From Verrucomicrobiaceae bacterium (GTDB lineage: Bacteria > Verrucomicrobiota > Verrucomicrobiia > Verrucomicrobiales > DEV007), in the NCBI GenBank assembly GCA_009936795.1, contig JAACDM010000481.1, forward strand, positions 1 through 38,732: a stretch of 38,732 bases of DNA, written 5' to 3'. Shown one piece after another: positions 1 through 38,732 of the stretch; within the stretch, counting starts at the first letter, position 1, and every line of letters starts with the position of its first letter. The notes beneath the pieces are model-generated. The model was given only the letters and a program-made list of their open reading frames with translations. It was not told the DNA's origin and searched no databases. The translations under genes were made by a program, and so were the position numbers.

Positions 1-37
1 CATAGCTCACTCGGAAACGTCTCGCCTGAAACTTTCC

Positions 38-394
38 TCAATCAACACTTCCAAACTCAGAAAACACACCTAAACTAACAGAGCGATTTGTCCGGTCCAT
101 GTCCACTTTCTTGGGGGAACTCCACTTGGCCAAACGCCATGCATGCATTGCACAAACGATACAAAGCAACAGATCAAGCGCGAACAACCCAATCGTATTC
201 GAGAACCCCGCCCGCGTTGAATTAAGCAACAACGTCACCACCGCAAGCGCGAGCAAACTAAACGACGCGCCCATCCAAAGAATACCGCGCCGAATATCGC
301 CACAGTAAATCTGGCCCAGCCCTGGCAGGAGGGCAGACATGCTGGCCGCATCCACAGGCTTACGGCGTTTCACTATCAATGTGTCTTTCTTCAT
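38..394 (-). CDS. Small membrane protein with PGLGQ-Y-G motif
   Basis: A 118-residue protein with a basic N-terminus, then the motif LLPGLGQIYCGDIRRG (about residues 22-37), then two hydrophobic segments (about 38-58 and 66-87) and a polar tail. The PGLGQ-Y-G-D motif is common in small two-helix inner-membrane proteins of unknown function. The start is an ATG preceded by GAAGGAC at normal Shine-Dalgarno distance. It is the last gene of a minus-strand group behind an ECF sigma factor and a one-helix membrane protein, so it may be part of that regulon. No function can be assigned. Confidence 0.7.
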   Translation of the reverse strand: MKKDTLIVKRRKPVDAASMSALLPGLGQIYCGDIRRGILWMGASFSLLALAVVTLLLNSTRAGFSNTIGLFALDLLLCIVCAMHAWRLAKWSSPKKVDMDRTNRSVSLGVFSEFGSVD

Positions 395-409
395 AATATA
401 AGTCCTTCG

Positions 410-652
410 CTAGTTGTTGCTAAACAGGACAAAGTAGGTCAGAAGGCCATAGCGACTGAACCCTACGACCGCTGCCAGGATCAAGACAGCAGCCTTGGCA
501 AACAGTGCCAGTCGTTCGTATCGCGAAGGCTCCGAGACCTCCGAACGAAGAGTGATGCCAGACATCACGCGATCAGCCATGGCCGCTGATGGCAGATACT
601 CTCGTTTCTCGTCTAGCCATTCTGAATAAGGATCATCCGGGTTCGTCTTCAT
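410..652 (-). CDS. Small single-span membrane protein downstream of ECF sigma factor
   Basis: An 80-residue protein with a polar N-terminal half of about 48 residues and one hydrophobic segment near residues 50-75. A cytoplasmic head plus one membrane span directly after an ECF sigma gene is the layout of a minimal anti-sigma factor. No zinc-binding anti-sigma motif (HxxxCxxC) is visible, so that role is only inferred from position. There is no clear Shine-Dalgarno sequence, and the start region is partly duplicated 25 bp upstream. Confidence 0.6.
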   Translation of the reverse strand: MKTNPDDPYSEWLDEKREYLPSAAMADRVMSGITLRSEVSEPSRYERLALFAKAAVLILAAVVGFSRYGLLTYFVLFSNN

Positions 653-683
653 AGGTGGGTGCCTTTGAGTTCTTCATAGGTGG
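646..683. repeat. 13-bp direct repeat around start of small membrane gene
   Basis: The 13-mer TCTTCATAGGTGG occurs at 646-658 and again at 671-683. On the minus strand each copy holds an ATG preceded by CCACCT. The proximal copy is the start of the 80-residue membrane protein. The distal copy opens a 14-codon frame that ends inside the gene. Confidence 0.7.
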
Positions 684-698
684 TGTGCAATGAATCGC

Positions 699-1223
699 TT
701 AAAACCTGTTACGACTAAGCCGCGACTTTACGGTGCCAACAGCGAGGCCTTCGAGGCGAGCGATGTCGTCATGAGGGAGTTCTTTAATTTCGGCGAAGAC
801 AAAGACTCGCCGATGCTCATCAGATAGGCTCGCCAACGCGGCGTCCAGGAAGCGAAAGGTTTCCAAACGCGTTAGCATCTCGTCAGGGTGCTAACCCCCG
901 AGTAGGCTTGGCTCGGGCTCGGGAGGATCAGCCATCAAATAAGGCGTCGCCTTCTTCATCGCATTGAAACACAGGCGTCGAGCAATAGTTACCAGCCAAA
1001 CGGCAAACTTCCCCTTAGACTCATCAAACTGATCAAGCTTTTGGAAGGCTCTGACAAAGGTGTCCTGTGAAAGATCCTCCGTCCTCGCCCGGTCCCCAAG
1101 CAGGTGCAGGCAAATCCGGAAGACACTGCCCTGGTTTGCCTCAACCAACACACGAAATACCTCGCGATCTCCGGCACGGATCCTCCGGATCAGTTGGTTT
1201 TCGTCACCAGGGAAAGACGTCAT
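699..1223 (-). pseudogene. ECF RNA polymerase sigma factor interrupted by in-frame TAG
   Basis: Reading from the ATG at 1223 gives a typical sigma-70 region 2 (ENQLIRRIRAGDREVFRVLV, then SQDTFVRAFQKLDQF and FAVWLVTIARRLCFNAMKK). A TAG stop follows at 891-893. In exactly the same frame, downstream, there is a clear region 4: LDAALASLSDEHRRVFVFAE followed by DDIARLEGLAVGTVKSRLSR, ending in TAA at 699-701. The two halves together make one normal-sized ECF factor of about 174 codons. The C-terminus after VKSRLSR is a little shorter than usual. The upstream fragment alone would lack the -35-binding domain. An ATG lies shortly after the stop, so separate translation of region 4 is possible but unlikely. 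The lesion could be a true nonsense mutation or a base-calling error. Confidence 0.85.
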
Positions 1224-1318
1224 CACCCTTCTATCCAGTAGTGCGCACCCAAAGGTTCCCAACTTTCTCTACGAAGACTCCAGTTGCTCGCATCCCGATC
1301 TAGGTGACGGTCGAGGCC

Positions 1319-2011
1319 ATGAAGCCCTATGTGAAGCTCGCCGAAGCCAAGTTGCCCAATGGCACCCTCTTCTCACTGCACAAACACGACGGGAACTTCT
1401 ACCTCAAGAATGATCGCTTGGATCTGATGAGTACTGCTCTCACCCACCCTGAGCAGATGTTAGCAGAGAAAGGCTGCGCCAAGATTATCGTCGGCCATGG
1501 CAAACGACCGGAACATCCCAAAGTTCTTATTGGTGGTCTAGGCATGGGCTTTACCCTCAAACGTGCCCTAGAGATCATTGGCAAACCGGCGACGGTTGAA
1601 GTCGCTGAGTTGGTCGAAGAGATTGTCGCCTGGAATCGCACGTTCCTAGTCGAGCACAACGGCCCGTTGCTGGAAGACGAACGGACCACGATCTACCAAG
1701 GTGATCTCTTCGACTGCCTGGCTCAAGACGGGCGCAAGGGCTACTACGATGTCATTCTCATCGATATTGACGACGCCCCTGACATGCTCATCACGCCGGG
1801 CAATTCCCGTCTCTACACACCTGACTTCTTAGCCAAGACTCGCGAGGCACTGGCTCCGGATGGATGTGTCGCCTATTGGTTAGCAGAGCCGACGCCGAGC
1901 TTCGAGACGAGCCTCATCAAGGCGGGTTTCCGGGTCGAAGCCACGCCGGCAAAGCCTCACGAGAAATCGAAACGCCCACGCCACTGCATCTATGTAGCAC
2001 GCCCCAAGTAG
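1319..2011 (+). CDS. Spermidine synthase-like (SpeE-fold) methyltransferase-type protein
   Basis: About 230 residues from the ATG at 1319; an in-frame GTG at 1304 would add five residues. A Rossmann-type nucleotide-binding motif is visible as VLIGGLGMGFTLKRALE, followed by an acidic strand end VEVAELVEEIVAWNR and then DVILIDIDDAPDMLI. This is the order of motifs I, II and III in spermidine synthase-like SAM-binding proteins. Small SpeE-like proteins of this kind often lack a demonstrated polyamine role, so the substrate is unknown. The gene stands alone, divergent from the sigma operon and convergent with the esterase gene, with only 3 bases between the two stops. Confidence 0.8.
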   Translation: MKPYVKLAEAKLPNGTLFSLHKHDGNFYLKNDRLDLMSTALTHPEQMLAEKGCAKIIVGHGKRPEHPKVLIGGLGMGFTLKRALEIIGKPATVEVAELVEEIVAWNRTFLVEHNGPLLEDERTTIYQGDLFDCLAQDGRKGYYDVILIDIDDAPDMLITPGNSRLYTPDFLAKTREALAPDGCVAYWLAEPTPSFETSLIKAGFRVEATPAKPHEKSKRPRHCIYVARPK

Positions 2012-2014
2012 TCT

Positions 2015-3904
2015 CTACTTATTGGCAACAAAGTGAAGCACTCGCATCGCATCGCCTCCATGCTCTGGATCCGTTGACACTCTCAGCTTGAGGTGGTGTT
2101 CGCCAGACTTGAGATCTGCTGCGAACATTACCGTCCGAGGATAGTGCAGGCCTTTGCTATGACGATGATAGAGTGGAACCGATTTCCAGGCACCACCATC
2201 AATCGAGAATTCCGCCACACCCGCGTCAGGACCAGCAAGCACATAAGCCCCAACAGCCCTACCCGTGAATTCTAGAGACAGTGGCTCATCCGATGCCGCG
2301 AGTGAGAGAAGGGAAACATCCCGGAAGCGCGTCCGACAATTTCCCTGGAGCGCTTTCCATTCAGGAATCGTCAGGGAACCACCCTTCACTGCCTTCATAT
2401 CAATGAAGTAACCGTGGGCGTAGCTCCTCGGATCTAGAGGCCCAGGCAGCGCTCGCGCCTTCCCTTCGACTCGCGTAGACTCGAGAAGCTGCTCGATCAG
2501 ATCCGCACAAAGACGATTCCCGTAGGGCGCGGGATGCGTGCCACCGAACTGCTTCCAGGTGAGACGCTTGTCGCTGATGCGATCGGCAATCTCTCCCGCC
2601 AAATGGATCGTCGGAATCTGATAGTGCTTGGTAACCTGATCGTGGGCGGCAATGGAGACAGCTGGCTTAGCTGCCTGCAACGCTTTGAGAATAGGCGGAT
2701 TGACGAAATAGGTTACTACGATGTCCATGTCAGGATTCGCGCGATAGGCATTCCGGACGACTCCTTCTAGCCCACGAATGCATTCGCGCTCGGCATGTTT
2801 ACCGTCTTGATCATCATTCACCGCGAATTCCACGAAGAGAAGATCGACCATTCCTTTCGACAACACATCGGCGTCCAGGCGAAAGGCACCGGTGGTCGAG
2901 CAAGTGGACGAAATCCCCGCCGCAGTGAAGGTGAACGTGGTCTCAGGGAAACGTTCTTCCAGCAGGTCACCTACCATGGGTCGATACCCATTCATCTCTG
3001 TGATGGAGCCGCCGATGAAAGCGACATGCCCAACCTTCTCTTGTCGAAACTTGGACGACGAGCGCGCCAATCCCGACCGCACCAAGACACGAGGGCTATG
3101 TGCTCTTACTGAAAGCGCTTTGCTAGTGTGACGATGAATGAAATCCACAATCGACTTCGGATCTTCCAAGGCGTGCGGATGATGCCCCACACCCGGCTTT
3201 CGAATCACCTCAATTGAGCCTCCCAGTTCACGGTACCGTTTCTCAATGACATCCGAATTCTCTTCAACTGGAACAACCACATCGGCTTCGCCCACGACGT
3301 GCAGCAGCGGAATACCCGCCTTGGCCAGGGGCGCCAACTGATCAATCGGGCTCCCCTTGTAGATTGACGCACTTTCTTCGTCTAGGCCATGGGCAGCCAT
3401 GGCCTGTGTCCAATCACCAGACCTCCCTTTGCCTTTCCATTTCCCTCCTGGCCAACTGCGGAGATCACAAACAGGCGCGTCACCATAAAGACAGGCTACC
3501 TTGTCCGGATTCTTCGCCGCCCAATTGTAGATGATCAGCCCACCCCGACTCATGCCTTCCAGAGCCACCTTCCTCGCAAGATCGTACTTGCCCACAACAT
3601 GCACGTAGAATTTATCCCAATGCGCCACCGCTTCCGCATTTCCAAATAGAGCTCCTACATCACAGTAGGCCAGGTGATAGCCTTTACTTAGCAAAGCGAT
3701 ATCAGCCTGTGGTTCGTGACCAAAGAAACGTGCCCTCCAAACCCAAGGCCGACCCGGCGCCGCTTCTTGCGGAGCAACGAGAATGCACTTTTGATCGCCC
3801 ACTATAAAATCGTAGCGATCAGAGCCATGCCACTGGGTCATTTCCCCCTCGTAAGCGGAAAGCGAATTTGTCAGGAGAACGAGTAGGAAAAGGCAGCGCT
3901 TCAT
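2015..3904 (-). CDS. Secreted double hydrolase: alpha/beta hydrolase fused to SGNH/GDSL hydrolase
   Basis: The chosen ATG at 3904 opens a signal peptide (MKRCLFLLVLLTNSLSA); the open frame upstream to 4141 does not look like protein. Mature residues 20-260 form an alpha/beta hydrolase with nucleophile elbow GMSRGG (Ser119), an acid at GEAD (Asp207) and GVGHHP (His240/241). Residues about 290-475 form an SGNH hydrolase: block I GGSIT (Ser300), block III-like FAVND (Asn363) and block V GGTHPAPYG (His457). Residues about 535-629 look like a beta-sandwich accessory domain. Such secreted proteins usually deacylate plant or algal polysaccharides; two catalytic modules in one chain suggest removal of two different ester groups. 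The substrate is inferred, not shown. Confidence 0.85.
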   Translation of the reverse strand: MKRCLFLLVLLTNSLSAYEGEMTQWHGSDRYDFIVGDQKCILVAPQEAAPGRPWVWRARFFGHEPQADIALLSKGYHLAYCDVGALFGNAEAVAHWDKFYVHVVGKYDLARKVALEGMSRGGLIIYNWAAKNPDKVACLYGDAPVCDLRSWPGGKWKGKGRSGDWTQAMAAHGLDEESASIYKGSPIDQLAPLAKAGIPLLHVVGEADVVVPVEENSDVIEKRYRELGGSIEVIRKPGVGHHPHALEDPKSIVDFIHRHTSKALSVRAHSPRVLVRSGLARSSSKFRQEKVGHVAFIGGSITEMNGYRPMVGDLLEERFPETTFTFTAAGISSTCSTTGAFRLDADVLSKGMVDLLFVEFAVNDDQDGKHAERECIRGLEGVVRNAYRANPDMDIVVTYFVNPPILKALQAAKPAVSIAAHDQVTKHYQIPTIHLAGEIADRISDKRLTWKQFGGTHPAPYGNRLCADLIEQLLESTRVEGKARALPGPLDPRSYAHGYFIDMKAVKGGSLTIPEWKALQGNCRTRFRDVSLLSLAASDEPLSLEFTGRAVGAYVLAGPDAGVAEFSIDGGAWKSVPLYHRHSKGLHYPRTVMFAADLKSGEHHLKLRVSTDPEHGGDAMRVLHFVANK

Positions 3905-4573
3905 CACTCTATTTAGCAGTGTCGCCTGCTTCTCGGCAATGTTTAGTCGATCACCTTCAACAGTAGCAGACAGGCCTTTCCAATAGCAACTCGCTTGCGT
4001 GCTATACACGACAAAGGCGCCCATCACATCCGCCTCATCAAATATGGCTCCACGATTGGCTCTGCTAGAGCGAGCAATTCCAAACCAAAGAGGGTCGATA
4101 GGCAAGAAAGGTAGCAACGCATCTTTTGAGCCTACCTTCAATTAGCCTGACTTCCAAGCGCTACGCCCTGCTCGAGATTGCGCGGATAGACGGGTCGTCC
4201 GACGGGGCTTATCACGTAGCTGTGGGTAAGTCAGGACGAAGTCGCTCCTTCTCGAGGCCCTACCAAGCGAGACCACGGATCGGGTCACCTGTTGAATCAG
4301 CGAGAGAAGATTTCCCAATCTACTTGTCCCAAGGCCCGTCTCTTACCCGGTCTCTTTGGGGCGGCGTTTGCATCAGCCGAGACAACACGGACACGGAATA
4401 AACCACGGGCCAGACAGGCAACAAGGGCACGGCGAGTTTGAGACAGCGAAGCCCTGAAAGCTCGACCTATTCTAGAAACCATTGTCCCCAGGGCAAAGGA
4501 TCTGGGTTCATCTTTACAAGGCCCACTCCGGGTGGAAGGATGCGCCGATTTCCGTCCGCGACGGACCTTTGCT
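3905..4573. other. Intergenic region between divergent esterase and carB
   Basis: No convincing gene is seen. The esterase frame stays open upstream to 4141 but lacks protein character. A 61-codon minus-strand frame at 4297-4482 is strongly basic and unlike anything I recognise. No tRNA, tmRNA or RNase P signature was found by eye. The region must hold the divergent promoters for the esterase and carB genes. Confidence 0.5.
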
Positions 4574-7500
4574 ATGCCGAAAGACGAGAGTATTCAGAAG
4601 ATTCTACTGATTGGTGCTGGCCCGATTGTCATCGGCCAGGGCTGCGAGTTCGACTATTCCGGGGTGCAAGCCTGCAAGGCGCTCCAAGAAGAGGGCTATG
4701 AAGTCGTGTTGGTGAATTCCAACCCGGCGACGATCATGACCGATCCGGAGTTCGCCACCCGCACTTATATCGAACCGATCACGCCAGACGTGATCGAGAA
4801 GATCATTATCAAGGAGAAGCCGCAGGCGCTCTTGCCAACGCTCGGTGGGCAAACGGCCCTCAATGCTGCGATGGAACTCGTCCGGACGAATCGCCTCGAG
4901 CCTCACGGCGTGAAGCTGATCGGTGCCAAAGCTGACGCGATCGAACGTGGTGAAGATCGCTTGCTGTTCAAGGAAGCCATGATTCGCATCGGTCTTGATG
5001 TGCCTGTGTCAGAAGTCGTCCACAATATGGCCGAAGCCGCCGAGGCGGCTGCTAAGATCGGGCGCTTCCCTCTCATCGTGCGCCCAGCTTACACGCTGGG
5101 CGGTGCCGGAGGTGGCATCGCTTACAACAAAGAAGAGTTTGAAGAAATCGTCCGACACGGCCTCGATCTCTCTCCAGTAACCGAAGTCCTCATTGAGGAG
5201 TCTTTGTTAGGCTGGAAGGAGTTCGAAATGGAAGTCATGCGTGACCGCGCAGACAACTGTGTGGTTATCTGCTCGATCGAGAACTTCGATCCGATGGGCG
5301 TTCACACAGGAGACTCCATCACCGTGGCTCCGATCCAGACGCTGACGGACAAAGAGTACCAGCTCATGCGTGACGCGTCCTTTGCGGTCATCCGAGAGAT
5401 CGGTGTGGAAACAGGGGGCTCTAACATTCAGTTCTCCATCGATCCCGAGACAGGACGGATGATCGTCATCGAGATGAATCCCCGGGTGTCCCGTTCTTCC
5501 GCACTCGCGTCCAAGGCCACGGGGTTCCCGATCGCCAAGATCGCCGCTAAGCTCGCTGTCGGATACACCCTCGACGAACTGCCCAACGACATTACCAAGG
5601 AAACGCCGGCCAGTTTCGAACCGACCATCGACTATGTTGTCACCAAGGTGCCACGTTTCACCTTTGAGAAGTTCCCCAACGCCGATCCGACCCTGACCAC
5701 CATGATGAAGAGCGTGGGCGAGGCCATGTCCATTGGCCGGACCTTCAAGGAGTCGATGCAGAAAGCGCTCCGCTCGCTAGAGATTGGCCGTTTCGGCTTT
5801 GGATTCGACGGCAAACAAAGCGATCTCTCCATTGACGCGATCAAACGCAAGCTCAGTGTCCCATGCGCCGAACGTATCTTCTTCGTCGGCGAAGCTTTCC
5901 AGCGCGGCCTAACCGAAGAAGAAGTCTTTGCGCTTTCGAAGATCGATCCTTGGTTTCTCCGTCAGCTCAAGACGATTGTGGACGAAGGCGTGGCGTTGCA
6001 GAGCGCGAAGGAGATCAATTACCGTAAGGCAAAGAAGTTGGGCTTTTCAGATCGCCAGCTAGCTACTTTAACCGATCACACCGAAGCAGAAATCCGCGCC
6101 GAACGCAAAGAAGCTGGTGTCATCCCGACGTATCGGTTGGTCGACACCTGTGCCGCAGAATTTGAAGCAGCCACCCCTTACTTCTACTCCACTTACGGCG
6201 ATGAGAATGAAGCGCGCGGTGGGGACAAGAAGAAGGTCATGATCCTCGGTGGCGGGCCTAACCGAATTGGTCAGGGAATCGAGTTTGACTACTGCTGCGT
6301 GCACGCGGCCTTTGCACTGAAAGAGCTCGGGTTTGAGACCATCATGGTCAACTCCAACCCGGAGACCGTATCCACTGACTACGACACGAGTGACAAACTT
6401 TATTTCGAGCCACTCACGCTCGAAGACGTGCTCAACATCTATGAGCAAGAACAATGCTGGGGTGTCATCGTCCAATTCGGCGGCCAGACGCCTCTAAACT
6501 TGGCCAAGGATCTCGAAGCTAACGGCGTCCCTATCATTGGCACGTCACCCAAGAGTATTGAACTTGCCGAAGACCGCGAGTTCTTCTCCAAGCTACTCGA
6601 TGACCTCGGTCTCAAGCAGGCTCCCGCAGGCACGGCCACGTCGAAAGAAGGCGCTCTCGAGGTCGCCGGGCACCTCGGCTATCCGGTGCTTGTCCGTCCG
6701 AGTTTTGTCCTCGGCGGTCGCGCCATGAAGATCGTCTATGATGATGCCGAACTCGCGCATTACATGGAGTCGGCTGTCGAAGCCAGCCCGGAACGCCCCG
6801 TGCTCGTGGATCGTTTTCTCGATGAAGCCACTGAGATCGATGTCGATTGTATTAGCGATGGCGAAACCTCCATCATCGGGGCCATCATGGAGCACATCGA
6901 ACAAGCGGGTGTCCACAGTGGAGACAGTGCCTGTGTTATCCCCGCCTTCAGCCTAAGCGATAAGATTCAGGCAGAGATCACGACAGCGGCTAAGGCACTC
7001 GCCAAAGCGTTAGAAGTTCGGGGTCTCATGAACATCCAATTCGCGGTCAAAGACGACGATCTCTACGTCATCGAGGTCAACCCTCGTGCCTCGCGCACGG
7101 TGCCGTTTGTCAGCAAATCCACAGGGGTCCAGTTGGCTAAACTCGCCGCCAAGATCATGGCCGGCAAAACATTAAAAGAGTTAGGCTTCACCAAAGAAGT
7201 CATGCCACCTCACTACTCGGTCAAAGAAGCCGTTTTCCCCTTCATCAAGTTTCCTGGCACTGACATCACACTCAGCCCAGAGATGAAATCCACCGGAGAA
7301 GTCATGGGCATCGATTCCAATCTCGGCATGGCCTACGCCAAGTCCCAGATGGCGGCTTCTGCAGCGCTCCCGATGAAAGGCAATGTCTTCATCAGCGTCT
7401 CAGATCGTCAGAAAACACAGATTGGTGAGATCGCCAAAGGCTTCCACGAACTCGGGTTCAAAATCTTCGCCACTGACGGCACCGGCAGAGTGTTAGGTGA

Positions 7501-7762
7501 CACCCCATTCACCGCGCTTCCCAAGCTCCATGAAGGGCGCCCAAACGTTCTCGACATGATGAAAAACGGCGAGGTCCAGCTCATCGTGAACACGCCCGAT
7601 GATCGCGAGACCAAAGAAGACGCCGTCAAGATCCGCAGCGTCGCCACTTCCAATCGCATCCCGATCATGACGACCCTCAGCGCCACCAAGGCCAGCCTAG
7701 AAGCCATCCGCGCCCTGCAAGACCAAGACTTTACAGTCGTGCCGCTGCAAGACTATCATTGA
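4574..7762 (+). CDS. carB: Carbamoyl-phosphate synthase large subunit
   Basis: A 1062-residue protein, the normal length for CarB, which makes carbamoyl phosphate from bicarbonate, ammonia and two ATP for pyrimidine and arginine synthesis. The start is [20 protein letters not shown], a standard CarB N-terminus. The two homologous halves are visible: [20 protein letters not shown]-type sequence near the start is repeated as [20 protein letters not shown] near residue 556. Each half has an ATP-grasp domain ending in [20 protein letters not shown] or [20 protein letters not shown]. The C-terminal MGS-like allosteric domain begins near residue 935 ([12 protein letters not shown]). The glutaminase subunit carA is not adjacent. 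argH of the same pathway lies elsewhere in the window. Confidence 0.98.
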
Positions 7763-7768
7763 GACATT

Positions 7769-10092
7769 CTAATTGAACCGAAACCTGGCTCTAACATACT
7801 TCTGATTCGAGCTATTCACTATTCTAGCTCGAGCCTGCGTCGCAGAGATTTCCGTTTTGAGGGTTCTCCAGACTCGCATGTCAGTTGAGATCTGAAACTC
7901 TAAGCGAGTGCCTAAAGGCATTGCCGGATACGACAACTCAACATCGCGCTCCTCGCACCCAGTAACAATTTGGAGGCCCAAAGGGCGAGCTGCACTATCG
8001 ATTGGAGATGTCTCGCCTGGGGTACTCGTATCTGAGTCATGATCCCCCTTCGCGTAGAGCAACCAGCGAAAGCGGAAAGCCGCTGTAGCTGAAGAACCAA
8101 CCTGGGCGTTCTCAGCGTCATAGTAATAGAGCGCTTTGGAGGTCCCGTTAGCGGCGCCTTCACGGATCGCCACCGCTGGACTCACAGGAAGACCATACAC
8201 AGCGTCCGCTGAGAACGTGTCGACAGCCCCGGTGTGTTGTAGCGCTTGATTTCCCGCCAACGTCAACCTCTAAAACGCTCCACATGATCTCCCTCCATGA
8301 GGAGCGCAGCCAGCCCAACGCCGTGGCCATTTCCCGCGCGAAAGGATAGGCCAACGTTCGACGTGTCTTCGCCCTCCCCACCTTTGGCTTCGTTATTGAG
8401 AAAGTGGACGCGCTGCAGTCGTACTGTTGCTCGGGATTCCACAAAGAGGGCACCACCAAGACCCGCAGCACCACCACCAGGCCCGCCCCAGCTTCCTCCG
8501 CCACCCCCAGGAAATCCGACAGAACCGGTTCGAACCACCTTGGGGATGGCGTAGCCCTGACTTCTATCACCCTTTCGCCCCGCGTGACCATTGCCAGCAG
8601 CAAAGCCACCCAAGCCCAGCGCTCCTACTGCCTCACCAGCTCGAGCGGTGCCGTACTCCGGTTCGTCGTCCTTATTTCCACCGCTGCCACCACCTGATCC
8701 GCCGCCACCACCTGATCCGCCAGCGCCGAAGCCTCCGTGCCCCCATAGCCACCTCCTCCCCCGAAGCCGCCTTTGCCTGCGATCCCGGCATCCCACCAAA
8801 TAGCCCCACCACCACCACCACCTGCTTCTGAAGAACCTCGCGTTCCCTGGCCAAAGCGAAAGCCATGCGTTCCGTTCGCGCCGGCGGCACCGTTGCCACC
8901 ACTATATCATGGAGTGCCATCGCGGAAATTGCCGCGCCCGCCACCAGTCGCTGAACCGACCGACTTCCCAGTCCCAGCGGGCACATCGATCGTCGAGCCA
9001 ATGAAGGGGGTGTAATAGATCCCACCACGGTCGCCATGACCGCCAACAGGACCGAAGGCATCGCCACCGCTCCCGCCAAAGGCAGTGTTCCCCTGAAACG
9101 TGACGTCCTCGGCCGAGAGATGCCCTCCGTAAACCACAAAGACCGCACCACCAAGCCCCGGATGACCACCACGCCCCGCGCTTCCGTTAGGCCCGTCACC
9201 GGAACCATCACGTATGAGGAGATCTTTTAGAATCAACGTCGCCCCAATATCGACAACAAAGGGACGCCCCTCTCCTTTCGCATCGATAGGCCCCTTGAAT
9301 CTTCACACGGCTCCGGATTACCACAGGAGCGAAGTCGAGCCCATTCGTGGCCACGGTTATGTTTGATAGGCCTGACATATCCACTAACACACAGGCAGCC
9401 GGATCCGCCTCAGAGATTGTGTTGGCTTGGGCGAAGGCACTCCAAAGACTAGTTAAAGTCCCGCTGGCCAATGTCAGTGTATGCGTTGGGGCGGCATCTT
9501 CATCGGTTAGGCGCTCAAGAAGAGTCACAGGACTCATTGCTTCACTGACATTGGCAACTCGGAGATGACTCGACTCGTCACCGATTCTCCTTGTCATCGG
9601 ATGGTAAGCCAACAGGCGCGGATCCGCGATCTCAGAGGTGGTTAGGTCGCGTGTGTAACGTCCGGCGATGGCTGCGCCGACATAGAAGAAGCCACTTCCC
9701 GAGAACGCCGTTGCGGCAGGTTCTGCGGCTAGGGTTCCATTGCGGAACAACCGCTGCGTCCCGCTCTCGGCATCGTAGACACAAGCCCAGTGCACCCATA
9801 GTCCAGCATCGGCGGCGGCCACGTTCAGCGTGTTGCCAGCATAGCGAAAGCTGAACTCGCGCCCACTGGTGTAGCCAATCGAGAGACTGTCATAGAGGAT
9901 GGGCCAACTCGCAGAGGAGGTTTGATCCGTCCGCACCCACAGCTCAATCGTGAAAGACCGATTGGAAAGATCCGGGGCGATCGAGGCCGGATAGCGCAAA
10001 TACTGGCCAGTGCTAAAGTCCGCATAGCCACGAGCCTCGCCATTTCCGACAAGTGCCAGGAACAAACTAACAAAGATAATTGAGAAACGCAT
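7769..10092 (-). pseudogene. LamG plus glycine-rich polymorphic-repeat surface protein, broken by several lesions
   Basis: A signal peptide (MRFSIIFVSLFLALVGNGEA) is followed by a LamG/concanavalin-like domain (residues about 24-190). After that come Pmp-like repeats such as GGAVFVVYGGHLSAEDVTFQ and GGALFVESRATVRLQRVHFL within a glycine-rich stretch, and a C-terminal domain with the pattern LEFQISTDMRVWRTL. Four lesions interrupt it: a +1 shift at a G run (9289-9294), an in-frame TGA (8907-8909), a -1 shift at a G5 run (8740-8744) and a -1 shift near 8263-8270. Correcting the three shifts gives 775 codons in one frame, which supports a single original gene. It starts 12 bases after the Calx-beta-like gene, so the two probably share a transcript. 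The lesions may be real decay or homopolymer errors. Confidence 0.8.
8686..8721. repeat. Two perfect 18-bp tandem repeats in the glycine-rich region
   Basis: The unit GCCACCACCTGATCCGCC occurs twice head to tail. On the coding strand each unit specifies Gly-Gly-Ser-Gly-Gly-Gly. It lies within the glycine-rich part of the broken surface protein, so copy number could vary by slippage without changing frame. Confidence 0.85.
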
Positions 10093-10104
10093 AAAACGGA
10101 TTAG

Positions 10105-11148
10105 TTAGAAGTTCTCGGGCGCCTCGATGCTTGGCGAGATACGCGGTTGTTTAAAGAAGGTGAACGTTCCTGCTCGTAGCGGAAATGTGAGATATGTTAG
10201 TTCCGGCACGCTCGTCGTGATCGAGAAGGTTCCTTCAACGCGTCTGTTCGTCACGGCATCCCCCGCCGCTATCCAGGTTAAGGTCATCAAGGTGTCCGCT
10301 TGATAGATCGTATCACTCGCGGGCACGGTGAAAGTGACTTCGCCATTGAAAGCGGATTCAGCGTCCACGAAGCTTGTCATGGGCCAGCAACCGACTGCCT
10401 GAGCCGGATTCATCGGGATGAAACTCGTGGTCTCGGCCTTAAGACAATGCGTGCTACCACCGCTGCCCTCAGTGAGTTCTAGTGAAATCGGAATCGTCTT
10501 GTCTTCGCCCGTTGGTTCCAGCAGGCCTAACCAAACGGCATCATTGTCTTCGATGACGACTGTGAGCGGTTCACCCACCGCCACGGTCCTCGCCGCGATG
10601 GTCCCATCGGTTGAACTCAAGGTTACCGTGACGTGATGTAGAATCGTGCTTTCTTCATCTTCGGGCACCATGACCGGAATCACGCCAGTGAGGCCATCAA
10701 CTATGACCGAAACGGTTTGGGTCGCCGTCCCGTTTGAGAACTCCACAACATACTGCAGCGTCCCTTGAAACGGTTTGGAAAACGTGACGACGACGCCTGA
10801 AGCGTCTCCTTCCACAGCACTGCTGGCCGTTTCCAAGGGAACACCATCCTTGAGAATGCGGTAGAACAGCCGCTCGGCACTTTCCGTTACGGGTAACACT
10901 ACCCGCCAATTTCCATCGCCCAGATCTTCCAGAGCAGCATCGCCAAAGAGCCGCCATTCATTCGTATCCAGACCTGGATTCACCTCCACGTTGAGGCGAT
11001 TCCGCTCCACTTCTGGAGAGACTTTGAAGTCCACTTGCGCCAAGGTCATAGAGACCCAGGTAAGCGCTGCAGTCTCTATATCATCTGGAGCCTGCCCCCA
11101 CAGAGACGGGCTGATGGCGAGGAGTAGAGAGAAAATCAGTCGTTTCAA
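10105..11148 (-). CDS. Secreted Calx-beta-like protein
   Basis: A 347-residue protein with a signal peptide (MKRLIFSLLLAISPSLWGQA). The start codon is TTG. Residues about 105-205 look like a Calx-beta-type fold: a strand-rich stretch (VVVTFSKPFQGTLQYVVEFS) ending in the hallmark acidic motif VVIEDNDA. The rest is beta-rich with no catalytic motif that I recognise. It sits between the CotH gene (85 bases upstream) and the LamG/Pmp-like gene (12 bases downstream), all on the same strand, so it is probably part of a surface-protein operon. Calcium binding or adhesion is suggested only by the Calx-beta resemblance. Confidence 0.65.
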   Translation of the reverse strand: MKRLIFSLLLAISPSLWGQAPDDIETAALTWVSMTLAQVDFKVSPEVERNRLNVEVNPGLDTNEWRLFGDAALEDLGDGNWRVVLPVTESAERLFYRILKDGVPLETASSAVEGDASGVVVTFSKPFQGTLQYVVEFSNGTATQTVSVIVDGLTGVIPVMVPEDEESTILHHVTVTLSSTDGTIAARTVAVGEPLTVVIEDNDAVWLGLLEPTGEDKTIPISLELTEGSGGSTHCLKAETTSFIPMNPAQAVGCWPMTSFVDAESAFNGEVTFTVPASDTIYQADTLMTLTWIAAGDAVTNRRVEGTFSITTSVPELTYLTFPLRAGTFTFFKQPRISPSIEAPENF

Positions 11149-11233
11149 GGCGATGGTGAGATGGGTTCACCGCCTTGCTAAGGCATCTGTCCGGCCGAAA
11201 TGTCGCCGGTTTTAAAGAAACTTCATCCCGACG

Positions 11234-13879
11234 TTACTCAAAGACCGCCTGAATCGTGACATCAGCCGTGCTCAACGACAGCATCATCTCCAGTTCGCTG
11301 CCACTGACGTCGCCAGACCAGCCTGTGAAAGTGGCTCCCTCATTTGGAACCGCACGGATGGAGATGGGCACATCCTTGAAATAGGTGCCGCTCCATGCCT
11401 CTGAAGGAACCGTTAGCGTGTTGATCACGACGGAACCTTTGTCGGTATTCTGAATGGTGACAGCGACTTCGGCTGTCCCATTCCCGAACCCAAAGTGATC
11501 CATGAGTTGGCCACGCAGCTGCTCTGGGCTACCGGAACCGAAAGTGCGCATCACTTCGACATTGCGTTCCCAATGTTCCAGATTGAGGGGCTCGTCTTCT
11601 TCTTTGTGGGGAAGACCGAAGTCGCGTTCCTGAACAGCAGCCCAACTCCAGCGCTCCAGGTGTCGAGGGATCTCTGCGCGAATGACGGCTGCCATGGCAT
11701 CGATCCTTCCGACAACACGGTCAGCAGACCAGAGATGATTGAGCAAGTCGGCACATCTCAAAATGAACCGCTCGCGGAAGACATCACTTTCTAACATTTC
11801 CCTAAGAAGCAACGTCCGACCGCCAGCATTTGGCCAGCCGGTGCCACCACCACTAGTGTTGGTGTGGAACGTGAACATGTTCTCGTAGTCCGCGAAGTCT
11901 CGCTTCATCGCGGGAAGATAGACTTCCGGTTTCCAGAGATTGAAACCATAATCTTGATCATAGACGAGCCAGCGGAAACGCCCGTCATCGGTCTGAGGAC
12001 GCCAGCACTTGATATTCCCTATATCAAAATTCTGCCCCCACAGGACAGTGAGATTGTAATCGATAAAGTTATCTATTTCCAGATGCTCTTCCTCAACGAC
12101 TTTATAGCGCTCGGGGTCATTCATATCGTTGTTCTGAATGTAGCTACGCATGCGGTTGTAGGCAGAGGCTGAACCGGAATTGGCCGAGCCATAACCTTCA
12201 ATTAAATCGACCTCGTCATTGGGAACGCCATGATTGGACTCGACATAATGTTCCGTTAGTTTTTCACGAATGTTGTAGATACCCCAGTAGTCGCCATTGA
12301 GATAGAGGACTGCTGGACGGTAGCCTTGGGTATCGAGGCCTGTTTCGCGAGCTAGGCTCTGCACCATGGCATCGCGGAAGAGCGTGAAGTTGCAGTTTAC
12401 AAAGTAACTGCCCCAGGAAACCGGCGTAGAGAAGGCTCTGATCTCGGAGCGAGGGTGGGTCAGCCACGTGCTCTGGTTGTCATTTCCCGAGTTACGTAGA
12501 ACAAAGGACTCAAACGAATCGACCTCTTTGTCAGGAAAAAGCTGATGCTGAATCTTGCCGCGCCCGTATTCTTGTCGTGCAAAGATGGCCATGGACTTCT
12601 GAGGATACCCACGCGATCCCCAGCCCCCAAAAATCTTCACCCCCACATTCTGGCGAAAGCCACCATCACCGTCTGGTTCGAACATCTCCATGCTCGCCTC
12701 AATCTCGCGATCGCGTTTCCATGCATTCGATGATGAATACGGAAAACTGCCATTGACAGTGCCATTGGCAGATACGGCAGAACCCATTCCATAAAGATAA
12801 CCATCCTTGAAATCAAAGTTCTCACCTTCCGTCACCATGGAGAGAACTGGCAAGTCGTGGCTGACGCCAACAAGGTAAGTCGTGGTGACGGTTTCACTTG
12901 GATTCGCACCCATCACTTTCGCTCGTATCACCGTTGGTTTATCAATGACAATCGGTTCTGTGTACAGTGTGGAGTTGCTCTTGAACAAGGTGTGAAACGG
13001 TTCCGCACCGTCCATGGTGTAGCGGACCACATCCGATTCATCGGCTGGAATCAATGCAACGGATATCGTATTCTCGTAGACGCCACCACTAACAGAGAAG
13101 CGTGGGACTTGGATGTAGGCATCGGGTGCCCCAAAGATGAAGTTCGTGTTCACCTGTCCTGGAGTAGTCCGTTTCGGTTCAAACACGTAGAGTGTGTCAG
13201 GATCATCGCGGGCAATTCCCATGGATGCATCGCCAGCCAGTGGCCCCGGATCAAGCCGATCTAGGATCTCTCCTTGCGGCGTCGTCACAATGACAGGCTC
13301 ATCGCCATTCCGTAAGCTGAAACTCGCATGCAGTTCGCCATCCGAAGGCTCTTTGTTTGAGGCAAAGACAACAAGATAACCCCCGGGCTCAACGAGCGTT
13401 CCTTCAGGAAAGAGCCACTTTCCTAGACGCGATTCGTTGTCCGTCAATCCGTAGCCACTGAGATCAGCCACGGTCTCGCCCATGTTCCATAATTCGATCC
13501 AATCGGGAAAGTCTCCATCGCGATCCTCCAGCGCGGTCTCGTTGTTCGTCATGATCTCACTGATCACGATGTTCGCAGTGCTGCTCGGCCCAGACAGGCT
13601 TTGGACTCGAAAGAACCCAACAGCGTCTGCTTCCACCGCCGTGGTGAGCTGGAAACGCCCGCCTTCCAGCGCGACTCGATCCGCTTCGCGGACGGCCCAA
13701 CTGGCATTACTAAGATCCTTTGAGTACTCGACGCGGTAAGTCCTTCCCTCGGCATCATCAGCGAGTGTCAAGACGACTTCATTCGCCCGTCGCTCGACAT
13801 TTAGAATCTCAAAGGCCACTTGCTGAGCCAGAATCGACCCACTTAGAACGCTAAAGAATAGGATAAAAATCGCACGCAT
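11234..13879 (-). CDS. Secreted CotH-kinase family protein with lamin-tail and InlB-type repeat domains
   Basis: An 881-residue multidomain exoprotein. Signal peptide at 1-18; a short verrucomicrobial-type domain with YRVEYSKDLSNASW near 48-61; a lamin-tail domain at about 104-215 (IVISEIMTNN, DWIELWN, DLSGYGLTD); a chitobiase C-terminal-like domain at about 262-338 (VRYTMDGAEP); a CotH domain at about 350-740 with LYLNGDYWGIYNIREKLTEH and the acidic pair in WLVYDQDYGFN (Asp641, Asp643); and an InlB-B-type repeat at the C-terminus (TFTGWSGDVSG). CotH domains are atypical protein kinases in spore-coat assembly. In secreted verrucomicrobial and planctomycete proteins their role is unknown. It heads the group that continues with the Calx-beta-like and LamG/Pmp-like genes. 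Confidence 0.9.
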   Translation of the reverse strand: MRAIFILFFSVLSGSILAQQVAFEILNVERRANEVVLTLADDAEGRTYRVEYSKDLSNASWAVREADRVALEGGRFQLTTAVEADAVGFFRVQSLSGPSSTANIVISEIMTNNETALEDRDGDFPDWIELWNMGETVADLSGYGLTDNESRLGKWLFPEGTLVEPGGYLVVFASNKEPSDGELHASFSLRNGDEPVIVTTPQGEILDRLDPGPLAGDASMGIARDDPDTLYVFEPKRTTPGQVNTNFIFGAPDAYIQVPRFSVSGGVYENTISVALIPADESDVVRYTMDGAEPFHTLFKSNSTLYTEPIVIDKPTVIRAKVMGANPSETVTTTYLVGVSHDLPVLSMVTEGENFDFKDGYLYGMGSAVSANGTVNGSFPYSSSNAWKRDREIEASMEMFEPDGDGGFRQNVGVKIFGGWGSRGYPQKSMAIFARQEYGRGKIQHQLFPDKEVDSFESFVLRNSGNDNQSTWLTHPRSEIRAFSTPVSWGSYFVNCNFTLFRDAMVQSLARETGLDTQGYRPAVLYLNGDYWGIYNIREKLTEHYVESNHGVPNDEVDLIEGYGSANSGSASAYNRMRSYIQNNDMNDPERYKVVEEEHLEIDNFIDYNLTVLWGQNFDIGNIKCWRPQTDDGRFRWLVYDQDYGFNLWKPEVYLPAMKRDFADYENMFTFHTNTSGGGTGWPNAGGRTLLLREMLESDVFRERFILRCADLLNHLWSADRVVGRIDAMAAVIRAEIPRHLERWSWAAVQERDFGLPHKEEDEPLNLEHWERNVEVMRTFGSGSPEQLRGQLMDHFGFGNGTAEVAVTIQNTDKGSVVINTLTVPSEAWSGTYFKDVPISIRAVPNEGATFTGWSGDVSGSELEMMLSLSTADVTIQAVFE

Positions 13880-13919
13880 GGACTTACCCTACGACGCCTT
13901 TGGCCAGAGGGAAAGCCTG

Positions 13920-14387
13920 CTAATCCAAGCCCATCGTATCGCTCAGGATAGCATCTGTGAGATCGGCACCATCGCGCTTGCTCGCTGTGAGGTTCGCTGC
14001 AATCAGGTCTGCGCCGATCAACTTGGCATCGGTTAGATTGGCATTGATCAACGTCGCACCTGACATATCGGCTCCCGAAAGGTCCGCGCCCGTGAAATCG
14101 ACTTCATCCAAGGTGACACCTGAAAGGTCGGCGTTCTTTAGATTCGCTTTTGATAGATTTGCACTGGTGAAAGTTGCCCCGCTGCAATCGATCTCTGGGA
14201 GTTCTGCGCCACTCAGATCTGCATCTGATAGTGTCGTGCCGATGAAGTAAGCCTTAGGTGCGTTTAATCCAGCCAAGGATGCGCCTGAGAGATTGCTCCC
14301 CGTCTTTTCCATGCGAGCTCCTTCCACACCGTTGCTCGCCATCCATACACCGTGTGCAGCCAGTTCTTCCTCCGTAATTGTGCTCAT
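13920..14387 (-). CDS. Pentapeptide-repeat protein
   Basis: A 155-residue protein that from about residue 30 to 150 consists almost wholly of A(D/N)LXX repeats, for example ANLSKANLKNADLSG and ADLSGADMSGATL. This predicts a right-handed quadrilateral beta-helix of about 24 repeats. The first 27 residues are a short acidic, non-repeat cap without a signal peptide, so it is probably cytoplasmic. Known members include DNA-mimicking gyrase protectors, but most have no known role. It lies between the CotH gene and folC on the same strand. Confidence 0.9.
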   Translation of the reverse strand: MSTITEEELAAHGVWMASNGVEGARMEKTGSNLSGASLAGLNAPKAYFIGTTLSDADLSGAELPEIDCSGATFTSANLSKANLKNADLSGVTLDEVDFTGADLSGADMSGATLINANLTDAKLIGADLIAANLTASKRDGADLTDAILSDTMGLD

Positions 14388-14453
14388 CTAGAGAGTTTCC
14401 CCATTCGTCCTTCGTGAAGCAACTGGAATCGGAACTACAAATTGTAGTGACCG

Positions 14454-15650
14454 CTACTGATCCGTAGAGACCGGGGCAACATCGTCGGAAAGCAAAGCAA
14501 CGGCTTCGCCGGCCAGAAAGAGGGATCCCGTGACAAGGACCGGCTCAGAATGTGTTTCCGCCAGTTTCAATCCGTCTCGAAAACTAGCTGCAACAGCGCC
14601 GGATTCGACCATTGATTGGAGATCCTGCGGATCTGCTGATCGCCCAGACAAGATGGGAACGAAGATAAAGCGTACAGCTAATTCACCCAACATTTCTAAA
14701 AGGGCCTCGATCGACTTTTCTCTAGCACAGCCAAACACAACCGTTGCTTTAGTCGACCCAAGAAGATCTTGCCACGTGGCACAGAGCGCTTCGATCGAGG
14801 CCGGATTGTGGGCTCCGTCGACAATGTATCTCTCACCAGACCGCTGAAACCTTCCTGGCCACTGCGTACGGCTCAGGCCTAACTGAATCTGAGATTCCGT
14901 CGCCTCTTCGACAGCGACTTGGAAAGCAGCTTTGGCCAGTGCCGCATTGGCGCGTTGGTGTTCGCCCGGCAATTGAAGTTCACCTTGATAGGGACCACTA
15001 ACAAAGCTGATCGAAGCTTGCACAGCAGCCGCGGCCTGACGCAGTGCGATCTCAACCTCGGGCAACTGCGCCGCGCTGATGATCGGCACACCACGGCGAA
15101 AGATACCTCCCTTCTCTCTGGCGATTTCGCCTAATGTATCGCCTAGGATGTGAGTATGATCATAGTGAATCGGCGTAACAACACAGACATGTTTCGTGCC
15201 GATTGCGTTCGTAGCATCCAAGCGCCCACCCAATCCAGTCTCTAGCACTAAGCACTCTACTTTCTCCTCGTAGAAATGGGCCATGGCGAGCGCCAACGTC
15301 ACCTCAAAGAAACTCGGGTGGGGCTCCCAATCCATAATCGTTTCACGCAAGTGATCTAGCCAGCCCGTGAGCACATCGTCAGAGATAAGCTCGCCATTGA
15401 CCCTCATGCGCTCCTGAAAGCGGACGAGATGGGGCGACGTGAAGAGCCCGGATCGCAAGCCATGCGCCCGGGCAACACTATCCAGAAAAGCACATACAGA
15501 GCCTTTACCGTTTGTTCCCGCAACGTGAAAGGTAAGCGGTGCTGCAGCCGGCGCATCCAGCGTCGCTAGGAGACGACGCATATTCTCAAGGCCCAACTTG
15601 ACCCCGATGCCTTGCAAGCCATAGAGCCAATCGAGCGCTCTCAAGATCAA
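14454..15650 (-). CDS. folC: Folylpolyglutamate synthase / dihydrofolate synthase
   Basis: A 398-residue Mur-ligase-family enzyme that adds glutamate to folates and, in bacteria, usually also makes dihydrofolate. The P-loop FHVAGTNGKGSVCAFLDS lies near residue 41, followed by the family motif GLFTSPHLVRFQERM; LETGLGGRLDATN binds Mg-ATP and VDGAHNPAS lies in the C-terminal domain. No ATG fits the N-terminus; the first conserved residues (ALDWLYGLQ) require a TTG start. It lies 9 bases after accD, the folC-accD neighbourhood found in many bacteria. Confidence 0.96.
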   Translation of the reverse strand: MILRALDWLYGLQGIGVKLGLENMRRLLATLDAPAAAPLTFHVAGTNGKGSVCAFLDSVARAHGLRSGLFTSPHLVRFQERMRVNGELISDDVLTGWLDHLRETIMDWEPHPSFFEVTLALAMAHFYEEKVECLVLETGLGGRLDATNAIGTKHVCVVTPIHYDHTHILGDTLGEIAREKGGIFRRGVPIISAAQLPEVEIALRQAAAAVQASISFVSGPYQGELQLPGEHQRANAALAKAAFQVAVEEATESQIQLGLSRTQWPGRFQRSGERYIVDGAHNPASIEALCATWQDLLGSTKATVVFGCAREKSIEALLEMLGELAVRFIFVPILSGRSADPQDLQSMVESGAVAASFRDGLKLAETHSEPVLVTGSLFLAGEAVALLSDDVAPVSTDQ

Positions 15651-15659
15651 CTGGGGCTA

Positions 15660-16514
15660 TTAAGCAGAAAGCTTCGTCGGAGCTTCAGGCAGCATGAAGC
15701 CTAACAATGAAGCTAAGGTGTCTTTTACGTCCTTTCGCTCTACAATTCGATCCACCAACCCGTGATCACGCATGAACTCAGCTGTTTGGAACCCTGGCGG
15801 CAAATTCTGGTGAGTAGTCTCCTTAACCACGCGCGGCCCAGCAAATCCGATCATGCATTTGGGCTCAGCTAGAATGACATCACCCAGCGTCGCAAAACTA
15901 GCAGTGACACCACCAGTGGTTGGGTGTGTTAGCACCGAAATGTAGGGAAGTCCCGCGTCGGCATGCCGCCCGAGCGCCGCACTTGTCTTCGCCATTTGCA
16001 TGAGACTGAGAATTCCTTCATGCATACGCGCACCACCAGAGGCAGAGAAGACGATGGCGGCAGCACGGTCGTCGGTCGCCCGTTCAATCATCCGCGTGAT
16101 CTTCTCGCCCACAACAGAACCCATGCTGGCACCCAGAAACCGAAAGTCCATCACCCCAGCACTAGCAGGATAGCTACCGATCAGCCCACGCCCGGTAACA
16201 ATCGCATCGTTCAATTTGGTCTTCTCACGATAGGACTCCAACTTCTTGGCGTAGCCTTCAAACCCGAGCGCATCTACAGCGATGAGGTCGCTATCGAACT
16301 CTTCGAAAGACCCAGAGTCCATGACGATGTCCAAGCGAGCCTGAGCCGAAAGTTGGAAATGGTGCGTGCAGTGATGGCACACACGCAGGTTCTTCTCGAG
16401 CTCGATATCATGAATGACCTTGGAACAGTCTGGGCACTTGTGCCAGAGCCCCTCGGGCATGTCTTTCTTCTTGTTTCGCGAGAATCCAAAGGGTGGCTTC
16501 TTGAAGATGGGCAT
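15660..16514 (-). CDS. accD: Acetyl-CoA carboxylase carboxyltransferase subunit beta
   Basis: A 284-residue AccD, the usual length. It transfers the carboxyl group from biotin to acetyl-CoA in the first step of fatty acid synthesis, together with AccA, which is not in the window. The N-terminal four-cysteine zinc ribbon is complete (Cys27, Cys30, Cys46, Cys49: WHKCPDC and VCHHC). The crotonase-like core shows FSASGGARMHEGILSLMQMA and THPTTGGVTASFA, both standard AccD motifs. The ATG has no evident Shine-Dalgarno sequence. It follows comF by 31 bases and precedes folC by 9. Confidence 0.97.
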   Translation of the reverse strand: MPIFKKPPFGFSRNKKKDMPEGLWHKCPDCSKVIHDIELEKNLRVCHHCTHHFQLSAQARLDIVMDSGSFEEFDSDLIAVDALGFEGYAKKLESYREKTKLNDAIVTGRGLIGSYPASAGVMDFRFLGASMGSVVGEKITRMIERATDDRAAAIVFSASGGARMHEGILSLMQMAKTSAALGRHADAGLPYISVLTHPTTGGVTASFATLGDVILAEPKCMIGFAGPRVVKETTHQNLPPGFQTAEFMRDHGLVDRIVERKDVKDTLASLLGFMLPEAPTKLSA

Positions 16515-16545
16515 TGGTGGGGAGAGGATTGAGATGACAGCGACA

Positions 16546-17280
16546 CTAGCCCCGAGCCAGCGTGATCACAACTACCTTCTTGGCGCCAGACGCCAGTAAA
16601 ACTCGGGCGCATTCATTTGCCGTTGACCCCGTGGTGAACACATCGTCCACCAAAGCGACCGTTCGCCCTGCAACATGGCCAACCTTCCAACGGCGCGGGA
16701 CAAAGGCCCCACGGAGATTCTCCATGCGCTGCTCGCGTCGATAGCGCGTTTGTGAGGACGTGTAGCGCGTTCTCTTCAGGGCATTGACGTACGGAATCCC
16801 GCTACGTTCTTGGAGCTCGCGACACAATTCTAGCGCCTGATTGAACTCGCGCTCACGATACCGACGCGCATGCAAGGGGACAGGAACCGCAACCCAATCC
16901 TGTCGGAGATCTACAATACGCTCGTCCTGCAGGACGTCGACGAGCAGACTGCCTAACAAAGGCCCGAGAAAGAGGTGACGCTGATACTTAAACCGGTGAA
17001 TGAGTTCCCGAAGGACGCCACGACTTTGGTAGGGCGATACCGCATAATCGAAAAAGAAGTCTCGCCCCTGGCACGTCTGGCAAACAAAGGTGCCCGCTCC
17101 TTCTGGCAAATAAGCTTCGCCACACTTCTGACAACACGGCTTCTCACAGGCCCACAACTGCGTCAAGCAAGTGGGACAGAGGTCGGGAACATGAGCAGAA
17201 CAGCCGCACCCTGGGCAGTGAGGCGGATAGACCAGGTCGACAGCTGCAGATCGGAGCCCGCGCCACCAGCTAATCGCCAT
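16546..17280 (-). CDS. comF: ComF family phosphoribosyltransferase-like protein
   Basis: A 244-residue ComF homologue. An N-terminal zinc-finger region has paired cysteines (PPHCPGCGC, LCPTC, then CCQKCGEAY and CQTCQG). The C-terminal half is a phosphoribosyltransferase-type fold with VPVPLHARRYREREFNQA and the PRPP loop VALVDDVFTTGSTANEC. ComF is needed for DNA uptake in naturally competent bacteria, but the family is widespread and its biochemical role is unsettled. It begins 4 bases after the zinc-ribbon membrane gene, so the two are probably translated from one message. Confidence 0.93.
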   Translation of the reverse strand: MAISWWRGLRSAAVDLVYPPHCPGCGCSAHVPDLCPTCLTQLWACEKPCCQKCGEAYLPEGAGTFVCQTCQGRDFFFDYAVSPYQSRGVLRELIHRFKYQRHLFLGPLLGSLLVDVLQDERIVDLRQDWVAVPVPLHARRYREREFNQALELCRELQERSGIPYVNALKRTRYTSSQTRYRREQRMENLRGAFVPRRWKVGHVAGRTVALVDDVFTTGSTANECARVLLASGAKKVVVITLARG

Positions 17281-17284
17281 GATG

Positions 17285-18724
17285 CTAGGGTTTCAACCAC
17301 GTATCATTGGCAAAGTCTACGATTTCGACTTGGACCTTGTTCTTCGCCCCTTTCGGGAAGCGAACATCTAACATGAGCGGAGCATTCACATCCTTGGTAT
17401 CAGAAAGTCCCCGCTTGGCGAGCGCTGCTCCGGCTTTATACATGAACTCTGTTAACGGTGGCATCTTTGGATTGTCCCGTTCGTAGTATCCGTAAATTGT
17501 GAGATCATCATCACGGTTCGGGTCCTCCAAGCGCAGACAATAGTGCCGCTGCTTCGTGAAGGCACCCTCAAAATAGTTCGAATCTGATGCATACACCCGC
17601 ATCCGCACCGTACGAGTAACTTGCTCCTCGACAAAATTCTCCCACCGCTCCTCCCCCAACCCAACGTAACTCTCCCAGTCTAGCCGATAGCCAAAGTCCT
17701 TCGTCTTCTCCATGTAGATGGGGATCTCACGAGTAGGCAAGAGAAGCTGATAACGTGAGAAATTCCTTGGAAGCCTCACAAGCTCGGCGGCCACACCGCC
17801 TGTCGAGTAGTCGCGCACCGTCGGCACTGGCACAGGGCTATCGCCGTAGTAAGCTCTCAACGTCGGTTCGAGACGCTTGGGATAGCGAATCAACTTGAGC
17901 AGTTGATCCACCGTGGTAGCACCTTTCAACTCCTGGATAACATTGGTAAAGTGACCCAACTTCTCACCAATGGGCTCGGAATCCACCAAGGACTTGCTCT
18001 CTTCGCCTTCGCCATCTCCCTCAGCACCTGCATCTTCTTTGTAGACCTGCGCTGCTCCCCAAAGAGAGAGAATCACCACTATCATCCCCGCAAGGCCGCC
18101 AAAGAGATAGATTCTTCTCGCTCGCTGTTTCTCTGTTAGGCGCTTCTTTCTCGTGCGTACGCGAATGCGTTTGTATTTGCCTCCGCTCTGTTCCTCAATG
18201 ACCGCATTCAGTTCGCTTTCATCTGGTTGACGACTTTTCTGCCCATCTAGTGACTCCACCCGGCGACGCTCTAACTCCAACGCCGAACGTATGGGCAAAG
18301 CAGACGAAGAGGAATCCAATCCGGCACTTTCTGGAGAACGCTCAGTTGGAGTGAGTGTTAATTTAACAATCCCCTCTTCGGGCAAGCTCGACGACGTCGG
18401 TCGGCTCTGAGTCTTTGGCCCAGTCTTAGAGGCAGCCATCTCCTCCGCACCTTCCGAGCGTTGACTGCGAGGCCCACGCCTGCGGGCTCGCTTGCGGGCA
18501 GGGCCCTTGAGCGGCGGCAACTTCACCTCTCGGTCCAACAGCGGCTCAAATCCACGATGACAGGACGGGCACTCGATATCGTGAACGCTATCTTTGCGAT
18601 CAAGCTTGATCGTCTGCTCACACCCTGGGCAGTCGAAGATCAGCCACTCATCGACGACCATGACTTCAAGCCGAGCCCCCTGTGAGGACTCTTTAGACTC
18701 TGAACTTTCGGCAGGCAGCGGCAT
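17285..18724 (-). CDS. Zinc-ribbon, single-span membrane protein of unknown function
   Basis: A 479-residue protein not recognised as a named family. Residues 31-58 form a four-cysteine zinc ribbon (Cys32, Cys35, Cys52, Cys55: FDCPGC and IECPSC). A long low-complexity basic and Ser/Thr-rich linker follows (about 60-200). One membrane span lies at about 205-226 (YLFGGLAGMIVVILSLWGAA), preceded by a strongly basic patch, which places the zinc ribbon in the cytoplasm. The C-terminal half (about 250-479) is globular and would be periplasmic. Its ATG overlaps the tatC stop (TGATG), so the two are translationally coupled. An in-frame ATG at residue 22 (MVVDEWLIF) is an alternative start. A role with Tat export is possible from position alone. 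Confidence 0.85.
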   Translation of the reverse strand: MPLPAESSESKESSQGARLEVMVVDEWLIFDCPGCEQTIKLDRKDSVHDIECPSCHRGFEPLLDREVKLPPLKGPARKRARRRGPRSQRSEGAEEMAASKTGPKTQSRPTSSSLPEEGIVKLTLTPTERSPESAGLDSSSSALPIRSALELERRRVESLDGQKSRQPDESELNAVIEEQSGGKYKRIRVRTRKKRLTEKQRARRIYLFGGLAGMIVVILSLWGAAQVYKEDAGAEGDGEGEESKSLVDSEPIGEKLGHFTNVIQELKGATTVDQLLKLIRYPKRLEPTLRAYYGDSPVPVPTVRDYSTGGVAAELVRLPRNFSRYQLLLPTREIPIYMEKTKDFGYRLDWESYVGLGEERWENFVEEQVTRTVRMRVYASDSNYFEGAFTKQRHYCLRLEDPNRDDDLTIYGYYERDNPKMPPLTEFMYKAGAALAKRGLSDTKDVNAPLMLDVRFPKGAKNKVQVEIVDFANDTWLKP

Positions 18725-20235
18725 CAGTGTTTGGACGATGAAGAATCCTCGTTTGAATGATCAGAATCCTCTCCCCCTTCCTGCTCTGAACTCGGGGTGT
18801 CGTCAACCGAATCAGGCTTCTTGGGCTCTTCATTAGCATCTTCGTAAGGTCCGTTGTGGAATTCGTAACCACTGTAAGGATCACCAGCATCATCTGATTT
18901 CTCGTCCTCTCCAGAGTCAGGCCCAAAGCCATCTTCGTATTCCGGCACCCCATCACCCTCAGCAAGAGCATCATTTGCTTCAAAATCTGCCAGCGCGCTC
19001 TCATCTGTCGTCGTTCTGTCAGGTTCGGATTGTCCAACCGTTCCGACCGGCAGCGCACCAGGAACGGAAATTTCGCGCGCGGCTGCCCGCTTCTTCGCCC
19101 GAACGGCTCTTTCAGCTTCCTCCTCGGCTTCAAGTCGACGTCGCTTACGATCCATGAAGAAGGCCATCCAAATGCAGAACTCGTAGAGAATGACCATTGG
19201 CACCGCCAGCAAACAGAGGGTCGGAGCATCCGGCGTCGGCGTGATAATCGCTGCCACCACGAAGATGATGACGACCGCATGCGAGCGGTTCTTTGCCATG
19301 AAGCTGTAACCTAACAATTCGAGCTTCACCAGTGTTAGCACGACCACCGGCAATTCGAACGCAAGGCCAAAGATCAGGACGAGCTGACTGACAAAGCTAA
19401 CGTAATAGCCAATTCGATAATCCGATTGGATCCCAAGTTCTTCGGCATAGGAATGAAAGAATTCCAAGACACGAGGCGTGACAATCCAATAGGCAAACGA
19501 AGCTCCAAAGAGAAAGAGTAAGAAGCCAACGCCTACGGCAGGGATGACCGCCTTTTTCTCTTTGCCCGTCAACCCGGGGAACACGAACTGAGCAAAGAAA
19601 TAAAGCAGGAGCGGAAATGCTAGGATAATCCCTGCGAGCAACGAGATCTTTAGAGAAAGCATGAATGCCTCAGGCGGCTTCAGCGCACTCATCTCAATGA
19701 GATTCCCTTGGCGCCCAACCTTGGCGTTAGGGTTCTTCTCGACCAGTTTCAGAACCGTGTCGCGGAGCGGCACATTGTCAGTGATCGCTTTGTTCACAAA
19801 GGACTCTCGAGCTTCCTTTGGAAGAACCAGCGTGGCGTTGAAGAACGGTAAAGCCTCCACATAAAGGCGAAGATGTTTCTCCTTCTCACCGAGGGCAGCC
19901 GTGATGAAATCCTCACGATAGGTCTTGTCGAGGCTCGTCGCAGTCTTCGACAGAGTCTGAACCTTCAGCCAATCTAACTTGGCCACATCCGGCGGCAGAT
20001 CAATACTCGCACCAAGACCAGCCAACTCGATAGGGCGCTTCAGAGAATCGAAGAGCGGCTCTCGAAAGACAAACGCCCCGATCATAAAGATGATCAATGT
20101 CGCGATGACTTTAACCAGCATCTGCCGGAGCTCCTCCAAATGCTCGAGGAACGGCATCTCTTTGTCATGGTGCCCACGGTCGCGAGCAAGCTTTTCACGC
20201 GCTCCAAAGAGCTTACCTAGGACACGCTTCATCAT
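18724..20235 (-). CDS. tatC: Twin-arginine translocase subunit TatC, enlarged
   Basis: TatC is the membrane receptor for folded proteins carrying RR signal peptides. The N-terminal motif FLEHLEELRQML (29-40) and the later motif GLAFELPVVVLTLVKL (about 290-305) are diagnostic, with six hydrophobic spans ending near residue 360. At 503 residues it is about twice the usual length. One extra part is the first periplasmic loop, about 125 residues (60-185) and rich in charged residues. The other is a cytoplasmic tail of about 140 residues (362-503), first basic, then strongly acidic and Ser-rich. Its ATG overlaps the argH stop (TGATG). TatA and TatB are not in the window. A Tat substrate (the DUF1501 protein) is encoded downstream at 32403. 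Confidence 0.95.
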   Translation of the reverse strand: MMKRVLGKLFGAREKLARDRGHHDKEMPFLEHLEELRQMLVKVIATLIIFMIGAFVFREPLFDSLKRPIELAGLGASIDLPPDVAKLDWLKVQTLSKTATSLDKTYREDFITAALGEKEKHLRLYVEALPFFNATLVLPKEARESFVNKAITDNVPLRDTVLKLVEKNPNAKVGRQGNLIEMSALKPPEAFMLSLKISLLAGIILAFPLLLYFFAQFVFPGLTGKEKKAVIPAVGVGFLLFLFGASFAYWIVTPRVLEFFHSYAEELGIQSDYRIGYYVSFVSQLVLIFGLAFELPVVVLTLVKLELLGYSFMAKNRSHAVVIIFVVAAIITPTPDAPTLCLLAVPMVILYEFCIWMAFFMDRKRRRLEAEEEAERAVRAKKRAAAREISVPGALPVGTVGQSEPDRTTTDESALADFEANDALAEGDGVPEYEDGFGPDSGEDEKSDDAGDPYSGYEFHNGPYEDANEEPKKPDSVDDTPSSEQEGGEDSDHSNEDSSSSKH

Positions 20236-21608
20236 GGGGCAGACAGGTCGAGCTTGGTTGCCCAGTGGGCCAGTTCGTCATTCACCCGCTGTGGAGAAGG
20301 TGCCCCAATGGCCTCACGAGCAGCCAAGGCAGCATCCAAATTCAGGACACCAAAAACAGATTCTTCGAAGGCTTCGGAGAACTGCTGGAAGTGTTCCAAC
20401 GTCATGTCAGGAAACGCCACACGTTCTTCTAACGAATACGCAGTGAGCTTCCCAATAATCTCATGGGCTTGGCGAAACGGAACGCCCTGCTTCACCAAAT
20501 AATCCGCAAGATCAGTGGCCAACAGAAACGGGTCGCTTGCAGCAGCGCGCATGGACGCTTCTTTTACAGTGGCTTGGGCAATCATCTCCGTGAAGATATC
20601 TAAACACATCTCTGCCGTGTCAATAGAGTCAAAGAGCCGTTCCTTGTCTTCCTGCAAATCGCGATTGTAGGTCATGGGCAGCCCTTTGAGCGTTGTCAGC
20701 AACGCCATCAGATTTCCGTAAAGCCTGCCAGTCTTGCCACGCGTCAATTCCGCAGCATCTGGATTCTTTTTCTGCGGCATCAAGCTCGAGCCCGTGGTGT
20801 GCGCGTCGCTCAGCGCCATGAAATCGAACTCTGCAGAAACCCAGAGAATCACGTCCTCACTCAAGCGCGAAAGGTGCGTTCCTAACAACGCGAGATCGAA
20901 CAGCATCTCCGCCATGAAATCGCGATCACTCACGGCGTCCATGCTATTGCGACTGACCTTGGAAAACCCAAGTTCCTTAGCCACCGCCTCACGGTCAATT
21001 AAGATGGTAGAACCCGCCAAGGCACCACTGCCAAGGGGCATGCTATCAATCCGCTCACGGGCATCTTGCAATCGACCATGGTCCCGAGATAACATTTCCA
21101 CATAAGCGAGCAAGTGGTGACCTAGTAAGACGGGCTGCCCACGTTGTAAATGGGTGTAGCCAGGCAAGACCGCTTCGGGATGTCGCTGTCCTAGACCTAC
21201 GAGACTCGATCGGAGCGCACAAATCTTGATCGAAAGAGCGTCCACCGCATCGAGAGCATACAGACGCATATCAACAGCCACTTGGTCATTTCGGCTCCGA
21301 CCAGTGTGCAGCTTGGCACCGGCCGGACCAATACGATCCGTCAGTACCTTCTCGATATTCATGTGGATGTCCTCAAGATCGACACTGAAAGGAAAGGCGC
21401 CCTCCGCGATCTCTTGCTCAATCTGGCGTAGGCCATCAGCGATCGTCGCTGCCTCCTCAGATTTTAGAATACCAGCGCGCACCAAGCCATTGGCGTGGGC
21501 GATCGAAGCCCTCACATCGTGTTTATAAAGACGCCAATCGAACGAGATCGACTCGCCGAAGCGCTTCATCAAATCCGTGGTCTCTTCCTGAAATCTGCCC
21601 TTCCACAT
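20232..21608 (-). CDS. argH: Argininosuccinate lyase
   Basis: About 458 residues from the ATG at 21608, giving MWKGRFQEETTDLMKRFGES, the standard ArgH N-terminus; the open frame extends 13 codons further upstream without homology. The enzyme splits argininosuccinate into arginine and fumarate. The superfamily signature GSSLMPQKKNPDAAELTRGK, which carries the catalytic serine loop, is intact, and HTGRSRNDQVAVDMRLY and GYTHLQRGQPVLLGHHLLAY are present. The stop overlaps the tatC start. The Fur-family gene ends 44 bases upstream on the same strand. Confidence 0.97.
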   Translation of the reverse strand: MWKGRFQEETTDLMKRFGESISFDWRLYKHDVRASIAHANGLVRAGILKSEEAATIADGLRQIEQEIAEGAFPFSVDLEDIHMNIEKVLTDRIGPAGAKLHTGRSRNDQVAVDMRLYALDAVDALSIKICALRSSLVGLGQRHPEAVLPGYTHLQRGQPVLLGHHLLAYVEMLSRDHGRLQDARERIDSMPLGSGALAGSTILIDREAVAKELGFSKVSRNSMDAVSDRDFMAEMLFDLALLGTHLSRLSEDVILWVSAEFDFMALSDAHTTGSSLMPQKKNPDAAELTRGKTGRLYGNLMALLTTLKGLPMTYNRDLQEDKERLFDSIDTAEMCLDIFTEMIAQATVKEASMRAAASDPFLLATDLADYLVKQGVPFRQAHEIIGKLTAYSLEERVAFPDMTLEHFQQFSEAFEESVFGVLNLDAALAAREAIGAPSPQRVNDELAHWATKLDLSAP

Positions 21609-21652
21609 AAGCCGGCTGGAACATGTTCCGGGCACCTTCCGGCGCAAGTCCT

Positions 21653-22135
21653 TTAATCCTCCGCTACCGCGGCGTCTTCGTTCTTGCTACAAGCCCCAAA
21701 TCGCTGCAGTTCCTCGCAAGAGGCTTCGATCCGGATCATCTTCCGCGTCGGCTTGAATCCCAGCCGTCTGGTGATGCAATCTTCCAGAAGATTGATGTGC
21801 TCATCCTCAAATTCCACGACCTTGTCGCAATCGGTGCAAATTAAGTGATTGTGGTGAGGGTGATCTAGGAAATTGGGATCGTAGTGCTTGTTCTCCTTCC
21901 CAAGATCGATCTCGTGAAGAAGTCCACTCTCCACGAGAAGAGTCAGTGTCCGATACACGGTGGCACGAGAGGTCGACGCGTCCTGTTGACGAGCACGTTC
22001 CCAGAGTTCATCTGCGGTGAAATGCTCCTTTGTCGCGAATGCCGTTTGCACGATTCCCTCCCGCTGAGGGGTCTGGCGAAGTCCTTTCTTTTTAAGAAAG
22101 ATCTCGAATCGATCTTGGACGTCCTCAAGTTGCAT
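21653..22135 (-). CDS. Fur-family metal-responsive transcriptional regulator
   Basis: A 160-residue Fur-type repressor. The winged helix is at about residues 20-80 (FTADELWERA, TSRATVYRTLTLLVESGLLH), followed by the metal-binding dimer domain with HPHHNHLICTDC (92-103), which supplies histidine ligands and one CxxC. A second cysteine pair further on (Cys140, Cys149) is spaced differently from the usual structural zinc site. Sequence alone does not decide between iron (Fur), zinc (Zur) and peroxide (PerR) sensing. It heads the fur-argH-tatC run and is preceded on the same strand by the SRP RNA. Confidence 0.93.
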   Translation of the reverse strand: MQLEDVQDRFEIFLKKKGLRQTPQREGIVQTAFATKEHFTADELWERARQQDASTSRATVYRTLTLLVESGLLHEIDLGKENKHYDPNFLDHPHHNHLICTDCDKVVEFEDEHINLLEDCITRRLGFKPTRKMIRIEASCEELQRFGACSKNEDAAVAED

Positions 22136-22204
22136 GGTTGGAGCAAGGATAAAGGGATTCGGAGCTTGGTCAATCCGCGTCCACTTAGACGAGAAGAAAG
22201 AAGT

Positions 22205-22294
22205 GCCAGGAAACTACGGCAAGGTCGGACACGCTACCGTTGCTCCCTTTCGGGCCTGGCGGAGTTCACACGCCGAACATCCATAGCTCCTGGC
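22205..22294 (-). ncRNA. ffs: Signal recognition particle RNA, small bacterial (4.5S) type
   Basis: The minus strand contains the SRP domain IV core CCGCCAGGCCCGAAAGGGAG followed by CAACGG: a GAAA tetraloop closed by CCC/GGG, with the asymmetric AGCA loop. The flanks pair into the expected long rod: GCCAGGA at the 5' end with TCCTGGC at the 3' end, then GCTATGG with CCGTAGT, then GTTCGG with CCGACC with one mismatch. Length and shape fit the short 4.5S RNA that binds Ffh for co-translational membrane targeting. It lies about 70 bases upstream of the Fur-family gene on the same strand. Exact ends are set from the helix. Confidence 0.85.
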
Positions 22295-22570
22295 GTTCGT
22301 GCATTAAACCGCATCGCTATGGGGGCAACCACTTTTTGACAGGAAAGCCTTGCAGACTTCACTAATCGCTTCTAAATTAGCGCAATCACAAGCCAAACGC
22401 GTAGGGCATTTCAGAGGTTTCCGATCGTCCGAACGGCCATTCCTTTTACGAGAATGTTCTCAGAAAAGGGTTGCCAAACCCACGTTTCTTGGACACAACA
22501 CCGTTCCTTGCGAGACACCTCTCGCGGGATCCCTAGACGCCCAACCACCCAGTAACCAAACGAATCACCC

Positions 22571-23341
22571 ATGCACAACATGCTCACTACCCTGTCGCTG
22601 ATCGCACTGATCGGGGCGGCAGTCCTCAGCTTCATGAACAAGGAGAACCTCGCTACAGCGAAGGTCGACCAGAGCGAAATGAAGAAGGTTCTGAAACGGA
22701 CCGAAATCGAGTTGGAAGAGTCGACCAACACACTCAATGAACTCGACGGTAACTTGGTCACGGCAACTGCGGAACTCGAGACGTTCGCTACTGAAGCTGA
22801 GGCGCTAACATCACAGATCCAGGCGAAGGAAGATGAACTTGAGACGCTGCAAGGTAACCTTACGGACTCTCAAGAGAACCTCAGCGGGATGAAAGACGAA
22901 TTTTCCACCGTTGGTGATCTTGAGGCCGCCAAGAGTAGCCTTGAGGAACTCCGCGCAGAAGTCGCCACCCTTACAAGTAAAGCAAACGCCCTCACGAGCG
23001 AAGTGGCCAGCGCCACCAAGGTTTCTCAAAATCTGCAAAATGAGATTGATGAAATCACCGACCTCAACAAGAAGCAAGACGAGGGAATCGTAGCCGACGA
23101 CTTCTCTGCTGCCATCGCCCAGGTATACACCAATTGGGGCTTCGTCGTTCTCGGAGCAGGCAACAATCAACGCGCAGCAAAAGGAGCAACCCTGTCAGTC
23201 CGGCGCAACGGTGCAGAGATTGCTCAAATTACGATCACGGACCTGCTTCAAAATCGTGCTGTCGCTGATGTCGTTCGCGGCAGTCTCGCCGAGGGCGTGA
23301 CACTCCAAGCCGGAGATCGCGTTTACGCCCAAGCCAAGTAG
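22571..23341 (+). CDS. Membrane-anchored coiled-coil protein with C-terminal beta domain (paralogue 1)
   Basis: A 256-residue protein with one N-terminal hydrophobic segment (about residues 4-22, LTTLSLIALIGAAVLSF) that anchors it in the inner membrane. A long heptad-rich coiled coil follows (about 30-175). The C-terminal domain of about 75 residues is beta-rich and ends in LQAGDRVYAQAK. The next gene has the same layout and a related C-terminal domain (aligned W-x-F-V, GN, V-x-R-x-G, R-x-VA, QAGD-x-V). I do not recognise the family. It is the first gene of a three-gene plus-strand group ending at a terminator. The ATG has no obvious ribosome binding site; a second in-frame ATG lies three codons later. 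Confidence 0.8.
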   Translation: MHNMLTTLSLIALIGAAVLSFMNKENLATAKVDQSEMKKVLKRTEIELEESTNTLNELDGNLVTATAELETFATEAEALTSQIQAKEDELETLQGNLTDSQENLSGMKDEFSTVGDLEAAKSSLEELRAEVATLTSKANALTSEVASATKVSQNLQNEIDEITDLNKKQDEGIVADDFSAAIAQVYTNWGFVVLGAGNNQRAAKGATLSVRRNGAEIAQITITDLLQNRAVADVVRGSLAEGVTLQAGDRVYAQAK

Positions 23342-23387
23342 AGCAACTTAAACATTTCAGTAACCATCCTCTAAAGACTCTATTATC

Positions 23388-24164
23388 ATGAGCAAAGTAT
23401 TTCTTATCCTCGCCATCATCGCTGCCGGGGCGGCTTCCTTCATGGCTTTTGGAAACAAAGCCACCTTCACTGACGTCCTCGCAGAGAACAAGAAATCAAA
23501 GGCAGAGATCACCAAACTCAAGCGCCGCAATAGCACTGAGCTTGGTAAGATTGACAACGCCAAAGCTGACTTGGCTGCCGTTGAAGAATCCCGCAATGAG
23601 GCTGAGGCCCGTCGGAATTTAAAGCGTGAGAACCTGAACAAACGCTCCGCAGCCGTGAACACGACGAATGGCGAGCTACAGAAGGTGAATCTCGAAATTC
23701 AGGAACTGACAACGATTCTTAACGGCCTCGATCTTCCCAATCCTGAAGCTCTCAATTCCGAGTTGGAAACAGCCTCAGGAGAGAAGCTCGAGCTCGAGAC
23801 AACCATCGAAGAGCAGTCTATTCTCGCGGAAAGCCTGCGCACGTCGGTCAACGACAAGCGCGGCGTCCTCAAGAGCCTCAAAAAATCGAGCGCCGATCGC
23901 GCAGCCAGCCTTGGCGTACGCTCGCGCCGAGGCCGTATCTCGGCTGTCGATCCTAGCTGGGACTTCGCAGTCATTAACATCGGCAATACTGCCGGAATCA
24001 GCGCCAACGACCGTGTCATTGTGGAACGTGGTGGCCAGCGCGTCGGAATGTTGGTCGTCAAGTCGGTTGAGCGAGCAAGGATCGTCGCCAACCTCGTCCC
24101 TGAAACAGGTCAAGGCGTGCAGGCAGGTGATACGGTAATCTTTCAGCAGAAAGCAGACGGCTAA
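23388..24164 (+). CDS. Membrane-anchored coiled-coil protein with C-terminal beta domain (paralogue 2)
   Basis: A 258-residue paralogue of the preceding gene. It has an N-terminal hydrophobic segment (KVFLILAIIAAGAASFMAF), a charged coiled coil at about residues 25-175, and a C-terminal domain starting near GRISAVDPSWDFAVINIGNT and ending VQAGDTVIFQQKADG. The C-terminal domain resembles small beta-barrels found at the ends of other secreted coiled-coil proteins, but the function is unknown. It lies 46 bases after paralogue 1 and 41 before the lipoprotein gene. Divergence between the paralogues is high, so the duplication is old. Confidence 0.8.
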   Translation: MSKVFLILAIIAAGAASFMAFGNKATFTDVLAENKKSKAEITKLKRRNSTELGKIDNAKADLAAVEESRNEAEARRNLKRENLNKRSAAVNTTNGELQKVNLEIQELTTILNGLDLPNPEALNSELETASGEKLELETTIEEQSILAESLRTSVNDKRGVLKSLKKSSADRAASLGVRSRRGRISAVDPSWDFAVINIGNTAGISANDRVIVERGGQRVGMLVVKSVERARIVANLVPETGQGVQAGDTVIFQQKADG

Positions 24165-24205
24165 AAATTCAAGCAAGGCACTGGTAACGGTGTCACCCTC
24201 CGACC

Positions 24206-24385
24206 ATGAAATCATTCGCCTACCTCTTTGCGGCCCTTGGGATCCTTAGTCTCGGAGCATGTGAAAGCATTAAATTTAAGGGTGACGACTCAGGCGGAAC
24301 AATGCCATGGACTTCACCTGAAGGCTTCGAATCCTCAGGTGCGGGCACTCCTTTCGGAGCCATGGGCGGTCTCCAAGGCCGCTAA
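24206..24385 (+). CDS. Small lipoprotein
   Basis: A 59-residue product starting MKSFAYLFAALGILSLGACE. This is a lipoprotein signal with lipobox LGAC, so Cys19 would be lipidated. The mature part is about 40 residues, rich in Gly, Ser and Pro, with no domain. It follows the two coiled-coil paralogues and ends 30 bases before a strong terminator, so it is probably the last gene of that operon. Its small size makes it easy to miss in automated calls. Confidence 0.75.
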   Translation: MKSFAYLFAALGILSLGACESIKFKGDDSGGTMPWTSPEGFESSGAGTPFGAMGGLQGR

Positions 24386-24415
24386 TTTCGAGCTCTAAAC
24401 GAAATCTCTTCTACA

Positions 24416-24447
24416 GAAAGGCGGCCCCAGGGTCGCCTTTCTTGTTT
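24416..24447 (+). terminator. Rho-independent terminator of coiled-coil operon
   Basis: The stem GAAAGGCG pairs with CGCCTTTC across a C/G-rich loop and is followed by TTGTTT. It sits 30 bases after the lipoprotein stop. The stem is symmetric enough to work only weakly, if at all, on the other strand. Confidence 0.8.
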
Positions 24448-24467
24448 CTGTCCGGCATTCTTCCTCT

Positions 24468-24827
24468 ATGGCAAATAACGTCCTCGGCACCGAGCTCACT
24501 ACCTGTTCAACCGAGCCCATGACGGGCTTCTTTCGAGACGGCTGTTGCAATACAAACGCTGACGATCAGGGCATGCACTCAATCTGCGTCGTTTTAACAG
24601 ACACGTTTCTCGCCTTTAGCAAAGAGCGCGGCAACGATCTCTCTACCCCGCATCCAGCCTACGGATTCCCGGGCCTTGTCGCTGGCAACCGCTGGTGCCT
24701 CTGCCTCAGCCGCTGGGTCGAAGCACTTCAGGCAGATTGCGCGCCCAAAGTCGTCTTGGAGGCCACCCATGCTTCGGTCGCCGAGTTCGTTGATCTAGAG
24801 ACGCTCCAGGAACACGCCGTCTCCTGA
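24468..24827 (+). CDS. DUF2237 family protein
   Basis: A 119-residue protein matching the DUF2237 pattern throughout: NVLGTELTTCSTEPMTGFFR, DGCCNT, ERGNDLSTPHPAYGFPGLVA, GNRWCLCLSRW and PKVVLEATH. The family is widespread in bacteria, cytoplasmic, rich in conserved cysteines and without a known role. It follows the terminator of the previous operon and is convergent with the helix-turn-helix gene, 14 bases apart. Confidence 0.92.
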   Translation: MANNVLGTELTTCSTEPMTGFFRDGCCNTNADDQGMHSICVVLTDTFLAFSKERGNDLSTPHPAYGFPGLVAGNRWCLCLSRWVEALQADCAPKVVLEATHASVAEFVDLETLQEHAVS

Positions 24828-24841
24828 AAAACCCTTCCATC

Positions 24842-25330
24842 CTACTTGGAAAACGTTCTAGGAGGGTCCCCGGGCTTGGGAATGTGCTCGAAGTCCCCTT
24901 CCTCACAGCACCGCACGAAGCCTTCCGTAAAACCCTTGAGATGCTCCCAGACACTCCGAATCTCTTCCGATTCATCGTCGGTGATGGAGTTGTCCACGGC
25001 CGCCTTTGAGATCGTCGACAGAAGGTCCGCAAATTGCTGCACGATCTCGTTCGTGGCTGGCACCACTTCAAAGCCCTCATCGCAAAAACTCTTTGGATTC
25101 CGCACAAAGTAGCCACCGGCTTGCTGGCAGAGCCACTCAATGATACCTGAATCCCCTGTAAGCGTCCGCAGTTGGTCCACACGGTCCAAAGGATTGCGGC
25201 TTCCGCTCCCCATATCCGTATTCGGCTGCGCCCACTTGTAGACGAGCGAGAGTGAAAGTCCCATCTCCGCAGCCACCTCCTTGGGTCCCCGGTTCTTGAA
25301 AGCCTTGCGAATCACGTCGTGAGAATCCAT
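24842..25330 (-). CDS. Helix-turn-helix protein resembling phage CII-type regulators
   Basis: 162 residues from the ATG at 25330, which has GGGA upstream; an in-frame TTG at 25360 would add ten. The N-terminal part is a helix-turn-helix (FKNRGPKEVAAEMGLSLSLV, then YKWAQP) of the kind in phage P2-like CII/CP76 proteins. The middle is helical (QQFADLLSTISKAAVDNSIT, then DDESEEIR), also as in that family. Such proteins are found as chromosomal genes in Verrucomicrobia outside any prophage, and no phage genes are seen here. It is divergent from the secreted Ala-rich protein and may regulate it, an inference from position only. Confidence 0.65.
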   Translation of the reverse strand: MDSHDVIRKAFKNRGPKEVAAEMGLSLSLVYKWAQPNTDMGSGSRNPLDRVDQLRTLTGDSGIIEWLCQQAGGYFVRNPKSFCDEGFEVVPATNEIVQQFADLLSTISKAAVDNSITDDESEEIRSVWEHLKGFTEGFVRCCEEGDFEHIPKPGDPPRTFSK

Positions 25331-25552
25331 GATTTCCCATAAACTAAACTTAGCTTTCAATCGATCAGAAAACGCGATTTGCCTCAGCAGATCGAGCCGT
25401 CACAAAGAAATCTCCCCTGAATTCTCAATTTGCCTTGAAAAAACTGGTAGAAACCGTTCGAAATGAGAGTATCAGTATAGGAATTCGCTTGCGCGATCCG
25501 GCAATTCTCCGATACCTTTAACAGAACTATTTACCAAACGAGGAAACAACGC

Positions 25553-26176
25553 ATGAAGAAAGTTATTCTTACCACCTCCATCGCCGCTCTGGGACTGGCT
25601 CTCCAGGCCTCTGCAGCGGATCTCACCGAGAAGCTGATCGACGCGAAGAGCTGCAAAGCTGCTTCCCAGCTTGTCACTACGGGCATGAATGTTTCCAGCG
25701 AAGTCGCCACGGTGACCGCTACGCTTGAAGTTGCTCTCAAAGCAAAAGCCTCCTGCGCATGCGAGACAGTGACCGCTGTCATCGAAGCCACCGGAGCTGA
25801 CGCCAAAGACAAGAAGGCTCTCATCGAGGCAATCTTCGAAACCGCTATCACCGCGCTTCCTGAGGAGACGGCCGCCATCACTGAGTGCGCAGTCGCGGCA
25901 GCTCCAGCGCACGCTTCCACTATCGAGAAGGTTCTCAACAAGGTCTTCGCCGGCCAAGACAACGATTACCTCGGCGAAAGTGGTTCCGAGAAGGGCTACT
26001 CCAAGCAGGAAAGCTACGGTAAGAGCGAGCCTGTCGAAACAGAAGAGGTAGCCGAAGAGTCTGAATATCCAGTCTACTCGCTTCCCGCGCCAGTCTACCT
26101 CATCGCTCCAAGTGGTGGGATCGTTCCTCCAGGTGAGTTCTCACCGGTAAGCCCAAGCAGTCCATCCAAGGACTAG
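25553..26176 (+). CDS. Secreted Ala-rich protein with Pro/Ser-rich tail
   Basis: A 207-residue protein with a clear signal peptide (MKKVILTTSIAALGLALQAS, cleaved after ASA). The mature N-terminal half (23-133) is helical and rich in Ala, Thr and Glu with four cysteines (34, 68, 70, 112) that could form disulfides. The second half is acidic, then Pro/Ser-rich and apparently disordered. GAGGAAACAACGC before the ATG is one of the best ribosome binding sites in the window, and a strong terminator follows, so the gene is probably well expressed as a single-gene unit. I do not recognise the family. Confidence 0.8.
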   Translation: MKKVILTTSIAALGLALQASAADLTEKLIDAKSCKAASQLVTTGMNVSSEVATVTATLEVALKAKASCACETVTAVIEATGADAKDKKALIEAIFETAITALPEETAAITECAVAAAPAHASTIEKVLNKVFAGQDNDYLGESGSEKGYSKQESYGKSEPVETEEVAEESEYPVYSLPAPVYLIAPSGGIVPPGEFSPVSPSSPSKD

Positions 26177-26215
26177 TTCCAACTAAGACTTAAGCAGTCT
26201 GACCGTTATTTTATT

Positions 26216-26250
26216 AGAAGGCCTAGCTCAGTGAGCTAGGCCTTCTTGGT
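26216..26250 (+). terminator. Rho-independent terminator
   Basis: A 15-bp perfect stem, AGAAGGCCTAGCTCA with its complement beginning at GTGAGCTAGG, is followed by TTGGTTT. It lies about 40 bases after the secreted Ala-rich gene, with an AT-rich stretch on the left, so it may also act on the other strand. Confidence 0.9.
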
Positions 26251-26345
26251 TTAGTAAATCAGCGCCAACCCCTTCCTCTGAGCCATCCGTTAGAAAGCCC
26301 TGGACGATTCTATTCTTTGCACTGGGCATTTTTCCTACCTCGGTC

Positions 26346-27737
26346 ATGCTTGGCAATATGACCGAGCTGCAGTTCGACAAGGGGACACTGATCCTGCATC
26401 GGCTCACCCAAGAAGAACAGCAGACTCTGCAGCTAGCGGGCGTGCAATGGGATCAACGCACCCAAACCCATCGCGCCCCAGCTTGGTATTACCGCGAGAT
26501 CATTCTCCAACTGCGCCAGAATGAGGTCGCTCATGAGGACCACGCCAAGAGCTTCGAACCGGTAGCACTTCCTCTGAAGAAGCCTATCACCCCGCGGCCC
26601 TTCCAAGCTAAGGCACGCGATGCTTGGATCGAGAACGGCAAGCAAGGTGTCGTTGTACTGCCGACGGGAGCGGGCAAGACCGTCCTAGCGGTGCTCCTGA
26701 TCAGCTTGACGGAACGCCCGACGCTCATTCACGTCCCCACGATTGATCTTATGCATCAATGGATCGATGTGCTCTCGGCCCATTTCGATGAACCCATCGG
26801 CGCACTCGGCGGTGGCAGTCATGAAATTGAACGCCTCACGGTTTCCACTTACGATTCGGCCCTCATCCATGCCACACACAAGGGGAACGCTTTCGGGTTT
26901 GTCATCTATGATGAATGTCATCATTTGCCGAGCGAACAGTATCAATTCACCGCTCTGGCGACTTTAGCGCCCTTTCGACTCGGACTCACCGCCACGCCGG
27001 AACGAGCCGATGGACGTGAAGCCCAACTTTACGAATGGCTAGGCGGTCTTTGTCTCACGATTCACATAGACGAATTGGAGGGTAACACCTTGGCTCCGTA
27101 CGATGTGGAAACGATCGAGATCGATCTGACTGATGAGGAACGGGCCATTTATGACGAAACACGTGCAAACTACATCGACTTCCTCCGCAGTGAACACATC
27201 AACATGAGTTCGCCACGTGGCTGGCAAACATTCATTTATCGATCCAGCCTTACACCTGAAGGTCGCCAAGCCTTCCAAGCGTATCTCACACAGAAACGTC
27301 TCAGCCAGGCAGCCGCTGGAAAGGAAGAAGCTATCTGGAATCTTCTCCAGCAGCATAGAGGCGATCTTATCCTCATCTTCACTCAGGACAACGACATGGC
27401 GTATCGGTTAGGCCGTCGATTCCTTCTCCCCGTACTCACTCACCAGACCAAGGTCAAGGAGCGTAAAGCCTTTCTCGACGCCTTTCGCGCAGGAGACTAT
27501 CGCATCCTCGTCACGTCTAAAGTGCTCAACGAAGGTGTCGATGTGCCCGAAGCCAATGTCGCCATTGTCGTCTCTGGAAGTGGCAGCATCCGCGAACATG
27601 TGCAGCGGCTCGGCCGCGTGCTCCGCGCCCGCCCTGGCAAACGCGCTACACTTTACGAACTCATCGCTCGCGATACTGGCGAGTATTATATCAACGAACG
27701 GCGACGCCAACACCGTGCTTACGAAAGATTTAGTTAG
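26346..27737 (+). CDS. XPB-type DNA helicase (superfamily 2)
   Basis: A 463-residue SF2 helicase of the XPB/RAD25 type. An N-terminal damage-recognition-like domain (about 1-75) precedes helicase domain 1: Walker A LPTGAGKT (105-112), DEAH-box variant YDECHH (188-193) and motif III TAT (215-217). Helicase domain 2 has VTSKVLNEGVDVPEANVAIV and motif VI QRLGRVLRARPGK (420-432). The combination with a downstream DUF790 gene identifies it as the bacterial counterpart of archaeal XPB, which opens DNA at damage and works with the nuclease Bax1. A second in-frame ATG four codons on is an alternative start; neither has a good ribosome site. Confidence 0.9.
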   Translation: MLGNMTELQFDKGTLILHRLTQEEQQTLQLAGVQWDQRTQTHRAPAWYYREIILQLRQNEVAHEDHAKSFEPVALPLKKPITPRPFQAKARDAWIENGKQGVVVLPTGAGKTVLAVLLISLTERPTLIHVPTIDLMHQWIDVLSAHFDEPIGALGGGSHEIERLTVSTYDSALIHATHKGNAFGFVIYDECHHLPSEQYQFTALATLAPFRLGLTATPERADGREAQLYEWLGGLCLTIHIDELEGNTLAPYDVETIEIDLTDEERAIYDETRANYIDFLRSEHINMSSPRGWQTFIYRSSLTPEGRQAFQAYLTQKRLSQAAAGKEEAIWNLLQQHRGDLILIFTQDNDMAYRLGRRFLLPVLTHQTKVKERKAFLDAFRAGDYRILVTSKVLNEGVDVPEANVAIVVSGSGSIREHVQRLGRVLRARPGKRATLYELIARDTGEYYINERRRQHRAYERFS

Positions 27738-28935
27738 GTTCAGCCTCAAGGGGACGGCTGTGAAACCGGATTTCATCGATCCAGCCAACCGAGCCTTGAT
27801 TGGCCTGGCAGAGAATTTGCTGGCTGTTTTTCGAGAAAGCGTGGGTAAGACACGGTCGCAGATCGAGGAAGAGAGTAAGGTCATCATTGATTCCGCCGAG
27901 ACCAGCGCCCTCTTTGCCCGCGGCTTAGAGAAGCTCCTCATGGATCGCCTTGAGTTCGAGACCGCCGCCGATGAAGACCTCATTGCGTGGCGTCACCAGC
28001 TCTTTCTGCAAACTAGCCAGCTCTTGTCTCGCGAAGCGTTTCCCACACTAGATGCTTATCACCAGGCCCTTGCCAATCAACAAGGCAAGCCCATTGGGAC
28101 CGTTGCCGACACTCTTTTCAGCGACCTCCCTGAGAATCAGCGCGCCCTTCATTTCAGAAGTTTCTCCGCAGAACGCCTTCTCCACCGATACAATGTCGCC
28201 CATGTGCAGTGGCTCCTTCTCAACGCCCACGCGCTAACCATATCGACCAAACAACAAGACACAAAAGCCTGGCGACAGTTCTTCCGACACCTACGCTTTC
28301 ACCAATTGCTTGCCGATATTAGCAAGAACAAAGCGGGTACCTTCAAGATCACGGTGGATGGCCCGATAAGTCTCTTCCAACAGACGAAGAAGTATGGCCT
28401 GAGTCTGGCAACGTTCTTTCCAGCAGTCCTTCATCTTTCTGAATGGAAGCTTCAGGCTGACATTCACCTAAGAAACCGCAAACCGAAGCGGCTCGTCCTC
28501 GATCACACGGTGGGATTGCGCCCCTATTCCGGCCATTTCCTTGCCCACATCCCAGAAGAAATTGCCATGTTTCAGAAGCTCTTTCAGGTCCAAGAAACGG
28601 AATGGAAGATCGCTCCTGCAGATGATTTCATTCGGCTTCCCGGAGACGCCTATGGTTTTGCCGACTTCGGCTTGGAGCATCCTTCAGGGAAAGCAGTTGG
28701 CCTCGAATGCTTTCATGCATGGCACGGTGGCCCACTCAACCATCGACTCAAACAGCTCAAGGACCTGGAAGAAATCCCACCACTCTTGCTCGGCGTTGAT
28801 CGCAAACTTGCCAAAGATCCCGCCATCACCGCGCGTCTGGAGGAATCCTCCTATTTCCGGAAATGGGGCTTTCTCTTCCGAGAAATGCCCTCGCCAAAAG
28901 CCGTCCTCAAGTGCTTGAAAGCACTGAGCGCATAA
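27715..28935 (+). CDS. Bax1/DUF790 nuclease, partner of XPB
   Basis: 406 residues from a GTG at 27715, giving a standard DUF790 start (LTKDLVRFSLKGTAVKPDFI). It overlaps the helicase gene by 23 bases. Family landmarks include DGPISLFQQTKKYGLSLATF in the centre and the nuclease-like stretch YGFADFGLEHPSGKAVGLEC, where an Asp and a Glu occupy positions expected for a PD-(D/E)XK-type active site. This is followed by a basic RLKQLKDL region and PPLLLGVDRKL. Archaeal Bax1 binds XPB and cuts DNA near the unwound region. The overlap implies translational coupling and a shared complex. Catalytic competence here is inferred. Confidence 0.88.
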   Translation: MLTKDLVRFSLKGTAVKPDFIDPANRALIGLAENLLAVFRESVGKTRSQIEEESKVIIDSAETSALFARGLEKLLMDRLEFETAADEDLIAWRHQLFLQTSQLLSREAFPTLDAYHQALANQQGKPIGTVADTLFSDLPENQRALHFRSFSAERLLHRYNVAHVQWLLLNAHALTISTKQQDTKAWRQFFRHLRFHQLLADISKNKAGTFKITVDGPISLFQQTKKYGLSLATFFPAVLHLSEWKLQADIHLRNRKPKRLVLDHTVGLRPYSGHFLAHIPEEIAMFQKLFQVQETEWKIAPADDFIRLPGDAYGFADFGLEHPSGKAVGLECFHAWHGGPLNHRLKQLKDLEEIPPLLLGVDRKLAKDPAITARLEESSYFRKWGFLFREMPSPKAVLKCLKALSA

Positions 28936-28936
28936 A

Positions 28937-30184
28937 CTACTCCGGCAACTTCATCTTCGCCGGAGATCGCCCGCTCTTTGGGCGCGTGTACGGGGCGCCA
29001 TACTCCGAGTAGCCGTCCCCGAAGCCTCCGTGAGAAAGAAAGAACTGGCCTTCATCGGTTAGGCCCATGAAACGGTCTAACCGATCAGCCTTGCCTGTCT
29101 TATCGTGACTGAAGGTGGCTTTAGTGACTTCGTGCCACTTGCCATCCGCCGTTCGGATCCATTGGTTCTCATAGAGTGCCTTACGTAAGACATGCCCATT
29201 CTTTCCCGCGAAGTTCTCACTGAAGCTATAGAGACCACGCAGGTATTTCCCTTCCTTTGGCGCCTTCCAACTTGAGATTAACATCCAGTCCTTCTTGTCT
29301 GGGTGAAAGTAATAGCCCGCAAAGATCGTGTAGGTTTCCTCCACTGGCTTAGCGGTAACAAGAAACTTCTGCCGTTCGCCCGTCTTCCAACCGTACTTGA
29401 GGTGGCTGTGTCCCCCGGTTCCCTCATTGCCAAAGTCCCCGCTATAAACATCTTCGCCCTTCGCAACCAACGTCACACGATTCTCATCGCCGACCTTATC
29501 TCGATCGATCGCTTCGCCGCCGCTATCCCATACGCTGAAAATAATGCGACGCTCTTTTTGGCTATTGACTTGCATACCGAAATAGCCCCGATGCCATCCG
29601 CAAGCCATGTAATAAGTCCAGAGCGGGTCTTCCACTCCCGTCATCTCACAATAGAATGCCGATACTTGTTTCTCTTTATCCACGGGATAAGCCAAGTGAA
29701 CCGATGCAGCATTCCGGCGCGACTTTCGATTAAAATGAGCCTCTTTGATCGCCGACCCGTCGAGTAACAAGGCCTGTAACGCTCCCTGCGGGTTCGGCGA
29801 TTCGAGCACGAACGACTGATAACCCGGCTCGTTTAACTTGAAGCTTCCAAAGTCTACCACCACTGAAACGTCCTTCCCTCTACCCCGAACAGTCGCGTTG
29901 TGACTTTCCTTCCCCACCGTCATGGATAGAGGCACCTGCTCCCCTTCGGCTAGACGGATTTCTAATTGCACACTCACCTCACCCGCAAAGGCAAGTTTCC
30001 CAAACCAACTCACCTTCATTTCCGGGTCGTTCCAATTGGTCACCCCGCGCTTCTCGGACACACGAGCACCACTGGGATCAGGATCGATGTAACCAGTGAA
30101 GGCGGGCACACGAAGTTCTGCTAGAGCAGCCCCAGAGACCATCACGAGAACGGTAAGAAGATAAAGAGAGCGGGTAACGAACAT
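28937..30184 (-). CDS. Secreted DUF5077/DUF3472 protein
   Basis: A 415-residue exported protein with a signal peptide (MFVTRSLYLLTVLVMVSGAA, cleaved near ALA). Residues about 25-145 fit DUF5077 (VPAFTGYIDPDPSGARVSEK, VSVQLEIRLAEG). From about 150 to the end it is DUF3472: YYMACGWHRGYFGMQVNS, IFSVWDSGG and a C-terminal FFLSHGGFGDGYSEYG. The family is common in Bacteroidetes, Planctomycetes and Verrucomicrobia and has no established enzyme activity; carbohydrate binding is often suspected. It is convergent with the Bax1 gene, separated by one base, with no terminator between them. Confidence 0.85.
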   Translation of the reverse strand: MFVTRSLYLLTVLVMVSGAALAELRVPAFTGYIDPDPSGARVSEKRGVTNWNDPEMKVSWFGKLAFAGEVSVQLEIRLAEGEQVPLSMTVGKESHNATVRGRGKDVSVVVDFGSFKLNEPGYQSFVLESPNPQGALQALLLDGSAIKEAHFNRKSRRNAASVHLAYPVDKEKQVSAFYCEMTGVEDPLWTYYMACGWHRGYFGMQVNSQKERRIIFSVWDSGGEAIDRDKVGDENRVTLVAKGEDVYSGDFGNEGTGGHSHLKYGWKTGERQKFLVTAKPVEETYTIFAGYYFHPDKKDWMLISSWKAPKEGKYLRGLYSFSENFAGKNGHVLRKALYENQWIRTADGKWHEVTKATFSHDKTGKADRLDRFMGLTDEGQFFLSHGGFGDGYSEYGAPYTRPKSGRSPAKMKLPE

Positions 30185-30204
30185 AGCGACACCGTAGAGG
30201 CAAA

Positions 30205-30390
30205 TCAGGGGATGGAAACTCGGACCTGCACAAAGCAGCGCCCGGTAGCCTCATCGCCTACAGCACTCACCATGTCGCGAGCCCAGTTGAGTCGAAGTTG
30301 GCCGCTCGGCTTCAAACGCCACCTTCTCATTCACGTAGACAAAGGGATCAGGCAAGCGTGGCTCAGCCAACACTTGCACCACATCTGAAG
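30205..30390 (-). pseudogene. Remnant of a secreted esterase-like or other exported gene
   Basis: Two minus-strand pieces look protein-like but lie in different frames and lack a start. The first reads VQVLAEPRLPDPFVYVNEKV, close to the N-terminus of glucuronoyl-esterase or xylan-esterase proteins (LPDPF plus a short polar stretch). The second, in another frame, reads LRLNWARDMVSAVGDEATGR and runs to a TGA at 30205-30207. They do not join in one frame and may be the two ends of a deleted gene. The assignment is tentative. Confidence 0.35.
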
Positions 30391-30525
30391 ACCTTCAGGG
30401 TTGAAGATGCTCGACCACCTTCACCCAATCATTAACCTATTCACCTATGCATGGGAAGCTGTAAAAATAGTAGACTCTTCATCATCACTCCAAAAACTTA
30501 CCTATCGTAGATTATTAACGTTAGC
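30391..30525. other. Promoter-side intergenic stretch before DUF1549/DUF1553 gene
   Basis: An AT-rich stretch without an ORF. Together with the remnant at 30205-30390 it makes up the gap between the DUF3472 and DUF1549/DUF1553 genes. No clear -35/-10 pair or ribosome binding site is visible by eye before the ATG at 30526. Confidence 0.4.
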
Positions 30526-32400
30526 ATGATTCTCCCGCGAACCTTCATCGTCACCCTCTGCCTTCTCGCCGCAGAAGTTAGCCACGCTAATTCTATAGAC
30601 TTCTCACACGATGTCCTGCCGCTCCTTCGCGCGCATTGCGTCAAGTGCCATGCCAACGGCAACTACAAGGGTGGACTCTCCATAGATACCCGTGAGGCCT
30701 TGCTTCAATCTGAGAGCGTGGAGCTCGGAAACGGCGCAGCTAGTCCGCTTGTCCACCTATTGAAAGAGACAAAGGACGCCGATCGTATGCCGCAGAAGGC
30801 AGACCCACTTCCCGTTGAGAGCATCGCCATCCTTGAAACATGGATCAGCGAAGGGTTGGTCTGGGAGAAAGGGTTCACTTTTAAAGAGTCCACGTGGGTG
30901 GCACCCCTCGCTCCTCGTCGCCCCATCTTACCAGCTGTGGGCTCGTTGGGCTCCCATCCGATTGATCGCTTTGTCAGTGCTTACTTTACCGAGAACAAAC
31001 TCGCACCCTCTAGGCCCTTGTCAGATCGCGCCTTCTATCGCCGGGTAGCGCTCGATCTATTGGGATTGTTGCCTAATCCGGATGCCGTCGACGCCTTCGC
31101 TGAGAATACCTCACCCAACAAGCGCCGCCTGCTGATCGACCGATTGCTAAACCAGTCCGTAAACTACGCAGATCACTGGATCACCTTCTGGAACGATCTG
31201 CTGCGCAACGACTATAAAGGAACCGGATTCATTGATGGCGGTCGTAAGCAGATCACGGAATGGCTCTACCAATCGTTGGTGGAAAACAAGCCCTACAATG
31301 TCTTCGTCCGGGAATTGATCAGTCCCACAGAAGCCTCCGAAGGATTTATCAAAGGCATCAAGTGGCGCGGGAATGTGAATGCTAGCCAACGCCGCGAGGT
31401 CCAGTTCGCTCAGAACCTTTCTCAAGTCTTCCTCGGTGAGAACATGAAGTGCGCTTCCTGCCATGATAGTTTCATCAATGACTGGAAGCTGACCGATGCC
31501 TATGGCTTGGCAGCCATCGTCGCCGATGAACCTCTCGAGATTCATCATTGTGACAAACCCACGGGCAATTATGCCAAGACTCAGTTTCCGTTTCCCGAAC
31601 TTGGGGACATCGACGCGACCAAACCCAAGTCCGAACGGCTGAAGCAAACTGCCGCGCTGATGACGTCTCCAAAGAATGGGCGATTTGCGCGCACGATCGT
31701 CAATCGACTATGGCAGCGCCTCCTTGGTCGCGGAGTGGTCGAACCAGTCGACATGATGTCTAGCGAACCGTGGAATGCTGACCTGCTAGATTACTTAGCG
31801 GTCCATCTCATCGACAGCAACTATGACCTCAAGAAGACCATCGCCCTCATCACCTCTGCGCAGACTTACCAATCCCACACCGTCGGACGCCACGTTGGTC
31901 CAAAAGAAGAGTATCGATTTAGAGGTCCTATCGCGAAGCGCCTAACGGCAGAACAATTCATTGACGCCCTCTGGAAGATCACCGGTCAGGCGCCAGCGAA
32001 AGTTGCTGCGAAAGGAGCAGACAAAGGTGACCGAGGCTTTGTAAGAGCTTCACTGGTCCACTCGTCTTACCTCATGCGCGCCCTTGGCAGGCCGAATCGA
32101 GAGCAGGTCGTCACCGTGCGCCCAGAAGACCTTTCGACTCTACAGGCCTTGGAACTAAACAACGGAAAGGACTTCACGGAACTACTCGACAAAGGAGCCA
32201 GCAGTCTGTTAGAACGATTTCCTGAGTCCACCGCGAGCACCTTAATCATTGAAGTCTATCGCCAAGCTCTATCCAGAGATCCCACGCCTGACGAACTCAC
32301 ACATGTAGGTTCACTCTTCGAGGGCCCCCCTCAACCAGAAACAGTGGCTGATCTTCTCTGGATGATCTTTCTGCTTCCCGAATTCCAACTTCTTCCATAG
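30526..32400 (+). CDS. PSCyt1/DUF1549/DUF1553 secreted cytochrome-like protein
   Basis: A 624-residue exported protein with a signal peptide (MILPRTFIVTLCLLAAEVSH). A Planctomycete-type cytochrome C domain (PSCyt1) carries the haem-binding motif CVKCH (about residues 38-42, HCVKCHANGNYKGGLSIDTR). It is followed by DUF1549 (about 145-330), which has a second motif CASCH, and DUF1553 (about 370-600). Members always travel with a DUF1501 gene, here 2 bases downstream. They are thought to take part in breakdown of sulfated or other complex polysaccharides in marine Planctomycetes and Verrucomicrobia, but the electron partner and substrate are unknown. Confidence 0.92.
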   Translation: MILPRTFIVTLCLLAAEVSHANSIDFSHDVLPLLRAHCVKCHANGNYKGGLSIDTREALLQSESVELGNGAASPLVHLLKETKDADRMPQKADPLPVESIAILETWISEGLVWEKGFTFKESTWVAPLAPRRPILPAVGSLGSHPIDRFVSAYFTENKLAPSRPLSDRAFYRRVALDLLGLLPNPDAVDAFAENTSPNKRRLLIDRLLNQSVNYADHWITFWNDLLRNDYKGTGFIDGGRKQITEWLYQSLVENKPYNVFVRELISPTEASEGFIKGIKWRGNVNASQRREVQFAQNLSQVFLGENMKCASCHDSFINDWKLTDAYGLAAIVADEPLEIHHCDKPTGNYAKTQFPFPELGDIDATKPKSERLKQTAALMTSPKNGRFARTIVNRLWQRLLGRGVVEPVDMMSSEPWNADLLDYLAVHLIDSNYDLKKTIALITSAQTYQSHTVGRHVGPKEEYRFRGPIAKRLTAEQFIDALWKITGQAPAKVAAKGADKGDRGFVRASLVHSSYLMRALGRPNREQVVTVRPEDLSTLQALELNNGKDFTELLDKGASSLLERFPESTASTLIIEVYRQALSRDPTPDELTHVGSLFEGPPQPETVADLLWMIFLLPEFQLLP

Positions 32401-32402
32401 CC

Positions 32403-33833
32403 ATGAGTCCTTCCACATCTGAGACACGACGAGACTTTCTCAAGCAACTCCGTGGCGCATCGATTGCTGCCATGACAGCAGGTGCACCACAGTTCGTCCA
32501 CAGCGCTAACCTCAAACATCCAACCGCAAAGGCGGACACCTGCATCCTACTCTGGATGGGAGGTGGCATGGCGGCTCCCGACACCTTCGACCCAAAGCAC
32601 TATGAGCCGTTCAAGGTGGGTCTGCCCGTCAAGGACGTCGGGAGCACGTTCCCCGCCATTGACACCGTAGCCGATGGTATTCAGATCACGCAAGGGTTAG
32701 AGCACATCGCCAAAGTGATGGATCGCGGGACGCTGATCCGGTCGCATGTGCAGCCGGATCTTGGACACATCCTTCACTCGCGTCACCAGTATCACTGGCA
32801 CACCGGCTACGTACCTCCTCAAACCGTAGCAGCGCCTCACATTGGTGCATGGATGTCGAAAGTGCTCGGCCCACGAAACCCAGCGATCCCAGCATTCATT
32901 GACATTGGCCAACGCATCGAAGGCGTGGGAGAACAGGAAGAACTGAAAGCCTTTCATACCGGCGGCTTCTTCGGAACCGAGTACGGTCCCTTTCTGCTCC
33001 CCTACCCAGATCAAGCGATGGCTGCCGTACGTCCGCCTAAAGGCATGACGCCTGGCAGATTCGCCAATCGGTATCAGTTTTACAAAGATCTCATCGCGAA
33101 GAGCCCGATGGGCAAACGAGGCAGTAGTTTCCAGCAAGAATCCATGCTCCGCGCCATGGACAACGCTCATCGCCTTCTCAGCTCTCCTGAGCGCGTCGCT
33201 TTCGATCTATCAGAGGAACCCAAAGAAGTTTACGACAAATACAATACGGGCCGCTTCGGCTTAGGCTGCTTGTTAGCCCGACGCCTCACCGAATCCGGGG
33301 CACGCTTCATCGAAGTCACGACGGAGTACGTGCCGTTTCTACATTGGGATACCCACGAGAAAGGCCACAGCACGTTGGCTCGCTTGAAACAGGAGATTGA
33401 CCAGCCTATCGCCCAGCTCGTGCTCGATTTAGAAGCCCGTGGTCTTCTCGACCGCACCTTGGTCGTCGTAGCAAGTGAGTTCAGCCGAGACATGATCATC
33501 GAAGGGGTTCCTGGCAGCAACGCGCGGGATCAAGCAAGTTCAAAAGTCGATCTCCTCACGGAGATGAAACACTATGGGCAGCACCGCCACTTCACAGGCG
33601 GCAGCAGCGTGCTCATGTTCGGCGGCGGAGTGAAACGCGGCCACCTCTATGGCGACACCGCAGACGAACGTCCTTTCATTGCGACAAAAAATCCTATCAG
33701 TGTGCCCGATCTCCACGCCACGATCTTCCATGCGATGGGCTTCTCGCCAGAAACCGCCTTCGAGGTCGAAGAGCGTCCCTTTTACGCCACTGAAGACGGC
33801 AAGGGACGTCCACATCTTGGAATCTTCGGCTAG
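32403..33833 (+). CDS. Tat-exported DUF1501 protein
   Basis: A 476-residue DUF1501 protein of the alkaline-phosphatase/sulfatase-like superfamily. The N-terminus carries a twin-arginine signal: TRRDFLKQ (RR at 9-10), then a hydrophobic stretch ending PQFVHSA. Conserved blocks include LLWMGGGMAAPDTFDPK, HILHSRHQYHWHTGY, PFLHWDTHEKGHS and VVVASEFSR. It is separated from the DUF1549 gene by 2 bases and is almost certainly co-expressed with it. The Tat signal ties it to the tatC gene at 18724. Enzymatic activity is unproven for most members. Confidence 0.93.
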   Translation: MSPSTSETRRDFLKQLRGASIAAMTAGAPQFVHSANLKHPTAKADTCILLWMGGGMAAPDTFDPKHYEPFKVGLPVKDVGSTFPAIDTVADGIQITQGLEHIAKVMDRGTLIRSHVQPDLGHILHSRHQYHWHTGYVPPQTVAAPHIGAWMSKVLGPRNPAIPAFIDIGQRIEGVGEQEELKAFHTGGFFGTEYGPFLLPYPDQAMAAVRPPKGMTPGRFANRYQFYKDLIAKSPMGKRGSSFQQESMLRAMDNAHRLLSSPERVAFDLSEEPKEVYDKYNTGRFGLGCLLARRLTESGARFIEVTTEYVPFLHWDTHEKGHSTLARLKQEIDQPIAQLVLDLEARGLLDRTLVVVASEFSRDMIIEGVPGSNARDQASSKVDLLTEMKHYGQHRHFTGGSSVLMFGGGVKRGHLYGDTADERPFIATKNPISVPDLHATIFHAMGFSPETAFEVEERPFYATEDGKGRPHLGIFG

Positions 33834-33848
33834 CCGATTTACTCGTGG

Positions 33849-34586
33849 TTAATAGTTGAAGCCGTAGGCTAGACCAGGGAGCTTCAGATCAAACATCAGG
33901 AAGGTCAGCGAGTGATTTCCAAAGATACGAGTAATCGACACATGCTCATCCACACCACTATACATGAGCATGCTTGACCACGCACCCTTCCGTAGGTGCA
34001 CGCCGCCAACGGCACGCACTTCACCAAGTTTCTCAATGAAGGTCGCCCCACCATAGCCCGATACATTCACACCCCCCACTTCAAACAAGTGCTTTGATAG
34101 AGTCCCGTAGTAACTTTGGCTGTTGATGTCGCCGAAGTCGTCGTTGCTCGTTCCCAAGATCAAGGCTGGACGCCAGCCATCATCCTCAGAAAAGACCCGC
34201 CAATTGGCCAGAAGACTCACATCGTCCGTCAACGGACGATAATCCACGCCAATACGCAGTGACTCCGTTGCTTGGTAACTGAGATTGAAGTACAGCTTTC
34301 CGTGGTCCGGCTTCTCTGGAATCCAACGTGAATATAACGTGAAGCCCCTTGGGTCTTCAGGCCAACTCAAGATCGAGCCCACGTCCTGCAAGAAGGAGCT
34401 GTCGCTCTCGGTCAGAAAGCTAACCGATGGGAAGGGATCCTCATCTGGGTCCAATGATCGGCCACGCACGGTGCCCGCTTCGCCTGGTCACATCACTCAG
34501 GCCGGAACCTCAGAAGCAGGGCGCTGGGCCCAGGCAGGGGTCACGGCGAGCAGGAGCAGGGCGGAACAAAGAAGACGAAACGTCAT
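33849..34586 (-). pseudogene. Outer-membrane beta-barrel-like protein, interrupted after the signal peptide
   Basis: The ATG at 34586 opens a good signal peptide (MTFRLLCSALLLLAVTPAWA), but two TGA codons in the same frame (34497-34499 and 34488-34490) stop it within 35 codons. The same frame then continues for about 200 residues. That part has alternating hydrophobic strands, for example YFNLSYQATESLRIGVDY and VSGYGGATFIEKLGEVRAVG, and ends in NY, as outer-membrane barrels often do. Short shifted reading around the stops (SGLSDVTRRSG) suggests a pair of compensating indels. A GTG at 34469 could start the second part but would give no signal peptide. Confidence 0.6.
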
Positions 34587-34656
34587 GTTTAGACGGTCAA
34601 CGGAAAGGGCTTCCTTTGCCAGGAAAATTTTCACTTGCGGAACGGCAGATCTAATT

Positions 34657-34682
34657 CTTAGTAAGTTGACTCAATTACTAAG
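34657..34682. promoter_or_regulatory. Inverted repeat, candidate operator of cys operon
   Basis: CTTAGTAA (34657-34664) and TTACTAAG (34675-34682) form a perfect 8-bp inverted repeat with a 10-base spacer, ending 11 bases before the cysI ATG. A weak -35/-10 pair (TTTTCA at 34628, TCTAAT at 34650, spacing 16) would place the start of transcription inside it. An Rrf2-type repressor encoded next to cysK is the obvious candidate ligand; binding is inferred. Confidence 0.55.
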
Positions 34683-34693
34683 GATTAGATTTC

Positions 34694-36415
34694 ATGCCCA
34701 CACCAACGGAAGACAAGCCACTGCATAAGAACGAAGGCCTAAAGGTCGAGAGCAACTTCCTCCGGGGAACCATCCTCGAAGGACTCGCCGACGAATCTAC
34801 GGGTGCGATCTCTGATGCTGACACGCAGCTGACGAAGTTCCACGGAATTTACCAGCAGGATGACCGCGATCTCCGCAGGGAACGACGCAAAGCCAAGCAG
34901 GAGAAGGCGTTCTCCTTTATGATTCGCGTCCGCGTACCTGGAGGCGTCTGCTCTTCGAAACAGTGGCTGGAAATGGATGGTCTCGCCAGCGCTTACGCCA
35001 ATGAGACAATCAAGCTGACCACCCGACAAGCCTTCCAGTTTCACGGCGTGCTCAAAGGCAACTTGAAGCAAACCATCAAGGAGATCAATGAAACGTTGTT
35101 AGACACCCTTGCTGCTTGCGGGGATGTGAACCGCAATGTGATGTGCAACCCGAACCCCTATCAGTCCCATGTTCATGCCGAAGTGCAGAAGGTGACTGAG
35201 GCTATTAGCGATCATCTTTCCCCGCGCACGGGTGCTTATCACGAGATCTGGTTAGACAAAGAGAAGATCACCAAAGACCCAGAGCAAGAGGAGCCTCTCT
35301 ATGGGAAGACCTATTCACCACGTAAATTCAAGACTGTAGTCGCGGTGCCACCTAGCAATGATGTGGATATCTTTGCCCATGATCTCGGCTACATTGCGAT
35401 CATTGAAGACGACAAACTAGTCGGGTTCAATGTCACCGTCGGTGGCGGCATGGGAATGTCTCACAACAAAGAAGCCACATTCCCACGCCTGGCTCAAGTC
35501 CTGGGATTCTGCACGCCTGAGCAGGCTGTGGAGGTGGCCGAGAAGATTGTCATGGTCCAACGCGACCACGGCGACCGCACCGACCGTGCGCACGCTCGCT
35601 TGAAATACACGATCGAAGATCACGGACTCGATTGGTTCCGCGATCAAGTTGAGGAGCGTTTGGGCTACAAGTTAGGAGACGAGCGCGCCTTCACGTTTGA
35701 CCACAACGGTGATCGTTACGGTTGGAGAGAAGGCACTGATGGAAAGCACCACTACACGTTGTTCATCCAGAATGGCCGCGTGCTCGATACCGAAGAGATC
35801 AAGATGCGTACTGCCTTGCGCGAAATCGCCAAGATTCATGAAGGCGACTTCCGACTCACTGCGAACCAGAACCTGATCATCGGCGGCGTGGCTGCGGATG
35901 CCAAAGCAAAGATAGACGCTCTCCTCGCTGAATATGACCTAGACAAGAACAACCTCGGCAGTGCCTTGCGCCTGAATTCCATGGCTTGTGTGGCCTTACC
36001 AACTTGCGGTCTCGCTCTCGCTGAAAGCGAGCGCTACCTCCCTGATCTCGTGACTGAGTTAGATGGTGTAATCGAGGAAGCGGGACTGCGCGAGGACGCC
36101 CTCACCATTCGCATGACTGGCTGCCCGAACGGTTGCGCACGCCCTTACCTGGCAGAGATCGCCATGGTGGGTCGCGCCCCAGGCAAATACAACCTCTACC
36201 TCGGTGGTGGCTTTGTCGGCAATCGATTAAACAAGCTCTACAGAGAGTCCGTTAAGAGCGAGGAACTAAAGCCGATTCTTCAGCCCATGATCGAAAGCTA
36301 CGCGAAAGAACGTGAAGACGGCGAGCGCTTTGGTGACTTTGTAATTCGAAAAGGTATCATCAAGGAAACGACAGCTGGCAACAACTTCCACCAAAACCTC
36401 GGAGAGACCAAGTGA
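34694..36415 (+). CDS. cysI: Assimilatory sulfite reductase, hemoprotein subunit
   Basis: A 573-residue siroheme / [4Fe-4S] protein that reduces sulfite to sulfide with six electrons. Two ferredoxin-like half repeats and the siroheme-binding core are visible, including TTRQAFQFHGVLKGNLKQTI. The four cluster cysteines are Cys432, Cys438 (CVALPTC), Cys477 and Cys481 (CPNGC), the same pattern as in E. coli CysI. The flavoprotein partner CysJ is not in the window, so the electron donor may be ferredoxin or a CysJ encoded elsewhere. AAGGA lies 9 bases before the ATG. The stop overlaps the cysH start (TGATG). Confidence 0.95.
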   Translation: MPTPTEDKPLHKNEGLKVESNFLRGTILEGLADESTGAISDADTQLTKFHGIYQQDDRDLRRERRKAKQEKAFSFMIRVRVPGGVCSSKQWLEMDGLASAYANETIKLTTRQAFQFHGVLKGNLKQTIKEINETLLDTLAACGDVNRNVMCNPNPYQSHVHAEVQKVTEAISDHLSPRTGAYHEIWLDKEKITKDPEQEEPLYGKTYSPRKFKTVVAVPPSNDVDIFAHDLGYIAIIEDDKLVGFNVTVGGGMGMSHNKEATFPRLAQVLGFCTPEQAVEVAEKIVMVQRDHGDRTDRAHARLKYTIEDHGLDWFRDQVEERLGYKLGDERAFTFDHNGDRYGWREGTDGKHHYTLFIQNGRVLDTEEIKMRTALREIAKIHEGDFRLTANQNLIIGGVAADAKAKIDALLAEYDLDKNNLGSALRLNSMACVALPTCGLALAESERYLPDLVTELDGVIEEAGLREDALTIRMTGCPNGCARPYLAEIAMVGRAPGKYNLYLGGGFVGNRLNKLYRESVKSEELKPILQPMIESYAKEREDGERFGDFVIRKGIIKETTAGNNFHQNLGETK

Positions 36416-37146
36416 TGAATGCGCCCTTAGGGCAAGAGACAAGCCTAGCCGGCCGCATCAGTGCGAATTGGACGACCTTGTCAGCGGCAGAGCGTATTCG
36501 CTCCATTGCCGCCACACAGAGTGATGGACTCATCGCGACAACGAGTTTTGGCGCCCAGTCTGCAATCATGCTGCACTTGCTCAAAGAGAACGCTCCCGAG
36601 ATCCCTATCATCTTCATTGATACAGGCTATCTCTTTCCCGAAACCTACCAGTTTGCTGAACAACTCATCAAGACCTGGAACCTAGACATACGAACCTACC
36701 ACCCAACGTATAGCTCAGCGCGCCTGGAAGCCCTGTATGGCAAGCTATGGGAGCAAGGTGACAAAGGTGCTGAAAAATACGGCGTGATCACGAAGGTCGA
36801 GCCTATGGACCGGGCACTCAAGGACCTCGGAGCCACATCGTGGCTCAGTGGCCTTCGCCGCTCTCAATCCTCGTTTCGGGCTGGCCGCCACTACGCTGAG
36901 CAGCAGAAGGCCACACTCAAACTGTATCCGATTCTCGATTGGTCAGATGGCGAAGCTGCCGACTACATAAAGGAGCACGATCTTCCAAAGCACCCCCTGG
37001 TTAGGCAGGGCTACGTCTCCATTGGCGATTGGCACTCGACAAAGCCCATGACGGAAGGTATGACCGCCGAAGATACTCGTTTTGATGGAGCCAAGCGAGA
37101 ATGCGGGCTGCATCTTCCCTCCGAACAACAAGACTTTCAAATCTAA
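36415..37146 (+). CDS. cysH: Phosphoadenylyl-sulfate (PAPS) reductase
   Basis: About 243 residues. It reduces PAPS to sulfite using thioredoxin or glutaredoxin. Family motifs: TTSFGAQSAIMLHLL (PP-loop), FIDTGYLFPETYQF, SWLSGLRRSQS and the C-terminal redox motif KRECGLH. It has the single ECGLH cysteine but not the CC...CxxC set that holds a [4Fe-4S] cluster in APS reductases, so PAPS is the likely substrate. This agrees with an APS kinase gene at the window edge. Its ATG overlaps the cysI stop, and cysK follows 12 bases later. Confidence 0.94.
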   Translation: MNAPLGQETSLAGRISANWTTLSAAERIRSIAATQSDGLIATTSFGAQSAIMLHLLKENAPEIPIIFIDTGYLFPETYQFAEQLIKTWNLDIRTYHPTYSSARLEALYGKLWEQGDKGAEKYGVITKVEPMDRALKDLGATSWLSGLRRSQSSFRAGRHYAEQQKATLKLYPILDWSDGEAADYIKEHDLPKHPLVRQGYVSIGDWHSTKPMTEGMTAEDTRFDGAKRECGLHLPSEQQDFQI

Positions 37147-37158
37147 CACTCGCTCTCT

Positions 37159-38130
37159 ATGAAGATTGCCAACAACATCACCGGAACCATCGGAAACACG
37201 CCACTCATTCGCTTGAACAAAGTGACTGAAGGCGCAGATGCCGAGATCGTCATTAAAGCAGAATTCTTCAACCCACTCTTTAGTGTGAAGGACCGCATCG
37301 GCCTCGCCATGATCGAAGCAGGCGAGCGTGATGGCAGCATTAAAGACAATACTACTATCATCGAGCCAACCTCAGGCAACACGGGCATCGCACTGGCATT
37401 CGTTTGCCGCACCAAAGGTTACAGATGCATCCTGACAATGCCTGAAACAATGTCCGTGGAACGACGCGTATTGTTGCGCATGTTAGGTGCTGAAGTCGTG
37501 CTCACTCCAGGACCACGCGGTATGGGCGGTGCCATTCTAAAGGCAGAGATGCTCTCCCAAGAACTAGGTGACATGGCGTTCAATCCTCAGCAGTTCAATA
37601 ACCCGGCAAATCCCGAAGTACACCGTCGCACGACGGCAGAAGAAATTTGGGACGCGACTGAAGGCCGCATCGATGCCTTTGTTGCAGGAGTCGGCACCGG
37701 TGGCACCATTACCGGTGTATCTGAGGTACTCAAGACTCGCACTGACATGAAGACCATTGCTGTCGAACCCGAGGACAGCCCCGTCATTTCCGGCGGCAAG
37801 CCTGGTCCCCACAAGATTCAAGGCATCGGCGCCGGATTTATTCCTAACAATCTCAATAGGGACATCATCGATGATGTAGAACAAGTTACCAACGACGCGG
37901 CCTTCGCCATGGCGCGTCGTCTGGCTGAAGAAGAAGGTATTCCAGCCGGCATTTCTACGGGAGCCAACGTCGTCGCGGCCATCAACGTCGCTAAACGTTC
38001 CGATATGGCTGGCAAGCGCATCGTCGTCGTCGCCCCAAGCCCTACCGAACGCTATCTGAGCACCCCCCTAGCTGAAAGCGTCCGCGCCGAGGTCGCTGCA
38101 CTGCCTGTGTCGGAACTCCCTGCCGTTTAG
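37159..38130 (+). CDS. cysK: Cysteine synthase (O-acetylserine sulfhydrylase)
   Basis: A 323-residue PLP enzyme that makes cysteine from O-acetylserine and sulfide. The PLP lysine is in FSVKDRIG (Lys44), TSGNTG (71-76) binds the substrate carboxylate, and [16 protein letters not shown] binds the PLP phosphate. The C-terminal motif reads [12 protein letters not shown] where the family usually has PS-x-GERYLST. It closes the cysIHK run and its 3' end overlaps the convergent Rrf2 gene by 4 bases, so the two messages are antisense at their ends. Confidence 0.96.
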
Positions 38131-38540
38131 ATATGGTATTCTAACAAGCCTTCATTCGATATCATCTCCTGCAGCGTAATCGACGCCATCTTGGTTTCGA
38201 GATGCTCTGCTATCTCCATCCATATATCAGCCACACGCTCGCCCGACTCGCCTTTCCGATCGGAATCAATTCCCAAGACATCACCCTCTACAGCCCTAAC
38301 AATCGTGTCCATCGTGATTTCCGAAGGCGCCTTCGCCAAGCAATAGCCCCCCATCTTTCCGCGGCGGCTTTGTACGAGACCAGCACGCCGTAAATCATTC
38401 AGAATTTGTACAAGGAAGGTAGAAGAAATGGATTCCTTATCCGCCAAGTCATCGACCCGAAACACCTGATCACCCACGCAAGACTTCCCTAACTGGATCA
38501 TCGCCCGACAGGCATATTCAAGTTTCTGACTGACCTTCAC
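38127..38540 (-). CDS. Rrf2-family transcriptional regulator, CymR-like
   Basis: A 137-residue winged-helix Rrf2 protein. The N-terminal part [19 protein letters not shown] and the recognition region [20 protein letters not shown], followed by KMGGYCLAK, are typical. Between residues 85 and 110, where Fe-S members such as IscR carry three cysteines, there are none ([18 protein letters not shown]). It is therefore probably not a cluster sensor but a CymR-type regulator of cysteine metabolism. In Bacillus CymR works in complex with CysK, and here the gene lies tail to tail with cysK. It is divergent from cysC, with only 21 bases between the starts. Confidence 0.88.
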
Positions 38541-38561
38541 GCACTCTTTCTAACGCATTCC

Positions 38562-38732
38562 ATGAATGAATCCAACGCAAACATTCATACTGAGTTCCAT
38601 CGGTTGCTCGGCACGGAAGCGAAAGAAGCGCTGCTTCAGCAACGTGGCCTTGTTGTCTGGATGTATGGGATGTCCGGCAGCGGCAAGAGCACGCTCGCAG
38701 TCTCCTTGGAGCGACATTTCCATGAGCAAGGC
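38562..38732 (+). CDS. cysC: Adenylyl-sulfate (APS) kinase, 5' part (cut by window end)
   Basis: The first 57 codons of a gene running off the window. After a short N-terminal helix comes RGLVVWMYGMSGSGKSTLAV, the APS-kinase beta strand plus P-loop (GMSGSGKS, residues 36-43). APS kinase phosphorylates APS to PAPS, the substrate predicted for the CysH encoded upstream. Whether it is a separate CysC or a CysNC fusion cannot be seen here; the N-terminal position of the kinase motif argues for a stand-alone CysC. It starts 21 bases from the divergent Rrf2 gene. Confidence 0.85.
   Translation, partial: MNESNANIHTEFHRLLGTEAKEALLQQRGLVVWMYGMSGSGKSTLAVSLERHFHEQG

Follow-up and report, generated by a model that had tools for sequence, protein, structure and literature searches.

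Our analysis of the Verrucomicrobiota describes a small gene unit whose core is one gene for a membrane-anchored coil protein with a beta domain, together with a gene for a short lipoprotein, here called C. The two genes are adjacent in many lineages of the phylum, which suggests a component of the cell envelope that has not been described so far. The Verrucomicrobiota, among them the gut commensal Akkermansia muciniphila, are enclosed by an envelope of two membranes, and little is known of the parts dedicated to it; Akkermansia and the genome studied here fall in one order, and the unit is present in Akkermansia too. Since the unit occurs in many lineages and one half of it is kept even by genomes of 0.9 Mb, a basic role in the envelope is likely, and the 10-residue tail motif of C provides a direct handle on its partner.

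Gene layout and linkage across the phylum

In the window, i.e. the whole stretch of 38,732 nucleotides that was analysed, two coil genes (A and B) precede C. An earlier note on this DNA had proposed these three open reading frames, and the sequence confirms them. The features are as follows:

20232..21647, minus strand: argH, second synteny anchor (Pfam Lyase_1 and ASL_C2); the true start may be further in
21653..22135, minus strand: fur-family regulator, divergent neighbour and synteny anchor outside the unit (Pfam FUR, E 4.6e-29)
22571..23341, plus strand: gene A, 256 aa, N-terminal membrane helix, two helices and beta domain (open reading frame, AF2 model)
23105..23329, plus strand: beta domain of A, six strands, FlgT-C / F1-ATPase N-barrel type (predicted model)
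23388..24164, plus strand: gene B, 258 aa, same plan as gene A (open reading frame, AF2 model)
23928..24143, plus strand: beta domain of B (predicted model, structure comparison)
24206..24385, plus strand: gene C, lipoprotein of 59 residues (open reading frame, alignment, linkage)
24251..24262, plus strand: lipobox LGAC of C with Cys19 and Glu as +2 residue (sequence)
24302..24331, plus strand: C-terminal motif of C, MPWTSPEGFE in the window (alignment)
24415..24442, plus strand: intrinsic-terminator-like hairpin, 12 pairs, T-rich tail (terminator scan)

The intergenic gaps measure 46 bp between A and B and 41 bp between B and C. The lipoprotein nature of C, which had been read from the sequence, is borne out by its lipobox, and so is the terminator closing the unit, by the 12-pair stem and its T-rich tail. 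This hairpin has the longest stem of the seven terminator-like sites found on both strands of the region, compared with 3.4 ± 2.0 sites in shuffled sequences. Elsewhere in the window we observed a match to Phage_CP76, a CII-like regulator (24842-25360, minus strand, E 3.3e-9), a protein of 207 aa that begins like a signal peptide and matches no curated family above noise (25553-26176, plus strand) and an XPB/ERCC3-like helicase (26346-27737, plus strand, XPB_DRD 2.2e-18).

The earlier note had named beforehand, as the test by which its proposal could be refuted, whether the unit is kept together in relatives, and C was found to be kept after the coil gene. Within the order this holds for 36 of 38 judgeable loci, window included, counting C after the last coil gene; the full set comprises 41 loci with the window, from which two without a complete coil gene (L078, L098) and one that is cut (L082) were left out. 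The two order loci lacking C are the second A/B pair of one genome (L095) and a solo paralogue (L096). Far beyond the genus, the same linkage extends to other orders of the class (19 of 20 loci) and to other classes of Verrucomicrobiota (11 of 15). C was searched for in these loci with E<1 over 7141 open reading frames, of which 76 passed, comprising the 66 counted C genes and 10 elsewhere. The 32 rows of the C model were taken from lipoprotein reading frames adjoining coil genes: 15 of the 36 loci counted in the order and 17 of the 19 in other orders contributed to it, but none of the 11 in other classes, and the coil and barrel profiles were built from sequences of the order only. A regular expression misses C in many loci, including L121 and L126; the profile finds both, and the copy in L126 is visible on direct reading of the sequence.

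A-like and B-like matches are each present in 37 of the 38 order genomes, the window's included, and the one genome without an A/B match (G002) is 88% complete. In the whole class, the B profile matches 138 of 141 genomes. Two adjacent coil genes were seen in 34 of the 40 fetched order neighbourhoods; the other six are five neighbourhoods cut by contig ends (L067, L078, L094, L097, L098) and the solo paralogue of L096.

A genome-wide approach, in which 193 genomes of the phylum were searched separately with the beta domain and with C, gave 124 beta-domain-positive genomes at E<=0.001. Here linkage was judged from the listed matches, covering 86 of the 124 barrel-positive genomes and 149 of the 193 for C; 13 genomes with a listed barrel match had no C match among those listed. 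Every genome matches the C model at E<=1, partly via the signal peptide, and the best hit and its position were used. In 65 of the 73 genomes with both listed, a beta-domain gene is followed immediately by the best C match (downstream, on the same strand, at most 800 bp away); these 65 are not independent, because many are close relatives (several are Akkermansia), and some of them supplied rows to the search models. The eight misses are G207, G252, G253 and five genomes of family f59.

At its core, the unit consists of a single coil gene and C. Loci of the other orders carry a single coil gene in 19 of 20 cases, mostly together with C, the exception being a pair at L127. A quick tree of 119 sequences, computed without bootstrap and containing several long branches, places all 35 A proteins on one branch (SH-aLRT 98), which agrees with the ancient paralogy of A and B claimed earlier. 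Tandem pairs of f56, of f59 and of L127 each group among themselves (supports 87, 100 and 91), so comparable duplications arose separately. By the sequences compared, A and B are the products of a duplication common to the order, the tandem pairs elsewhere having arisen separately. Tandem barrel genes occur in 28 of the 86 listed genomes, 22 of them from the order and six from other classes. From the heteromeric set of three parts that the earlier note had suggested, the gene linkage stands; the single coil gene of the other orders and the loci in which C has no recognised coil gene beside it speak against a strictly three-part complex.

The position of the unit is partly conserved as well. 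In the order, fur adjoins it in 14 of 40 loci and argH also in 11, many loci being cut short; in the other orders argH adjoins the unit in 4 of 20 loci and fur also in two.

Predicted structure of the coil proteins

The beta domains of A and B share 29% identity over 75 residues (E 2e-6), and a single profile made from both recovers both. AF2 models based on alignments of 35 (A) and 37 (B) sequences predict one order of parts, in which a membrane helix runs into a long helix, followed by a conserved break, another helix and six strands. For A, the helices cover residues 2-113 and 117-170 with the break at 114-116 and the strands at 179-253 (mean pLDDT 83.5, pTM 0.47). For B, they cover residues 2-107 and 119-179, with the break at about residue 108-118 and the strands at 181-252 (mean pLDDT 82.1, pTM 0.41). 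The models thereby support the inner-membrane anchor, the coil and the shared beta domain that had been assigned to both proteins. The coil is not predicted as one uninterrupted helix of 150 residues: because both models show the break, it would consist of two helices, and a straight rod of 150 residues spanning the periplasm, as imagined in the earlier note, is doubtful.

At the low pTM of both models, the two helices may pack in more than one way. The second helix, measured from the break to the barrel, hardly changes in length (63 residues in 36 of 37 B rows, 61-62 in all 35 A rows), and loops of differing length are seen at the break of B among the aligned rows. Both features weakly back a possible helical hairpin, which, if real, would return the barrel to the side of the inner membrane. 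The first helix measures 86-87 residues in 29 of 37 B rows and 91-92 in 29 of 35 A rows, the remainder being mostly longer. It reaches at least 90 residues in 8 of the 37 B rows and at least 96 in 5 of the 35 A rows, and the second helix is not lengthened there, which speaks against a strict hairpin register. The coil may instead form a kinked rod.

Several variations were observed among the homologues. In 20 of the 35 A rows there is a Pro/Ala-rich C-terminal tail with DPF repeats (e.g. L061, L069, L072, L084), two or more repeats being present in 17 rows; the A protein of the window has no such tail. Possibly, this tail is a second docking peptide. At L092 (G005:C4) the B frame is seemingly split into two overlapping frames of 235 and 96 aa, perhaps by a frameshift or an assembly error. 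Proteins of 217-241 aa that are related to the beta domain and encoded singly were found in the genome of the window (L150, G000:C185:4188-4904) and at L151, L152, L153 and L155. Their neighbourhoods differ, and L153 (G032) lies among apparent ribosomal protein genes, as judged by eye.

Comparisons with known families and folds concern mainly the barrel. In Pfam and NCBIfam searches with A and B, the matches listed were uninformative coiled-coil matches, and the beta-domain profile found nothing credible among PDB sequences (best E 0.23). Foldseek places FlgT (3w1e) first for both models, with E values of 5.1e-5 and 4.0e-5; beside it at the head of both lists stands the LPHT ring (8z5n). VIA-align Z scores are 11.7 for 8z5n, 10.7 for 3w1e and up to 11.8 for the N-terminal barrels of F1-ATPase. 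Since the F1-ATPase barrels score level with FlgT, the fold match does not single out FlgT. According to the models, the A/B barrel belongs to the FlgT-C / F1-ATPase N-barrel fold type; a shared fold shows no function. At the sequence level, FlgT_C is weakly matched by 9 of 35 members (best E 0.0029), and the B domain of the window reaches 13.4 bits against this Pfam family, which is below the gathering score of 27. FlgT_C is absent from the Pfam matches of full-length B and from the best 25 of the 113 matches of full-length A.

In view of the two helices and the barrel, the coil proteins could be minimal periplasmic adaptors of the EmrA/MacA type, lacking the lipoyl domain and leading from an inner-membrane pump to an outer-membrane channel that C helps to seat. 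EmrA ranks fourth in Foldseek for both models, and the available text of a review (PMC4446572) describes a common topology of the FlgT C-domain, the F1 barrel and the beta-barrels of adaptor proteins. Against this, the lipoyl segments are absent, the barrel as a whole comes after the helices, agreement with EmrA is poor (TM 0.27, rmsd 24 and 32), and the recurring neighbour clusters include none that looks transporter-like by eye. We consider such an adaptor very unlikely.

Lipoprotein C, its tail motif and a possible role in the envelope

C is characterised by its C-terminal motif, roughly PW(N/S)xPxxWE, with the consensus tail SxxPWNRPxxWEG. Over the 32 aligned rows P34 is invariant and E42 is conserved in at least 90%; Cys19 is invariant in all 32, which were chosen for having a lipobox. 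As a strict DNA pattern, PWxxPxxWE occurs in 98 of the 141 genomes of the class, in single copy in 85 of these, and the control pattern read backwards occurs in 9 of 141. Some strict-pattern matches are not C (e.g. in G080, G090, G099, G116 and G131), and the divergent motif of the window (PWTSPEGFE) is missed by it. The C protein of the window matched no family in Pfam or NCBIfam; the other C rows gave scattered weak family matches (Pfam, best E 0.002; NCBIfam, best E 0.0013). A lipobox-like string was read automatically in 60 of the 66 C genes, the first string being taken and a few perhaps misread, and none of these 60 showed Asp at position +2. This is consistent with sorting to the outer membrane by the E. 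coli rule, unproven for this phylum.

C also occurs where no coil gene is detected. In two genomes of 0.92 Mb (G053 and G061; loci L158 and L159) no coil-gene match was obtained, and C is retained, with the motif IPWNRPADWE in both, beside argH and fur, i.e. the anchors that adjoin A, B and C in the window. In a genome of 2.5 Mb from the same genus (G115) a coil gene without C is present at L115, and the motif is found on another contig, in a stretch lacking fur, argH, M23 and the coil gene. C without a recognised adjoining coil gene was further detected in f54, f61, f60 and some f16 loci. Upstream of some of the C genes that stand alone, a coil gene beyond the reach of the profiles could hide, and L168 and L175 show weak matches of this kind. 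Family f59 has coil genes without C at four loci, and in five of its genomes (L178-L182) the motif forms the C-terminus of another lipoprotein, 147-153 residues long, with an extra domain. This lipoprotein follows an apparent dnaN (judged by eye) in 3 of the 5 loci, and a Pfam search with two of them gave no match worth naming. It seems that the tail motif, rather than the entire C gene, is kept by selection. Since C is found without the coil gene, the main partner of its tail is probably not the coil protein, and binding between the two is not needed where C persists without a recognised coil gene.

The retention of C bears on two other explanations. One is a domesticated two-component spanin of phage origin, fusing the membranes at lysis. 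In the available text of PMC6139136, a spanin comprises an inner-membrane coil protein with two linker-joined helices and a small outer-membrane lipoprotein, and a PHROGs search returned weak spanin and tape-measure matches, the spanin profiles giving best E values of 0.0013 for a relative of B and 0.0097 for the A protein of the window. These matches are confined to the membrane helix, the coil or the signal peptide, however, a barrel is present, and retention of the genes extends across the phylum, often at an argH-fur site, no lysis genes being noticed. A lysis pair would offer no reason to keep C after loss of the coil gene. On the neighbourhood and on this retention the Rz/Rz1 reading was rejected, and we regard a spanin as extremely improbable.

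The other explanation takes C as a cofactor of outer-membrane biogenesis, whose short tail would occupy its site on a universal machine of that membrane (BamA, LptD or the lipoprotein pathway), the coil protein being a separate, co-transcribed periplasmic chaperone or spacer. In E. coli, LptM acts on LptD in this way. Retention of C without the coil gene, including in the two genomes of 0.9 Mb, and the ability of the motif to ride on another lipoprotein in f59 both argue for it. NCBIfam LptM matches occur in 6 of the 32 C members, at noise level (best E 0.048), and the signal peptide may explain them. The strong linkage of C and coil gene is left unexplained by this explanation, and no biogenesis gene was a constant neighbour in the neighbourhoods read, where most flanking genes are unannotated. 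A cofactor of this kind is unlikely in our estimation.

A minority of loci directs attention to the cell wall. Upstream of the unit and in the same orientation, a gene for an M23 peptidase is present in 12 of the 40 order loci, one of them (L089) with a partial match at the locus end, and in 1 of the 20 other-order loci; for two of these genes the M23 domain was confirmed by Pfam. The coil proteins could accordingly belong to a regulator of cell-wall hydrolysis, EnvC/FtsEX-like or an MreC-like scaffold, positioning the M23 endopeptidase with C as the anchor at the outer membrane. Weak matches to MreC point in the same direction (2 of 35 members with the beta domain, best E 0.0061; MreC 2j5u at Foldseek rank 40), although MreC is absent from the Pfam matches of full-length B and from the best 25 of 113 for full-length A. 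The M23 gene is missing beside most copies of the unit, including that of the window, and its distance of about 230-520 bp suggests a separate promoter. A single transcript with M23 is doubtful at such gaps, and this kind of regulator appears distinctly unlikely.

We tentatively favour, with somewhat less than even confidence, an envelope module made of an inner-membrane spacer and a lipoprotein of the outer membrane that would dock by its tail on a conserved partner. The fold of A and B is predicted by the models; location, hairpin, docking, partner and purpose are inferred. A and B would be seated in the inner membrane via the N-terminal helix, and their periplasmic part would comprise two helices, possibly as a hairpin with the loop pointing outwards. 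The six-stranded barrel may form rings or other oligomers, in this order perhaps as mixtures of A and B. C would leave the cytoplasm as a lipoprotein and probably reach the outer membrane, where it would present the conserved tail, roughly PWNxPxxWE, on a short variable linker. This tail may dock on a conserved periplasmic or outer-membrane partner, and wherever a coil gene is present the coil protein would be held beside that partner. The purpose could be envelope spacing or coupling of the membranes, perhaps also cell-wall remodelling in view of the M23 gene upstream in a minority of loci. A wider version, somewhat unlikely in our view, would be an envelope system defining the phylum, in which an outer-membrane lipoprotein would carry PWNxPxxWE at its C-terminus as a portable docking peptide for a universal partner, and helix-and-barrel proteins of the inner membrane, duplicated into pairs several times, would build an adaptor or ring joining this partner to the inner membrane.

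Comparison with known systems

Among the matches listed, our literature search contained no paper on the coil-C unit. The signature protein named in the available part of PMC3444138 is different from this unit. The nearest published item found is a Methylacidiphilum lipoprotein (WP_009060351), which, in the available text of PMC10260701, is proposed to link the outer membrane and peptidoglycan. Like C it is a lipoprotein from Verrucomicrobiota, and it is a different gene. With its published N-terminus, orthologues of 151-156 aa (from the first start codon) were found in 5 of 8 f12 genomes. Identity with C was rejected, as the orthologues lie at other sites and have a different terminal domain, and the C profile matched them in the signal peptide alone, at about 6 bits. 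In one f12 genome with such an orthologue, C is a protein of 82 residues. The orthologues at L195-L199 mark f12 g41 as Methylacidiphilum-like.

In small size and lipobox, C resembles the class of Braun lipoprotein and LptM. Braun-type Lpp is cross-linked to peptidoglycan by a C-terminal Lys, whereas C has the PW...WE motif at this end. The C protein of the window ends in Arg, and a Lys end occurs in 0 of the 32 aligned rows; a relative of C in f54 (L160) does end in Lys.

With FlgT of the Vibrio flagellar H-ring, A and B share the six-stranded barrel of the C-terminal domain (Pfam FlgT_C). FlgT is a ring protein of the flagellum and, unlike A and B, no membrane-anchored coil protein.

The statement of the earlier note that no known system has this layout was too strong, since spanins and periplasmic adaptor proteins share parts of it. 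The unit resembles phage spanins (Rz/Rz1) in that a coil protein and a small lipoprotein, here predicted for the inner and the outer membrane, respectively, are encoded by neighbouring genes. It is distinguished from them by the extra barrel, the conserved tail motif and its chromosomal nature. Instead of standing in a phage lysis cassette, the unit of the window lies at argH-fur and is retained across the phylum. Periplasmic adaptors of the EmrA, MacA and HlyD type resemble A and B in the inner-membrane anchor, two long helices and a barrel of the same topology, as far as the available text of PMC4446572 describes them. Their lipoyl domain is split by the hairpin, whereas the models of A and B have no strands before or between the long helices. 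Of the adaptor-type hairpin and barrel, the models show helix, break, helix and barrel, whose helices may or may not be packed antiparallel at pTM 0.41-0.47. Adaptors work with an inner-membrane transporter; none was noticed beside A and B, and the order of parts is different. The layout of the unit echoes both spanins and adaptors, and it departs from each of them in at least one feature by which membership is defined.
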